Shown here: piece after piece, positions 1 through 55,550 of the stretch
How positions within the stretch are numbered: position 1 is the stretch's first letter
Layout of the letters: each line of letters opens with the position of its first letter
Assembly (NCBI GenBank): GCA_937928685.1
Contig: CALGJU010000106.1
Location: 1 to 55,550, forward strand
Length of the DNA: 55,550 nucleotides
Origin: an uncultured Granulosicoccaceae bacterium
GTDB taxonomy: Bacteria; Pseudomonadota; Gammaproteobacteria; Granulosicoccales; Granulosicoccaceae
Direction of reading: 5' to 3'
The notes under the pieces: model-generated
Seen by the model: the letters and a program-made list of their open reading frames with translations, nothing else
Databases searched by the model: none
Told to the model about the DNA's origin: nothing
Made by a program: the position numbers and the translations under genes

Positions 1-304
1 AACGTGGAGACGAGTCTAACGTGGTACATATTTTATAGTGTACGAGTTGCGGAGCTAACGCTTGCAATGATTTAAAAACTGATGGCAGTTGCTTGTCCAT
101 CCACTCAGGCGTTTGCGCGCGTGCTGTTGATGCAACACCAATGGCCTGTAAGTCCGGGTAGCGTGAAAGTTGTGTCTTTGTTGGCGCGTCCAGAAATAGC
201 ATGGCGTTAACGCCTGCAAATGACAGTACTTCCAGTACCGCAGCCGCACCGGTAAAGTCATCGGCGTACCAGGTGAGAAGCAGATTGCTGGATCGTGAAG
301 TCAA
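1..304 (-). CDS. oiaK: Four-carbon acid sugar kinase, N-terminal part (DUF1537/OtnK family; 3-oxo-isoapionate kinase candidate), runs off window
   Basis: The minus strand is open from position 304 to the window edge and encodes the N-terminal nucleotide of a DUF1537 sugar acid kinase. The diagnostic motif WYADDFTGA lies near residue 12 and HYKICTTLDSSP near residue 90; both are typical of this family's N-terminal domain. The chosen start is TTG at 304-302, preceded on the coding strand by AGGGA about eight bases upstream; an in-frame TAG just before it excludes a longer protein, and no in-frame ATG fits as well. Family members phosphorylate C4/C5 sugar acids such as 3-oxo-tetronate or 3-oxo-isoapionate. 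The neighbouring apionate oxidoisomerase, apiose dehydrogenase and apionate lactonase genes make 3-oxo-isoapionate the most likely substrate, which is inference. The C-terminal ATP-binding domain is outside the window. Confidence 0.82.
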   Translation of the reverse strand, partial: MTSRSSNLLLTWYADDFTGAAAVLEVLSFAGVNAMLFLDAPTKTQLSRYPDLQAIGVASTARAQTPEWMDKQLPSVFKSLQALAPQLVHYKICTTLDSSPR

Positions 305-445
305 TGTAATTCCCTATGCATGTAGTGTTGCTTCACGAAACATTCTACGATCTTTTCAGGTAAGTGAATAACTTAAGATGCGCCTTCGTCAGGGGAGCTT
401 TGAACGCTTCACAAAGCGCTATTGCGCAAATGCCGTAACTTTTGT

Positions 446-480
446 TTGATCGATATGTATACTCAGTATGTCATTATAAT
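446..480 (+). promoter_or_regulatory. Candidate promoter and operator of the apnO-like gene
   Basis: A perfect TATAAT hexamer at 475-480 lies 33 bp before the start codon at 513. Immediately upstream, 459-469 reads ATACTCAGTAT, a palindrome with a central C, and it sits where a -35/-10 spacer would be, so a repressor bound there could block transcription. No convincing -35 hexamer at the right spacing is visible. The region also serves the divergent kinase gene starting at 304. The regulator itself is not in the window. Confidence 0.4.
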
Positions 481-512
481 AGTTAGCAATTCAACCAGAA
501 CGGACCTTACGA

Positions 513-1340
513 ATGACAAAAATAGCTTTGTTTGGCGCAGGCGGTAAAATGGGCTTACGTCTATCGCGTAATCTCGACGCCTCTGATTTTGAAACTGCTC
601 ATGTAGAGGTATCCGAAGAAGGACGTAAGCAACTCAAAGCCCAATTGGGCCATAGTTGCCAGGAGCCAGAGGCAGCGCTTGATGGAGCGAAAGTTATTGT
701 GCTTGCCGTGCCGGATACTGTTATCGGCAAAGTGGCCGCGTCCATCATTGATATGGTGCCATCGGGTGCGATGGTGATGTGTTTGGATGCAGCCGCACCT
801 TTTGCAGGGCATCTTCCAAAGCGTGATGACATCACTTACTTCGTGAGTCACCCCTGTCACCCGCCTATCTTTAATGATGAAAATACCACAGAAGAGCGTA
901 AAGACTATTTCGGTGGTGTTGCCGCGACACAGGGTATTGTTAATGCACTGATGCAGGGGCCGGATGAAGATTACGCGTTGGGTGAAAAAGTAGGTAAGAC
1001 AATCTTTGCGCCGGTAGCCAGATCGCATCGCGTAACCGTAGAACAGATGGCTTTACTGGAACCGGGTTTATCAGAAACCGTTTGTGCATCATTGCTGGAC
1101 ATAATGAGAGAAGCCATGGATGAAGTAGTAGAGCGTGGTGTTCCAAAAGAGGCAGCGAGGGATTTCCTGCTTGGACACATGAACATACTTGGGGCCGTTA
1201 TCTTCGGTCAGGTTGACGGTGTGTTCTCCGATGCTTGCAACAAAGCCATCGAATTTGGCAAACCTGTGTTGATGAAAGACGATTGGAAACGTGTTTTTGA
1301 ACCTGATGAGATTGCTGCCAGTATAGAACGGATAACGTAG
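513..1340 (+). CDS. apnO: D-apionate oxidoisomerase candidate (6-phosphogluconate dehydrogenase-like NAD-binding protein)
   Basis: This 275-residue soluble protein begins with a Rossmann fold: the dinucleotide-binding loop GAGGKMG is at residues 8-14, and VIVLAVPDTVIGKVA follows the expected beta strand. A SHPCHPP segment near residue 112 and an alpha-helical C-terminal half match the 6-phosphogluconate-dehydrogenase-like family that includes D-apionate oxidoisomerase ApnO. ApnO oxidises and isomerises D-apionate to 3-oxo-isoapionate with NAD+. It is divergent from the DUF1537 kinase gene, which would act on its product, and lies beside apiose dehydrogenase and apionate lactonase genes. No strong Shine-Dalgarno sequence precedes the ATG. 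The alternative is a related tetronate/threonate-type dehydrogenase; the lactonase neighbour argues for the apiose route. Confidence 0.75.
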   Translation: MTKIALFGAGGKMGLRLSRNLDASDFETAHVEVSEEGRKQLKAQLGHSCQEPEAALDGAKVIVLAVPDTVIGKVAASIIDMVPSGAMVMCLDAAAPFAGHLPKRDDITYFVSHPCHPPIFNDENTTEERKDYFGGVAATQGIVNALMQGPDEDYALGEKVGKTIFAPVARSHRVTVEQMALLEPGLSETVCASLLDIMREAMDEVVERGVPKEAARDFLLGHMNILGAVIFGQVDGVFSDACNKAIEFGKPVLMKDDWKRVFEPDEIAASIERIT

Positions 1341-1442
1341 GTGATGTGCTGTTGCCATCAGAGGTGAAAACTGAACAGGAAGTTGGATGGGGGATAGGCG
1401 AGAAGAGGTCGGGCAGGGATTTGTAGGTTTGTCCGCTTGCCG

Positions 1443-1766
1443 CTTGCCACTCGCTCACGCGTCGGGTTTCCCGAGCGATCTTGAGACATGCTCGTCAATG
1501 GAAGCCCGACGCGTGAGCGAGTGGACCAGATCAAGCTCGTTTTGCACATACCACGGAGCTTAGCCATAACGACGTGACGTACAGCACTTGCCACACGCTG
1601 ACGCGTCGGGTTTCCTGAGCGACCTTGCGACATGCACGTCAATGGAAGCCCGACGCGTGAGCGAGTGGACTATCTCAAGCTCGTTTTACACATACCGCGG
1701 AGCTTGGCAATAACGACGTGACGTACAGCACTTGCCACTCGCTGACGCGTCGGGTTTCCCGAGGGT
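1443..1766. repeat. 144-bp tandem repeat carrying inverted pairs of the dispersed GACGCGTCGGG core
   Basis: The 426-bp gap between two convergent genes is mostly a tandem repeat with a 144-bp period: units start at 1443, 1587 and 1731, the last cut short next to the apsD-like stop codon. Each full unit contains the core in both orientations: arm one at 1447-1471 (and 1591-1615), arm two at 1500-1524 (and 1644-1668). The arms of unit one are complementary at 24 of 25 positions and enclose a 28-base loop, so a transcript from either side would fold into strong hairpins. It could act as a bidirectional terminator for the converging genes, which is inference. Bases 1341-1442 hold nothing recognisable. 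Confidence 0.9.
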
Positions 1767-2783
1767 TCATAGGTCGGAAACTTCAATCATTTTACCGTGA
1801 AATGCTGACAGGTATGCCGCCTCTACCAATGCCAGGGTCTTTAGATTGTCAGCGCCGGAGGTCTGCGGTTCTGTTCCGGTTGCAATGCAATTAACAAAAT
1901 GCTGCTGAATAGTCTGCACGCTCTGCTGAATGTTGTGCCACGGTTTTTCAGCCCAGGAGAGCAACGGGGGAGAAACATCTTTGCGTGTTTCGTTCGTGTT
2001 TTGTACGGTCAGCTGGTAGCCAGCGTCAAGCCGAAGCGTGCCATTTGTACCGTCAATCTCAAGCAGTGATTGCGGAAACGTCTCCGGTAGGCGTTTGGTT
2101 GCATAGGAGCAATCAACCACGCTTGTGACACCACTATGGTGTTGCAGCAGCATGGTGGCGACGTCTTCACCTTGTATGTTTGCATTGATACGTTTTGTTG
2201 TTGCAGTAAGCTGCTTTACATCGCCTGCAAAGGCGCGTGCAATATCAAGAATGTGAATGCCGAGATCTTCGATAATAAATCGTTTGCCCTCTGCTAGATA
2301 TGGTTGTCCGCTAAATACATCATAGCCGGACCGAAAGCTGACACGACAAAAGAACGGATCACCTATGGCACCGGATTTGACCGCCTCAAGGGCGGCCTGA
2401 ATAGGTGACTGCCAACGGAAATTTTCATGCACCATGAGGGTTTTACCGGCTGTTTTCGCGGCCTCGACCATAGCGCGTGCGTCTGCCATGTTGCCGGCAA
2501 ATGGTTTCTGGCAAATGATATGAACCCCTGCCGCAGCCGCCATCTCAACCAGCGGGCGATGACTGCTCACCGTAGTCGCAATATCAACGAAATCAAACCC
2601 GCCTTGTGCAAGCATGTCACCGGCATCTGTGTAAGTTCGTGTTACATTGAAAGAGTGTGCTGTGGCCTGTAAGCGGTCATCGTCGGTATCACATAGTGCG
2701 ACTATGTCTACACCCTCAATATCACGCCAGGCGTGCATGTGGTTTTGCGCAAAAAAACCGCAGCCTATAAGAGCGCCTTTCAT
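1767..2783 (-). CDS. apsD: D-apiose dehydrogenase candidate (Gfo/Idh/MocA family NAD-dependent oxidoreductase)
   Basis: A 338-residue Gfo/Idh/MocA oxidoreductase. The N-terminal Rossmann domain carries the nucleotide loop ALIGCGFFAQNH near residues 4-15; the family's catalytic lysine motif (usually EKP) appears as QKPF with Lys93, and the second conserved motif is EDLGIHILDIA with His177. The C-terminal alpha/beta domain is complete. In the described D-apiose pathway a member of this family oxidises D-apiose to D-apionolactone with NAD+, the substrate for the lactonase encoded at 3035-5008. Its start lies about 250 bp from the lactonase gene on the opposite strand. The coding-strand sequence before the ATG reads AGGGAGGCAACC, a strong ribosome-binding site, so the start is secure. 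Family-level assignment is certain; the substrate is inferred from context. Confidence 0.72.
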   Translation of the reverse strand: MKGALIGCGFFAQNHMHAWRDIEGVDIVALCDTDDDRLQATAHSFNVTRTYTDAGDMLAQGGFDFVDIATTVSSHRPLVEMAAAAGVHIICQKPFAGNMADARAMVEAAKTAGKTLMVHENFRWQSPIQAALEAVKSGAIGDPFFCRVSFRSGYDVFSGQPYLAEGKRFIIEDLGIHILDIARAFAGDVKQLTATTKRINANIQGEDVATMLLQHHSGVTSVVDCSYATKRLPETFPQSLLEIDGTNGTLRLDAGYQLTVQNTNETRKDVSPPLLSWAEKPWHNIQQSVQTIQQHFVNCIATGTEPQTSGADNLKTLALVEAAYLSAFHGKMIEVSDL

Positions 2784-2876
2784 GGTTGCCTCCCTAAATA
2801 CTCATTGCTATGTAAACGCTCAAAAGCGTAGCATGAATAATAACTCGACAAATGCATAGCTCGCATTGTTCGTAAG

Positions 2877-3013
2877 GTTGTGAGCATATCGCGCAGGGAA
2901 TTGATTTTACAGTGAATTTCTTCTCGCGCTGAATACTTAATTAATATTTACAAGAGAAATAATTGCCGTGGAATCAAGGATCAGGGGAGATGCCGTTAAT
3001 TTTATGAATGATG
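2877..3013 (+). mobile_element. Diverged partial copy of a MITE-like palindromic element
   Basis: This stretch aligns along almost its whole length with the reverse complement of 10433-10573. Shared blocks include TTGATTT.ACAGTG, CTTCT.GCG, GAATACTTA, ATATTT.CAA, GTGGAATCAA.GATCA and GAGATGCCGT.A. The outer terminal inverted repeat seen in the copy at 10420-10595 is not recognisable here, so this copy is partial or eroded. It fills most of the gap between the divergent apsD-like and apnL-like genes and ends about 20 bp before the lactonase start, so it may supply promoter or operator sequence. The inner half-sites TTGATT.CAC.G are inverted about each other. Confidence 0.65.
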
Positions 3014-3034
3014 CCAAATGGAGGTTTGCCAGTG

Positions 3035-5008
3035 ATGACGAATAATACTGCCGATGTAATAAAACTCTATGGCACAGACGAACCTGTGCAAGCTATGCGT
3101 ACTTTAACGGCGGGCCCGCTTACCTGTCAGTTTGATCACGGAGCGCTGCGGTTCATCAAAATCTATGGCAAAGAATCGATAAGAAATATTGCTTTCGTGA
3201 TACGCAACAAAGACTGGGGCACCTACCTGCCCACACTAAGCAATGTGCTCGTTGAACAGAACGAAGATTCTTTCATTGTTGCATTCGATGCGGTGTGTAT
3301 CGACGAACAGCAGGAGATTTTCTGTCAATCGAAAATCATCGGAACCGCGGATGGAGTGTTGTCTTTTACTACTGACTACACGGCAGTCACTGATTTTATA
3401 ACTAATCGTACAGGGTTTGTGGTTTTGCACCCATTGACGGGCGTTGCAGGGCACCCTGTTACGGTGACGCGCCCTAACGGTGATACTGAGCAAGCAGAGT
3501 TTCCCGAGCTTGTTGACCCGATACAGCCGATCAAGAACATAAGTGCACTAACTCACGAGGTATTACCGGGTATAAGTGTCTGTTGTGACATGACAGGTGA
3601 TACCTTTGAAATGGAAGACCAACGTCAATGGAATGATGCGTCGTATAAAACTTATGTACGGCCTCTGTCGAAGCCCTGGCCCTATACCATTGCAAAGTCG
3701 GAGTCGCATCAGCAGTGCATAAAGCTGACCGTATTGGAAAGCACGGGGCAGGCTGCAAGTTCGACATTGAGTGAAACTTCAAAGCCCTGTGTGGTAACCG
3801 TAAGTAAGATTGACAATCCGGCAGCTATGCCGTCTATCGGGATTGGTCTGGAGCCACAACATTTAGCAGGGGCAAAAGCCTGCCAAAACCTGATCAGAAA
3901 GTTGGCGCCACAGCAATTGGTGGTATGGCATGAATTGGGCAAGCACAACGGTGAGCACCTCAGACAAGCCGCTGCTCTGAGTCAGGATACAGATATAAAA
4001 TTCGAACTGCAGGCAGTCATACCTGATAACGATTATACATCGGAGATTAGTGAGCTGGCCGATCAGTGCCGTGACGCAGGCCTGACACTCAGTGCTATTA
4101 ATGTCGCACCGGCAATCTATTTGAAGTCGCTTATGCCTGGTCCGTCATGGCCTGAAGTCACCGATCTTGCAGATCTCTATGAAGAGGTACGTAGACAATT
4201 CCCGGACGTTGAAGTGGGAGGCGGAATGTTATCTTTTTTTACTGAGCTTAACCGGCATCGGCCGCCCACCGATCAGCTTGATTTTATATCTCACGCCAGT
4301 AATACAATTACACACGCCAGTGATGATGTTTCGGTGACTGAAAATCTTGAAGCGATTCCTTATATAACAAAAACCTGTCGGGCTTTTGCGAACGGTAAGC
4401 CGTATCACGTCGGACCAAGCTCAATCGCAATGCGCTTTAACCCTTACGGTTCCAAAACCATGGATAACCCGGATAATAAACGTATCGCTATGGCGCGTAT
4501 GGATCCACGTCAACGGGGCCTTGTGAATAGCGCATGGACGACCGGATATATCGCACATATGGTTCGTGGCGGGATCAGCTGCATTAACCTTCATGCACCG
4601 ACAGGTGAGTTTGGGGTTTTTAATTATCAGGAGGCTTGGCCCAGACCCGGTTTCGATGATTCATCAAAACAGGTCTTTCCGGTTTATCATGTGCTAGCGG
4701 GGTTCTCACAAGCGGCCGGAAAGCCGCAACTGTTAACACATTCAACAATGAGTCGCGAAGTCGAAGCGGTTGCTTACGAAGACGATGGCAACTGGGTGGT
4801 TTGGATCGCTAATCTTACTTGCGATTTACGCAGTGTTCAGGTGTCTGGTCTTCACAACAGTGGTGCGAAAGTGGCGACGTTGTCAGTCAATACTTTCGAT
4901 CAGTGCACAGATGACAGTGAGGGTTTCGAACGTGCAACGGCAGAAGCTTTTTTGCCTGAGCTTGAGCTTGGGCCTTATGCTGTGGTTAGAATCACTACAC
5001 TTGCGTAA
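3035..5008 (+). CDS. apnL: D-apionate lactonase candidate
   Basis: A large soluble protein of about 657 residues that I recognise as D-apionate lactonase (ApnL), which hydrolyses D-apionolactone to D-apionate. Distinctive segments are GFVVLHPLTGVAG (about residue 130), FPELVDPIQPIKNISALTHE, FEMEDQRQWNDASYKTYVRP (about residue 195) and a TIM-barrel-like middle part with SFFTELNRHRP and HASNTITHASDDVSV, followed by a beta-rich C-terminal domain. There is no signal peptide. I chose ATG 3035 because GGAGG at 3020-3024 lies ten bases upstream; GTG 3032 is possible, and the two upstream ATGs at 3008 and 3011 fall inside the repeat-like element and lack a ribosome site. Size and motifs fit the family; adjacent apiose genes support the role. 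Confidence 0.78.
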   Translation: MTNNTADVIKLYGTDEPVQAMRTLTAGPLTCQFDHGALRFIKIYGKESIRNIAFVIRNKDWGTYLPTLSNVLVEQNEDSFIVAFDAVCIDEQQEIFCQSKIIGTADGVLSFTTDYTAVTDFITNRTGFVVLHPLTGVAGHPVTVTRPNGDTEQAEFPELVDPIQPIKNISALTHEVLPGISVCCDMTGDTFEMEDQRQWNDASYKTYVRPLSKPWPYTIAKSESHQQCIKLTVLESTGQAASSTLSETSKPCVVTVSKIDNPAAMPSIGIGLEPQHLAGAKACQNLIRKLAPQQLVVWHELGKHNGEHLRQAAALSQDTDIKFELQAVIPDNDYTSEISELADQCRDAGLTLSAINVAPAIYLKSLMPGPSWPEVTDLADLYEEVRRQFPDVEVGGGMLSFFTELNRHRPPTDQLDFISHASNTITHASDDVSVTENLEAIPYITKTCRAFANGKPYHVGPSSIAMRFNPYGSKTMDNPDNKRIAMARMDPRQRGLVNSAWTTGYIAHMVRGGISCINLHAPTGEFGVFNYQEAWPRPGFDDSSKQVFPVYHVLAGFSQAAGKPQLLTHSTMSREVEAVAYEDDGNWVVWIANLTCDLRSVQVSGLHNSGAKVATLSVNTFDQCTDDSEGFERATAEAFLPELELGPYAVVRITTLA

Positions 5009-5129
5009 ATAGACTGGCTAAGCAAAGGGGCGAGCGGTGTAAGGCATATCCTGATAGCGGTTACTGACAGTCGCGCAGTTCAGGACGTCCCGTTGTAAAT
5101 TAGTAAGCATTGACGTAATACAAGACAAT

Positions 5130-5708
5130 TTAGCGCCGAAGCACGCGGTAGTTATGACCCCCGTGATAGATCACAAGAATTGTGCCTTTAACGGCAACCT
5201 GTTTAAACAGGTTGGTCATGTGGGTTATCTGATTTGGCCAGGGGTAGGCGAAAATTAAATCTACTTCTGCGTAGTTAATCAAAGAGGTTGGATTATCTTT
5301 AGGGTAGATACTGCCATGGATAAAGGTGGCTGGTATGGCATATTCCTGTGATACCTCACGGGCCAGATCTATTAAGTCTTCCTCGATTTCAATACCGGTT
5401 GCCGCCATACCCATGAACGAGGCGAGCAGCGTAACAAGGCCGGTCCCGGAACCCCATTCACAGAAGACAGGTGTACGACCGCGCAAGGTTTGTTTGGCTA
5501 CCGAGTTTAGCAACTGCCAGCTAATCCTGCCGTCGGCGGCAACAAACTCCGGGATACCGCCATCCTCTTCACTATGTGAGCTGAATTCATCGCCCGCTTC
5601 ATTGCAGTGTTGAATAAGGAGGTTCACTTTAGCCGGCAGGTTAAAGTGCTCTAATGATAGATCGATCTTTTCCATGGTTTTATTTATTCTGCATTGTAAG
5701 TGAGCCAT
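5130..5708 (-). CDS. Small SAM-dependent methyltransferase-fold protein
   Basis: A 192-residue protein with a class I methyltransferase core. Motif I appears as FCEWGSGTGLVTLLAS around residue 83, followed by ATGIEIEEDLIDLAREVS, where the acidic residue after the second strand would bind the ribose of S-adenosylmethionine, and later VDLIFAYPWPNQ at the usual motif IV site. The substrate cannot be told from sequence; no substrate-recognition domain is attached. Two starts are possible, ATG 5708 or ATG 5675, neither with a clear ribosome-binding site. It faces away from the GFA-kinase gene at 5904 and converges with the lactonase gene; there is no sign that it belongs to either pathway. Confidence 0.75.
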   Translation of the reverse strand: MAHLQCRINKTMEKIDLSLEHFNLPAKVNLLIQHCNEAGDEFSSHSEEDGGIPEFVAADGRISWQLLNSVAKQTLRGRTPVFCEWGSGTGLVTLLASFMGMAATGIEIEEDLIDLAREVSQEYAIPATFIHGSIYPKDNPTSLINYAEVDLIFAYPWPNQITHMTNLFKQVAVKGTILVIYHGGHNYRVLRR

Positions 5709-5903
5709 TTCTTTATTCGTAGCATGGGTTTTGAGGTCGACACATGCACAGTCTGCCGCGCTCTTACGCGCGGGTTCCTCGTGTGTATATCATTAGTTGA
5801 CCACCGATTGGTGCAGATGCGTTGTGAAACGAAAGGGTATATCATCATTAGTATATGGTGTGCATGGAATGCGGCACTGCAGAGATCATAGGAGGATACA
5901 TGC

Positions 5904-7655
5904 ATGAATGTCACAGGTAGCTGCCATTGTAGAGATCTCACTTATCGGGCTACGCTCGATCCCTCGCGCATTGTAATTTGCCACTGCACCGACTGTCAGA
6001 AGTTATCCGGTACAGCGTTTCGCACCATTGGCATGATGAAGGATACTGACTTCGAACTGTTAAGCGGTTCACCCACTATCTATTTGAAGACGGCTGCAAG
6101 CGGTCGTCTGCGCGAGCAGGCATTCTGTTCGCACTGTGGTAGCCAGCTTTACTCGAGTTCGACGGGAAGCGGCCCTCGCGACATCGGTTTGCGACTGGGA
6201 ACGCTCGACGAACGTATAGATGTTGTTCCGAAGCTACAGATCTGGACACGCTCTATGCAAGCCTGGTGTCAGGGTTTGAATGAACTTGTCCCTGTCACCT
6301 ACGGAGAGCATTTCGCCGCTACGTCGCCAGCTCCGGAAGACGGGATCCAGTGCCCGGTGCTCACCAATCAGGTCAGCAGTGAGAACGCCGTCGATTTCGT
6401 ATTGGCGAACTACGCACTAGGTCTAAGAGACAATCGAGAGGCCTATGATCAGGTGCTGCTGCGTATTGACAAGACCAAACTGATAGAAGAGTTGATAGAT
6501 CAACGGGATCGCGCCGAGGCAGCAGTGATCGAGAAAAACCGTTTTCTTGCCGCTGCCAGTCATGATCTCCGTCAGCCGTTGCATGCAATCGGGTTATTTA
6601 TGGGGTCGCTTTCTTCCCGGCCGCTGGACGAAGCTTCGCAGCGTATATTGGATCTCGTGAAGAAATCTCTCGATACCTTGGGGGAATCTTTCAACGGACT
6701 ACTGGAGCTCTCACGACTGGATGCGAACATTGTAGAAAGCCATCCCGTAAACATTCCACTGGAGGGTTTTTTCGCGCGGCTGCAGATGGAATTCATGGCA
6801 CTGGCGGACGACAAGGGGCTTGTGTTTCGGATCGAGCAGGGTGATGTAGATGAAGTGTATGCCGATGAACAACTGCTTTTTAGAGTAGTTCAGAACCTCG
6901 CTGGAAACGCTGTAAAGTATACCGATCAGGGGTCGGTAGAAATTGTCGCATCTCGATCGGCACCGGATCAGGTATGTATCGCCGTAACCGATACGGGTTG
7001 TGGCATAGAAGAAGATAAGCAATTTGCGATCTTTGACGAGTACCTGCAACTTGCTGATGGTGAGCATGATCGTCGACGAGGTATGGGCCTGGGCCTCGCA
7101 ATTGTGCGACGGCTTTGCGACCTCATGAATCTATCCATCCGGGTGGAGTCTTCGCCTGGCAAAGGATCGACGTTCACGGTGTATGTACCGTGTGCTGTGA
7201 CCACTGCTTTTGAGATAAAGCCTGGTCCGTTCCAGCATGACGAAGTACCAGTGGATGTTGTGCGTCGTCGTATCATCGTAATCGATGACGAGAGAGATAT
7301 CCTCGTTGGCATGCGAACTATCCTTGCCTCCTGGGGCCACGAGGTACTGCTCTCCAGTACCGGCGAGTCCATGCTAGAAGCCCTGAAGGATTTTGGCATT
7401 CCGGATCTGGTGATCGCAGATTTCCGACTTGGCGCTGGAATTAGTGGGCTGGATCTAATCGATAACATACGCAAAGCTTGCGGAAAAATAGTGCCATCTA
7501 TCCTGGTGACGGGTGATACATCACCAGATCGCTTAAAAGAGGCCAAGCTGGCATCAGTTTATGTCCTGCATAAACCTGTCCGCCCTGCGATACTGAAAGA
7601 GACTATCATTGAGGCGTGTAAGCGGGCTGTGATTCAGAGACAGTTTACAACTTAA
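5904..7655 (+). CDS. GFA (CENP-V/formaldehyde-activating-like) domain fused to a hybrid histidine kinase
   Basis: A 583-residue fusion. Residues 1-130 are a GFA domain with all seven zinc-binding cysteines of the family: C7, C9, C26, C28, C31, C75 and C78. Residues 195-215 form a short coiled coil, then a HisKA domain with phosphoacceptor His220 (ASHDLRQPLHA), and a HATPase_c domain at about 320-430 with N-box QNLAGNAVKYT, G1 box DTGCG and G2 box GMGLGLAI. Residues 455-575 are a receiver domain with acidic pocket DDE near 461, phosphoacceptor Asp506 and Lys557. No transmembrane segment is seen, so it is cytoplasmic. The kinase part resembles the NahK-type orphan hybrid kinases. No PAS or other sensor is present, so the zinc-binding GFA domain may be the input module (inference). 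An AGGAGG-like site precedes the ATG. No partner response regulator is adjacent. Confidence 0.88.
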   Translation: MNVTGSCHCRDLTYRATLDPSRIVICHCTDCQKLSGTAFRTIGMMKDTDFELLSGSPTIYLKTAASGRLREQAFCSHCGSQLYSSSTGSGPRDIGLRLGTLDERIDVVPKLQIWTRSMQAWCQGLNELVPVTYGEHFAATSPAPEDGIQCPVLTNQVSSENAVDFVLANYALGLRDNREAYDQVLLRIDKTKLIEELIDQRDRAEAAVIEKNRFLAAASHDLRQPLHAIGLFMGSLSSRPLDEASQRILDLVKKSLDTLGESFNGLLELSRLDANIVESHPVNIPLEGFFARLQMEFMALADDKGLVFRIEQGDVDEVYADEQLLFRVVQNLAGNAVKYTDQGSVEIVASRSAPDQVCIAVTDTGCGIEEDKQFAIFDEYLQLADGEHDRRRGMGLGLAIVRRLCDLMNLSIRVESSPGKGSTFTVYVPCAVTTAFEIKPGPFQHDEVPVDVVRRRIIVIDDERDILVGMRTILASWGHEVLLSSTGESMLEALKDFGIPDLVIADFRLGAGISGLDLIDNIRKACGKIVPSILVTGDTSPDRLKEAKLASVYVLHKPVRPAILKETIIEACKRAVIQRQFTT

Positions 7656-7682
7656 TAACCGATAGCTGATGTCGTGTGCTTG

Positions 7683-8438
7683 TTAGCGACGAGGTGCCAG
7701 CGGGCTTTGAAGAAAAAACTGTGTCATTAGTTTATACAGATCAGGATAGGCTTCGATCAGTAAGTCAGGGGTTTCAAAGAACACTTCGCTTAAAACAGCA
7801 AAAAACTCTGCGGGGTTTGTCGCACCATAACGATCGATACCGGGTTTCGGGTTAAGCTGGAAATCCTCAAACGCATTGCCCATCTGTTTCGTCCAGGTGG
7901 ATTGCTCCATGCCCTTCTGCATCGGGGGAAATCCGTTGGCGCGACCGTTTAACATGTCAAGTTTGTGGACAAATTCGTGAATCACTACGTTGTGTCCATC
8001 ACGAATACCTGCATGCTCGGTATCTTTCCACGAAAGTATCACCGGACCTCTGAGCCAGGCCTCACCACTGCGATGGTTATTTTTTGTGTGCGTCACGCCG
8101 AATGCATCTACCTCTGAGGTTGTGCTGGTGAAGCCAGCCGGGTAGACGATGATTGAAGACCAGCCGCTGTACCAGTCAAGATTAAGATTCAGAATTGGCA
8201 GGCAAGCTTGCAGTGCAATTGATTGACGTACGGCATCAGTTATTTCGAAACCATGTGCACCACTGATGGTTTTATAGTTCAGAAACAGTGTGGCCAGTTT
8301 GAATAGCTTACTCTGGTCATCTTCATCTAGTTGATCCAGAACAGGGAGTTCTGACTGTGCCCGCTGCCACTGTTGCAGGGTAATCTGGCTTTTGGCCAGA
8401 ATGCGTTGTTCACGCCATCGTTTAAATTTACTAAACAT
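7683..8438 (-). CDS. mtfA: MtfA-type zinc metallopeptidase
   Basis: A 251-residue cytoplasmic protein of the MtfA (DUF980) family. The zinc site is intact: HEFVH at residues 154-158, followed by the family-typical LDMLNGRANG, with the downstream glutamate helix in NPAEFFAVLSEVFFETP. The segment WLRGPVILSWKD is also characteristic. In Escherichia coli MtfA binds the repressor Mlc and so links to glucose phosphotransferase expression, and it has aminopeptidase activity; whether a Mlc partner exists here is unknown. Length is close to the E. coli protein. The gene converges with the GFA-kinase gene, 27 bp apart, and its upstream side faces the repeat array at 8590-9068. Confidence 0.9.
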   Translation of the reverse strand: MFSKFKRWREQRILAKSQITLQQWQRAQSELPVLDQLDEDDQSKLFKLATLFLNYKTISGAHGFEITDAVRQSIALQACLPILNLNLDWYSGWSSIIVYPAGFTSTTSEVDAFGVTHTKNNHRSGEAWLRGPVILSWKDTEHAGIRDGHNVVIHEFVHKLDMLNGRANGFPPMQKGMEQSTWTKQMGNAFEDFQLNPKPGIDRYGATNPAEFFAVLSEVFFETPDLLIEAYPDLYKLMTQFFLQSPLAPRR

Positions 8439-8589
8439 ATTATGACAAAGGCCATGTTGGTAGCTGGGTGGAATGGTAATGAACGTTAATGCTGGGGGCT
8501 ATCTCTGGCAGTTCAACGTGGGTGGATAGTTTTATGCTGGAGTTTCAGTGGTTGTGGTCACTTGGCGATCGAGCCGGACGTGTTGGGTT

Positions 8590-9068
8590 GATCCGCTCGC
8601 TTATGCGTCGGGTTTGGTTGATGTGCTGGCGTGCTGGTCGGTGACGCGTCGGGTTTCTTTGATGTGCTGGCGTGCTGGTCGCTGACGCGTCGGGTTTCGT
8701 TGACGTGTTGGCGCGTGCCACTCGCTAACGCGTCGGGTTTCCTTGATGTGCTGGCGTGCCACTCGCTGACGCGTCGGGTTTCGTTGACGTGCTGGCGTGC
8801 CACTCGCTGACGCGTCGGGTTTCCTTGATGTGCTGGCGTGCTGGTCGCTGACGCGTCGCGGTTTCCTTGACGTGTTGGCGTGCCACTCGCTGACGCGTCG
8901 GGTTTCGTTGACGTGCTGGCGTGCCGCTCGCTGACGCGTCGGGTTTCCTTGACGTGCTGCTGTGCCACTCGCTGACGCGTCGGGTTTCTTGACGTGCTGG
9001 TGTGCCACTCGCTGACGCGTCGGGTTTCGTTGACGTGTTGGCGTGCCGCTCGCTTATGTCGGGTTTGC
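8590..9068. repeat. Tandem array of about twelve 41-bp units of the GACGCGTCGGG family
   Basis: The 695-bp gap between two genes is dominated by about twelve head-to-tail units with a 41-bp period. Each has a core close to CACTCGCTGACGCGTCGGG, then TTTC and a linker of the kind TTGACGTGCTGGCGTGC. Units differ mainly at CCACTCGC (also CCGCTCGC or TGGTCGCT) and at GTTGACG versus CTTGATG. One unit has a one-base insertion (near 8857) and the last is degenerate. Stop codons are rare in the unit, so long reading frames run across the array, but they are by-products of the repeat. Bases 8439-8589 and 9069-9133 show nothing else. Confidence 0.95.
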
Positions 9069-9133
9069 TTCGCTCACTGACAGTTCCACAACGGTGATTG
9101 TAGAAGCGGCCTCTGCACGCTTTGGTTTTCGGA

Positions 9134-10303
9134 TTAAGCTGGCATTGCCTGCTCAACCAACTGTACCCAGTAAGAGCAGCCGTGCGGTATGGCTTCGTCG
9201 TTAAAGTCATATTCCGGATGATGAAGTAGGGCGGTGTCACCATTGCCCATAAAAATAAAAGCACCGGGTCTGGCTTCCAGCATGTATGAGAAATCTTCAG
9301 CGCCCATCACCGGGGCTATTTCTGCATCGACATTGTCAGGTCCTGAGACCTTTTCGGCAATACCTGCAGCGAACGCTGTCTGTTTGTCTGAGTTAACTGT
9401 CACCGGGTAGCCGTAGTGATACTCAAATTCAGCGGTGGCATCCATAGACTTCGCAGTGTGCTCCACCAATGTTTCCATTCGCTCTTTTATTTGATCGCGA
9501 ACCTCAGAGGATAATGTTCGAACCGTGCCTTTGATGCTGACGGTTTGCGGGATGACATTGTATGAGATGGTATCGGTATTAAACGACGTCACGGAAATTA
9601 CGGCGTTCTCGAGTGGATCAACATTGCGTGACACTATGGACTGTAAAGCGAGTGTGATTTGCGATGCGATCACTGTCGGGTCAATGCCGCGATGAGGGGC
9701 TGCCGCATGACCGCCTTTACCGGTTACCACAATATCAAACTGATCTGCTGCAGCCATAATGGAGCCGGGTCGTATAGCGAATTTGCCTACGTCCATCCCG
9801 GGCCAGTTATGCATGCCGTAGACTTCTTTGATGCCAAAGCGGTCCATCATGCCGTCTTTAACCATTTCATTGCCGCCACCGCCGCCTTCTTCCGCTGGTT
9901 GAAAAATCACGGCGACTTTGCCACTGAAATTGCGTGTTTCACTGAGATACTTGGCCGCACCAAGCAACATGGCAGTGTGGCCGTCGTGCCCGCAGGCGTG
10001 CATTTTGCCGTCAGTGGTAGACGCATGAGGTACACCACTGGCCTCATGGATTGGCAATGCGTCCATATCTGCACGCAAACCAATCACATTACCTGAGCCG
10101 TTGTGCTTGCCATTTATAATGCCCACCACACCGGTTTTGCCAATACCTTCTACCACCTCATCAACACCGAATTCGCGCAGTTTGGCAGCGACTACGCCCG
10201 CGGTACGGTGCACGTCAAAAAGCAGCTCAGGGTTTTGGTGCAAATCGCGGCGCCACTCTGTGATTTCTGGCAGTAGATCGGCAAATCGATTGACTAACGG
10301 CAT
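9134..10303 (-). CDS. M20 family metallopeptidase/amidohydrolase (hippurate hydrolase-like)
   Basis: A 389-residue cytoplasmic enzyme of the M20D group, which includes hippurate hydrolase, N-acyl-L-amino acid amidohydrolase and IAA-amino acid hydrolases. The metal-binding motif MHACGHDGHTAMLLGAAKYL lies near residue 98, the catalytic and metal glutamates in FQPAEEGGGG near 135, a further His in YGMHNWPG, and the C-terminal metal ligand region in PVMGAEDFSYMLEARPG and the final His in LHHPEYDFND. The dimerisation (lid) domain lies between about 185 and 290. It would hydrolyse the amide bond of an N-acylated amino acid; the exact substrate is unknown. Coding-strand AGGATCC sits shortly before the ATG. 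It is monocistronic and ends near the repeat array. Confidence 0.88.
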   Translation of the reverse strand: MPLVNRFADLLPEITEWRRDLHQNPELLFDVHRTAGVVAAKLREFGVDEVVEGIGKTGVVGIINGKHNGSGNVIGLRADMDALPIHEASGVPHASTTDGKMHACGHDGHTAMLLGAAKYLSETRNFSGKVAVIFQPAEEGGGGGNEMVKDGMMDRFGIKEVYGMHNWPGMDVGKFAIRPGSIMAAADQFDIVVTGKGGHAAAPHRGIDPTVIASQITLALQSIVSRNVDPLENAVISVTSFNTDTISYNVIPQTVSIKGTVRTLSSEVRDQIKERMETLVEHTAKSMDATAEFEYHYGYPVTVNSDKQTAFAAGIAEKVSGPDNVDAEIAPVMGAEDFSYMLEARPGAFIFMGNGDTALLHHPEYDFNDEAIPHGCSYWVQLVEQAMPA

Positions 10304-10419
10304 GGTTGGATCCTGATGACTTTAAAAGACAGCATGCCAATTGCGCTCAGCTTGCGCAAGCAGGGATTGCTTTATAAGTCGCATGCCGGGTCGACCCTGG
10401 CTGTTGTGATCGTTATGAT

Positions 10420-10595
10420 GCTCCTAGCCCGGATTATTCATGATGATGACGGCATCTCACTTGATCTTTGATTCCACAGCGAATTTTTTCTTTTTGCAAA
10501 TATCAATAAGTATTCGACGCAAGAAGAAAATCCACTGTGAAATCAAATCTCTACGCGATACGCTCGCCACATCATGAATAATCCGGACTAGGAGC
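10420..10595. mobile_element. 176-bp MITE-like palindromic element with 4-bp target duplication
   Basis: The element begins GCTCCTAGCCCGGATTATTC and ends with the complementary sequence at 10571-10595; the 25-bp ends differ at one position. Inside, a second inverted pair (about 10469-10499 and 10521-10549) carries TTTGATTCCACAG and its complement, so the whole unit is an imperfect palindrome. TGAT at 10416-10419 and again at 10596-10599 flanks it exactly, as a 4-bp target site duplication would. No gene fits inside, so movement would need a transposase from elsewhere. The end motif GGATTATTCATGA recalls some IS families such as IS1380, but that is only memory. The right end is 47 bp from the next start codon. 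A related partial copy lies at 2877-3013. Confidence 0.8.
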
Positions 10596-10642
10596 TGATC
10601 TGCGGTACGGCGGAAATCATGGCTCTGTGCAGAGGAAATCAA

Positions 10643-11755
10643 ATGGCCACAATCGAACAAGTCGAATTGCTGATGGTAGATTTGCCCCCCAAGGTAAAAC
10701 GCACCGATGCCATACAGTCGTTTGATAGCCAGCAAACCCCGATGGTGCTTATCACTGATACTGATGGCTTCAAGGGAACAGGTTACAGCTACACCATCGG
10801 TCAGGGCGGTGGGGCGATTATGTCGCTGCTTAAAGAAACCCTCGCACCGCGCCTCCTTGGCGCCGAGGGAGATTCAATAGAAAAAATTTGGCGCGATCTA
10901 TTGTTCTCCACTCATGCGACCAGTGTGGGCGCCATTACCTCACTGGCTTTGGCAGCCATTGATATAGCGTTGTGGGATCTCAAAGCCCGTCGCGCAAACC
11001 TGCCATTGTACAAAACCGCTGGTGGGGCAAAAGACAGCGTGCCGCTATACACCACAGAGGGCGGCTGGCTGCATATACCAGTGGAAGATCTGGTCGCTGA
11101 TGCGGTGAATGCAAAAGCCGCGGGATTCTCAGGCTCTAAGATCAAAATAGGTAAACGCCATCTGGCAGAAGACCGCGAGCGATTGAAAGCGGTGCGTGAA
11201 GCGGTAGGTAATGATTACGAGATTATGGTTGATGCGAATCAAGGCTTTAGTTTGTCGGAGTCTATTCGACGCGCTGCGATGCTTGAACGTTTCGATATCG
11301 GTTGGTTTGAAGAGCCCATGCCGGCTGATGATGTGGCAGCCCATGCGCAGCTGGCAAAACGTACCAGTGTGCCTATCGCCGTAGGGGAGAGCTTGTATTC
11401 GATCTCTCAGTTTAAGGATTATCTGCATGCCGGGGCTGCGTCAATAGTACAGGTTGATGTTGCACGCATTGGTGGTATCACACCGTGGTTGAAAGTCGCC
11501 CATATGGCGGAGGCGTATAATGTATCCGTTTGCCCGCACTTTCTTATGGAGCTTCATGTAAGTCTGGTATGTGCGGTACCCAACGCTCCATGGCTTGAGT
11601 ACATTCCGCAGCTTGATGACATCACTACCGATCAGATGGCAGTGGAGCAGGGAGTGGCGTTGCCGAGCAAGCTGCCGGGCATAGGCATTCAGTGGGATCA
11701 CGATGAAATTGATCAACGGCGCATGGAGCCGTTTGATTTTGCTTTATCCAGATAA
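10643..11755 (+). CDS. Mandelate racemase/muconate lactonizing enzyme family protein (sugar acid dehydratase-like, enolase superfamily)
   Basis: A 370-residue enolase-superfamily enzyme. The N-terminal capping domain spans residues 1-120. The barrel carries the KxK catalytic pair at K166 and K168, metal ligands D197, E223 and E249, and the His/Asp dyad with D272 and H299 in VSVCPHF. This is the mandelate racemase subgroup pattern, which includes acid sugar dehydratases such as L-talarate/galactarate dehydratase. The reaction would be abstraction of a proton alpha to a carboxylate, followed by dehydration or racemisation; the substrate is not determined. I use ATG 10643, preceded by AGAGGAAATC, rather than the ATG at 10619 that lacks a ribosome site. 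It is monocistronic, and its upstream region is occupied by the MITE-like element. Confidence 0.85.
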   Translation: MATIEQVELLMVDLPPKVKRTDAIQSFDSQQTPMVLITDTDGFKGTGYSYTIGQGGGAIMSLLKETLAPRLLGAEGDSIEKIWRDLLFSTHATSVGAITSLALAAIDIALWDLKARRANLPLYKTAGGAKDSVPLYTTEGGWLHIPVEDLVADAVNAKAAGFSGSKIKIGKRHLAEDRERLKAVREAVGNDYEIMVDANQGFSLSESIRRAAMLERFDIGWFEEPMPADDVAAHAQLAKRTSVPIAVGESLYSISQFKDYLHAGAASIVQVDVARIGGITPWLKVAHMAEAYNVSVCPHFLMELHVSLVCAVPNAPWLEYIPQLDDITTDQMAVEQGVALPSKLPGIGIQWDHDEIDQRRMEPFDFALSR

Positions 11756-11809
11756 CCCGCTTTAACTGAATGATCCCCGGAGCCTGCCCAAGCATTCGTG
11801 TAAGGGCGC

Positions 11810-11828
11810 AGAAGCGCAATGCGCTTCT
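11810..11828. terminator. Hairpin between convergent genes, candidate bidirectional terminator
   Basis: AGAAGCGCA and its exact complement flank a single A, giving a nine-base-pair perfect palindrome in the 93-bp gap between the convergent genes ending at 11755 and 11849. There is no T-run on either side, so it may stabilise 3' ends rather than terminate on its own. Confidence 0.5.
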
Positions 11829-11848
11829 ACCGAATTAGTATCAAGCCT

Positions 11849-13666
11849 CTACTGATTTTTAACAAGCTCAGAGACCACATGGCAAAATTGCATAGGTCGT
11901 CCGATGTGATACCCCTGCAACAAGTCGCAATTTACATGGGACAGAAATTCAGCCTGCGCATAATTCTCTACGCCTTCAGCCACCACCTGCATCCCCATTT
12001 CATGGGCGACACAGATGATTGCTTTGACTATTGAATTATCTTCCTGATTTTCAGGGATGCCGCGAACAAAGGATCTGTCGATTTTTATACGCGAAAGTGG
12101 CAACTCACGTAAACGGCTAAATGATGAGTAGCCAGTGCCAAAATCGTCTATGGAAAGTTCGATACCTTCGTCGCGTAACTCACGTAAAACCTTAATGCTG
12201 CGAGCCGTGTTGTCTAACAGCGCAGACTCGGTGAGCTCAAGCTCGAGTGCGTGACCGGGAGTGCCAGTTTTTTCTAAAATAGCTGCGATTTTTTCTTGTA
12301 AGTTTCCGGCTGTGAACTGCTTGGCAGATACATTAACACTCATACGGATGTTATCAATGCCGGCTTCGCGGAGTTGTTTAAGCTTCAAGCAGGTCTCAGT
12401 TAATATCCACTCTCCCAGTGGTTCGATTATCCCCGTTTCCTCTGCAATCTGGATAAAAGAATCAGGCCTGAGTACGCCTTTCTCCGGGTGATTCCAGCGA
12501 ATCAACGCTTCGTAACCGACAACTCTTTGTTGGCACAAATCAAGTTGCGGTTGGAAGTACAGTTCGAACTGCGATTCCCTTAAGGCGATACGTAAATCAC
12601 TCTCAGTTTTAAACCTTTTGCGCTGAGCAGAATTTAATTCAGCGGTAAAAAACTGCACGTAGTTTGATCCGCGTGTTTTAGCTCGATCCATTGCAACATG
12701 TGAAAAGCGGATCATCTCCTCGTTATTGATCGAGTCTTCCGGGTAAATACTTACTCCAATACTTGCTGCGGTGCAGATTTCGTGAGAGCCGACATCGTAG
12801 GGGAGTGCCAGCGCTTTAATTATTTTATCTGCCATGTGAGAGACTTCTTCAGATGACTCTATCTGTTCCAGTACTACCGTAAATTCATCGTCACCAAGTC
12901 GTGCCACTGTGTCGCAGTCTCTGACGGTATGTTGTAATCGCTGTGCTACTTCTTTAAGCAGTAAATCGCCAATTTCATGGCCGAGTGATTCATTGACGTT
13001 TTTAAATCGATTAATGTCCAGCAACAGCAGTGCTACTTTCTTACCGGTGTGTCGGGCTCTCAGCAGGGCGTTGTCAAATCTGGCGTTGAAAAATAATCGG
13101 TTCGGGAGGCTGGTAAGCGAATCATGATGAGTGGTGTGCTGCAGGCTATCGTTTGCCTTGCGCAGCTGATCTTCCGCCGCTTTGTGTTCACTGACATCCA
13201 TCATAGCGGTTTGACAGAGACAGGTATCACTGCCAAGCACGTGCACCGGAGTTGAGTACAACATGACGGGTGTCGATTTTCCGTCAGTGGTTATCGTGGT
13301 GCGGAGTGTTGCTTTGTTTCCAGCGACTACTGCGTTTATATGAGTTTGGATTCTATCGTGGTCATCAGACCTTATGTATGCGGAGAGCGGTTGATCACGA
13401 TCATGCTCGTGATGGTTGCCCAATATATTGCCGCCGGTGGTATTCGCCTCAAGAATATTCATGAAGCGATCAACGGTTAGGTAACCAATCGGGGCGGCGT
13501 CAAATTGCGCACGATACCGTTCGTTGTCAGCACGCAGACGTTGCAATTCGGTTCTGTAGGTGTTGAGTTGAGATTCGTGTGTTTGAACGGGTGACACTGC
13601 AGCTTTTATGGCGGTGTCAATCGAAACCATTTTTTCCGTCTGACGTTCCTGCACTTCGCTATTCAT
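11849..13666 (-). CDS. PAS-GGDEF-EAL cyclic-di-GMP protein with altered GGDEF site
   Basis: A 605-residue soluble protein. Residues 20-55 form a likely coiled coil, a PAS-like domain follows (RAQFDAAPIGYLTVD near 52, to about 160), then a diguanylate cyclase domain (about 175-340) and an EAL phosphodiesterase domain (about 355-600). The cyclase signature is GDDEF at 258-262 instead of GGDEF, so synthase activity may be lost. The EAL site looks active: EAL at 386-388, NVSAKQF, the DDFGTGYSS loop and KIDRSFV are present. It most likely degrades cyclic-di-GMP, with the degenerate GGDEF domain acting as a GTP-sensing regulator, as in other hybrid proteins (inference). It lacks membrane segments; the PAS domain would bind a small ligand or cofactor that cannot be named. 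It is monocistronic. Confidence 0.9.
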   Translation of the reverse strand: MNSEVQERQTEKMVSIDTAIKAAVSPVQTHESQLNTYRTELQRLRADNERYRAQFDAAPIGYLTVDRFMNILEANTTGGNILGNHHEHDRDQPLSAYIRSDDHDRIQTHINAVVAGNKATLRTTITTDGKSTPVMLYSTPVHVLGSDTCLCQTAMMDVSEHKAAEDQLRKANDSLQHTTHHDSLTSLPNRLFFNARFDNALLRARHTGKKVALLLLDINRFKNVNESLGHEIGDLLLKEVAQRLQHTVRDCDTVARLGDDEFTVVLEQIESSEEVSHMADKIIKALALPYDVGSHEICTAASIGVSIYPEDSINNEEMIRFSHVAMDRAKTRGSNYVQFFTAELNSAQRKRFKTESDLRIALRESQFELYFQPQLDLCQQRVVGYEALIRWNHPEKGVLRPDSFIQIAEETGIIEPLGEWILTETCLKLKQLREAGIDNIRMSVNVSAKQFTAGNLQEKIAAILEKTGTPGHALELELTESALLDNTARSIKVLRELRDEGIELSIDDFGTGYSSFSRLRELPLSRIKIDRSFVRGIPENQEDNSIVKAIICVAHEMGMQVVAEGVENYAQAEFLSHVNCDLLQGYHIGRPMQFCHVVSELVKNQ

Positions 13667-13990
13667 CGGGCTGTGGCCAGTAGTGAAGCTTTGCGGTGGA
13701 TTGTATTTGTACTAAGTGTAACGCTGTAATAATAAGACCAATAGGCACTTCTCTTACCTCATTGAGACTTCGGGATACTGTTCTCTCGCTTCCTGCTACT
13801 TCCGGTAAGCTGGTTTTGCGCCAACGCAATGTAGTCCGAGAACCATCGATTTCTATAACAGCGATTTATATAGCTCATATCTGTGGTTAGTGGGAATACT
13901 TTTTTATGATTTTCGCAATACTTCTCGTCAATTCACTGGCGGGCAATGTGGGTCAACTGGCGTAAAGTTGTAGGTGGGACGAGCTGGCAT
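13667..13990. other. Intergenic stretch without recognisable genes
   Basis: Between the GGDEF/EAL start and the repeat copy at 13991 I see no supported gene or RNA. It should contain the promoter of the leftward GGDEF/EAL gene, but no clear promoter hexamers stand out. Confidence 0.5.
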
Positions 13991-14064
13991 GATCCACTCG
14001 CTCACGCGTCGGGTTTCCCTGGTTCCGGGATTCCCGTTAGCTCACGCGTATGCGAGTGGTGATC
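13991..14064. repeat. Single dispersed repeat copy forming a hairpin after the leftward quinoprotein operon
   Basis: A copy of the family core, CCACTCGCTCACGCGTCGGG, starts at 13994. The far side at 14041-14064 contains CTCACGCGTATGCGAGTGGTG, whose GCGAGTGG pairs with CCACTCGC at 13994-14001. The structure lies nine bases beyond the stop codon of the last gene of the leftward operon, so it may protect or terminate that transcript. Confidence 0.7.
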
Positions 14065-14072
14065 ACTATCGC

Positions 14073-15059
14073 TTAACCTGGAATATTTTCTTTAGGCAGG
14101 ATTGCGGCGCCCCATGGAAAGCGGCCGACTTTAACTGACTTTTCTGCTTTAAGGGTTTTTACATCAAGTACTGTGACATCACCTGACACGCCGTTGGTGG
14201 TGTAAAGTTTGTCTTCTTCCGGAGTCAGGGCCGTGTGCCAGACACGTCGACCAACCAATATGTATTTGATGGGTTCGTAGGTGGCGCGGTCGACTACCGC
14301 GACATGATTAGATGGCCCAAGTGCGATAAACGCATATTTACCGTCTGAAGTTAATTCAATGCCAACCGGTTGTATGCGACCTGCTGTTATTCCTTTGATC
14401 TCAAAGTTAATGACTTTTTTAATTTGCCGTGTGTCAGTGGAAATAACAGACACAGTGCCGCCAATTTCTGAAGATACCCACAGCTCTTTGTTGTCAAGGG
14501 TGAATTCGGCATCTCTGGGGCGTTGATCAACCAGTGTGTTATCTACTACTTCATTGGTGGTCGTATCGATCCAATGTGCCATGTTCGTGGTTTCAGACGT
14601 GACAATAGCCCACTTGCCGTCATGGCTAACTGCCATTCCTTCAGGTTCAACTCCAACATCCACTTGCGCGATCACCGTACGCGATTCTATATCTACCACG
14701 GTCGCCACCGCATCATCTTCATTGGCGATATACAGATGCTTGTTATTCGGGTGTAAAGCAAATTGTTCCGGGTCTTCTCCGGAGGGTAAGTTATGGATGA
14801 TCTTATCTGTCGCGATATCCATCATTTGTACTGTGTCTGAGTCAGAGGCACAAATGAACAGGTATTTGAAGTCATGTGAAAGCGTCACGCCACGCGGTCG
14901 TTCACCCACTTCAATGGTTTTTATGACTTCGTTGGTTTCGGTATCAATAACTGAAATGGTGTCGTCTCTTTCATTAGAGATATACACCCAATGTGCAAAA
15001 GTGGTTTGTGTGGCTAGCAGCAGTGTTGAAGATACAGCCAGTGTGAACCATGATTTCAT
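14073..15059 (-). CDS. PQQ-dependent catabolism-associated YVTN beta-propeller protein
   Basis: A 328-residue exported protein: signal peptide MKSWFTLAVSSTLLLATQTTFA at residues 1-22, then about seven YVTN-type blades, each with patterns such as YISNERDDTISVIDTETNEV, LFICASDSDTVQMMDI, LYIANEDDAVATVVDI and LYTTNGVSGDVTVLDV. This matches the beta-propeller family that accompanies PQQ alcohol dehydrogenases with a PQQ-associated ABC-type binding protein. The biochemical role is not established; a periplasmic interaction or scaffold role is plausible. It is the last gene of the leftward operon, six bases after the binding-protein gene. It lacks the PQQ-binding tryptophan-docking repeats of the dehydrogenases, so it is not itself a quinoprotein. 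Confidence 0.88.
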   Translation of the reverse strand: MKSWFTLAVSSTLLLATQTTFAHWVYISNERDDTISVIDTETNEVIKTIEVGERPRGVTLSHDFKYLFICASDSDTVQMMDIATDKIIHNLPSGEDPEQFALHPNNKHLYIANEDDAVATVVDIESRTVIAQVDVGVEPEGMAVSHDGKWAIVTSETTNMAHWIDTTTNEVVDNTLVDQRPRDAEFTLDNKELWVSSEIGGTVSVISTDTRQIKKVINFEIKGITAGRIQPVGIELTSDGKYAFIALGPSNHVAVVDRATYEPIKYILVGRRVWHTALTPEEDKLYTTNGVSGDVTVLDVKTLKAEKSVKVGRFPWGAAILPKENIPG

Positions 15060-15065
15060 TGTTGT

Positions 15066-16253
15066 TTATTCCATGCGTGTGCAGTTTGATTCTGGTTGAT
15101 CCAGACCCAATGTGTCCAGCTCGGTAGTGTGATGTAAGAACCCCTCTATAGGGGCAAGTGCCACCACAGACTTCGGATGCACCAGAGGGATAGGTTGTCG
15201 CAATTGACCATTCCAGCGGCGGTAAGTCAGTTTCCTACCTTTAAAGCCTGCCAGTGAGAAGCTGTCTGACATTATATATGCCCGCAGCTCAGTCGGGTTG
15301 ATAGAGCCTGTGCGAGTCACCGCCTCTCCAATGCTGCGCACGGCAGCCCAGGCGGCGTAATCAATGCTGGTCATTGGCCGGTTAGCATTGTCTACAAAGC
15401 GAGACTGCAATTGTAGTGCGCCCCATTGTTCAACGACCCGATCCCACGCCACGGGCTCAAGCCCGCTGGTGCCAGTGATCGGCCTTGGCAGCCATGAGTT
15501 GTATAATACATACTGCCCGAAGTCGTCATTTTCATCGGCGACGACGATCACATCGTACTTGCGGGCCTGGGTGAACTTAGGAATTTCAGACGAGGCACTG
15601 CGGCGCAAGTCCGAGTCTTCTATCCAGCGTTTTTCGTGACTTATTGAAATGCGGTATTTTTTTGCAGAGTTTCTTACAGCGTTGGCGAAGAGCAAGTCAA
15701 CATCACGATTGCCTTCTAACAGAAATACTGACTTCCACTTTCGCATGTTGAAAAACTGCATCAGCGCATCGGTCAACATGGCGCGTGACGGCAGGGTATG
15801 CAGCACATTCGCACGGCATTCATCACTTCGAAGCGTAATATCAGCGCTGCCGGCATTAAAAATCAGGTCATCAGCAGCTTCCGGCAAGTCAGCTAACTTT
15901 TGCAAATTATCAGCGCTGATATTGGCGATGACCAATTGGCTTCCTGTCAGTGCATCCCTGGCGGCGGCAATAACGTCTTCGCCTTTCGGAACCAGTATTT
16001 TCCTGAGTTTATAATCGTGCTTCAGGAATCTGCCGGTAGTGTTGTTATCGAAAATACCAACAGATGCGCCTTGCTCGCCTTCATCTTCGGGCCAGCTGAC
16101 AAGATTGGATAACACCGGTGGTCGATCAACTTCCTGTTCAAGATAAACCATGCTGATATCCAGCGGTGCGGCGGCCACTGTGGCAGACGCCCACAGCAGT
16201 ATTGCAGACAGTGCCAATCGGTAGGGTTTAACGTTTGAGACGTGGTGTGTCAT
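15066..16253 (-). CDS. PQQ-dependent alcohol dehydrogenase system-associated substrate-binding-like protein
   Basis: About 395 residues, a periplasmic type I binding-protein fold related to branched-chain amino acid/amide binding proteins. The start MTHHVSNVKPYRLALS at 16253 gives a normal signal peptide ending ASATVAAA; an upstream TTG at 16283 is less likely. Segments such as SMVYLEQEVDRPPV, SRAMLTDALMQFFNMRKW and VVADENDDFGQYVLYNSW are characteristic of the group that accompanies PQQ alcohol dehydrogenases. No matching branched-chain-type permeases lie in the locus, so it may act in sensing or enzyme maturation rather than import (inference). It sits between the BatD-like gene and the beta-propeller gene in the leftward operon. 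Confidence 0.85.
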   Translation of the reverse strand: MTHHVSNVKPYRLALSAILLWASATVAAAPLDISMVYLEQEVDRPPVLSNLVSWPEDEGEQGASVGIFDNNTTGRFLKHDYKLRKILVPKGEDVIAAARDALTGSQLVIANISADNLQKLADLPEAADDLIFNAGSADITLRSDECRANVLHTLPSRAMLTDALMQFFNMRKWKSVFLLEGNRDVDLLFANAVRNSAKKYRISISHEKRWIEDSDLRRSASSEIPKFTQARKYDVIVVADENDDFGQYVLYNSWLPRPITGTSGLEPVAWDRVVEQWGALQLQSRFVDNANRPMTSIDYAAWAAVRSIGEAVTRTGSINPTELRAYIMSDSFSLAGFKGRKLTYRRWNGQLRQPIPLVHPKSVVALAPIEGFLHHTTELDTLGLDQPESNCTRME

Positions 16254-16299
16254 TTTCTTTATGTGGTTGTTTAAGAGGATCAATTATTCAGTATCTGGG

Positions 16300-17910
16300 T
16301 TACAGCTGCGCCAGCGCTCGCTGCTGAACGAAGTGCTTTTCCTGCTTTCGGCGCTTACCGTCCGCTTTTACTTGTCGTTGGATTGAATCCAGCATAGATA
16401 GTAACGGTAGGTTTGTCTGTGGCAGGTGTGGGGAAAACAGGTGATATTCCAGCTGCTTTACCAGATCCGACTCGGCGCCCGCCAGCAGTGCCCGCGATGG
16501 CGGCTGCTGCAATTGCCGATATAGTGCCTCATTGCCACGTCGTGCTGAGGTGCGAAGGGCGCTGAAGTGTTGTTGCAATCGGGCACGATGGCCTATCCAC
16601 TTAACGAGCGCGGGAAGCCAGAGGAATAGTAATATCAGCACTGAGATCACAGAGGCCACATAAATGAAAAAACGCAATTGATTGGTCGATTGCAACCAGT
16701 GTTTAAATCGATTAACGCCGGTTTCCTGCAAGGCGAGCTTACTTAAGACATCTGCGCGATCGGGTAGCCCGACGTTGATCCGTCTTGCGGGAATAATGGC
16801 CTCTTTATATTCGCTATCACCGGTGCTCCACCAGGGGATTCTGACGGTGTCGAGAAACACAGGAATCGGGCTCTGAGCTTTGACTCTGTAGGTAAACTCT
16901 GCTGTTGATACCACACTACTACTAGTGAGTGTTTCATTGCGAGATGAGTTAATCAGGGTTTGTTGCACTGCACGGCTCTCAGGTACCACCGGTGACGGAA
17001 TCTGGCCGGCCAGTATACCCGTTGCACGTACTTTGATGGTGCGCTCCAGTTCGTCACCGGCACGCAGTTCAGTCGGTGGCATTGACCACTCTTCAGACAA
17101 TTGCAGCGTCTCGGCTGGCAGCCACCATGGGCCGCGATCATCGGCAGCGGCTTTTACCGGTAGTGATAGCGACTGCAGGCTGCGGGAAAATTCAGCGCGT
17201 TCGATACGTGACTTGGCAATGGTGCCGGTCCAGTGAATATCACCCAATGGTAAAGTGCCGGAGCGCTTCGGAAATATCAGGTAGTGCCACTCAGTTCGAA
17301 ACCAGTCCCGGTTAGCGCCTTTGAATGTGCGGCGATTACTGATGAGTTCCCGGGTGGTGAAGTCTGATAGCTCGGGCAGTGAAATTGATTCATTGTTGAG
17401 CGGGTAGCGATGCAATAGTTCGATAGTGAGTTTTACTTGTTGGTTTACCCACACCGTTTCTGGTGACAGTGAGGTATTGATTTGTAAGTCGTCGGCTTTT
17501 GGCTGCCATTCGGGTCGGGTGGCATCCAGCACTTTAATATGCACCGAGTTTGAGGTGATGTCTCCCGCCATTAGCGGGCCAATTACGACCACACCGGATT
17601 GCTTTGGAATCAAGTCCATTCGTCTTATTTTGATCTCTACAACTTTACCACCGATGACGGCAATCCGGGTTCCAGTGGTCTCGCGCACCATGGTCGCCTG
17701 TTCAAGTAGTGGTGCTAGATTTATCGGGTCAAGCAGGCCGGTAGATTCCAGCTCCAGCACCACCGCGTCACCTAAGTAAATTTCACTGGCATCAAAAGTA
17801 AGTTGTATGTAGGGCTTTGACGATATCGTTTGTGCGTAACTGCTTGTGCAGCTGAGCACTGCGACGCCAACGATCAAACGTGTAAGCAGATGAATAAGTT
17901 TTGCTACCAT
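16300..17910 (-). CDS. BatD-like (oxygen tolerance) membrane-anchored protein
   Basis: A 536-residue protein with an N-terminal signal peptide (to about residue 26, SYAQ), a long periplasmic beta-rich region made of several immunoglobulin-like units, one transmembrane segment near residues 410-432 (FFIYVASVISVLILLFLWLP) and a basic cytoplasmic tail. This is the layout of BatD, the largest component of the aerotolerance operons that pair with MoxR ATPases. It overlaps the TPR gene by seven bases and so is translationally coupled to it. In this locus the set stands in for the mxa accessory genes of methanol dehydrogenase clusters, where related proteins are needed for metal insertion into the enzyme; for this gene that is inference. 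Confidence 0.82.
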   Translation of the reverse strand: MVAKLIHLLTRLIVGVAVLSCTSSYAQTISSKPYIQLTFDASEIYLGDAVVLELESTGLLDPINLAPLLEQATMVRETTGTRIAVIGGKVVEIKIRRMDLIPKQSGVVVIGPLMAGDITSNSVHIKVLDATRPEWQPKADDLQINTSLSPETVWVNQQVKLTIELLHRYPLNNESISLPELSDFTTRELISNRRTFKGANRDWFRTEWHYLIFPKRSGTLPLGDIHWTGTIAKSRIERAEFSRSLQSLSLPVKAAADDRGPWWLPAETLQLSEEWSMPPTELRAGDELERTIKVRATGILAGQIPSPVVPESRAVQQTLINSSRNETLTSSSVVSTAEFTYRVKAQSPIPVFLDTVRIPWWSTGDSEYKEAIIPARRINVGLPDRADVLSKLALQETGVNRFKHWLQSTNQLRFFIYVASVISVLILLFLWLPALVKWIGHRARLQQHFSALRTSARRGNEALYRQLQQPPSRALLAGAESDLVKQLEYHLFSPHLPQTNLPLLSMLDSIQRQVKADGKRRKQEKHFVQQRALAQL

Positions 17911-18776
17911 GGGTTGCCGCCTTCAGGCGCTGCGTCACCAGCCGTTTTTCTTCTGGCAATTTCAAGTTCGATTTTTTTGGCTAAATATTTCTCAGCGTTA
18001 TGGTTGATCTGATTTAACCATTGCTCGTTAGCCTGTGCTGCCTCTAGACTTGCTCGCATGCTGGCCGCTTGCGCATCGCTGTTAGACTCTTTTCCTTCAG
18101 CACCGGTCGAGGCATTGCGTTCATCTGTAGATTCTGATTCGGTGCCCTGAGTTGAACCACCTTCCGGGCTGCCGTCATCTTTCAGGGTTTTATCGCTACC
18201 GGCCTCACCACTGTCTCCGGCCGCCATGGCCTCAGGGGAGGGAGCGCGATTGTCAGTGTCCCCCTCGCGGTCATCTCCGTTTTCCTTTTCTTCTTCAGGC
18301 TTTTCACTGCCTTCTTCTGAACTGCCACCGGCTTGCTCATCGCCGTCGCTCTCGACCCGGTCAATCTCATCACCTTTGCGTTCCAGCGCTGATTGACCCC
18401 GTTCATCCTGATCAAGGCTTAACATCTTTCGCATGATCTCTGCGTTGAAGGCCGAGTCTTCAAAGTCCGGTTGTCTCGCCAATGCCATCTGATACGCCTC
18501 CAGCGCCAGTGCGTAGTAACCCATTTTAACGTAGGTGTTGCCAAGGTTGTGCATGGCTAAATGATCATCAGCGCGGATGAATGCTTCAGCGGCGCGCCAC
18601 CATTGGCTTGACTGGTAGAAGGCAATGCCTTTCCAGGCCGGATCTGTGTAGATCTCTGCCGCCTCGGCAAAGCGCTCTTTTTGAAACAAGCGATGGGCGA
18701 TTTGGTTGTCGTCAGCGAGTGCGTAGGAATTGCAACACATTACGCTAAGCACAACGCAACGCAGCAAGGCAGTCAT
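17904..18776 (-). CDS. Periplasmic TPR protein with a long acidic tail (BatB/BatC-like)
   Basis: A 290-residue protein: signal peptide at 1-21 (ending YALA), TPR-like helices at about 25-115 (NLGNTYVKMGYYALALEAYQ), then about 100 residues of low-complexity sequence very rich in Asp, Glu, Gly and Ser (about 125-235), and a final helical segment with many Ala and Lys. It overlaps both neighbours by four and seven bases. TPR plus acidic disorder is common in BatB/C proteins; the acidic tail could bind multivalent cations, of interest in a locus that appears to make a lanthanide enzyme, but that is speculation. It corresponds in position to MxaK of methanol dehydrogenase clusters. Confidence 0.82.
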   Translation of the reverse strand: MTALLRCVVLSVMCCNSYALADDNQIAHRLFQKERFAEAAEIYTDPAWKGIAFYQSSQWWRAAEAFIRADDHLAMHNLGNTYVKMGYYALALEAYQMALARQPDFEDSAFNAEIMRKMLSLDQDERGQSALERKGDEIDRVESDGDEQAGGSSEEGSEKPEEEKENGDDREGDTDNRAPSPEAMAAGDSGEAGSDKTLKDDGSPEGGSTQGTESESTDERNASTGAEGKESNSDAQAASMRASLEAAQANEQWLNQINHNAEKYLAKKIELEIARRKTAGDAAPEGGNPW

Positions 18777-19690
18777 TCAAGCTCCCTGCGAAAAGCAAAC
18801 AGCATTAGCGGGATAGCAAGCAGCAATATCCAATGTGACTGATTCGACCAACGCAGCGTGGTAATCCCTGTTTGAGTTAAGAGTTTGTTATCTGTATCGA
18901 TGCTATTCAACCCAAGCCTGGAGAAATTCACGTTACCTATGCTATCTGCCTGTAGCATCAGACCGCCGCCGCTTGCGGCCATACTATTGGCAGCGTCTAC
19001 ATCGAAGGGTGCCGCGTTGCCTGTGTTGTCGCTACCAAATAAAATGAAATCGGTGCGATGCCCAAGGCTTGCGAGGCGAGCTACAGCGGCATCGGAGCGT
19101 GTGTTAAATCCACCCGTATCGGTTAACACAAACAGCCGTGCGTTAACCATACTGCTGCCGTCAATGACCGACCACGCAAGCGAAAAAGCGCGTGTTAAAT
19201 TAGAACCATCCATCGGCACAGTGCCGTAGTCGAGCAGGTTAACATTGTCTTTAAAGTGGGTAGAATCAAATGAGGGTGGTGCGATAACAAATGCATCACC
19301 GGAGTAGACGATTAGCGTAGTCGAATTTGCCATTGCACGCTCTGCAAGCGTTATAGCCGCACCCCGCATCGCAGATAATCTGGACGGCACGGTGTCTGTG
19401 AGCGTCATGGATCGAGATACATCTGCCAGCACGATCCACCCCTGGGTATGTTGATAGGTTTTGCTGTCATTCACTTGCAGTGAAGGCCCTGACAGCGCAG
19501 TGCATGCGATGGCGGCCAACAGCAGCGCGTGCTGCCGAAGGCTTGAGACAGTTTGCCCGCGTTGTAAATACTTAAGCACCGGTGGGCGTATAACGCGACG
19601 CCATCCGCTGTTGTTATCAGATCGGATAACAAGGTACGCTAGAAACAGCAGTACGGCTGGAAGCAGCCACCAGGGATGCAGCAAAGTCAT
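18773..19690 (-). CDS. Membrane-anchored von Willebrand A domain protein (MxaL/BatA-like)
   Basis: About 305 residues starting MTLLHPWWLLPAVLLFLAYL; the ATG at 19690 overlaps the stop codon of the preceding VWA gene by four bases, which decides this start over the upstream one at 19768. Transmembrane segments lie at about 8-22, 55-70 and at the C-terminus (WILLLAIPLMLFAF). Between them is a VWA domain with an intact metal-dependent adhesion motif, D90-x-S92-x-S94. VWA proteins of this kind pair with MoxR ATPases and DUF58 proteins in chaperone-like assemblies. It is the second of two VWA genes in a row, as in both bat operons and mxaC-mxaL. Confidence 0.86.
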   Translation of the reverse strand: MTLLHPWWLLPAVLLFLAYLVIRSDNNSGWRRVIRPPVLKYLQRGQTVSSLRQHALLLAAIACTALSGPSLQVNDSKTYQHTQGWIVLADVSRSMTLTDTVPSRLSAMRGAAITLAERAMANSTTLIVYSGDAFVIAPPSFDSTHFKDNVNLLDYGTVPMDGSNLTRAFSLAWSVIDGSSMVNARLFVLTDTGGFNTRSDAAVARLASLGHRTDFILFGSDNTGNAAPFDVDAANSMAASGGGLMLQADSIGNVNFSRLGLNSIDTDNKLLTQTGITTLRWSNQSHWILLLAIPLMLFAFRRELE

Positions 19691-20724
19691 GGTGTGGTGT
19701 CCGGTAACCCGGTACTGAATTGCCTTGCTTTTCGCTGAAGTGAAAGCAATGAGGTCAATACAAAGCACAGTAGTGCAATGGCTACAAAGATGTTTCTGAA
19801 ATCCTGTTTTATGATTAAAGGCGGTGCCACGGCATCAGCCGATTCAAGCTTGTCAATGGTGCTGTAGATTGCACGCAGTTCATCGCTGGTGCGAGCGCGA
19901 AAGAACTCACCGCCGGATGAGGCGGCAATAGACTTTAATGTCTCTTCATCGAGATCCGCTGCAGCTGATTGAAATTGTTGTGCAGCAGTTGCACCATCGC
20001 TGCCCAGGCCTATGGTGTGCACCACAATGCCCAGCGATTTAGCCAGCGTGGCGGCGTCTTCCGGTTCCACAGAGCCTGCGTTGTTGGTGCCATCTGATAA
20101 CAACACGATGGCTTTATCATCTGCGGGGTCTTCACGCAGGCTTTTTATAGCAAGGCCTAAGGCATCTCCCATGGCGGTGGTTCTACCCGCCATGCCAATG
20201 CCGCTGCTCAGTAGTATGGTATTAACCGAGGTTAGATCGTAGCTCAGTGGCGAGGCGATAAACGCCTCGCTGCCAAACAACACCAGCCCGACCCGGTCAC
20301 CGGTGCGGTCAGCGATAAACTGACTGGCGATACTTTTTACCACGGTCAATCGATCAACCGCCTCATCGTCGATGATAAAATCCCGCCTTTCCATACTGGT
20401 GGAAAGATCAATGAGTACAGACATAGCACGACCACTGGCTGGCTGTGCACTATTGTGTGCAGCCTTAAACGGCTGTGCGATAGCTGTGAGCAAGGCACAC
20501 CATGCGATACTAAGGAGTAGCAGCCTTAGTACCCGTGCGTTGCCGATGAAGCGGTTTGGTCCGCTGGCATCGACTTCGTTCAGTGCACTGCCTATGCTCG
20601 GTAACACCTTGATGGTGCTGCCCGCAGAACTACGTATGCTTCGCTTCAACCACGCGAACATTGGTAACAGCAATAGGGGTAAGGGTAGTAATATAAAGAT
20701 CCAGCCCCAGGTAAACTCCATCAT
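19687..20724 (-). CDS. Membrane-anchored von Willebrand A domain protein (MxaC/BatA-like)
   Basis: A 345-residue protein with the BatA layout: hydrophobic segments at about 7-24 and 65-83, a VWA domain starting near residue 100 with intact MIDAS residues D106-x-S108-x-S110 and a later VLLSDGTNN loop, and a C-terminal transmembrane segment near 310-330. The VWA domain faces the periplasm. It overlaps the DUF4381 gene upstream and the second VWA gene downstream by four bases each, so the whole set is translationally coupled. Its partner MoxR ATPase is encoded at 22138-23163. Confidence 0.88.
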   Translation of the reverse strand: MMEFTWGWIFILLPLPLLLLPMFAWLKRSIRSSAGSTIKVLPSIGSALNEVDASGPNRFIGNARVLRLLLLSIAWCALLTAIAQPFKAAHNSAQPASGRAMSVLIDLSTSMERRDFIIDDEAVDRLTVVKSIASQFIADRTGDRVGLVLFGSEAFIASPLSYDLTSVNTILLSSGIGMAGRTTAMGDALGLAIKSLREDPADDKAIVLLSDGTNNAGSVEPEDAATLAKSLGIVVHTIGLGSDGATAAQQFQSAAADLDEETLKSIAASSGGEFFRARTSDELRAIYSTIDKLESADAVAPPLIIKQDFRNIFVAIALLCFVLTSLLSLQRKARQFSTGLPDTTP

Positions 20725-21215
20725 TGCTGCCAGTTCCGTCGACGGATCAAACGTGAGAGATCACGATAGATATTTTCCGGCGTTTGCGTGTTTTGTTGAT
20801 AGATCGCGCTGCCGAATATGCTGCCTTCGCCTTCAGTGAAATAGTGCGTGTTAAAAAACCGGTCAAGGTAGGTGAGCCATGCATTACCAGACAAGTGCAT
20901 TGCCTTAGCGTTTTTATCATGTGCCTTAGCGTTTTTATCATGTGTAAGTGCAATGCGCTTTAACAGTGCGGCGGTTTGTTCCAGTGCGTGTACGCTGCCA
21001 CTTTGTTCTATCGCCTTGAGCTCTCTACGTGCCTGTGAAGCCCAGGTGTTACGCTTGCGGTGGCGCGAAAAAAATATCGCTGTAAGTGCCAGCAGTATCA
21101 ACATGCCTGCTAGTAGCATTGGCCAGACAGGCGGCACTGGTGGTGCGGTGGGCAGGTGGATGTCCCGAACCAGCGCTAACAATTGTGTGGCATCGAGATC
21201 GTCCATTACAGCCAT
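20721..21215 (-). CDS. DUF4381 family membrane protein
   Basis: A 164-residue protein with one transmembrane segment at about 31-50 (WPMLLAGMLILLALTAIFFS) preceded by a proline-rich stretch and followed by a basic helical cytoplasmic domain. This matches the DUF4381 proteins that stand between DUF58 and VWA genes in MoxR-linked operons. Residues around 85-98 hold an exact duplication of the heptad HDKNAKA. It overlaps both neighbours (10 and 4 bases). Function is unknown beyond membership of the MoxR/VWA complex set. Confidence 0.82.
   Translation of the reverse strand: MAVMDDLDATQLLALVRDIHLPTAPPVPPVWPMLLAGMLILLALTAIFFSRHRKRNTWASQARRELKAIEQSGSVHALEQTAALLKRIALTHDKNAKAHDKNAKAMHLSGNAWLTYLDRFFNTHYFTEGEGSIFGSAIYQQNTQTPENIYRDLSRLIRRRNWQQ
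20902..20943. repeat. Exact 21-bp tandem duplication inside the DUF4381 gene
   Basis: GCCTTAGCGTTTTTATCATGT occurs twice head to tail, starting at 20902 and 20923. Being a multiple of three it keeps the frame and adds one extra heptad, HDKNAKA. The identity of the two units suggests a recent slippage event. Confidence 0.9.
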
Positions 21216-22135
21216 GCTCTTTGTTGTAGCGTTGCCAGTAATGATTCGGGGCCAATAGTTGTGGAGACAGATTCCAGCGGTACATCGGTGTTTTTAAACT
21301 GTCGCTTGCGTTGTTGAATATTGCTTTCCAAAGCGCGCGCCAGTTCAGCATGGTTGGCGCGGTTGATTGTTGTGGTGTTATGGCGGGCTGCGGTTTTATA
21401 GCGATACTCGCCAGGCGGCAGGCCGGTTAACTCCAGCGGGTCAAGCAGCAGGATGGCCTTCATCTGTCCGGTCATTGCGGTGGCTGGAAGCAAGTGATGC
21501 CAGCGCTGATCTTGCTGGGTGTCAAAGCCTGAAAAAAAGAAATAACTGCCGGACTGCCTGCTTCGTTGATTGATCAGCTCAAGCAGATCAGACAAAGGGG
21601 GGGCGGTTTGATCGGCGTTGTTATCGGAGTGTGCAGCGAATTCACTCGCGATTAACTCAAGTGCTCGCAGTACACCGGTATTGCCCGCGGTGGGACGTGA
21701 CGACTGCACACCGTTTGACGAGATCACCATGGCAGCACATCGGTCACCGGCATAGCTGGCCTGCCATAGTACAGCGGCTGCTAACCACCCTGCGCTGACC
21801 GCTCTCAAGCAGACGCTGCCGGTGAACATGGAGGGTCGCAGATCTACCACCACGGTGGAGACGTGCTCGCGTTCTTCACGATACAGCCGGGTATAGGGTT
21901 CGTTGCTTCGTGCGGTGACGTTCCAGTCTATATGTCTGACATCATCGCCACTGTTGTATTGACGCAGGTCGATAAACTCAAGACCCTGGCCACGCCTAGG
22001 ACCCGTCCGCTGACCCGGAAAGTCACTACGACCGATATGTCCCGCTGTGCGTTGCCGAAGAATGTTGAAGCGTGCTTCTATCAGCGTCTGCAACGCGAGT
22101 GAGGTACCGTGGTTTTGCAGTGCCTCGTTTGCCAT
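21206..22135 (-). CDS. DUF58 domain protein of the MoxR operon
   Basis: A 309-residue soluble protein with the DUF58 hallmark around residues 48-70: GLEFIDLRQYNSGDDVRHID followed by WNVTARSNEPYTRLY, and a VWA-like core beginning VSTVVVDLRPSMFTG. DUF58 proteins are the usual direct neighbours of MoxR ATPases and correspond to MxaS in methanol dehydrogenase clusters. The ATG lies two bases after the moxR stop codon. The VWA-like metal motif is degenerate (D-x-R-x-S), as is common in DUF58 proteins. Confidence 0.9.
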   Translation of the reverse strand: MANEALQNHGTSLALQTLIEARFNILRQRTAGHIGRSDFPGQRTGPRRGQGLEFIDLRQYNSGDDVRHIDWNVTARSNEPYTRLYREEREHVSTVVVDLRPSMFTGSVCLRAVSAGWLAAAVLWQASYAGDRCAAMVISSNGVQSSRPTAGNTGVLRALELIASEFAAHSDNNADQTAPPLSDLLELINQRSRQSGSYFFFSGFDTQQDQRWHHLLPATAMTGQMKAILLLDPLELTGLPPGEYRYKTAARHNTTTINRANHAELARALESNIQQRKRQFKNTDVPLESVSTTIGPESLLATLQQRAWL

Positions 22136-22137
22136 GA

Positions 22138-23163
22138 TTATACGACTGCAGTGTTGTCCAGAATTCTGTGAACCAATTGTCTGGTACTGACGCCTTGTGC
22201 TTGCGCGTGGTAATTCAGAACTATACGGCCACTGAGTATGTCTGGCGCAAGAACGGCAATGTCTTCCGGCGTGGCGTGATCGCGACCGTCAAGCCAGGCT
22301 CGTGCCTGCGCGGCGCGGGCGAGAAAAATAGACCCTCTGGGGCTTGACGGGTGCTCTACTGTATCGGCTTCGCGACCGGCCAGGCCGTAGCCTCTGGTGG
22401 CCGTCACCAGGCGTACAATGTAACCGCGTACTGCATCACTGATGAACACGCTTTGTGCGGCTTGTCTTGCGGTAGCGATGTCAGCAGGTTGAAGGTGAGA
22501 GTCAGCCGTGAGATTGCCGTTTGCGGCGTCTTCATTGAGTACCAGATCGAGTATCTGATGTTCTAATTTGGGGCCAGGCATTGCCACGTTGACAAAAAAC
22601 ATAAAGCGGTCGAGCTGTGCTTCAGGCAGCGGGTAAGTGCCTTCGTGTTCAATCGGGTTCTGTGTGGCGACAACTATAAACGGATCTTTCAGCGGATAGG
22701 TGTTGCCCGCGGCTGAAATCTGTTTTTCTCCCATCGCTTCCAGAAGGGCGCTTTGCACCTTTGGCGGAGCGCGGTTAATTTCATCCACCAACACCACGTT
22801 GTTAAACAACGGCCCCGGTATAAAAGTGAAGGTGCCCTGGTGTTGTTGATAGACGTTGGTGCCTGTCAGGTCGGCAGGTAATAAATCAGGGGTGGCTTGT
22901 ATTCGTACGAAGTCGGCGTTGAGCAGAGCTGCAAAGGTATTAACAGTGCGGGTTTTGGCAAGGCCTGGTGAGCCTTCAATTAATACATGGCCGCCAGTGA
23001 TTACGGCGACCAGTAATCTTTCAATCAGTTTTTCGTGGCCCACCAAGCGCTGTTTCATCGAGTGGCGTACGGCGCTGAACTGCTGCAATACAGTGTCGCT
23101 GGCAGGCAGCGATAGCGCCGCGGTCGATGGCACAGGCGGCGGGTGTTGGTTTGAAATTGTCAC
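22138..23163 (-). CDS. moxR: MoxR family AAA+ ATPase
   Basis: A 341-residue AAA+ ATPase. Walker A is EGSPGLAKT near residue 58, Walker B VVLVDEINRAPP near 122, sensor 1 VVATQNPIEHEGTYPLPEAQ near 165 and the sensor 2/lid region follows LAGREADTVEHPSSPRGS. MoxR proteins act as chaperones with VWA-domain partners to activate enzyme complexes, often in metal-cofactor insertion. The start is GTG at 23163, with AGGGG upstream on the coding strand. It leads the Bat/mxa-like block, 78 bp after the CxxxCW protein gene. Confidence 0.92.
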   Translation of the reverse strand: MTISNQHPPPVPSTAALSLPASDTVLQQFSAVRHSMKQRLVGHEKLIERLLVAVITGGHVLIEGSPGLAKTRTVNTFAALLNADFVRIQATPDLLPADLTGTNVYQQHQGTFTFIPGPLFNNVVLVDEINRAPPKVQSALLEAMGEKQISAAGNTYPLKDPFIVVATQNPIEHEGTYPLPEAQLDRFMFFVNVAMPGPKLEHQILDLVLNEDAANGNLTADSHLQPADIATARQAAQSVFISDAVRGYIVRLVTATRGYGLAGREADTVEHPSSPRGSIFLARAAQARAWLDGRDHATPEDIAVLAPDILSGRIVLNYHAQAQGVSTRQLVHRILDNTAVV

Positions 23164-23241
23164 GTGCGTTGTGCCCCTAATGTACTGGTCATCTTATACG
23201 GCTTATTATCCGCGCACTGGTAACTTTTACCAATCGATGAT

Positions 23242-23898
23242 TCAATAATCCTCACCAAAGAAATTGACCGGTTCAGCCACAACGAGGGGATGGCCTTGTT
23301 CCAGCCATCCATCGGTGCCGTCAGGGTACCAGAAAATATTTTCGTAGCCCCACTGCAATGCGCGTCGCGCGGCATTCCAACTCTGCCAACAGTCAGCGGT
23401 ACAGTAAAAGAGTAACGGGGTTTGCATGTCGTTATTAGTTAAAAGTGTAAGGTTTCGTTCGAAATAGTCGATGTGTTCTTGCTCGAGGTGCCCGCGCCCG
23501 ACCTCAGGTAACCAGGTAGAGCCCGCTATATTCTGGTGCGATTCGTTGGTTATCCAGTGACCATCGATGGGATCGGCGCCGAGGCCGCGCGGTGGGAAGA
23601 CATCAATAAACACAACCTGGCCTGTATTGAAGAGCTGAAATGCCCGGCTGGTACTGACGACTTCTGTTCCTGGATTGGTCTCTGGAACCGGCCCGCGATA
23701 GCGATTCATGCGAAAGCCGGTGTTTGTATCGACCCCGCGTGGCAACTTTGAGTCAATCGCAGAGGCGCTGCTGTGTGGTCTGGGGTTGACAGGAGGCTCA
23801 GTCGTTGGCGGGTCACCCGCGATGACGATTTGCGGTGTGCTAAAAGCCAGCAACAGAGCGGTGATGAATGCTGCCCAGGAGTGTTGATGATTTCGCAT
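23242..23898 (-). CDS. PQQ-dependent catabolism-associated CxxxCW rhodanese-like protein
   Basis: A 218-residue exported protein: signal peptide to about residue 27, then a rhodanese-like fold with FIDVFPPRG near residue 98 and a C166-x3-C170-W171 motif in FYCTADCWQSWNAARRA. This matches the family that occurs with PQQ alcohol dehydrogenases and the YVTN propeller protein. The two cysteines suggest periplasmic thiol or redox chemistry, possibly a relay partner of the SoxYZ-like carrier and metallohydrolase encoded in the opposite operon; the reaction is not known. It is the first gene of the leftward operon. Confidence 0.88.
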   Translation of the reverse strand: MRNHQHSWAAFITALLLAFSTPQIVIAGDPPTTEPPVNPRPHSSASAIDSKLPRGVDTNTGFRMNRYRGPVPETNPGTEVVSTSRAFQLFNTGQVVFIDVFPPRGLGADPIDGHWITNESHQNIAGSTWLPEVGRGHLEQEHIDYFERNLTLLTNNDMQTPLLFYCTADCWQSWNAARRALQWGYENIFWYPDGTDGWLEQGHPLVVAEPVNFFGEDY

Positions 23899-23971
23899 CT
23901 GTATTTTGATGTTTTACCTTTACCCGTTGTGCTGTCCCGAGATAGGATAAATCAAATCTAGGAGAAATTTC
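23899..23971. promoter_or_regulatory. Shared divergent promoter region of the two quinoprotein operons
   Basis: Only 73 bp separate the start codons of two long divergent operons, so their promoters must overlap or lie back to back. The rightward gene has a good ribosome-binding site (TAGGAGAAATTTC before the ATG). I see no clear dyad or sigma-70 hexamers. Nothing encoding a regulator (such as a PedR-type response regulator) is in the locus. Confidence 0.5.
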
Positions 23972-25009
23972 ATGAAATCGGTTTTAGCACTGCAGCTCAA
24001 GAAAAAGATAAACTGCCTAACCCGGGTCTTAGGTTGTGGCCTGCTGGTCGCGGCCAGCACGCTTATGCCGCTTCACGTGGCACAAGCGGACAATACTCCG
24101 GTGAAGGTCGGGGTGTTGAAGTTTGGTACCGTGAACTGGGAACTTAAATCAATGCGCCATGGCGAGTTCGATAAAGCCAACGGTGTAGAAGTTGAAATTG
24201 TACCCTTTGCAAGTGGTGATGCTACTCGTATCGCGCTGCAGGGCGGCGCAGTAGATGTCATAGTTGCAGATTGGTTGTGGGTCTCGCGCCAGCGTGCTGA
24301 TGGGGCCAAACTCACTTTCGCGCCTTACTCCTCCTCTGTTGGCGCCATCATGGTGGGTTCAGACAGCGGTATTACATCGCTCGCAGATATGAAGGGCAAG
24401 AAGATCGGTGTTGCCGGTGGCCCGTTAGACAAGAGTTGGTTACTTTTGCAGGGCATGGCCAAACAGGAACACGGTTTTGACTTAAAAGCGGAAAATGAGA
24501 TCGCCTTTGGTGCACCACCCCTGCTGGCAGAAAAGACACGTCAGGGAGAACTAGACGCAATGCTCAACTACTGGCACTACTGCGCAAGACTGGAAGCTGA
24601 TGGATTTCAACGTCTTGTCAGTGCTGAAGATGCTGCCGCCACTTTGGGTTCCACCGGGCCGGTCTCCGCCATTGGTTATGTCTTTGCAGATGAGTGGGCT
24701 GCCAACAACCCGGAAGCCGCCAAAGGTTTTATACAGGCATCACGTGATACTAAGGCGCTGTTGAAGTCGTCTGATGATGAATGGGCGCGTCTTGGTAGTA
24801 GCGGGGCAATAAAAGACAAAGGTGCAGCACTCACCACGCTTAGAGATCGCTTTCGTGAGGGAATCCCTGTACGGCCGATCGCAGACGAGATTGCAGACGC
24901 AGGTAAGTTGTACAAAGTGTTGGCTGAACTTGGTGGTGAAAAGCTGGTGGGCAAATCTCCGGTTATGGTGGAAGGCACTTACTGGCCGCAGCTTGAAGAG
25001 CAAAACTAG
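23972..25009 (+). CDS. ABC transporter substrate-binding protein (NitT/TauT-like) of the quinoprotein locus
   Basis: A 345-residue periplasmic binding protein with a long signal region (basic residues 1-17, hydrophobic 20-35, cleavage near VAQA-DN at about 40). The fold is of the NitT/TauT/SsuA type: VKVGVLKFGTVNWELKSMRH near the start, then DVIVADWLWVSRQRADGAK and the hinge block MKGKKIGVAGGPLDKSWLL. It is followed by its permease and ATPase genes. Such a set accompanies many PQQ alcohol dehydrogenase loci. The ligand is not known; candidates are an alcohol-derived acid, the PQQ cofactor or a metal complex, none demonstrated. Good ribosome-binding site AGGAGA. Confidence 0.85.
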   Translation: MKSVLALQLKKKINCLTRVLGCGLLVAASTLMPLHVAQADNTPVKVGVLKFGTVNWELKSMRHGEFDKANGVEVEIVPFASGDATRIALQGGAVDVIVADWLWVSRQRADGAKLTFAPYSSSVGAIMVGSDSGITSLADMKGKKIGVAGGPLDKSWLLLQGMAKQEHGFDLKAENEIAFGAPPLLAEKTRQGELDAMLNYWHYCARLEADGFQRLVSAEDAAATLGSTGPVSAIGYVFADEWAANNPEAAKGFIQASRDTKALLKSSDDEWARLGSSGAIKDKGAALTTLRDRFREGIPVRPIADEIADAGKLYKVLAELGGEKLVGKSPVMVEGTYWPQLEEQN

Positions 25010-25059
25010 CGATTTATTACTGAAGCCATGTCATTGAACACTGTGCGATTGAACTGTTA

Positions 25060-25824
25060 ATGGGTCGAATCGCAGGTGGTCGGCTACCGGCGTGGTTGAT
25101 TTCTGTAGGCGGCTTACTGTTGGTGTGGGCTGTCTTTGCCTGGTTTGCGCAGAGCCGAAGCCTGCCGTCGCCGCTGCAGGTGGCAAGTGCTATTGTCACT
25201 GAAGTGCGCAGCGGAGAAATGTTTTTCCATATGGGGGCAACACTTGCCCGCGTGGCAGCAGCGTTTGTTGTTGCCATGGCCATTGGCTCTGCCATCGGCA
25301 TACTGTTGGGCCGCAGCCGGAAGTTAAATCACTTTTTTGATCCCTGGGTGATCTTCTTTCTTAATATTCCAGCGTTGGTCATTATTGTTCTAAGCTATAT
25401 CTGGTTTGGTTTAAACGAGGCCGCCGCCATTGGTGCTGTGGCACTAAATAAAATTCCCAATGTGATTGTCACTATCCGTGAAGGCGCAAAATCGCTTGAG
25501 CCACAGTTAGCAGAAATGGCAAAGGTGTTTCGGTTCTCCAGATGGCAGATGCTGAGGCATGTGGTTCTGCCACAGTTGCAGCCTTTTTTTGCTGCTGCCA
25601 CGCGATCCGGTATATCACTGATATGGAAAATAGTATTGGTGGTTGAATTGCTCGGGCGCTCAAACGGGGTCGGTTTTCAAATCCATTTGTATTTTCAATT
25701 GTTTGATGTCGCGACAATTCTGGCCTACACGCTGGTGTTTGTTGTAGTGATGTTGGCAGTGGAATATTTGTTGTTGCAGCCACTTGAAAAGTACTCAAGG
25801 CGTTGGCGGGCAAAGCATGCTTGA
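25060..25824 (+). CDS. ABC transporter permease (NitT/TauT-like)
   Basis: A 254-residue inner-membrane permease with six predicted hydrophobic segments and the cytoplasmic EAA loop at about residues 150-175 (LEPQLAEMAKVFRFSRWQML, then RHVVLPQLQP), which contacts the ATPase. It follows the binding-protein gene by 50 bp and overlaps the ATPase start by eight bases, indicating coupling. Family level assignment is secure; the substrate is that of the neighbouring binding protein and unknown. Confidence 0.9.
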   Translation: MGRIAGGRLPAWLISVGGLLLVWAVFAWFAQSRSLPSPLQVASAIVTEVRSGEMFFHMGATLARVAAAFVVAMAIGSAIGILLGRSRKLNHFFDPWVIFFLNIPALVIIVLSYIWFGLNEAAAIGAVALNKIPNVIVTIREGAKSLEPQLAEMAKVFRFSRWQMLRHVVLPQLQPFFAAATRSGISLIWKIVLVVELLGRSNGVGFQIHLYFQLFDVATILAYTLVFVVVMLAVEYLLLQPLEKYSRRWRAKHA

Positions 25825-26542
25825 TGTCAATATCAACTCAATGGGTTTTCGCTCTAGTGAAGGGGCGGCGCTTGAAGTATTGCGTGATTTACATTTCAAT
25901 TGTGCGCAAAACTCTTTCACCAGTATTGTTGGTCCCTCCGGTTGCGGTAAAACCACAACGCTGCGTTGCATTCTGGGTTTGGAAACCGAGTTTGATGGCG
26001 TGATAAAAACTTCTGATGCGTCTGGCCATCTACACAAGATATCTGCCGTGTTTCAAGAGCCGCGACTGCTACCGTGGCGTACCGTAGAGCAGAATGTACG
26101 GCTTGCGCTTAAATCGGTAGACGACACTGAACTCAATACTCTATTCGCAGAATTGGCGTTGACGGAACATCGTGATTTTTATCCGGCCGAGCTGTCTCTG
26201 GGTCTGGCTCGTCGAGTAGGGCTTGCACGTGCTTTTGCAGTAAAGCCCTCAGTATTAATTCTTGATGAACCTTTTGTATCGTTAGACGATGAAACGGCTG
26301 GCAGACTCAGAAAATTACTGATGCAAGTGTGGGCGGCAAGATCATGTACGGCACTGATGGTGACCCACAATCTGTTGGAGGCGATTGAGCTTTCTGATCG
26401 CATTCTGTTCTTTTCCGGCTCTCCTTCCCGGGTGGTGAGTGAGTATGAAATTACCGTAGATAGAAAAAACCGCAATCGACGGACAATTGAACAGATCCGC
26501 GAGGATATCTACGCCAGCGGTGCGGCATCCCCGGTGGATTAG
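25817..26542 (+). CDS. ABC transporter ATP-binding protein (NitT/TauT-like)
   Basis: About 241 residues. Walker A is GPSGCGKTT near residue 38, the Q-loop VFQEPRLLPWRTVEQNV, the signature is degenerate (ELSLGLARRVGLARA in place of LSGGQ), and Walker B is SVLILDEPFVSLDD, with the H-loop in MVTHNLLEA. I chose ATG 25817, which overlaps the permease stop in ATGCTTGA, over an in-frame start 33 bases upstream. The LSLGL signature departs from LSGGQ at two or more positions, yet the other motifs are intact, so activity is likely. With the two genes before it, it completes an importer. Confidence 0.88.
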   Translation: MLDVNINSMGFRSSEGAALEVLRDLHFNCAQNSFTSIVGPSGCGKTTTLRCILGLETEFDGVIKTSDASGHLHKISAVFQEPRLLPWRTVEQNVRLALKSVDDTELNTLFAELALTEHRDFYPAELSLGLARRVGLARAFAVKPSVLILDEPFVSLDDETAGRLRKLLMQVWAARSCTALMVTHNLLEAIELSDRILFFSGSPSRVVSEYEITVDRKNRNRRTIEQIREDIYASGAASPVD

Positions 26543-26598
26543 CGTGATTCCGGGCAACTATTGACGTATTGAATGCCATAGGTCGCTATACAGTAGCG

Positions 26599-26627
26599 GG
26601 TCAGGTCTACTAAGATAGACTCAGACC
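26599..26627. promoter_or_regulatory. Dyad upstream of the pedF-like gene
   Basis: GTCTA at 26605-26609 and TAGAC at 26616-26620 are inverted about a six-base spacer, with looser outer symmetry (GGTCA..., ...CAGACC). It lies about 40 bp before the cytochrome start within a 119-bp gap, so it may be an operator or a weak terminator of the transporter genes. The evidence is thin. Confidence 0.3.
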
Positions 26628-26661
26628 GATTTATTTCCTTTAGATTAAGCGTGTAAAAAAT

Positions 26662-27123
26662 ATGATTAGAAAATTTCTACAGCCAACCTTAAAAATTTCT
26701 GTAGTCGCAGCGCTGGTAGCAGGACTTGCACAATTGGCCCTGGTCAGTGTCAGTCACGGCCACGGTGATGTTCAACCGCAAGCCGTAGATACTGAAGGGT
26801 TGGAAGCAATTGGCGAGGAGTATGTGGAAGAAAACCCGTACCGACTGATTGGCGGCGAACAATATGAGCTTTCGATTAAAATCGGTGCTTCAGGCTATAA
26901 CTCCAATTGTGCAAGGTGCCATGGTTTAGAAGCGATCTCTGGTGGTATTGCACCGGATCTTCGCATGCTGGAAGACGGTGTTTTTGGAGATGAATGGTAT
27001 ATGGAGCGAGTTCGCAAGGGCTACAGCCAAAACGGCGCTTACAAAATGCCGCCGTTTGAAGAACTGTTAAGTCAGGAAGCCATGTGGGCGATACGCTCTT
27101 ATATTGAAAGCAGGCCTAAGTAA
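26662..27123 (+). CDS. pedF: Cytochrome c-550 PedF-like
   Basis: A 153-residue periplasmic c-type cytochrome. The signal region covers residues 1-31; the single heme site is C83-A-R-C86-H87 (CARCH) and M129 in YKMPPF is the probable sixth ligand. It matches PedF, the cytochrome that accepts electrons from PQQ alcohol dehydrogenases in Pseudomonas ped clusters. The dehydrogenase encoded at 30392-32173 is the natural donor. It begins 119 bp after the transporter operon and leads into the MxaJ-like gene five bases on. Confidence 0.9.
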   Translation: MIRKFLQPTLKISVVAALVAGLAQLALVSVSHGHGDVQPQAVDTEGLEAIGEEYVEENPYRLIGGEQYELSIKIGASGYNSNCARCHGLEAISGGIAPDLRMLEDGVFGDEWYMERVRKGYSQNGAYKMPPFEELLSQEAMWAIRSYIESRPK

Positions 27124-27128
27124 TTCCA

Positions 27129-27971
27129 GTGAAAATTATCTCATCGTTATTTGCACTTTTTATCGGCCTGCACTCTATGGCATTGCAGGCGCGCCCGCTG
27201 GATGAGGTGACAGATAGCGGCTTCATTACCGTTTTTGTCTATAAAGATTACGCGCCTTACTCGTGGAAAGATGAAAACGGTGAGCCCACCGGAATTGATG
27301 TGGACATTGCGCGCCACTTCGGAAAGAGCCTTGATGTAGAAGTCAGGTTTCTTGTTCGCGGTGCAGATGAGAATGTCGATGACGATTTGCGTGTCAATCT
27401 ATGGAAAGGCGATCTGATACATCGCAAATTTGCAGATGTCATGATGCATGTTCCGTATGACCGTGAACTTGATGTACGCAATGAATTTATCGTGCTGATG
27501 GCGCCTTATTTTTTAGAAGAGATGGCGGTAGTGACCAATGTGGCGATAATGCCTGTGCTTGAAACCTTCGGTCGGTTTCTAAATAAACCTATTGCCGTAG
27601 AGGTCGATACCGCCGGGGATTTCTTTCTGTCAAACGCGTTTCGTGGAAAATTGCACCAGTCGATCCGGCGTGGCCGAACCTTTGCAGACGTCATAGATCT
27701 ATATTCAAAAGCAGAGGTGCCCGCGGCGATGGGGTCAAAAGCGCAGACCGAGTGGATAGCGCATAAGGCCACGGGGATTGAATCAAAAATATTTCAGCCG
27801 CCCATGCCCGGGATCGTGCGTAAAAGCTGGCCTGTGGGAATTGGTATCAAACACGATAGTCGTGATCTGGGTTATGCCTTAGCGGATGTGTTGACCGAAC
27901 TGGCAGAATCGGGTGAACTTGCAAAAATCTCTGCTAAATACGGGGTTTCATTTCAGGCGCCGGAATATTAG
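27129..27971 (+). CDS. Quinoprotein dehydrogenase-associated periplasmic binding protein (MxaJ-like)
   Basis: A 280-residue protein with signal peptide (SLFALFIGLHSMALQA) and the type II periplasmic binding fold of the amino-acid binding family: GFITVFVYKDYAPYSWKDEN, then PTGIDVDIARHFGKSL, and a C-terminal SGELAKISAKYGV. It belongs to the group of putative ABC binding proteins next to quinoprotein dehydrogenases, which includes MxaJ/XoxJ. XoxJ-type proteins are thought to help activate the dehydrogenase rather than import a solute, so a maturation role is likely here too. The start is GTG 27129, five bases after the pedF stop. Confidence 0.88.
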   Translation: MKIISSLFALFIGLHSMALQARPLDEVTDSGFITVFVYKDYAPYSWKDENGEPTGIDVDIARHFGKSLDVEVRFLVRGADENVDDDLRVNLWKGDLIHRKFADVMMHVPYDRELDVRNEFIVLMAPYFLEEMAVVTNVAIMPVLETFGRFLNKPIAVEVDTAGDFFLSNAFRGKLHQSIRRGRTFADVIDLYSKAEVPAAMGSKAQTEWIAHKATGIESKIFQPPMPGIVRKSWPVGIGIKHDSRDLGYALADVLTELAESGELAKISAKYGVSFQAPEY

Positions 27972-28022
27972 CACCGAGCATTCATTGTAAGGCAACAGCG
28001 GTAAAAACAAGCAGGAGAGAAA

Positions 28023-28826
28023 ATGCGTCAGGGTAAATTAAGTAGTTCTCTACGAAATGGTTGCGTTGTACTGCTGTTATCAGTGAGCTCTATGGTCAGT
28101 GCTTATGAACTACCGGCCGACCCGCTGAATTCAGTGATGTGGGAGAATATGGCCAAGCGTTTTTTCCCTGGTGAAATAGTCATTGATCAGCGTGTCATCG
28201 TACGCGCGCCGCATGATGCTGAAGATCAAATGCAAGTACCCATTACGGTCGATGCGACACAACTTGAAAATGTGGTTGAGATTGTCGCGCTTGCTGATCT
28301 TAATCCTATTCCTCACATTCTTACGTTGCATCCGGTGCGTGCACAGCCGTTTGTCGGCTTTCGGGTAAAGCTTGAGCAATCGACACCGATTCGCGTTGGA
28401 GTTCGAACCAGTGACGGGGTGTGGCATGTCAACGGTGTGAATGTTGGCGCAGCGGGCGGTGGGTGTACAGCACCGGCGTTGGCACACGGCAACAATGACT
28501 GGTATAAAACACTGGGACAAACGCGGGCTATTACGCGTCGCGAGTCACTTGATCTGGCCCGGTTGTCACTGCGTATGCGCCATCCTATGGATACCGGCTT
28601 AGCAGCGGGAATACCTGTGTTTTACATGAGCAAGGTTGAAGTCAAGTCAGCTGACGGAATTGCATTGGCCAATCTTGAATTGTTTGAACCCATTAGTGAA
28701 AACCCGACGCTCACCATTAAACCATTGGTGTCCGATGGCATTACCGAATTGCTTGTGTATGCACGAGATACAGAAGGCAATGAATTTGAGTTCCCTCTGG
28801 TGGTTCCTGCCACAGTTGACAACTAA
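28023..28826 (+). CDS. Quinoprotein dehydrogenase-associated SoxYZ-like carrier protein
   Basis: A 267-residue exported protein. The signal peptide runs to about residue 27 (SMVSA). An N-terminal SoxY-like domain ends in a glycine-rich GAAGGGCTAPALAHG segment whose Cys148 is placed like the substrate-carrying cysteine of SoxY (GGC motif); the C-terminal about 80 residues resemble SoxZ (NPTLTIKPLVSDGITEL). SoxYZ carries sulfur intermediates on that cysteine; the fused relatives near PQQ dehydrogenases have no proven role. It overlaps the next gene by one base and forms a relay pair with it. A good ribosome site (CAGGAGAGAAA) precedes the ATG. Confidence 0.88.
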   Translation: MRQGKLSSSLRNGCVVLLLSVSSMVSAYELPADPLNSVMWENMAKRFFPGEIVIDQRVIVRAPHDAEDQMQVPITVDATQLENVVEIVALADLNPIPHILTLHPVRAQPFVGFRVKLEQSTPIRVGVRTSDGVWHVNGVNVGAAGGGCTAPALAHGNNDWYKTLGQTRAITRRESLDLARLSLRMRHPMDTGLAAGIPVFYMSKVEVKSADGIALANLELFEPISENPTLTIKPLVSDGITELLVYARDTEGNEFEFPLVVPATVDN

Positions 28827-29818
28827 TGGCCCTATCTAAAAAATCTGCACAGGCGGTGAATACGTACAATCGACGCCAAGTGCTTGGCTTACTTGCCGGT
28901 GGAGTTGCCTGCGCCTGTTGTGGTGCAGTGCACGCCAACAAGCTTGCCTATGATTTGGCAGCTACAGAAATTGCCAGCGGCACCTGGGCGGTCCATGGCC
29001 GCACCGAGTACTTCACGCTTGAGAATGGCGGCAATATAGTCAATATTGCGTTTATTGAAGTACCGGATGGTGTTGTGGTGATCGATACTGGCCCATCACG
29101 TCGTTACGGTGAAGCATTGCTTGCACTGATAGAAAAAACCATACCAGGCAAACCGGTGTTGAGGGTGTACAACACCCACCATCATCCAGACCATTTTCTT
29201 GGTAATCAGGTGTTTGAAAATTCAGTCATTGCGGCACCGCAAAAAGTGATTGATAACATCATTGCTGAAGGGGACGGGTTTACAGATAATATGTACCGTC
29301 TGGTAGGAGACTGGATGCGCGGTACACGAACCACCGCGCCGGGCACAGCGCTTGAAGCAGAGTTTGAAGAGATAGGCGGAAGGCGTTTCTCTCTCTATTA
29401 TCTAAGTGGCCACACCAGTGCCGATCTGGTCATTCGTGATGACGAAACCGGGGTGGTGTTTAGCGGTGATCTGGCGTTTTTTAATCGCGCACCCACCACG
29501 CCACATGCTGACATTGGAGTCTGGCAAGAATCACTGACAACCATTGCATCGCTGGACAAAGAGCTTATCCTGCCGGGCCATGGTCTGCACGACAAAGCCG
29601 GAGATTCACTGCTACAAACCGGTGACTACCTGGACTGGCTGCGGCAAGCCATGACTGACGCCGCGTCCCGTGGCCTGACCATGAACGAAGCGATGAGCTT
29701 ACCGATACCACCGCGATTCAAATCCCTTGACGTGGTAGAGACAGAATACCAACGCTCTGTGGTGCACCTGTATCTGGCCTTCGAAGACGAACTAATGCCA
29801 CTAATTGAAATGAAGTAG
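28826..29818 (+). CDS. Quinoprotein relay system zinc metallohydrolase (metallo-beta-lactamase fold, Tat-exported)
   Basis: A 330-residue protein. A twin-arginine signal is at residues 15-37 (NRRQVLGLLAGGVACACC), so it is probably exported folded. The metal site is intact: H118-H119-H120-P-D122-H123 (THHHPDH), a later His in YLSGHTSADL, Asp in VFSGDLAFFNR and His in LPGHGLHDK. Relatives include SoxH. It is the last gene before the repeat array at 29831 and overlaps the SoxYZ-like gene by one base. Substrate unknown; a thioester or persulfide on the partner carrier is a reasonable guess. Confidence 0.88.
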   Translation: MALSKKSAQAVNTYNRRQVLGLLAGGVACACCGAVHANKLAYDLAATEIASGTWAVHGRTEYFTLENGGNIVNIAFIEVPDGVVVIDTGPSRRYGEALLALIEKTIPGKPVLRVYNTHHHPDHFLGNQVFENSVIAAPQKVIDNIIAEGDGFTDNMYRLVGDWMRGTRTTAPGTALEAEFEEIGGRRFSLYYLSGHTSADLVIRDDETGVVFSGDLAFFNRAPTTPHADIGVWQESLTTIASLDKELILPGHGLHDKAGDSLLQTGDYLDWLRQAMTDAASRGLTMNEAMSLPIPPRFKSLDVVETEYQRSVVHLYLAFEDELMPLIEMK

Positions 29819-29830
29819 CAGAACCCCACA

Positions 29831-30145
29831 TCAGGAAGCCCGACGCGTAAGCAAGCGGACCAATTCGCACGTCAGAAAGCCCGACGCGTAAGCGAGCGGA
29901 CCAATTCCACATCAGAAAAACCGACGCGTAAGCGAGCGGACCAATTCCACATCAGAAAACCCGACGCGTAAGCAAGCGGACCAAGTCCACATCAGGAAGC
30001 CCGACGCGTAAGCGAGCGGACCAATTCGCACGTCAGGAAGCCCGACGCGTAAGCAAGCGGATCAATACCCACATCAGGAAGCCCGAAGCTTAAGCGAGCG
30101 GATCACAAGTGCCACACACCAGGAAACCCACCTCACAAGCAAGCA
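29831..30145. repeat. Tandem array of about eight 40-41-bp units, GACGCGT family in reverse orientation
   Basis: Seven clear units and a degenerate eighth occur with spacings of 41, 40, 40, 40, 41 and 41 bp, each carrying CCCGACGCGTAAGCGAGCGG followed by ACCAATTCCACATCAG or a close variant. The core is the reverse complement of that in the 8590-9068 array. It fills most of the 573-bp gap between the metallohydrolase and the alcohol dehydrogenase genes, both rightward. The rest (30146-30391) should hold the dehydrogenase promoter; TTGCGG at 30331 and GTATAC at 30353 are weak candidate hexamers. Confidence 0.92.
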
Positions 30146-30391
30146 GATCAAGCCCGCAAAGCGTCACCATTGATCCACCGACAAGCACGCCAATCCCTCA
30201 AAACCCTCAGTTACCTCATCGTATAAAAAAACAGCCTATCCAACTAAGATTCCACCGCATTCGTGTGCATAAAATCCTTCAATCTCATTGACGCCACCGC
30301 AGGTGTGAATAGGGTGCCACTGGCCGCAGATTGCGGTAGTATAAACACAGCTGTATACCAAACCTTGTTCAATTCCATTGGGGGAATACTA

Positions 30392-32173
30392 GTGAAGAAG
30401 AATTTCAAAGTACTCGCGATAGCCAGCGCAATCACGCTGAGCGGCGGGTTAGCAACATCAGCCAACGCCGATATGGTGGGCATTTCAGATATCGTAGGCG
30501 ATCAAGCCAGTACCGATGATATCGTCTCTTACGGCTTAGGACCCCGTGGTCAGCGCTATAGTCCGTTGGCAACCATCAACAAAGACAATATCAAAAACCT
30601 GTTTCCTGTCTGGTCCTTCTCGTTTGGTGGTGAGAAGCAGCGTGGTCAGGAGTCTCAACCGTTGATTAAAGACGGTGTCATGTACGTCACCGGTTCCTAC
30701 AGCCGTATGTGGGCAATTGACATCGCTACTGGTGATGAGCTTTGGCAGTATGACGCACGTTTGCCAGAAGGCATATTGCCTTGCTGTGACGTTGTAAACC
30801 GTGGAGCTGCGATCCTTGGTGACAAAGTGTTTTTCGGCACCCTGGATGCGAAGATCGTCGCGCTAGATGCAAAAACCGGCAAGGTTGTCTGGCGTAAGAC
30901 AATCGCTGATTTCGAAGCGGGTTATTCCTACACGGCAGCGCCTTTGATAGTTCCAACTGATGCGCACGGTCCCCTGCTCCTCACGGGTAACTCCGGTGGT
31001 GAATTCGGTGTGGTGGGTGAAGTGCAGGCACGTAACCCTGAAACCGGTGATCTGGTGTGGACACGTCCCGTGATTGAAGGCCATATGGGTACTATGAATG
31101 GCGTTGAAACCACCATGACTGGTACAGAAAACGAAACCTGGCCAGGTGACATGTGGAAGAACGGTGGTGGTGCTCCGTGGTTAGGCGGTACTTATGATCC
31201 TACTTCCAAACTTGCCTACTTTGGTACCGGGAACCCGGCGCCATGGAATTCCTACCTGCGCCCTGGTGACAACAAGTGGACTTCATCGCGAATCGCCATC
31301 AATCCTGAAAACGGTGAAATAGAGTGGGGTTTCCAGACCACTCCTCATGACGGCTGGGATTATGACGGCGTTAATGAGTTCGTATCGTTTGATATGGAAA
31401 AGGACGGCAAGACCATTCAAGCCGGTGCTACAGCGGACAGAAATGGTTTCTTCTACGTACTTGATCGCAACAACGGTGACTTCATCTCTGCCAAGCCGTT
31501 TGTGAAAAACATCACTTGGGCAAAAGGTATAGACGAAAACGGTCGTCCGATCTGGGATCCTGAGAATCGTCCTGGTAACCCTGCAGAGTCTGCTGATGGT
31601 AAAAAGGGTAAGTCAATCTTTGCCGTACCAAGCTTCCTTGGTGGCAAGAACTGGATGCCAATGGCGTACTCACAAGACACCAGCCTGTTCTACATTCCTT
31701 CAAACGAATGGGGTATGGATATTTGGAATGAGCCGGTTACCTACAAGAAAGGCGCTGCATACTTAGGGGCAGGGTTTACCATTACGCCAATCTTTGATGA
31801 CTATATTGGTTCTTTGAAAGCCATGGATCCGGCCACTGGTGAAGTTAAGTGGGAATACAAAAACAAAGCGCCATTGTGGGGTGGTGTATTAACCACTGCA
31901 GGCGGTCTGGTTTTTACTGGAACACCTGAAGGCTTCCTTAAAGCCTTTGATGATGAAACCGGTGAAGAGCTCTGGAAGTTCCAGACAGGTACCGGCATTG
32001 TTTCATCTCCAATTACCTGGGAGCAGGACGGTGAGCAGTATCTTACTATCGTGACTGGCTGGGGTGGTGCTGTACCACTGTGGGGTGGTGAAGTAGCGAA
32101 GTTTGTTAGCTACCTTAACCAGGGCGGTTCTGTCTGGACTTTTAAGATTCCGGAGCAGCTTGCTGCTAAGTAA
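30392..32173 (+). CDS. PQQ-dependent alcohol dehydrogenase, probable lanthanide type (PedH/XoxF-like)
   Basis: A 593-residue periplasmic quinoprotein. I start at GTG 30392, with GGGGGAA before it and a clean signal peptide ([20 protein letters not shown], cleavage after ANA near 26). The eight-bladed propeller shows its Trp-docking motifs ([47 protein letters not shown]). The vicinal disulfide that sits over PQQ is Cys131-Cys132. Metal-site residues include E204, N281 (GNPAPWN) and catalytic D323 in [11 protein letters not shown]. Asp325, two residues after D323, is the extra carboxylate that marks lanthanide-dependent XoxF/PedH enzymes; calcium enzymes have Ala, Ser or Thr there. It would oxidise alcohols or aldehydes and pass electrons to the PedF-like cytochrome. 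A strong terminator follows. Confidence 0.92.
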
Positions 32174-32194
32174 CACGTAGTTGTTGTTCACTGA

Positions 32195-32230
32195 CGCCCG
32201 GCTTGAGTTTCTCAGGTCGGGCGTTTTTTT
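32195..32230 (+). terminator. Rho-independent terminator after the alcohol dehydrogenase gene
   Basis: CGCCCGGCTTGAG and CTCAGGTCGGGCG pair around a TTT loop (one or two mismatches) and are followed directly by seven T residues. It lies 22 bp past the stop codon and marks the end of the quinoprotein locus. Confidence 0.9.
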
Positions 32231-32401
32231 GAGCGTATTTTCTTGAAAGTGGAATAAATTTATATTGCTAAAAGTGTGGAATATTATCAACTGGTGGCGT
32301 TGGAGCAGGTGGATCGAACACTCGTTGGAAGGGGTAGGTAAGTCAGTGGAATGCTGAAACAGCAGAGTGGTATGCAGAAAAATATGGTGAGTACAACCCG
32401 A

Positions 32402-32695
32402 CTAGCCCTCAAAGCCATCGACAGTGGTCATTACGCCTTCAGAATTCGCCAGTCGTATTTTAAGAATAGCTTGATACTCGCTAGAGTTATACCAGCCCTC
32501 CAGTGCAGCTCTGCTGGGGAATTCAAGCACAACGTGTCGATCATGCGGCATGCTGCCTTCTACATCTTTGCATGCGCCACCGCGAACCAGATATTTTCCC
32601 CCGTGGGCCGCAATAGTTGCAGGTACTTTAGCAGCGTAGTCCTTGTAACCCTCCATGTTGGTCACGGTGATGTGTCCGATTGCGTAACAAGTCAT
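32402..32695 (-). CDS. DUF1330 family protein
   Basis: A 97-residue cytoplasmic protein with the DUF1330 pattern: AIGHITVTNMEGYKDYAAKV, then AAHGGKYLVRGGA and HVVLEFPSRAALEGWYNSSE, followed by YQAILKIRLANSE. It is a ferredoxin-like alpha/beta fold; function in this family is largely unknown. It is alone between the dehydrogenase terminator and the reductase gene, both oriented such that it would be transcribed from the 32696-32759 gap. Bases 32231-32401 show nothing else. Confidence 0.9.
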   Translation of the reverse strand: MTCYAIGHITVTNMEGYKDYAAKVPATIAAHGGKYLVRGGACKDVEGSMPHDRHVVLEFPSRAALEGWYNSSEYQAILKIRLANSEGVMTTVDGFEG

Positions 32696-32759
32696 TTGCT
32701 TTTCTCTCAGAGTGATCGTGGTTCAGTTCGTATTGACAGCCGGAGCATTCACAGTGCAG

Positions 32760-34148
32760 CTACATTTTAGTACGCAGAAAGCGGGAGCACGATTTTTTCA
32801 CTACTTCAGCATAGGTCGGGTAGGCGAATATGGTATCGGCAATATCTTCTGCACGTAACTTATGCTTCACCGCCAGTGTCATTAACTGCACCCATTCACC
32901 GGCATGCGCACCAATCCCGGTAGCACCGAGAATAGTATTCTCTTTATCCATAATCACCTTGATAAACCCGCCGGTTTTACTGTCTGTGATAAAGCGGTCG
33001 GTGGCAGCATCTACCTTAAATGTTTGTACGCCGTCATATTGTTCGTTTGCCTGTGCCTCACTGAGGCCTACGTGACCGATCTCCGGATCAGTGAAAATGG
33101 CCCAGGGTAATGCAGTTAAATCAGTGGCCCTGTCTTCGTTGTTTAAGATGTGTCTGACAACAAGCTCAGCCTGGTAGTTTGCCACATGACTGAACTTTGC
33201 ACGTGATGCGACGTCCCCCACGGCATAGATATGTGGCACGGAGGTTTGTTGCCGGTCGTCAACAGTGACACCGTGGCGGCTAAACTCTATGCCAGCGGCC
33301 TCCAGGTGAAGCCCATTAATATTCGGTACTCTCCCAATCGCGACAAAGAGTTGATCAACTGATAGTTTCTGCATCTTGCCATCTTGCTCTATATCGATAC
33401 AGATTTTTCCGTCCCGGCTTGCGGAGCATACTTTGGCGTCTGCTTTGGTCATTATATTGATGCCCATTTCATCAAAGTGTTGAACCAAGTGGTCAGCGAT
33501 TTCCGGGTCAACGGCGGCGAGGATACGATCGTTTCTATCGATCATTGTAACTTTGGTGCCAAATCTGGCCAGAGATTGTCCAAGCTCTGCAGAGATCACC
33601 CCCGCGCCGAGAAAAGCGATACTTTCGGGTTGTTCGCGTAGCGCCCAGAAGTTCTCGTTATTAAGAAACTCTACCGGGTTATCTCCTTCCGTCGGAAGCA
33701 GCCTGGGGCCTGATCCGGTGGCGATGATGAAGTGCTTGCCGATGATGGTGTGATCACCAATTTCCACGGTGTTGGCATCTTTAAAACTGGCACCGGACTC
33801 ATGAATGAAGGTGTCAATGCCAAGGTCGTTAAAGCGTTTTGGCTGTTCGTGTGCATAGACGCCGTCAATAATACTTTTTACATGTTCCATGGCGCGTTTA
33901 AAATCGAACGCGTTGCTGGTGTCTACCGGGTGTAGACCGTGATCGCTTACCGTTTCAAGTATATGCAGGTGCTTCGCTACATCGATGAAAGCCTTTGATG
34001 GTACGCAGCCGGAATGTGTGCATTCTCCACCAATTTTGTATTTCTCTAAAAGAGCGACTTTAGCGCCGCGACGCTGCGCCTCAAATGCGGCGGTAATACC
34101 ACCGCCGCCAGCGCCAATAATCACGATATCGTAGGGTGTGCTCATCAA
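32760..34148 (-). CDS. FAD pyridine nucleotide-disulfide oxidoreductase with tyrosine in place of the C-terminal catalytic histidine
   Basis: A 462-residue class I flavoprotein disulfide reductase. FAD-binding GAGGGG is at residues 12-17, the redox pair C43-x4-C48 lies in GGECTHSGCVPSKAF, the NAD(P)-binding segment is AFLGAGVISAELGQSLARFG near 170, and the second FAD motif IYAVGDVA is near 312. The C-terminus reads FAYPTYAEVVKK: the His-Pro-Thr...Glu of dihydrolipoamide dehydrogenase and glutathione reductase has Tyr instead of His, so a classical dithiol substrate is less likely. Related members include soluble transhydrogenase and mercuric-reductase-like proteins. It overlaps the metallophosphoesterase gene by four bases, indicating co-translation. 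Substrate unknown. Confidence 0.86.
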   Translation of the reverse strand: MMSTPYDIVIIGAGGGGITAAFEAQRRGAKVALLEKYKIGGECTHSGCVPSKAFIDVAKHLHILETVSDHGLHPVDTSNAFDFKRAMEHVKSIIDGVYAHEQPKRFNDLGIDTFIHESGASFKDANTVEIGDHTIIGKHFIIATGSGPRLLPTEGDNPVEFLNNENFWALREQPESIAFLGAGVISAELGQSLARFGTKVTMIDRNDRILAAVDPEIADHLVQHFDEMGINIMTKADAKVCSASRDGKICIDIEQDGKMQKLSVDQLFVAIGRVPNINGLHLEAAGIEFSRHGVTVDDRQQTSVPHIYAVGDVASRAKFSHVANYQAELVVRHILNNEDRATDLTALPWAIFTDPEIGHVGLSEAQANEQYDGVQTFKVDAATDRFITDSKTGGFIKVIMDKENTILGATGIGAHAGEWVQLMTLAVKHKLRAEDIADTIFAYPTYAEVVKKSCSRFLRTKM

Positions 34149-35467
34149 ATGGTTTCCGAATAGATGATTTCTGCGTCACCTTCGACTCCGGGAACCTGGT
34201 AATAGTTCATTTGTCCGTCTGCGCCATCCAGCTTTAATATGCCGAACGCATGATAATAGTGATCACCATCGTGATCGAGTTGGCAATCAAGGTTGATTCG
34301 GGGCGCGCTGCCGATGTGCTCAGGGATAGCTAGGTTCGGTAGCTGCTTGTAGGGCTGCCAAAGTAAGGCGACGGGTATTGCCCCTGAGCCGATACAGCGA
34401 CCTTTTTGCAGGCCGGCGTAGGGTTCAAAAGCGATCAGGTTGTGTTCGTGTCCCCATAGCCATAGATCAATGTGGGGTATCTGTTCTTTAAAGGCTTCAT
34501 ACAGCACGGGGTTGAGCGCTAATGGCTCATTGTTTTTTGTTCTTCCAATATTTCCAGATGCGGTAAACAGCTGGTAGTGCGACAACATCACACTCTTGCG
34601 ACCGTCGGCGGTTTTTAACTTATGATGATGCCAATCGACCTCTTTGGGTTCAATGGCAGGAATGGCTGATAGTGCGGACTGTGGACCACCCACCTCAGGT
34701 GGTGCGCCAATGGAGAGGAGCTGCCAGTGATCATTGCGAAGGCAAAAGTAGCTGGCTGGTTGATTTAATTCATCCAGTAGCCAGTAATAACCAGCGCCAC
34801 CGGCGTAGAGATCGTGGTTTCCTGCAAGATTAAACACGCGAGTCTGCTCTGGTAGGTACTTCCTGACGACTGTAAGAAAATGATCTCTCATCTCCTTTTT
34901 TGTGCCGGAATAGTAAACATCACCAAGATGAATGACTATGTCTGGATTCTGTTCACTGATGCATCTCATTACGTTATGTGCCAGTGGTGTACCGGTTCCC
35001 CAGTCTGACACAAACGCAATCTTTGCTTGCTGCGGTAGGATCGGCAATACAAAATCGTCAAGTGACTTATAGTGACGGTAGGGAATAGGCGAGTGATTGT
35101 TATCGAATTCTAAAAGGGTTTTTGCCCACAGTGGATCACACACTGAATATCGTATTTCCGATTCAAGTTCGCGAACCCGTGCTGTGTCGCCAGTAAATTT
35201 TGCCGCGGCAAGCCCAACATAAAGGTGGGCACACTTTGAGACTAACGATCCTTTAGAGATGACTTCTGCGATATCAACACTTGTATCGCCGTTGGCCATT
35301 GCCTCCTCAAGGGCGCCACATGCCTCACAGCTGGCAATCATTGAGGGATGGTCGGTGCTGAGGTTGTCCACAGTAGGGTCGTTTTGCTGATGCTCACCAC
35401 TGAGCGCGGAGTGCAGGGCAGATTGCCACCGTGACATGAAAGAGAGTCCGTAGGTTTTTATAGCCAT
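34145..35467 (-). CDS. Calcineurin-like metallophosphoesterase
   Basis: A 440-residue protein with the metallophosphoesterase motifs in order: IAFVSDWGTGTPLAHNV (D-x-x-x-G replacing DxH) near 172, IHLGDVYYSG near 198, NLAGNHDLYAGG near 231, a metal His in VMLSHYQLF and GHEHNLIAFEPYAG. The N-terminal about 160 residues are of unknown fold and have no signal peptide, so it is probably cytoplasmic. Relatives include purple-acid-phosphatase-like and phospholipid or nucleotide phosphodiesterases. It is transcribed before, and overlaps by four bases, the flavoprotein gene; I know of no pathway linking the two activities. Confidence 0.82.
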   Translation of the reverse strand: MAIKTYGLSFMSRWQSALHSALSGEHQQNDPTVDNLSTDHPSMIASCEACGALEEAMANGDTSVDIAEVISKGSLVSKCAHLYVGLAAAKFTGDTARVRELESEIRYSVCDPLWAKTLLEFDNNHSPIPYRHYKSLDDFVLPILPQQAKIAFVSDWGTGTPLAHNVMRCISEQNPDIVIHLGDVYYSGTKKEMRDHFLTVVRKYLPEQTRVFNLAGNHDLYAGGAGYYWLLDELNQPASYFCLRNDHWQLLSIGAPPEVGGPQSALSAIPAIEPKEVDWHHHKLKTADGRKSVMLSHYQLFTASGNIGRTKNNEPLALNPVLYEAFKEQIPHIDLWLWGHEHNLIAFEPYAGLQKGRCIGSGAIPVALLWQPYKQLPNLAIPEHIGSAPRINLDCQLDHDGDHYYHAFGILKLDGADGQMNYYQVPGVEGDAEIIYSETI

Positions 35468-35830
35468 CTTACTGGTAATCGTGTTTCCCGGTTCAGTGTT
35501 TGATCAAGCTTGCAGCAAGCCGTTCAATTCAAATTTTGTAGATGCGAGTAGTGTATAGCGTGAATGACTTTCAGGGTTGATCATCTCGGAGATGTCATTA
35601 CCGTGCTGGTGTTCTTTTGCGGCAAAAGAAACAGGTGTAAAGCGCTGACACATTTTGTCAGTAAGCTCTAAAGGGGTAATCCCGTGAACACCGGGCGGCT
35701 ATAGGCAGAAAAACGGTAGCGATTCAAGGCGGTCGATCTATGGGCGTTGTCGTTCATGCTTAAATGCGCATGTCCGGATACCGGGTGGCTACATGCAGAA
35801 AGAAGGGGAGATAGAAATAGAGTTTATTTG
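35468..35830. repeat. Intergenic stretch with two diverged copies of a roughly 28-bp sequence
   Basis: No gene is supported here. Two similar segments occur in the same orientation, near 35690-35717 (ACACCGGGCGGCTATAGGCA then GAAAAACGG) and 35778-35806 (ATACCGGGTGGCTACATGCA then GAAAGAAGG), about 88 bp apart. They look like a decayed direct repeat. The sequence CTTTTGCGGCAAAAGAA near 35614 is a short near-palindrome. Confidence 0.5.
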
Positions 35831-38236
35831 CTACGCTGCCTTTAGCGTGATGTTTGAGTTCAGTGGTGTGATGAGTTGCTCAGGTTTTGAAAATAGAAAG
35901 CCTTGTGCGTAGTCAATGCCTAAATCCTGCAGAATTTTAAGAGTTTCCATTGACTCCACATATTCAGCGACGGTTTGCACACCAAACACCTTGGCAATGT
36001 CTGCGACACTTTTGACTACTGCCTGGTCGAGTTCATTGTTGGTGATGTCTTTAATGAATACGCCATCGATTTTAATATAGTCAAGCGGAAGCTCACGAAT
36101 ATGTAGCAGTGAAGAAAACCCCGTGCCGAAATCATCCAGTGCGATTCGGCAGTTATATTCTTTCAGCGCTTTGAGCAATGCTACCGTTTTTTTAAGGTTG
36201 CCAATGGCATAAGATTCAGTGACTTCAAAGCAGATCAAGTGGTTATAGTTTGTATTCTTTGAAACACGGTCAAGTAGATAGTCTTGGAAATCATTGTCTG
36301 ACAGAGAAACTGCAGAAAGATTAACATTAACGCAGTATTTTGAATGTGCAGGTATCTCTTGATCTGCAAGCCAATCAAAGGCGTTCTCAATAACCCATTT
36401 ATCTATTCTCGGCATTAGATGATTGCGCTCAGCCGCAGGTAGAAAATCACCAGGATTATAATACCCGCCCTCTTCGTTTTGCATTCTTAGCAATATTTCA
36501 AAATGCTCCTCTTCAGTTTGATCAACCCGAACAATTGACTGCCGGAACAGTGTGAAGCGATCATATTTGAGCGCACTCAAAATTAGTGCGACCCATGTGG
36601 ATTCGCCATCAATGATGAGGGAGGAGATATCATCTTCACCGTACACTTTCAGTTGATTCTTACCTGCTTGTTTGGATGCCATGCAACAAGTATCTGCGGC
36701 GACAGATAAGGCCTCGACTGTTGAAAGATCTTCTGTAAATCTGGCTAAGCCGAGACTTGCAGATACGCTGTAGGTTTGAGTTCCCCAGATAAGTCGGTAA
36801 TTTTCGATGGTGGATCGAATATCTTCAGCGATCTGTTTTGCGCGATTCCGGTCGCAGCCTGGGTGAATAAGAATTAGAAATTCATCACCGCCGACTCGTG
36901 CGACCAGGTCCTGTTTTTCCACGCATTCTGTTAGTTTTTCCGATATTGACTTTAGCAACGCATCACCCGCTGCGTGCCCTGCGGTGTCATTGACATATTT
37001 AAAACGGTCAAGATCGAGGGCGAGCAGATGAAAGCCGTCTCCGCTAATGTCCGGAGTATCAATCCATTGTTGAAACCGGATGGTAAACTCTCGTCGATTG
37101 TAGAGCTGCGTTAACTCATCGTGTGTCGCTTGGTAGGTAAGCTCTCTGGCGAGCTCAACTTCAGTGCTGACGTCTTTAATTGTCCCTCTGAAACCCGCCA
37201 CGTTGCCGTAGCTGTCTAGAAAGGCTTCTGAGAAAATCCTGACGGTTAATTGTTTACCGGGCTCGTTGGCTTTAGGCAGGATACTGCCTTCCCAGAAACC
37301 GCTGTTTTCCAGGCAGCTTTTGATAGAGTGTGCGTCGGGCACCCGGTCTTTCAGTTCTGACAGCAACCAGTTAAACGGCTTGCTTTCCACCTGCTCGGGA
37401 CTAAGCGAAAGTACCCTTTGGGTATCACCAGTCACGTAGGTGAAAGTGTATTTGGTATCCACCTCCCAAAAGCAGTGTGCCCCCATATTAGCAAATTGTT
37501 CGAACCGCTTGGTTGTCTTTGAGTTGGCCTCAGCCTCCACGAGTTGGCTTCGCAATAGATTAAAGGAGCGAAAAACGTTTCCTAGTTCATCGGTGCGCTT
37601 TAAGTCAAGTGACTCGGCGTCTGCGTTTCTAATGCCCAAAGTCTGGCTGCGAACCAACAGGCGATCAAGCCGCATAAGCGGGTTGATGAGTAGAGGTTTT
37701 AAAAATATCAGGCAGGCACCGGTGACAAAAAGACTGATCAACACAATCATACCGAGGATACGTAGAACGTAATCCTGCATGTATTGGCTTAGCCAGCTGG
37801 TATCGACGCTCAACCATAGCTTTTGGCTGTTTTGTGGTAAAAGTTGCGGGTCGATGGAAAAGAAACGAATGTACTCACTGTCAGAACCATTATACCGGGT
37901 CGGGTTCTGAGGGCTCACTTGTTGATCCATGGTGGTTGAGGTTCCGACCGCTGAACGTTGGCCGGATAATGACACATGGACATACCCTGTTACCGGATAC
38001 CTAGTGCTTCCGTCAAGGTTGCTAACCAGTTTGTTGAGCTGGGGTATGGGGTTAGCGGGATCAAGTGATGCAGAAATGGTGTACAGGTTTTCGTCAAGCC
38101 CTTCGAGCAAGCGGTCTCTTTCATTAAACCAGGAGTACACCAGCAGAACTACTTCGATCAGCAATATGCTGGTAAATAGCCCGGCCGAAATTCGCCAAAA
38201 GATGCGAGTTTTTAATTGCGCCCATACGCTTTTCAC
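35831..38236 (-). CDS. Membrane-bound HAMP-PAS-GGDEF-EAL cyclic-di-GMP protein
   Basis: An 801-residue sensor. Transmembrane segments lie at about 17-36 and 159-180 and bracket a 120-residue periplasmic domain. A HAMP-like region follows at 180-235, a PAS domain with PAC tail at about 245-365, a GGDEF domain at about 370-535 with an intact GGDEF at 449-453 (ARVGGDEFLILIH), and an EAL-type domain at about 545-795. The EAL signature is EIL at 580-582, keeping the catalytic Glu; NVNLSAVSL, FEVTESYA, LDDFGTGFSS and YIKIDGVF are also present. It can plausibly both make and degrade cyclic-di-GMP. The periplasmic ligand is unknown. A structured element lies about 35 bp upstream. Confidence 0.9.
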   Translation of the reverse strand: MKSVWAQLKTRIFWRISAGLFTSILLIEVVLLVYSWFNERDRLLEGLDENLYTISASLDPANPIPQLNKLVSNLDGSTRYPVTGYVHVSLSGQRSAVGTSTTMDQQVSPQNPTRYNGSDSEYIRFFSIDPQLLPQNSQKLWLSVDTSWLSQYMQDYVLRILGMIVLISLFVTGACLIFLKPLLINPLMRLDRLLVRSQTLGIRNADAESLDLKRTDELGNVFRSFNLLRSQLVEAEANSKTTKRFEQFANMGAHCFWEVDTKYTFTYVTGDTQRVLSLSPEQVESKPFNWLLSELKDRVPDAHSIKSCLENSGFWEGSILPKANEPGKQLTVRIFSEAFLDSYGNVAGFRGTIKDVSTEVELARELTYQATHDELTQLYNRREFTIRFQQWIDTPDISGDGFHLLALDLDRFKYVNDTAGHAAGDALLKSISEKLTECVEKQDLVARVGGDEFLILIHPGCDRNRAKQIAEDIRSTIENYRLIWGTQTYSVSASLGLARFTEDLSTVEALSVAADTCCMASKQAGKNQLKVYGEDDISSLIIDGESTWVALILSALKYDRFTLFRQSIVRVDQTEEEHFEILLRMQNEEGGYYNPGDFLPAAERNHLMPRIDKWVIENAFDWLADQEIPAHSKYCVNVNLSAVSLSDNDFQDYLLDRVSKNTNYNHLICFEVTESYAIGNLKKTVALLKALKEYNCRIALDDFGTGFSSLLHIRELPLDYIKIDGVFIKDITNNELDQAVVKSVADIAKVFGVQTVAEYVESMETLKILQDLGIDYAQGFLFSKPEQLITPLNSNITLKAA

Positions 38237-38270
38237 TTCATCTTAATCCTTTGAACTACATTGATCGGCC

Positions 38271-38312
38271 AATTGGTGATTTCTTGTGAAGGTAATTCCT
38301 TCACCACCAATT
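38271..38312. promoter_or_regulatory. Bulged 15-bp hairpin upstream of the membrane GGDEF/EAL gene
   Basis: AATTGGTG (38271-38278) pairs with CACCAATT (38305-38312) and GTGAAGG (38286-38292) pairs with CCTTCAC (38298-38304) around TAATT; a seven-base one-sided bulge separates the two stems. All 15 pairs are perfect. It lies 35 bp before the start codon of the leftward gene, in the 415-bp gap 38237-38651, and may be an mRNA leader structure or an operator. Confidence 0.55.
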
Positions 38313-38540
38313 AGGGGTAGCGACGGTCTGGGCTATTCCCGAATCGCATGGGGCTTGTTTTGTGAGTTCTGTTCGAAACTTATGAGTTGGCGACCAGCCC
38401 GAGGGTTCACGCTGTATCGATTGTAAAGTCAAGCTTGTGGGCGTTTCCCTGAGCTCGGTCAAGTGACGGTATTGATTGTGATCGGGAAAGTGATGATCAT
38501 AGATATGAGGTTGTGCATCTGTTGCGGCTGCGCCGAACTC

Positions 38541-38573
38541 GTGAACCTGTGGTTTACATCCACAGTGGTTCAC
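38541..38573. promoter_or_regulatory. Inverted repeat upstream of the ABC importer operon
   Basis: GTGAACCTGTGG (38541-38552) and CCACAGTGGTTCAC (38560-38573) are complementary apart from a two-base bulge and enclose TTTACAT. It ends 78 bp before the binding-protein start codon, a position suited to an operator or leader hairpin. It does not resemble a Fur box. Confidence 0.5.
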
Positions 38574-38651
38574 TGTCATCATGACACAGCAACGTCGCAG
38601 TCGGAATGAGTCTGAGCTTGCTGCTTTTAACAAACTGGAGGAACCGTTAAA

Positions 38652-39680
38652 ATGAAAATCAAAACATACCTTGGTGCCGCTTTGGTATCGATCGCTGCCG
38701 TGGCCAATGGCAATGCTGTTGCTGCAGAGAAGCTGACTTACTACTGCAGTGCGCAGGAAGACTGGTGCCAGTTGATGGCCACCGGCTTTGAGGAGGCCAC
38801 GGGCATTAAAGTCAATATGACACGCAAGTCTTCTGGTGAAACACTGGCGCAGATCAAAGCCGAAGCCAGCAACCCGAAAGGTGATATCTGGTGGGGTGGC
38901 ACCGGTGATCCCCATTTGCAAGCAGCAGAAGAAGGCTTGACCGAAGTGTATGAATCCCCAATGCGAGGCGAACTGCACCCGTGGGCCATTGCACAGGCGG
39001 AGTCCGGTGGTAATGCCACCATTGGTATTTATTCAGGTGCTCTTGGATACGGCTACAATGAAGAAGTACTAAAAGCCAACAATCTGCCCGTACCTGCGTG
39101 CTGGAAAGATTTGCTGAAGCCAGAGTACAAAGGCCATGTGCAAATGGCCAATCCGAATTCATCGGGTACCGCATACACGACACTTGCCACAATTGTGCAA
39201 TTATTTGGTGAAGAGGAAGGCTTTGAATTTATGAAAGGCTTGCACAAAAATATTAATCAGTACACCAAATCAGGCTCTGCACCGATCAAAGCTGCGGCAC
39301 GTGGCGAGAATACGATCGGTATCGTATTTATGCATGATGCAGTGAAGCAGGCGGCAACCGGCTTCCCGATCAAGGTAGTAGCACCGTGTGAAGGCACCGG
39401 TTATGAAATTGGTGGCATGAGTATCGTCAAAGGGGCGCGTAACCCTGAGAACGCCCAGAAGTTTTATGACTGGGCGCTGTCTGCTGATGTGCAATCACGG
39501 TCTTTAGAAGTTAAGGCTTATCAGGTGATGTCCAATAAAACAGCCGAAAGCTCACCGCTTGCTCCTGACCTGTCAAAGCTTACTTTGATCGACTATGACT
39601 TCAAGAAGTACGGTTCTAAAGCCGAGCGCAGTCGTCTTTTGAAGAAGTGGGACGACGAGGTATCAGTACTGTCTCAATAA
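38652..39680 (+). CDS. ABC transporter substrate-binding protein (FbpA/AfuA family)
   Basis: A 342-residue periplasmic binding protein with signal peptide MKIKTYLGAALVSIAAVANG (cleavage near AVAA-EK, residue 25). Family signatures are KLTYYCSAQEDWCQ, ATGIKVNMTRKSSGE, GDIWWGGTGDPHLQAAEEG and AYTTLATIVQLFGEEEG. Members carry ferric iron (FbpA), hexose phosphates (AfuA) or other oxyanions. The tandem tyrosine pair that binds iron in FbpA is not evident in the C-terminal half, so iron cannot be assumed. Two cysteine pairs (C32/C39 region and C141/C223 region) could form disulfides. AGGAGG-like GGAGGAACC precedes the ATG. It heads a three-gene importer operon. Confidence 0.88.
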   Translation: MKIKTYLGAALVSIAAVANGNAVAAEKLTYYCSAQEDWCQLMATGFEEATGIKVNMTRKSSGETLAQIKAEASNPKGDIWWGGTGDPHLQAAEEGLTEVYESPMRGELHPWAIAQAESGGNATIGIYSGALGYGYNEEVLKANNLPVPACWKDLLKPEYKGHVQMANPNSSGTAYTTLATIVQLFGEEEGFEFMKGLHKNINQYTKSGSAPIKAAARGENTIGIVFMHDAVKQAATGFPIKVVAPCEGTGYEIGGMSIVKGARNPENAQKFYDWALSADVQSRSLEVKAYQVMSNKTAESSPLAPDLSKLTLIDYDFKKYGSKAERSRLLKKWDDEVSVLSQ

Positions 39681-39702
39681 GTGCTCTCTCGTAATAGAGT
39701 CA

Positions 39703-39725
39703 CACCCGCCACCATGTGGCGGGTG
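39703..39725 (+). promoter_or_regulatory. Intra-operon hairpin between binding-protein and permease genes
   Basis: CACCCGCCAC and GTGGCGGGTG form a perfect ten-pair GC-rich stem with a CAT loop, 22 bases after the binding-protein stop and 14 before the permease start. With no T-run it is likely to stabilise the upstream mRNA and raise binding-protein output relative to the membrane parts. Confidence 0.7.
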
Positions 39726-39739
39726 GTGAATGATATGTC

Positions 39740-41947
39740 ATGAACCGTACGATCGCGTTATGGCTTTTTGTTGGCCTGCTCGGGTTTTGCGTACTCCCGT
39801 GGTATGTACTTGACGATGGGCTGTGGAGCTTCGAATGGCTCACAGATGGCTATCCGTTCGATACTGACTATGCTCCTGCGCTGTTTTTGTTGTTGCAAGG
39901 TGAAAAGCTATGGCTCTCGCCTGTGCCGGTGCTGTTGTCACTGCCTCTACTGGGCATTGTACTTTCTAAATTAATACCCACACGCCCCCGACTGCTCGGC
40001 CAGATTCTTTGTTTGGCTGGAGCGCTGGGTCTCGCTTATATGTTAGCGCAGGGTTTTGCGATAGGTATTCGAGGCTGGAACAGTGAGCTCTTAGTTCAAG
40101 CATTCGGTGAGCTTGGTGACAGGCAGTTTGGTTTTGGCTATGGCGCGATGCTTGTGTGCATCTCTTTTCTGTTTTTTCTTACTACCGGCATAGCGGCACG
40201 AGGTGCAGTAAACGGTGATGTCTTTATTGTGGGAGCAATAGGGTTCGTTATTGCGCTAGTGGGCATGTTTATTTTGTTCCCGGTATTGAATATGCTGTCT
40301 AGTGCAGTGCAGGATGGTGACGGTAACTATTCATTCGGTATTTTCTTTTCTAAATTATTCAGCAGCAAAATCTGGGGGCTGCATTGCCTGACCGAAAACC
40401 GATCATGCGGTGTTGCATGGAATTCACTGGTATTGGCATTGTGTGTCGGGGCGCTGACAACATTGCTTGGTCTGGTGTTCGCGCTAGTGGCAACACGCTC
40501 AGGGATGCGCCAGGCGCATCTGCTTAGGCCACTGACTGTACTGCCTATCATTACGCCACCATTTGTTATCGGCCTGGCTATTATTCTTTTATTTGGCTTG
40601 TCCGGGGCAGTCACCACCTTTGTCGCTGACTTGCTTGGTATTAATCCTACCCGCTGGGTTTATGGCCTACCTGGTATTCTCATCGCTCAATTACTGTCAT
40701 TCACCCCGATTGCCTTTTTGGTGTTGATTGGGGTGGTTGAAGGTGTCGCACCTTCCATGGAAGAGGCGTCGCAAACACTCAGGGCCACCAGATGGCAGAC
40801 GTTTAGAACGGTGTCGTTGCCGTTGATGCGACCTGGTATTGCCAATGCTTTTTTACTCGGATTTATTGAGAGCATGGCGGACTTCGGTAATCCGCTTGTT
40901 CTTGGTGGCAACTACGACGTGTTGTCTACCGAGATTTTCTTTGCGATTGTGGGGGCACAGAATGATCAGGGCCAGGCTGCGGTGCTGGCTATTGTGTTGC
41001 TGATATTCACGTTGAGCGCATTCTATGCACAGCGTCGATGGCTGGGGAAAAAATCTTATACCACCCAGACCGGCAAGGGCGACAGCGGTATTCCAGCGGT
41101 ACTGCCGCGCCGGGTGTTGATTCCTAGCTATATTCTGGTATCCATTTGGAGCATCTTTACGATCGTTGTTTACGGCATGATTTTCTACGGCGGTTTCGTG
41201 GAAATATGGGGCCTGGATCATTCTATTACGTTAAAGCACTATATCACGGCCTTCGGGGTCACCATGACTGATAACGGGCTACATTTTCGTGGCTCAGCGT
41301 GGGATTCTTTTTGGACAACACTTCGGATCGCCGCAACAGCTGCGCCGTTAACCGCGGCAGTTGGGCTCGTTACAGCTTACTTGTTAGTACGGCAAGACTT
41401 TGCAGCTAAAAATGCCTTTGAATTCGGTACTATGCTCAGCTTCGCCATCCCGGGTACTGTCATTGGTGTTGCCTATATTATGGCGTTTAACGTACCGCCT
41501 ATAGAGTTAACCGGTACCGGCGTCATTTTGGTGCTAAGTTTTATTTTTCGCAATATGCCAGTCGGCATTCGCGCTGGTGTCGCCTCTATGTCTCAGCTTG
41601 ATAAAAGCCTGGATGAGGCATCGTTAACACTTGGCGCCAATACCTGGCGTACGTTCAGAGAAATTATATTGCCACTGATGAAACCGGCCATTCTCGCGGC
41701 ACTGGTGTTTAGTTTTGTTCGTGCCATGACAGCGATCAGCGCGGTGATATTTCTTGTCAGCGCTGAGCATAATATGGCAACCAGTTACATTATCGGCCGT
41801 GTGGAGAACAACGACTACGGTATAGCTATCGCGTACAGCACCACGTTAATAGTAGTAATGTTAGTGGTTGTATTGGTGATGCAGTTGTTGGTCGGGAAGT
41901 CCAAAGTCGGACGACGTGTGGCGCAGAAAATAACACCGACGGTATAA
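39740..41947 (+). CDS. ABC transporter permease, two-domain (FbpB family)
   Basis: A 735-residue inner-membrane protein with two fused permease domains. Each half has an EAA loop: EEASQTLRATRWQTFRTVSL and PLMRPGI near residue 342, and DEASLTLGANTWRTFREIIL and PLMKPAI near residue 634. About 14-16 hydrophobic segments are visible, including an extra N-terminal set of four or so before the first permease domain (residues 1-190), which makes it longer than classical FbpB (about 550 residues). It is placed between its binding-protein and ATPase genes. The extended N-terminus is shared with AfuB-like proteins of this family as far as I recall. Confidence 0.88.
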   Translation: MNRTIALWLFVGLLGFCVLPWYVLDDGLWSFEWLTDGYPFDTDYAPALFLLLQGEKLWLSPVPVLLSLPLLGIVLSKLIPTRPRLLGQILCLAGALGLAYMLAQGFAIGIRGWNSELLVQAFGELGDRQFGFGYGAMLVCISFLFFLTTGIAARGAVNGDVFIVGAIGFVIALVGMFILFPVLNMLSSAVQDGDGNYSFGIFFSKLFSSKIWGLHCLTENRSCGVAWNSLVLALCVGALTTLLGLVFALVATRSGMRQAHLLRPLTVLPIITPPFVIGLAIILLFGLSGAVTTFVADLLGINPTRWVYGLPGILIAQLLSFTPIAFLVLIGVVEGVAPSMEEASQTLRATRWQTFRTVSLPLMRPGIANAFLLGFIESMADFGNPLVLGGNYDVLSTEIFFAIVGAQNDQGQAAVLAIVLLIFTLSAFYAQRRWLGKKSYTTQTGKGDSGIPAVLPRRVLIPSYILVSIWSIFTIVVYGMIFYGGFVEIWGLDHSITLKHYITAFGVTMTDNGLHFRGSAWDSFWTTLRIAATAAPLTAAVGLVTAYLLVRQDFAAKNAFEFGTMLSFAIPGTVIGVAYIMAFNVPPIELTGTGVILVLSFIFRNMPVGIRAGVASMSQLDKSLDEASLTLGANTWRTFREIILPLMKPAILAALVFSFVRAMTAISAVIFLVSAEHNMATSYIIGRVENNDYGIAIAYSTTLIVVMLVVVLVMQLLVGKSKVGRRVAQKITPTV

Positions 41948-41968
41948 TTTCCCGTCTATATTGACTAT

Positions 41969-43063
41969 GTGAATATGACAACAAACATCGGCATTAAAAG
42001 CAAAGCGGCATCGGTCGAATTCAAACAGGTCACTAAAATATATGGTGGTGATGTAAAGGCTGTTGATGAAGTATCACTTCACGTCAACGCGGGTGAACTG
42101 GTGACCTTGCTTGGGCCATCCGGCTGTGGAAAAACAACCACACTTCGTATGATTGCCGGTTTGGAGATGGTCAGCAGTGGTTCAATATATATTGGCGAAC
42201 AAGACGTGACACTATTACCTGCGACGGATCGTGATGTGTCTATGGTATTTCAGTCATACGCGCTTTTTCCGCATATGAATGTGTTTGAAAACGTATCGTA
42301 TGGACTGCGGGTATCAAAACTAAACAAGAAAGATATTCTTGAAAAAACCAACACGGGATTAGAGCTGGTTGGTTTGGCAGGCTACGGCGATCGTTTGCCT
42401 AGTGAGCTCTCCGGTGGCCAGCAGCAGCGTGTTGCTGTGGCGAGAGCGTTGGTGCTGGAGCCGCAAGTACTGTTGTTTGATGAGCCGCTGTCTAACCTTG
42501 ATGCAAAATTGCGTCGCCAGGTGCGAGAGGAAATTCGCGAGCTTCAAACCGATCTTGGTCTAACGGTTGTTTATGTAACGCATGATCAGGAAGAGGCATT
42601 GGCCGTGTCTGATCGTATCATCGTCATGCGAAATGCTGGTATTGCCCAGAGTGGCTCGCCTCGTGATTTGTACGAACAACCCGCAGACAGTTTTGTGGCT
42701 GATTTTATCGGCGAGGCCAATATTATGGATGTTCAGATCAGTAGCGTTGATGAACATACCGGGCTTGCCCGGGTGACGCTTGGCAATCTGTCGTTAGAAT
42801 TGTCTTCCAGAGGTATGTCGGCAGGACCTGCCAAGCTGGCTGTTCGTCCAAACAGAATTCATTTGTTAGCGCAAAGCGACGTACCGTCGTTAGAGGGCGT
42901 GGTGAGAAAAAGCACTTACGTTGGCAACCATATGGAATATGTGGTGGCCACTGACCACGGAGAGTGGTTCTCGATTAGCGATAACGTTGATGAGGTTTTT
43001 GGTGCCGGTGTTAAGGTACAGGTAGTATTTAGTGAACGCGGCCCGGTGTTGCTGCCGGACTAA
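41969..43063 (+). CDS. ABC transporter ATP-binding protein (FbpC/PotA-like)
   Basis: A 364-residue ATPase with a C-terminal TOBE-type regulatory domain. Walker A is GPSGCGKTT near residue 50, the Q-loop VFQSYALFPHMNVFENV, the signature LSGGQQQRVAVARAL near 149, Walker B QVLLFDEPLSNLDAKL and the H-loop VYVTHDQEEALA. The C-terminal about 110 residues (VADFIGEANIMDVQISSV onward) are the TOBE/OB part. The GTG at 41969 or the ATG at 41975 may be the start; neither has a strong ribosome-binding site, which fits coupling to the permease gene 21 bp upstream. It powers the importer encoded with it. Confidence 0.92.
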   Translation: MNMTTNIGIKSKAASVEFKQVTKIYGGDVKAVDEVSLHVNAGELVTLLGPSGCGKTTTLRMIAGLEMVSSGSIYIGEQDVTLLPATDRDVSMVFQSYALFPHMNVFENVSYGLRVSKLNKKDILEKTNTGLELVGLAGYGDRLPSELSGGQQQRVAVARALVLEPQVLLFDEPLSNLDAKLRRQVREEIRELQTDLGLTVVYVTHDQEEALAVSDRIIVMRNAGIAQSGSPRDLYEQPADSFVADFIGEANIMDVQISSVDEHTGLARVTLGNLSLELSSRGMSAGPAKLAVRPNRIHLLAQSDVPSLEGVVRKSTYVGNHMEYVVATDHGEWFSISDNVDEVFGAGVKVQVVFSERGPVLLPD

Positions 43064-43115
43064 AAGTTCTTTTGCTTGTAGCAACGCCACGACTGAGTGT
43101 CACTTTCTACGAGAT

Positions 43116-43145
43116 GACACTGCGATAAATTGTTATCGCAGTGTC
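43116..43145. terminator. Perfect 13-bp hairpin between convergent genes
   Basis: GACACTGCGATAA and TTATCGCAGTGTC are exactly complementary around an ATTG loop. It occupies the 91-bp gap between the rightward importer operon and the leftward hydrolase gene. No T-run follows on either strand, so it is a bidirectional 3'-end structure rather than a textbook terminator. A second TGACAC/GTGTCA pairing with 43098-43103 offers an alternative fold. Confidence 0.65.
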
Positions 43146-43154
43146 AGTTCCTGG

Positions 43155-44045
43155 CTAAGCTAGAGCGGTTTTGAATAACGCTATGGTTCTTTCCCATGCC
43201 AGATTTGCGGCTGCTTCGTTGTAGCGAGGCGTAGAGTTGTTGTGGAAGCCGTGACGAGTACCTTCATAAACATATCTTTCATAAGGCTTGCTATTCGCAG
43301 TTAAAGCCGACTCAAACTCTGGCCACATGGCGTTTATTCTTTTGTCGTCTTCGGCAGAATGTATTGCCAGTGAAGCTTTGATTTTCACTACATCTTCAGA
43401 CGATGGGGCTGCACCGTAAAATGGCGCACCGGCCTTGAGATCGTCACCCATCTGTACCGCTAGAAAATTGGTGGCACCACCGCCCCAACAAAACCCCGTT
43501 GCGCCTAACTTACCGGATGACAGTGCATGGCTCTTTAAAAAATTGGCACTGTTCAGCATGTCTTGCTTGAGTTGTCCCTGATCAAGGCTTTTCTGAAGTA
43601 TTTTTCCGTCATCGTCGTTGCCGGGGTATCCGCCTACCGGCGAAAGCCCGTCTGGTGCCAAGGCTAAAAAACCTTCTGCGGCAAAACGCCTGGCAACATC
43701 TTCTATGTAGGGATTGAGGCCACGATTTTCGTGTATTACCAATACGCTTGGGAAGGGGCCTTCTGTGGTCGGCGCTACCATATAGCCACGCATCTCACCG
43801 GAGGTACCGCCGGGGGATTCGTAGTCGACATAGTTGGCTTTAATGCGTTCATCGGTAAATGAAATGGTTTGCGCTTCTGCATACCTGGGCAGCAGCGCCT
43901 GGGCCATTATCAGTCCGGATGCACCGGCAATGGTTATAGCGCTGGCACGCTGTAGAAAGGTTCGACGGTCCATTTCTGTATGACAGTATTCGTCATATAA
44001 ATCATAAATTTTCTGGTCGATCTCGATGTGCTTATCCTGGTTCAT
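43155..44045 (-). CDS. Tat-exported dienelactone hydrolase family protein
   Basis: A 296-residue alpha/beta hydrolase. After about 25 polar residues comes a twin-arginine signal (MDRRTFLQRASAITIAGASG), so it is likely exported folded. The dienelactone hydrolase triad is present: nucleophile Cys in GATGFCWGGGAT, Asp in IHSAEDDKRIN and His in EGTRHGFHNNS; the Glu that activates the Cys is in VIHENRGLNPYIEDVARRFA. Members hydrolyse carboxylic ester or lactone bonds; YghX-like members have no proven substrate. It is close to but apart from the EamA gene (206 bp), and its relation to the osmolyte genes is uncertain. Confidence 0.88.
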   Translation of the reverse strand: MNQDKHIEIDQKIYDLYDEYCHTEMDRRTFLQRASAITIAGASGLIMAQALLPRYAEAQTISFTDERIKANYVDYESPGGTSGEMRGYMVAPTTEGPFPSVLVIHENRGLNPYIEDVARRFAAEGFLALAPDGLSPVGGYPGNDDDGKILQKSLDQGQLKQDMLNSANFLKSHALSSGKLGATGFCWGGGATNFLAVQMGDDLKAGAPFYGAAPSSEDVVKIKASLAIHSAEDDKRINAMWPEFESALTANSKPYERYVYEGTRHGFHNNSTPRYNEAAANLAWERTIALFKTALA

Positions 44046-44197
44046 TTGCCTTCTCCTGTTGGAACTTTCAACAACGGTGTCTGTACATCGTCTTATGCAC
44101 TTTGCTCGGCCGTGGAGTTAAGCGCAGTTGAACATCGATAGTACCTGCAAATTGAGAAAAAATCGCACCAGAATTACGGAGCGCCAATTTTGGTTGA

Positions 44198-44240
44198 TTC
44201 ACTCGCTGACGTGTCGGGATGCCGTTGACGTGCTGAGCTT
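44198..44240. repeat. Decayed single copy of the GACGCGTCGGG repeat
   Basis: CACTCGCTGACGTGTCGGG followed by ATGCCGTTGACGTGCTGAG matches the 41-bp array unit with a few changes. It lies just before the 3' end of the EamA gene. Nothing else is seen in 44046-44251. Confidence 0.75.
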
Positions 44241-44251
44241 GATCGGCGTTC

Positions 44252-45154
44252 TCAGTGCTTTTTCTGGGCGACAACGCTAAAGCCGATCCCGACGACTATA
44301 ATTGCTGCTCCAAGCCAGGTAATGAAGGAATACTTTTCTTCAAGGAAAAATGTTCCGACAAACAGCGCAACACCTGCTGCTACGTATCCGATCTGACTTA
44401 GAAACGTTGGCCCACCCACTTGCTGTAAGCGGAAAAAGACACTGAACATAGCAGCCGATACAAACACTTGTGTTAAAGCGAGGCTTTTAATAGATAGCAA
44501 ATCTTGAAATGCCGCTGCGTCTGAACGCATTATAATTAGTGTTAACAGCAGCATGGCTGCCGCTAAGTTGCTGCCGATCGCCAGCTCTAGTGGGCCGGAG
44601 CCCTTAGGCCATGCCATCGTGCGGTAAAGATTTCCAACCGCCAGCGACATCGGTATGCATAGGCCCGCCAATATCCAGTTCAGACTCGCAGGGTTGTCTA
44701 TCTCACCGCGTGTTAACGTCACTGTGAGTGCGCCCAATAGCCCGACAACAATACCAATAACGCCTAACCGTGATGGCATACGAACCTGCCACAGCGAAGA
44801 TAGTGCAAGTGTGGCGATAGGCGATAAGGTAAAAAGTATGCTTGTGAAACCTGATCCCAATTTTGGAATCACATTGAATATGAGTATATTCGGAATAAGC
44901 AATGAGAAAGCAGCAGAAATGCCATAGTATTTTAAATAGCTTTTACTTAACGGTACGTTTTTTCTTGATGATATCTGGACAATTAACAAGACTATTCCTG
45001 CTCCAGCAGAAATTAGCCATGCCCAGGCCAGTGGGTCTATTGATGCTTCACTTGCCAATTTTCCCAGTGGGAAGGTCAAGCCCAGCAGTGCACCGGTTAT
45101 AACTAATAGTAGAGTGGCTGAATCCTTCAAATGGCTGAACGCCTTTTTAAGCAT
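44252..45154 (-). CDS. EamA/DMT superfamily transporter
   Basis: A 300-residue inner-membrane protein with about ten hydrophobic segments in two EamA repeats, for example LLLVITGALLGLTFPLGKLA near residue 15 and AAGVALFVGTFFLEEKYSFI near the end. Drug/metabolite transporters of this kind export or import small metabolites; the substrate is not apparent. It is transcribed leftward, 121 bp after the MttB-like gene, and could share its transcript, suggesting a role in handling methylated amines or an amino acid (inference). Confidence 0.88.
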   Translation of the reverse strand: MLKKAFSHLKDSATLLLVITGALLGLTFPLGKLASEASIDPLAWAWLISAGAGIVLLIVQISSRKNVPLSKSYLKYYGISAAFSLLIPNILIFNVIPKLGSGFTSILFTLSPIATLALSSLWQVRMPSRLGVIGIVVGLLGALTVTLTRGEIDNPASLNWILAGLCIPMSLAVGNLYRTMAWPKGSGPLELAIGSNLAAAMLLLTLIIMRSDAAAFQDLLSIKSLALTQVFVSAAMFSVFFRLQQVGGPTFLSQIGYVAAGVALFVGTFFLEEKYSFITWLGAAIIVVGIGFSVVAQKKH

Positions 45155-45275
45155 ATCCGGTCTCGATAGAAATCACTTGTTAGTGGGAAAATTATGCAAA
45201 CATCAGGGTGTCATAGCTTGAATACAATCTGAATCGCAGTAGCATTGATCTATAAGTTATTGATCTATAAGTTGC

Positions 45276-46814
45276 TTAGTCAGATAATAATATTGGATAG
45301 GCGTTCCGAATAAGCCGATTGGCTTTATCTTCAATGTAGTTTGGTTTATGGCTTTCAAGTATTTCTCTTACTTGTGTATTGGCACGCTGCCACATATCAA
45401 GGGCTCCTTGTTCCTGCCACACGGCCGGCTGCTGTCTGTCTGTGAGGGTGCTTGGCCAGAAGTAATCACGTTGCATTGAATCCATTGTGTGTTGCGACCC
45501 GAGAAAGTGTCCTTCGCCATAGATAGCTTCTTTAATTGCTTCAAAGCCAAGAGTCTCGTCGTTGACTTCAATGCCGCGCAACGTTCTATAGACCTGCGAT
45601 AACATTTCATCGTCTATGAGCATGGCTTCAAATGAGGCGCCAAGCAAGCTTGCCATCATGCCTGAGGATTCATACACCATATTGCAGCCTGCCAATCCAA
45701 CCCCCAAAGATGACATAGCCTTCTCAAGTCCCATTTGTGCATCGACGGCTTTTGCGTCACTCATACTGGCGGCTGCCCCGGATGGTAAACCGAGCCAGTT
45801 TGAAAGCTGGGCGGATGCTGCATTTAGTAGTGTTATTTCGCCGCCGCTGCCACAGAATGAGCCTGTGCGCAGATCAATAACGAAAGGCCAGTTCGAAAAG
45901 ATCATTGGGTAGCCCGGCGCAAAGACATTGACCATGAGCAGTGCTGCGAGTGTTTCTGCCAACGTGCAGGAGAGCATGCCTGCGATGGTGGCGGGTGATG
46001 TCGCGCCCGATTGCGCGGCGATAATATTGTTCAGTGGCACGCCACGTTTAATACAAGCCAGCGCCACCTCAAATGCATCATCACCGTAGCGCAGAGGTGA
46101 TATCACCGGACTGATATGTGCTTTGCAAAAAGGTTTTTCGCGAAACTTACCTGATCCGCCGAGTGCGGTATCAAACATATCGATGATAGGGTCTACTGTG
46201 CTCCCCAGCGTAAAACTGGTGCCTATCGGTTTTGTTGTGCCTTTGATTAGTGCATAAGCGGTATTGATATCCAGCTCTGTGATATCGGGTACATCGGTTG
46301 CCACGCAACAACGAGTGAACCAGCTGACATTGTTGAGTGAATCGGCCAACCGCGTAAAGTCATAAAGATCAGTAAGTGTGGCGGCCCTATAAGTGTGAGA
46401 ATCAAGATCAAGTGTTTGTACGGCGGCCCCGCCTGTGCCGAAATAAACCCGGTCACCACCGACTTCGATATCGTGCTTTGATTGCCGACCATAAAGCGTA
46501 AAGCTGCGACAGGCACCGGCAATGGTGTCTTCGACCATTGTGACCGGAAAGCATAATCTGCCATTGTCGTTGAGATAGGCGCCTTTTGAAATAGCTTGCT
46601 CTGTTAGTGCGGCAGGCGCTTCTCCCATGCCAAGTTCTGAGAGTATTTTCAGTGATGTTGCGTATATTTGCTGAATATCGTTGTCAGACAGCGGTTTGTA
46701 TTGTCCACCGGATGGGCCGGGTGGGCAGGGGTTTATTTCCGGTGCTGCAGCTCGTTTGGCGTGCATCGCCTCACGTGCGCTTTGCTTGCCTCTTCTGCGG
46801 GGTGCTCTGGCCAT
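45276..46814 (-). CDS. Trimethylamine methyltransferase (MttB) superfamily protein, non-pyrrolysine
   Basis: A 512-residue TIM-barrel protein of the MttB superfamily. Characteristic blocks include GGAAVQTLDLDSHTYRAAT, LADSLNNVSWFTRCCVATDV, KAHISPVISPLRYGDD and SDAKAVDAQMGLEKAMSSL. No in-frame TAG occurs, so it does not use pyrrolysine and belongs with the MtgB-like group, one member of which demethylates glycine betaine with a corrinoid protein. The N-terminus is basic (RAPRRRGKQ). It starts nine bases after the dimethylglycine dehydrogenase-like gene, so the two are cotranscribed. No corrinoid protein gene lies nearby, hence acceptor and substrate are open questions. Confidence 0.88.
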   Translation of the reverse strand: MARAPRRRGKQSAREAMHAKRAAAPEINPCPPGPSGGQYKPLSDNDIQQIYATSLKILSELGMGEAPAALTEQAISKGAYLNDNGRLCFPVTMVEDTIAGACRSFTLYGRQSKHDIEVGGDRVYFGTGGAAVQTLDLDSHTYRAATLTDLYDFTRLADSLNNVSWFTRCCVATDVPDITELDINTAYALIKGTTKPIGTSFTLGSTVDPIIDMFDTALGGSGKFREKPFCKAHISPVISPLRYGDDAFEVALACIKRGVPLNNIIAAQSGATSPATIAGMLSCTLAETLAALLMVNVFAPGYPMIFSNWPFVIDLRTGSFCGSGGEITLLNAASAQLSNWLGLPSGAAASMSDAKAVDAQMGLEKAMSSLGVGLAGCNMVYESSGMMASLLGASFEAMLIDDEMLSQVYRTLRGIEVNDETLGFEAIKEAIYGEGHFLGSQHTMDSMQRDYFWPSTLTDRQQPAVWQEQGALDMWQRANTQVREILESHKPNYIEDKANRLIRNAYPILLSD

Positions 46815-46823
46815 AGTGTTCGT

Positions 46824-49244
46824 TTAACTTTTAACGCGTTGGTTGGGTTCATCGTATAAGCATTCATTGCAAACGATTGCTGTATATCGATTTCCCAAAA
46901 TGCCGATAGAAAGCTCGGTACCTTGGGTGCTGTATTCAGGCATCACAAACGCATAAGCAATATTTTTGTTTACTCGATGACCATAAGCACCGGATGAAAT
47001 GGTGCCGATCAATGTGTCTGAGCTGTACACTGAATCACCCCCATGAGCGGCAGCAATGTCACAGTCTACTGTCAGGGTAACAAAGACCTTCTGCTGCCCG
47101 CGCTCCATTTCTTTTTCCAGCGCAGCTTTACCGATAAAATCTGCCTTATTTAAATCAACAAAGCGATCAAGACCGGACTCTATTGGGTTGCGCTCATAGA
47201 TGAGGTCTGCTTTCCAGTGTCGATAACCTTTCTCCATTCGCATTGACTCAGTGGCGTACAAACCGAACCGGGACAGGCTAAAAGCTTCACCTGCGTTTTG
47301 CAGTAGAGTCCAAACCAGGTAGAGTTGCTCGTTAGGGATATGTAGTTCATAACTGAGTTCACCCGAGAAGCTGACACTCATGGCGAGCACTTTGGCGTGC
47401 CCCAGTGTCATCTCACGGGCCTGCATCCATGGAAACGCAGCTTTAGACCAATTGCACCGTGGTGACAGAGATTGCAATAGTTCTCGTGACCTGGGCCCTG
47501 CCACCACAAGAATAGTATGACTGGCTGCAAGCTCATTGATTTGCACTGTGGGTGGTTTGTGTTTATTGAGCCAGTCGCGATCATGCCATTCGGCGGCGGC
47601 GGCAGATCCGTACCAGTAGTGATTCTCACCCAGTTTAGCGATGGTGGCTTCTGCAAGTACATGGCCGTTGTCGTTTAACAGATAAGTTAAATTAACCTTG
47701 CCTGTTTTGACTGGTAGTTTTCCGCAGATCATCCGGTTCAGAAAGTCTTCTGCACCTTCGCCCGTAATGGCATAACGATTAAAGCCAGACACTTCCATGA
47801 TGCCAACATTCTTTACCAGCGCTGAAATTTCATTTGCGATAACGTCTTTGGTTTTCGTGAAGCGAAAGCTGTGTTCGTCTTTGAAGTCGGGTTGATCATC
47901 CGGCTTAAAGCACAGTACTCGTTCCCAGCCGTTCACCACGCCCCATACCGCACCCAGTTGCTTTAGCTCTGCATAGAGTGGAGTGGTGCGTGCAAGTCTG
48001 GCGGCCGGACGGTGCTCGTGCGGCATGTGGTAATGAAATTCATTCTGATAGTCTTCAATGGCTTTAACACAGGTGTGTTCGGTGTTGGCGTATTGAGTAA
48101 AACGACGCGGGTCAAGACACCATGCGTCCCATTCACATTCACCGTGTACCATTAGATCAGCAAGTATTTTTCCGTGCCCGCCACCTTCACCAATCCCCGC
48201 TCGCAGCCCGATAATGCAATAAGCGTTTTCGACGCCAGGTACAGGACCAACCAGTGGCAGCCCGTCAATGGTGTAGGTGATCGGACCATTCACTACTGTA
48301 TGAATGCCTACGTTTTGCAGCGCGGGCAGGCGTTCAAAGATGTGTTCCATATTATCGAGGCATCGATCAAGATCTGACGGACACAGGTCTTTGGTAAAGT
48401 TTGGATCAATGCCATCCATACCGAAGGTTTTGCATTGTTGTTCGTAGACGCCGACTAATAAGCCTTTCTTTTCCTGCCGGCTGTAAAAGTCATCACCCGG
48501 ATCGCGAATAATGGGGACCTGGAAATCAAGTGCTTCCAGCTCCGGCATGGTGTCGGTGAGGAAGTACATATGCTCCATTGAGGTGACCGGGTGTTCAACT
48601 CCCAGCATATTGCCGACCTCATTGACTCTATAACCAGATGCATTGACTACTTTTTCACAAGTAATATCTCCGTTCTTAGTGTGAACAATGAACTCGCCAT
48701 TGGCTTTACGGGTTATGTGTTCAACCGGATTAAAACGATAGACTTCAGCACCTGCTTTGCGAGCCTGTCGCGCCAATGCGAAGGTAATGCCCGAAGGATC
48801 AATATAACCATCCAGAGGATCCCACCATGCGCCCAGTATATTATGCGTCTGCATTAGCGGGTGTCGCTTACCGGCCTCTGCAGCATCGATGACTTCCATA
48901 TCAATGCCCATACCAGCGGCCATGCCTACGTGGTAGTGATAGAGATCAAGATGATCCTGCGTGTAGGCGGTGCGCATGCCGCCAGTGATGTGGTAGTCGA
49001 TAGGGTGTTCCGGGTCGGCCGCCAGTCGCCGGTACAGATCAATGCTGTGTCGTTTCAAACCGAACATTGTCTGGTTGCCACCAAACTGAGTCACCTGGGC
49101 GGCTGCATGCCACGTTGAGCCGGAGGTCAGCTCATCGCGTTCGACCAGTACGACATCGGTCCAGCCCAGTTGAGTTAAGTGGTAGAGAGTGGAGCAGCCG
49201 GAGATGCCACCGCCAATGACTACCGCACGAGCGTGCGTTTTCAT
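46824..49244 (-). CDS. Dimethylglycine/sarcosine dehydrogenase family flavoprotein with GcvT domain
   Basis: An 806-residue protein with an N-terminal FAD-dependent oxidase domain (GGGISG at 11-16, covalent-flavin histidine candidate His46 in GSTWHAAAQVTQFGG), a central FAO_M segment near 380-430 and a C-terminal aminomethyltransferase (GcvT-like) folate-binding domain with its own barrel domain (about 440-800; ELSYELHIPNEQLYLVW, KADFIGKAALEKE). Such enzymes oxidise an N-methyl group of dimethylglycine or sarcosine and pass the one-carbon unit to tetrahydrofolate. It precedes the MttB-like gene by nine bases. The substrate is inferred; the family also contains paralogues of uncertain specificity. 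Confidence 0.9.
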   Translation of the reverse strand: MKTHARAVVIGGGISGCSTLYHLTQLGWTDVVLVERDELTSGSTWHAAAQVTQFGGNQTMFGLKRHSIDLYRRLAADPEHPIDYHITGGMRTAYTQDHLDLYHYHVGMAAGMGIDMEVIDAAEAGKRHPLMQTHNILGAWWDPLDGYIDPSGITFALARQARKAGAEVYRFNPVEHITRKANGEFIVHTKNGDITCEKVVNASGYRVNEVGNMLGVEHPVTSMEHMYFLTDTMPELEALDFQVPIIRDPGDDFYSRQEKKGLLVGVYEQQCKTFGMDGIDPNFTKDLCPSDLDRCLDNMEHIFERLPALQNVGIHTVVNGPITYTIDGLPLVGPVPGVENAYCIIGLRAGIGEGGGHGKILADLMVHGECEWDAWCLDPRRFTQYANTEHTCVKAIEDYQNEFHYHMPHEHRPAARLARTTPLYAELKQLGAVWGVVNGWERVLCFKPDDQPDFKDEHSFRFTKTKDVIANEISALVKNVGIMEVSGFNRYAITGEGAEDFLNRMICGKLPVKTGKVNLTYLLNDNGHVLAEATIAKLGENHYWYGSAAAAEWHDRDWLNKHKPPTVQINELAASHTILVVAGPRSRELLQSLSPRCNWSKAAFPWMQAREMTLGHAKVLAMSVSFSGELSYELHIPNEQLYLVWTLLQNAGEAFSLSRFGLYATESMRMEKGYRHWKADLIYERNPIESGLDRFVDLNKADFIGKAALEKEMERGQQKVFVTLTVDCDIAAAHGGDSVYSSDTLIGTISSGAYGHRVNKNIAYAFVMPEYSTQGTELSIGILGNRYTAIVCNECLYDEPNQRVKS

Positions 49245-49289
49245 AGAATTTTCGGCTTCATGTGTTGGTTAACGTTAGGGATTCAGTGC

Positions 49290-49302
49290 GAATTAGTAAT
49301 TC
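49290..49302. promoter_or_regulatory. Palindrome in the divergent promoter between DMGDH-like and dddP genes
   Basis: GAATTAGTAATTC is a perfect palindrome about a central G, 46 bp from the leftward start codon and 200 bp from dddP. The 257-bp gap 49245-49501 must hold both promoters. The palindrome is AT-rich and may be chance; it is a candidate operator only. Confidence 0.35.
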
Positions 49303-49501
49303 AGTTTGAGGCCCGATACATAGAAATTACAGAGGTAAATGCTCGATTGTCGTTACTGGCAGGTTATTCCTGACCGACTAGTCGCAGATTAGACAATAAC
49401 TAGTTAATTGGCCTAAGAAACGGTTATCTCAGTGGTTCTTCGAGGGGCTACAATCGGCGACAACCGGTCATCGGTAACAGCCAAAAATGTAGGGTGAATG
49501 T

Positions 49502-50854
49502 ATGTCACAGGAACAAGTCTACCGTGAAATTCGCAAGATCGACCCAAGCCGGGGTACACATCTGGATGACGGGTCTCCCAACGATAATGATCGCATAGAG
49601 ATAGGACCGACACCGCTTGCCTTCGGTGAGTGGGCTGACGCGGGCTTAACGCTGCCCAATCTTGTCGCTATGCGGGAATACCGTTGGAAACGTCTCACTC
49701 AACACGTGGTGGATCGAGATCTTGGCGGTTTATTGGTGTTTGATCCACTCAACATTCGCTATGCAACAGACAGTACCAATATGCAGTTGTGGAATACACA
49801 CAACCCGTTTCGTGCTGTGTTGTTGTGTGCAGATGGCTATATGGTGATTTGGGATTATAAAAACTCCCCGTTCCTTTCAACGTTTAACCCATTGGTGAAA
49901 GAGCAACGTTCAGGGGCCGACTTGTTCTATTTCGACCGCGGTGATCGCGTAGAGGTAGCGGCAGATAAATTCTCTAATGAGGTTCGCGAACTCATTGAGC
50001 AGCACGGTGGAAACAATAAGCGCCTGGCGGTAGATAAAATTATGCTACACGGATTGCGTGCTCTTGAGGCGCAAGGCTTTGATATAAAAGACGGTGAAGA
50101 AGTCACAGAGAAATGCCGGTCAGTGAAGGGATCGGACGAATTGCTTGCCATGCGCTGTGCCGTACATGCCTGTGAAACCGCTGTTGGTAAAATGGAAACT
50201 TATGCACGTGAAAACATACCTGCTAACAACATTTCAGAGGATGAAGTCTGGGCTGTTTTGCATGCAGAGAATATCCGCCGTGGTGGTGAGTGGATAGAAA
50301 CCCGGTTGCTCGCCTCCGGGCCCAGAACTAACCCGTGGTTTCAAGAGTGTGGGCAGCGCGTCATTCAGAACAATGAAATTGTTAGCTTTGATACTGATCT
50401 TGTCGGCAGCTACGGAATCTGTGTTGATATGAGCCGTAGCTGGTGGATCGGTGACAAAGCCCCTCCGGCTGATATGGTCAGCGCTATGCAACATGGCCAC
50501 GAACACATCATGACCAATATGGAAATGCTGAAGCCCGGTCTTAATATACAGGAGCTTTCGCGTAACTCGCACAAGCTGCTGCCGCAGTATCAAAAGCAAA
50601 AGTATGGTTGTTTGATGCACGGCGTCGGTTTATGTGATGAGTGGCCGTTGGTGGCCTATCCGGACAAAATGGTGGAAGGTGCTTTTGACTATGACCTTGA
50701 GCCCGGTATGGTGCTTTGTGTCGAGGCACTGGTCAGTCCGGAGGGGGGTGACTTTTCAATAAAGTTGGAAGACCAGGTGGTCATTACTGACAATGGTTAT
50801 GAAAATCTGAATACTTATCCGTTTGATGACCGCTTGATGGGATCTCATTGGTAG
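49502..50854 (+). CDS. dddP: DMSP lyase DddP (M24 peptidase-like fold)
   Basis: A 450-residue protein with very close agreement to characterised DddP. It shows KIDPSRGTHLDDGSPNDNDR near the start, LLVFDPLNIRYATDSTNMQL, and GPRTNPWFQECGQRVIQNNE. Iron ligands occur in the creatinase/M24 order at D297, D299, D309, H373, E408 and E423, each two positions beyond the numbers I recall for the Ruegeria enzyme, and the proposed catalytic Asp is D379 in GVGLCDEWP. DddP cleaves dimethylsulfoniopropionate to dimethyl sulfide and acrylate. No signal peptide. It is alone or leads the TauD-like gene 98 bp on. Typical of marine heterotrophs. Confidence 0.95.
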   Translation: MSQEQVYREIRKIDPSRGTHLDDGSPNDNDRIEIGPTPLAFGEWADAGLTLPNLVAMREYRWKRLTQHVVDRDLGGLLVFDPLNIRYATDSTNMQLWNTHNPFRAVLLCADGYMVIWDYKNSPFLSTFNPLVKEQRSGADLFYFDRGDRVEVAADKFSNEVRELIEQHGGNNKRLAVDKIMLHGLRALEAQGFDIKDGEEVTEKCRSVKGSDELLAMRCAVHACETAVGKMETYARENIPANNISEDEVWAVLHAENIRRGGEWIETRLLASGPRTNPWFQECGQRVIQNNEIVSFDTDLVGSYGICVDMSRSWWIGDKAPPADMVSAMQHGHEHIMTNMEMLKPGLNIQELSRNSHKLLPQYQKQKYGCLMHGVGLCDEWPLVAYPDKMVEGAFDYDLEPGMVLCVEALVSPEGGDFSIKLEDQVVITDNGYENLNTYPFDDRLMGSHW

Positions 50855-50952
50855 GCGCGGAAACTGCCGGAGTGTAAATAGGCGGGTTGCGATGAGCGTA
50901 GTAATAAGACTATTCTGTTAGAAGGCATTGATTCAATCCGGAGGGAGGAATT

Positions 50953-51999
50953 ATGAGTGCAGCAGCGCCGCACAGCAGGCTGGCTGTGGGATCGTATCTC
51001 GATTGCAGCAGTGAACAAACTGAAGTGAGAATGTCTACCAGCCAGCGATCCTGGGTGGTCAGTGATTTGGACGTATCTAAATGGCTTGTTAAATTTGACC
51101 GGGCTGCGGCTGATGAGCTAGGTCGGGCAGCCGATTTTATATTGTCACACCCAGTGGCTAATATGGCCCGTACACCGGCAGATATTGAATTACCACATTG
51201 CACAAAACATATGAAAAAGCTGCTGGATATTGTCGACAATGGTGTTGGCTTTGCGGTAGCCGATCGTCTTCCGGTCGATGACTACCCGCTGGATGTTCTG
51301 GTAGAGCTGTACTGGGTTTTAGGTCAGCTGGTCGCCAGGCCGGTAGCGCAAAAAAGAAACGGTCAGATGATCTACGATGTGCGTGACACAGCGCAGGCAT
51401 ATACCTACGGCGTGCGTGGCTCATGGACCAATGTTGAACTGAATTTCCACACTGACAACGCGTTCGGCAAACAGCCGCCAGATTACGTTGGTTTATTTTG
51501 CAGACACCCCGCAATGGAAGGTGGCGTGAGTCGCTTTTGTAGTTTGTACACAATTCATGATCGACTACAACACAATCACCCCGATGCATTGAAGCGATTG
51601 TACGAGCCAATGCTTTATGATCGCCAGAAAGAACACGATGATGCAGAGCCTGCGGTCACGCTTGCACCGTTTTTCTCCTGGCGTGGTGATCGACTTCGTG
51701 CCCGTGCAAACCCTTCGCTGGTACGCAAGGGCTATGAGGTGGCGGGCATTGAAATGGAGCCGCAGTTAGCAGATGCGCTAAGTCTGGTGGACGAGGTTAG
51801 TCAGTCGGGAGATTTATGGTATGAGGCTGCGCTGGAAAAAGGGCAAATACAATATCTAAACAATTCTGAAGTGGGACATTATCGAAGTGAGTTTGTAGAC
51901 TTTGAAGAAGAGGAACGCAAACGGCATTTGTTTCGCTTATGGCATCGCAATAGTGGTTCGGTGTGTTATGACGGGGCAACCATGCTTGTCCCGGGTTAA
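50953..51999 (+). CDS. TauD/TfdA family iron(II)/2-oxoglutarate dioxygenase
   Basis: A 348-residue protein. The jelly-roll core carries H166-x-D168 (NFHTDN) and the distal His309 in NNSEVGHYRSEFVDFEEEER, followed by KRHLFRLWHR with the 2-oxoglutarate-binding Arg. The first about 90 residues have no recognised domain and lack the zinc fold of gamma-butyrobetaine hydroxylase. Family members hydroxylate taurine, butyrobetaine, herbicides and similar compounds. A very strong ribosome site (GGAGGGAGG) precedes ATG 50953. Its position after dddP suggests an osmolyte-type substrate, but that is inference. Confidence 0.85.
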   Translation: MSAAAPHSRLAVGSYLDCSSEQTEVRMSTSQRSWVVSDLDVSKWLVKFDRAAADELGRAADFILSHPVANMARTPADIELPHCTKHMKKLLDIVDNGVGFAVADRLPVDDYPLDVLVELYWVLGQLVARPVAQKRNGQMIYDVRDTAQAYTYGVRGSWTNVELNFHTDNAFGKQPPDYVGLFCRHPAMEGGVSRFCSLYTIHDRLQHNHPDALKRLYEPMLYDRQKEHDDAEPAVTLAPFFSWRGDRLRARANPSLVRKGYEVAGIEMEPQLADALSLVDEVSQSGDLWYEAALEKGQIQYLNNSEVGHYRSEFVDFEEEERKRHLFRLWHRNSGSVCYDGATMLVPG

Positions 52000-52073
52000 T
52001 GTGATTGGGTTAATGTGATTGGTGGGTGTTGGATTAATACCCTATTCAAACCAACAGACACTCGCTGGCTGCC

Positions 52074-52099
52074 CACTCGCTCACGCGTCGGGTTTCCCT
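52074..52099. repeat. Single dispersed repeat copy between the TauD-like and MATE genes
   Basis: CCCACTCGCTCACGCGTCGG followed by GTTTCCC is the family core in the same form as the first 1443-1766 unit and the 13991 copy. It stands 56 bp upstream of the MATE start codon. Confidence 0.85.
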
Positions 52100-52156
52100 T
52101 GATCGGGGCACCACGTGGTGCATTGCTGTATTTATTAAAGCGCAACAGGATAACTC

Positions 52157-53482
52157 TTGAGTAAAACTTCTCCTTTGGTCGGCGCACCACTTGCCGCCAC
52201 TATGTTTCGCATGGCCGTACCCGGTGTTATCGGTGCGCTACTGTTCTCCAGTGTCGGTTTGGTTGAAGCGGGTTTTCTTAAAAATGCCGGCGCCGAAGCA
52301 CTGGCCGCAGTGGCGTTGGTGTTCCCACTCACGATGCTGGCTGCAATGTTCTCGGCCGGTGCAATAGGCGGCGCTGTGAGTGGATTGACCGCACGAGCGC
52401 TTGGCGCTGGTGATCTTGAGGAAGCGTGCTCGGTGCTGGTGTGTGCGGTGTTGATCTCTATTTTGGGTGGTATTTTGATGTGGGGGATAGTGGTGCTGTT
52501 AGGTCCGCTATTGTATGAGTACGCCAGTGATAACGCCGCTGTTGTTCGCGCCGCGAAATATTATGCAGCGCTGGTGTTTCCGGCAATGCCTGCGTTCTGG
52601 TTGGTGAATATGCTTAGCTCGGTACTGCGAGGCTGTGGTGATATGGCCCGCCCGGCTATCATCGCGGCTGCAATGTTGTTTTCCTACTTCGTGTTTGCAC
52701 GAGTGTTCATTCCCACCGATAGTGCTGCACTTGATGACGTTATAAAAGGCGCTTCAGTTGCCATGGTGGCATCGTATTGTCTGTCAATGGTGGTATCCAT
52801 ATTCTTCATCTGGCAGGGGCGGCAACCAATCCGGTTTCGATTAACGTCGTTTCGTTGGAGTACGTTAGTCCGGATTTTAAAACAAGGCTTACTCGCTGCC
52901 AGTCAGTCATTGATGACAGTGTGCTATGCGCTGGTAACGACGGTGTTGTTTAGCCGCTTTGGTACCGACTGGTTAGCCGGGTTCGGATTGGCGGTTCGGC
53001 TCGAACTGATCATGGTACCGGTGATTTTCGGGGTCGGAGCATCATTAATAGCAATCGTCGGTGCCTATGTGGGGGCTGGTCAGCGAGCGCGGGCGATATC
53101 AATTGCCTGGCGAGGTGTATTGATAAACTTTGCGCTGATTGGTTGTGTGGGGCTGTTATTTTCGTTGTTTCCAGAGGCATGGTGTGGTTTGGTTGGCAGT
53201 GATCCGACTGTTGTTGAACATTGTGGCCAGTCTCTGCGGGTAATTGCGCCCACTTATGCGTTCTTCGCGCTCGGCTTGGGCTGTTACTTCGGCAGTCAGG
53301 GGCTCAATACCTTGCAGTTTCCTGTCATAGGGGCGCTGTTGCGATTGTTGATCGTGGCCACTGGTTTGTACTGGGTGACTGAGGCAACATCAGTCAATGT
53401 AGTGATCTATCTGGTAGCATTTGCAGTGGTGGTCTACGGTCTGTTTGTCGCAGTGGCACTGAAGCTGGGCCCGTGGCGTTAA
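52157..53482 (+). CDS. MATE family efflux transporter
   Basis: A 441-residue inner-membrane protein with about twelve hydrophobic segments in two related halves. The first half begins MFRMAVPGVIGALLFSSVGL and VEAGFLKNAGAEALAAVALV, and the second begins KQGLLAASQSLMTVCYALVT; both match the MATE (NorM/DinF) layout. It would export an organic cation or metabolite using a Na+ or H+ gradient. The start is TTG 52157 with AGGA upstream; an ATG in the same frame lies 48 bases further (MFRM) and would remove the first 16 residues. Substrate unknown. Confidence 0.9.
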   Translation: MSKTSPLVGAPLAATMFRMAVPGVIGALLFSSVGLVEAGFLKNAGAEALAAVALVFPLTMLAAMFSAGAIGGAVSGLTARALGAGDLEEACSVLVCAVLISILGGILMWGIVVLLGPLLYEYASDNAAVVRAAKYYAALVFPAMPAFWLVNMLSSVLRGCGDMARPAIIAAAMLFSYFVFARVFIPTDSAALDDVIKGASVAMVASYCLSMVVSIFFIWQGRQPIRFRLTSFRWSTLVRILKQGLLAASQSLMTVCYALVTTVLFSRFGTDWLAGFGLAVRLELIMVPVIFGVGASLIAIVGAYVGAGQRARAISIAWRGVLINFALIGCVGLLFSLFPEAWCGLVGSDPTVVEHCGQSLRVIAPTYAFFALGLGCYFGSQGLNTLQFPVIGALLRLLIVATGLYWVTEATSVNVVIYLVAFAVVVYGLFVAVALKLGPWR

Positions 53483-53623
53483 CCACAAGCAGATCCTGAA
53501 CCAGGGTAAGTTTTGGTTGTCGAACCACTACAGCGGGTGATGTTTTGACGCGAAGCGCCGGGATTACATGGTGCGCAAAGGCTGTATACCCATTGAACTA
53601 CCGAAGATTCACAGGAGACGAAT

Positions 53624-54112
53624 ATGTTACCCACCAGCTATAACCGTCGGACATTCTTGTTAGGGGCAGGGATTGGCGGTGCTGCTTTGATTGCCCACCC
53701 GCTTGGGCTAGTGATGGCAGGCGGGGAATTCGCAGCCACGCAATCCATGCGCGGTGGCAGTAACAACTATGCACCTAATGCCCCGCTCGTTGATAACCTG
53801 GGGCAGGGCTTTCTGGTGCATGGCTCAGTGCGCCGCGCCGGCGCTGGAGAACCGCTGGCAGATGTCCGTATACAAATATGGGCTGCGACTGAACGCGGTG
53901 GTGAGCGTGAGCCTAGCAATCATGGCAGTGTTATTACAGCGGCCGATGGCTCGTTTCAACTTGAGATGTCGCAGATTGTTCCAAACTTTGGTCAACCGCA
54001 CGCGCACCTGGCTTATGACGATGGTGACTTTGAAACGGTGTTTCTGCGGCCGGTGATGGGCAGCGCCAGTGATACCCGCGTTGAAGCGCATTTTGTCTTA
54101 GCAGCAACCTAA
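53624..54112 (+). CDS. Tat-exported intradiol dioxygenase-like protein
   Basis: A 162-residue protein with a twin-arginine signal (YNRRTFLLGAGIGGAALIAH) and a single intradiol ring-cleavage dioxygenase-like beta domain: HGSVRRAGAGEPLADVRIQI, ADGSFQLEMSQ and the H-A-H pair in QPHAHLAYDDG, in the place of the two histidine iron ligands of protocatechuate dioxygenases. The tyrosine ligands are harder to assign (one candidate, Y48 in NNYAPNAPL), so catalytic activity is uncertain. It is followed 30 bp later by the ferric-reductase-like gene, and the two probably form a unit. Confidence 0.8.
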   Translation: MLPTSYNRRTFLLGAGIGGAALIAHPLGLVMAGGEFAATQSMRGGSNNYAPNAPLVDNLGQGFLVHGSVRRAGAGEPLADVRIQIWAATERGGEREPSNHGSVITAADGSFQLEMSQIVPNFGQPHAHLAYDDGDFETVFLRPVMGSASDTRVEAHFVLAAT

Positions 54113-54142
54113 ACCTCTCCTGCCTGCGCGAGATAAACTGCG

Positions 54143-54748
54143 GTGATACGGGTTGTTAAATTCTTCGCCTGGGGCCTGATGGCCGGCATTGCGGTTGTCC
54201 CTATAGTGACGGCGGCCTTCAGCCCGCTGTTAGCCAGTCGTGATGTTGCATATATCGTCGGTGGTATGTCCGGTGTTGTCGCCTTGTCTCTGTTACTGGT
54301 TCAGCCATTGTTGGCTGCAGGTTACCTGCCGGGTCTCCTGTTACAACGAAAATGGCATCGTCGGGTAGGCTCAGCGCTTGTCGTTGCTGTGGTCCTGCAT
54401 ATCATCGGTTTGTTTATAACCAGTCCTGATGACATGACCGATGCCTTGTTGCTTGCGGCACCGACACCGTTTTCTGTTTATGGTGTGGTGGCACTATGGG
54501 GTGTTGTGCTTACTGCCATTCTTGTTGTGCTGCGCAAAAGTATTAGTCTGTCGATTTGGTATGTGATGCATAACGCTTTGGCTGTGATTGTGGTGATCGC
54601 CAGTGTTGTACATGCTGTGATGATAGAAGGTACGATGAACCACTTGAGTAAGCAGGTGTTAGGCGTCTGTATTATAGTGGTGAGTGTATTGACGGTGCTG
54701 CACCTACGATTAATACGGCCGGTACTGAGCAAAAGAAAAGATGACTGA
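54143..54748 (+). CDS. Ferric reductase-like transmembrane protein
   Basis: A 201-residue inner-membrane protein with five to six hydrophobic segments and candidate heme histidines in RKWHRRVGSALVVAVVLHI and VWYVMHNALAVIVVIASVVH type helices, the pattern of the ferric reductase/cytochrome b transmembrane family. It starts at GTG 54143, 30 bp after the Tat-exported dioxygenase-like gene. It may carry electrons across the membrane, as MsrQ does for a Tat-exported partner; here the partner would be the dioxygenase-like protein (inference). Confidence 0.78.
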   Translation: MIRVVKFFAWGLMAGIAVVPIVTAAFSPLLASRDVAYIVGGMSGVVALSLLLVQPLLAAGYLPGLLLQRKWHRRVGSALVVAVVLHIIGLFITSPDDMTDALLLAAPTPFSVYGVVALWGVVLTAILVVLRKSISLSIWYVMHNALAVIVVIASVVHAVMIEGTMNHLSKQVLGVCIIVVSVLTVLHLRLIRPVLSKRKDD

Positions 54749-55074
54749 GCCTCTTGCGTACATCGCTCGCAGTTTTTGGGCAGGGTGGCTTAAGCTGAAA
54801 GCGCATCCACGGATAACATATCGGTGGATGCACTGTCGGTAACGACCCCTGCGATTTGGTGGTAACCGATGCATTGGGGTTATAAATGAACACCTGTGTC
54901 GCCGGTGGGCGGGCGAGCTATGAATCTCGAAATAGAAGATGCGGCGACGTTTGCCTAGCACATGAACTGTTTCGGGTCTGGATGCCGATAAAGCCTTAAA
55001 GCGGAAGCACTGCACCTTTTGCGGCGGATGATGCGGCCATTCAAACCACTTATTACCTTTCAAGGATTTACTTC
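54749..55074. other. Intergenic stretch with an 8-bp inverted repeat
   Basis: No gene is supported. GCATCCAC (54803-54810) and GTGGATGC (54824-54831) form an exact inverted repeat with a 13-base loop, 55 bp after the ferric-reductase-like stop; it may mark the end of that transcript. Bases 54832-55060 show nothing recognisable. Confidence 0.5.
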
Positions 55075-55550
55075 GTGACACCCTATCCGTCATGGAAAAA
55101 TATCGTGTTGTATCAAACCGTGTGGTTTGGTTCTGTATTGGCACAAAACTACTTTGTGCTGCCGGTGATACTGTTGCTGTGCGTGCACTTCTATCTGTGT
55201 CAACACCGGCGTGATGAAGTGATAGTCGTAGCGCTATGTGCGGCGTCTGGCATTATTGGGGATGCCTTATTAACCCGGGCGGGGGTATTTAGTTTCCAGG
55301 CCTCTCAGCTGATGCATGTAGTGCCGCTCTGGCTGGTGGCTATCTGGGTTGGTTTTGCTTCAACACTCAGGCATGGGCTGGCGTTTCTGGTGAGGCGTCC
55401 AGCAGTCGCGATTCTGGCAGCAGGTATAGGTGCTCCCGTAGTCTACCTTGCAGCAGCACGCTTGGGTGCTGTGCAGTTCCCAATGGGCACAGCCAGAACG
55501 GCAATTATTGTAGGGTTTGTATGGATGCTTCAGATGTGCATTTTTTTATT
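55075..55550 (+). CDS. DUF2878 family membrane protein, N-terminal part, runs off window
   Basis: An open frame from GTG 55075 to the window end encodes at least 158 residues without a stop. Hydrophobic segments are at about 15-38, 45-65, 75-98 and 113-130, and the sequence PLWLVAIWVGFASTLRHGLA followed by GAPVVYLAAARLGAVQF is the DUF2878 hallmark. AAGGA sits ten bases before the GTG. The function of DUF2878 proteins is unknown. The 3' end is missing. Confidence 0.78.
   Translation, partial: MTPYPSWKNIVLYQTVWFGSVLAQNYFVLPVILLLCVHFYLCQHRRDEVIVVALCAASGIIGDALLTRAGVFSFQASQLMHVVPLWLVAIWVGFASTLRHGLAFLVRRPAVAILAAGIGAPVVYLAAARLGAVQFPMGTARTAIIVGFVWMLQMCIFL

Follow-up and report, generated by a model that had tools for sequence, protein, structure and literature searches.

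A GFA domain joined in frame to a hybrid histidine kinase in an uncultured Granulosicoccaceae bacterium: a candidate cytosolic signal input

Introduction

What is a GFA domain doing at the N-terminus of a histidine kinase? The question is posed by a single gene in the window (by which we mean the whole stretch of 55,550 nucleotides analysed here), contig C106 of a metagenome-assembled genome (MAG) of 4.2 Mb in 332 contigs that is 77% complete. The function of GFA proteins is itself unsettled: the founding enzyme, Gfa of Paracoccus denitrificans, was later found to bind glutathione, as a homodimer, without speeding up the formation of S-hydroxymethylglutathione that had been proposed as its reaction (PMC4682968). 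Fused to a kinase, such a domain comes with a measurable read-out, autophosphorylation, for whatever it binds. Should the fusion protein respond, the zinc beta-tent domain would join the known input modules of kinases, and the protein would unite in one chain what the pairs NosP-NahK and ErcA-ErcS divide between two. A preliminary description of this DNA had proposed that the GFA domain may sense a thiol adduct, an aldehyde or zinc, and that it would, if confirmed, be a new type of input module.

Domain architecture of the fusion protein

The features of the gene and its surroundings are collected in Table 1. The frame has no internal stop, and the gene is monocistronic, with one neighbour divergent and the other convergent. 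The Pfam GFA model scores 102.2 bits against a gathering cut-off of 24.3, the HisKA, HATPase and receiver domains follow it as first described, and no further Pfam domain, PAS included, rises above cut-off. No membrane segment is predicted either, the highest 19-residue Kyte-Doolittle mean being 1.19, and so the earlier reading of GFA as the sole recognisable input module of this protein holds. This architecture, with the residues discussed below, is not a product of chance.

Table 1. Features of the fusion gene and its flanks (positions in the window; residues of the fusion protein)
Feature	Position	Strand	Details
Methyltransferase-like gene	5127-5688		flank collinear with G007
Shine-Dalgarno AGGAGG	5890..5895	+	8 nt 5' of ATG; read from the sequence
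Fusion gene GFA-HisKA-HATPase_c-REC	5904..7655	+	583 aa; ATG 5904, stop 7655
GFA domain, residues 1-120	5904..6263	+	PF04828, residues 3-116, E 2.4e-29; fold match 8ajq, 3fac, 1x6m
Linker, residues 127-157	6282..6374	+	pLDDT <50; no homology to either parent
Signalling helix, residues 159-210	6378..6533	+	start of a continuous predicted helix (159-237); register kept in relatives
HisKA, residues 211-274	6534..6725	+	PF00512, E 1e-12; phospho-acceptor H220 = 6561-6563
HATPase_c, residues 321-430	6864..7193	+	PF02518, E 5.6e-27
Receiver domain, residues 457-568	7272..7607	+	PF00072, E 5.9e-13; phospho-acceptor D506 = 7419-7421
M90 peptidase MtfA gene	7693-8541		flank collinear with G007

The GFA domain and its relatives

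The GFA domain is complete, with all seven zinc cysteines that the preliminary description had counted. Of these, C7, C9, C75 and C78 correspond to the four-Cys site of Paracoccus Gfa (C31, C33, C99 and C102), while C26, C28 and C31 correspond to its three-Cys site (C52, C54 and C57; numbering from PMC4682968), so that the fused domain is, on its ligand cysteines, a putative binder of two zinc ions. The same seven cysteines occur in 117 of 117 GFA sequences compared. At alignment columns conserved in at least 95% of relatives the fusion protein keeps every residue (25 of 25), and relaxing the level to 90% brings in two departures, G10R and Q103E. An AlphaFold2 model of the GFA part by itself gives a confident fold, with pLDDT of 81-98 in blocks for residues 1-110, and Foldseek matches this model to the beta-tent fold of 8ajq (PA2722; E 2.5e-7) and, with probability 1.00, to 3fac (RSP_2168) and 1x6m. 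The fold and both zinc sites are common to the fused domain and Paracoccus Gfa.

The nearest relatives of the domain are stand-alone proteins of ~130 residues, at 54-55% identity (L039 and L040; up to 55% over 128 residues), and in a tree of GFA sequences it falls within a supported subfamily spread over Pseudomonadota (SH-aLRT 97). Stand-alone CENP-V/GFA proteins of Pseudomonadota (for example L039, L040 and L068) carry the same seven cysteines and invariant residues as the fusion; unlike it, they are single-domain proteins without a kinase, and Paracoccus Gfa has no kinase either.

The kinase half and its membrane-bound kin

All residues expected of a hybrid HisKA-type kinase, namely the H-box histidine, the N, G1 and G2 boxes, and the receiver aspartate and lysine, are in place, with the catalytic set intact at H220, N331/N335, D363, GMGLG 393-397, D461/D462, D506, T536 and K557. 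Of 50 columns conserved in at least 95% of related kinases, 48 are kept, the exceptions being D268E and R388H. From these residues the kinase half is predicted to be capable of both autophosphorylation and phosphotransfer.

Hybrid kinases from within the same bacterial family are its closest relatives, and one of them is encoded in the same genome (L002, 47% identity). A maximum-likelihood tree places the window kinase, on a long branch of 1.38, as sister to a Granulosicoccaceae clade of six (L002, L009, L010, L011, L013 and L016; support 96/98), to which it is 41-47% identical from residue ~166 to the end. N-terminal of the kinase these six sisters carry 4-5 hydropathy-predicted transmembrane segments, where the fusion protein has GFA. 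The homology begins at about residue 161-172, right behind the last transmembrane segment of the relatives, and the spacing from membrane exit to phospho-histidine is unchanged with respect to nearly all aligned relatives, the outliers L029 and L030 being longer by 7 residues. A model of the full-length protein shows low confidence over residues 110-158 and then a single continuous helix that runs from 159 to 237 into the dimerisation domain. The fusion point lies within or close to the linker; the latter is probably flexible, as modelled, and its low confidence may partly reflect a lack of relatives in the alignment. Since the kin of the kinase have a multi-transmembrane N-terminus and the kin of the GFA domain stand alone, a soluble GFA domain has, by comparison of the sequences, taken the place of a membrane input module.

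The kinase-receiver half also matches the NahK/ErcS model NF041832 over its whole length (301.1 bits over residues 205-569, E 1.1e-89), below the curated cut-off of 400; by this model it is related to the NahK/ErcS family and is not a member. The two have in common a soluble kinase with a cytosolic input and the HK-REC layout. They differ in where that input resides. Separate partner proteins in the cytosol signal to the related kinases, NosP conveying NO and ErcA/YiaY, a homologue of alcohol dehydrogenase, having been proposed as another such partner (PMC12997753); the GFA domain of the fusion is instead part of the same chain as the kinase. No nosP gene adjoins the fusion gene, whose neighbours encode a methyltransferase-like protein and an M90 peptidase.

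A proposed mode of action

The reading that we prefer, with a probability of roughly 0.58, is that of a real fusion in which an orphan cytosolic hybrid kinase is gated by a zinc beta-tent GFA domain. An in-frame fusion linked a stand-alone GFA protein to the cytoplasmic part of a membrane hybrid kinase related to NahK/ErcS, and the product would be a cytosolic dimer whose GFA domain is probably the signal input. Beta-tent proteins have a ligand groove in common (PMC4287342), and the second, three-Cys zinc of Gfa has been proposed to shift upon glutathione binding (PMC4682968). In the fusion protein, a small ligand may be bound in this groove beside the three-Cys zinc; occupancy, zinc loading or GFA-GFA contact could then alter the packing of the long helix, which would in turn shift the balance of autokinase and phosphatase activities. 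His220 would hand its phosphate to Asp506, from which a separate HPt protein would receive it, as HptB does from NahK; a phosphorelay by way of Asp506 is, by analogy with that family, the probable output. In this incomplete (77%) genome a search for a stand-alone HPt protein returned none, Hpt domains being seen inside long frames only. A target gene is not evident from linkage with the divergent or the convergent neighbour.

In favour of GFA gating we count the architecture, the sisterhood of the kinase to transmembrane kinases together with the descent of the GFA domain from a stand-alone subfamily, the conserved columns, the length kept between membrane exit and phospho-histidine, the GFA fold, the continuous helix, and the insertion of the gene as a unit between collinear flanks (see below). 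Precedents are the NosP and ErcA/YiaY partners (PMC12997753) and the binding of glutathione by Gfa (PMC4682968). Against it we count that the fusion is known from one MAG, that the flexible linker predicted between the two halves leaves GFA and the helix without a rigid connection, and that neither a target gene nor a stand-alone HPt protein was found. Our literature search found no description of GFA proteins as sensors.

A sharper form of this proposal, in which the beta-tent is a genuine two-component input that informs a kinase of membrane-sensor descent about glutathione or aldehyde adducts, or labile zinc, in the cytosol, we put forward only tentatively. If it were so, many orphan stand-alone GFA proteins would be ligand-binding or signalling proteins as opposed to enzymes.

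Alternative readings

The same flexible linker would suit a GFA domain that is not a sensor at all, serving instead as a tethered module for dimerisation, localisation or thiol binding, with a kinase that is constitutive or else answers to a partner protein, in the way that NahK answers to NosP. Such a role fits Paracoccus Gfa, a homodimeric protein that binds glutathione and whose function is unclear (PMC4682968), and it fits the control of related kinases by separate proteins (PMC12997753). Yet the two adjoining genes offer no candidate partner, and the pocket residues are fully conserved, beyond what dimerisation alone would demand; we regard a non-sensor role as unlikely, if the most durable of the alternatives.

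Distinctly less probable is a specific sensor of formaldehyde, by way of S-hydroxymethylglutathione, that would act as the two-component analogue of Gfa. The name of the GFA family and the presence of all seven zinc cysteines invite this reading, and a formaldehyde-responsive histidine kinase system is known in FlhS/FlhR (PMC8879981); its likeness to the fusion lies only in the proposed signal, and the review passages concerned mention no GFA domain for FlhS. On the other side, TIGR02820, which models canonical S-(hydroxymethyl)glutathione synthase (Gfa), gives the fused domain 17.7 bits, nowhere near its equivalog cut-off of 234.55. R98 of Gfa, a glutathione contact, pairs with F74 of the fusion protein in what is a weak alignment here, although the C-x-C-T motif is kept. 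Gfa itself does not catalyse the reaction (PMC4682968). Among the neighbours examined we saw no formaldehyde or glutathione gene. The sensing of an aldehyde, a thiol adduct or zinc, as at first proposed, is not established.

We think it similarly improbable that the fusion is an evolutionary accident, recent or neutral, that deprived the kinase of its signal, with a GFA domain that confers nothing. Its occurrence in one genome, and its absence from the same locus of the closest relative, G007, would be expected of such an event. Against this, the two halves have diverged far from their kin (to 47% identity for the kinase and 55% for GFA) and have nonetheless kept essentially all conserved residues, a pattern that long-term selection fits better than decay.

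Authenticity of the join

The preliminary description had named an assembly or frame error at the junction as grounds for rejecting the fusion. Several observations speak against it. The ribosome-binding site is strong; when the genome is searched with 600 bp that span the junction, only that stretch itself is returned, apart from chance matches of 15-27 bp, and a junction free of repeats leaves nothing to cause a misjoin. The genes on both sides are collinear with a single locus of G007 at 85-87% DNA identity, and past MtfA the order common to the two genomes continues with an M20 peptidase, an enolase-superfamily gene and a stretch at window 11860-13941 that is mostly a GGDEF-EAL gene. Between the methyltransferase-like and MtfA genes, G007 has a TRAP-type transporter and an AhpD-like gene (as read from its ORFs) and lacks the fusion gene, which in the window stands there alone; it therefore sits as one unit in a collinear stretch. 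In GC and third-position GC the kinase part resembles its neighbours. An assembler's joining of a GFA gene to a kinase gene, for which one might cite the fragmented metagenome assembly and the single genome in which the join is seen, is very improbable given a join that is in frame, free of repeats and flanked on both sides by one collinear locus. The fusion gene is real, though seen in one MAG only.

The spot itself is variable, window 5709-7682 lying opposite positions 6929-13436 of the G007 locus (L168). On the far side of the methyltransferase-like gene, a 666-aa ORF that adjoins it (window 3008-5008) has no Pfam match at E 0.001 and is not there in G007.

Rarity of the GFA-kinase combination

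A second frame joining GFA to a kinase was found neither in 48 genomes of the family and order, nor in 369 of the class, nor among the ~160 best GFA matches in 398 genomes of the phylum, of which 253 carry GFA, often several copies each (Pfam GFA model). The same was true of 385 genomes of another class, of 80 close GFA loci (scanned with one genome per species) and of the best 60 of 714 plasmid records; viral contigs scanned with the GFA domain and linker gave no match. These genome sets overlap and amount to ~1,130 different genomes, divergent GFA subfamilies being sampled in part. A literature search likewise found no paper on such a fusion. The concern that GFA-HisKA architectures might already be common is therefore not supported by this sample, and the fusion is apparently unique so far, a single example for which we do not claim uniqueness. 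Of the earlier suggestion of a new input module, what stands is that GFA is the sole recognisable input and that the combination was not found elsewhere; what falls short is its extent, the evidence coming from one MAG with no second species.

Other long frames that contain GFA were rejected as kinase fusions. Those of G424 (682 aa), G411 (499), G508 (413), G047 (368), G782 (314) and G308 (291) extend too far upstream, for the most part in GC-rich DNA, and the 446-aa frame of G016 is a tandem GFA-GFA protein; a GFA frame in G029 has the same length. Such tandem proteins are common in Granulosicoccaceae (L180, on contig C4 of G016), and GFA frames of ~280-310 aa occur in many genomes of the family (for example G000 C156:52540-53358).

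GFA genes near kinases in L076 and L083 were also set aside as separate genes, with an NtrB/NtrC-like pair ~2.9 kb upstream of them. In these two related MAGs (positions 3-4408 in both) a stand-alone GFA that belongs to the fusion's subfamily lies in a row of genes on one strand. Ahead of it come genes for a membrane histidine kinase and for an NtrC-like response regulator, one that resembles alpha/beta-hydrolases and one that is small and uncharacterised. Here a link of GFA to a two-component system without fusion is possible.

Tandem repeats around the locus

Related tandem repeats with units of ~40-41 bp and the core CTCGCTGACGCGTCGGGTTTC occur at window 1443-1763, 8596-9054 and 29826-30102. 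ARAGORN calls tRNAs for Gly, Trp and Arg at 8683-8983, inside the 41-bp repeat, and these calls are almost certainly false. A piece of the repeat is matched in G007 right past the methyltransferase gene (L168 6216-6273), and a possible decayed copy lies 5' of the fusion gene at 5709-5903, where a score this high was reached in 5 of 300 shuffles.
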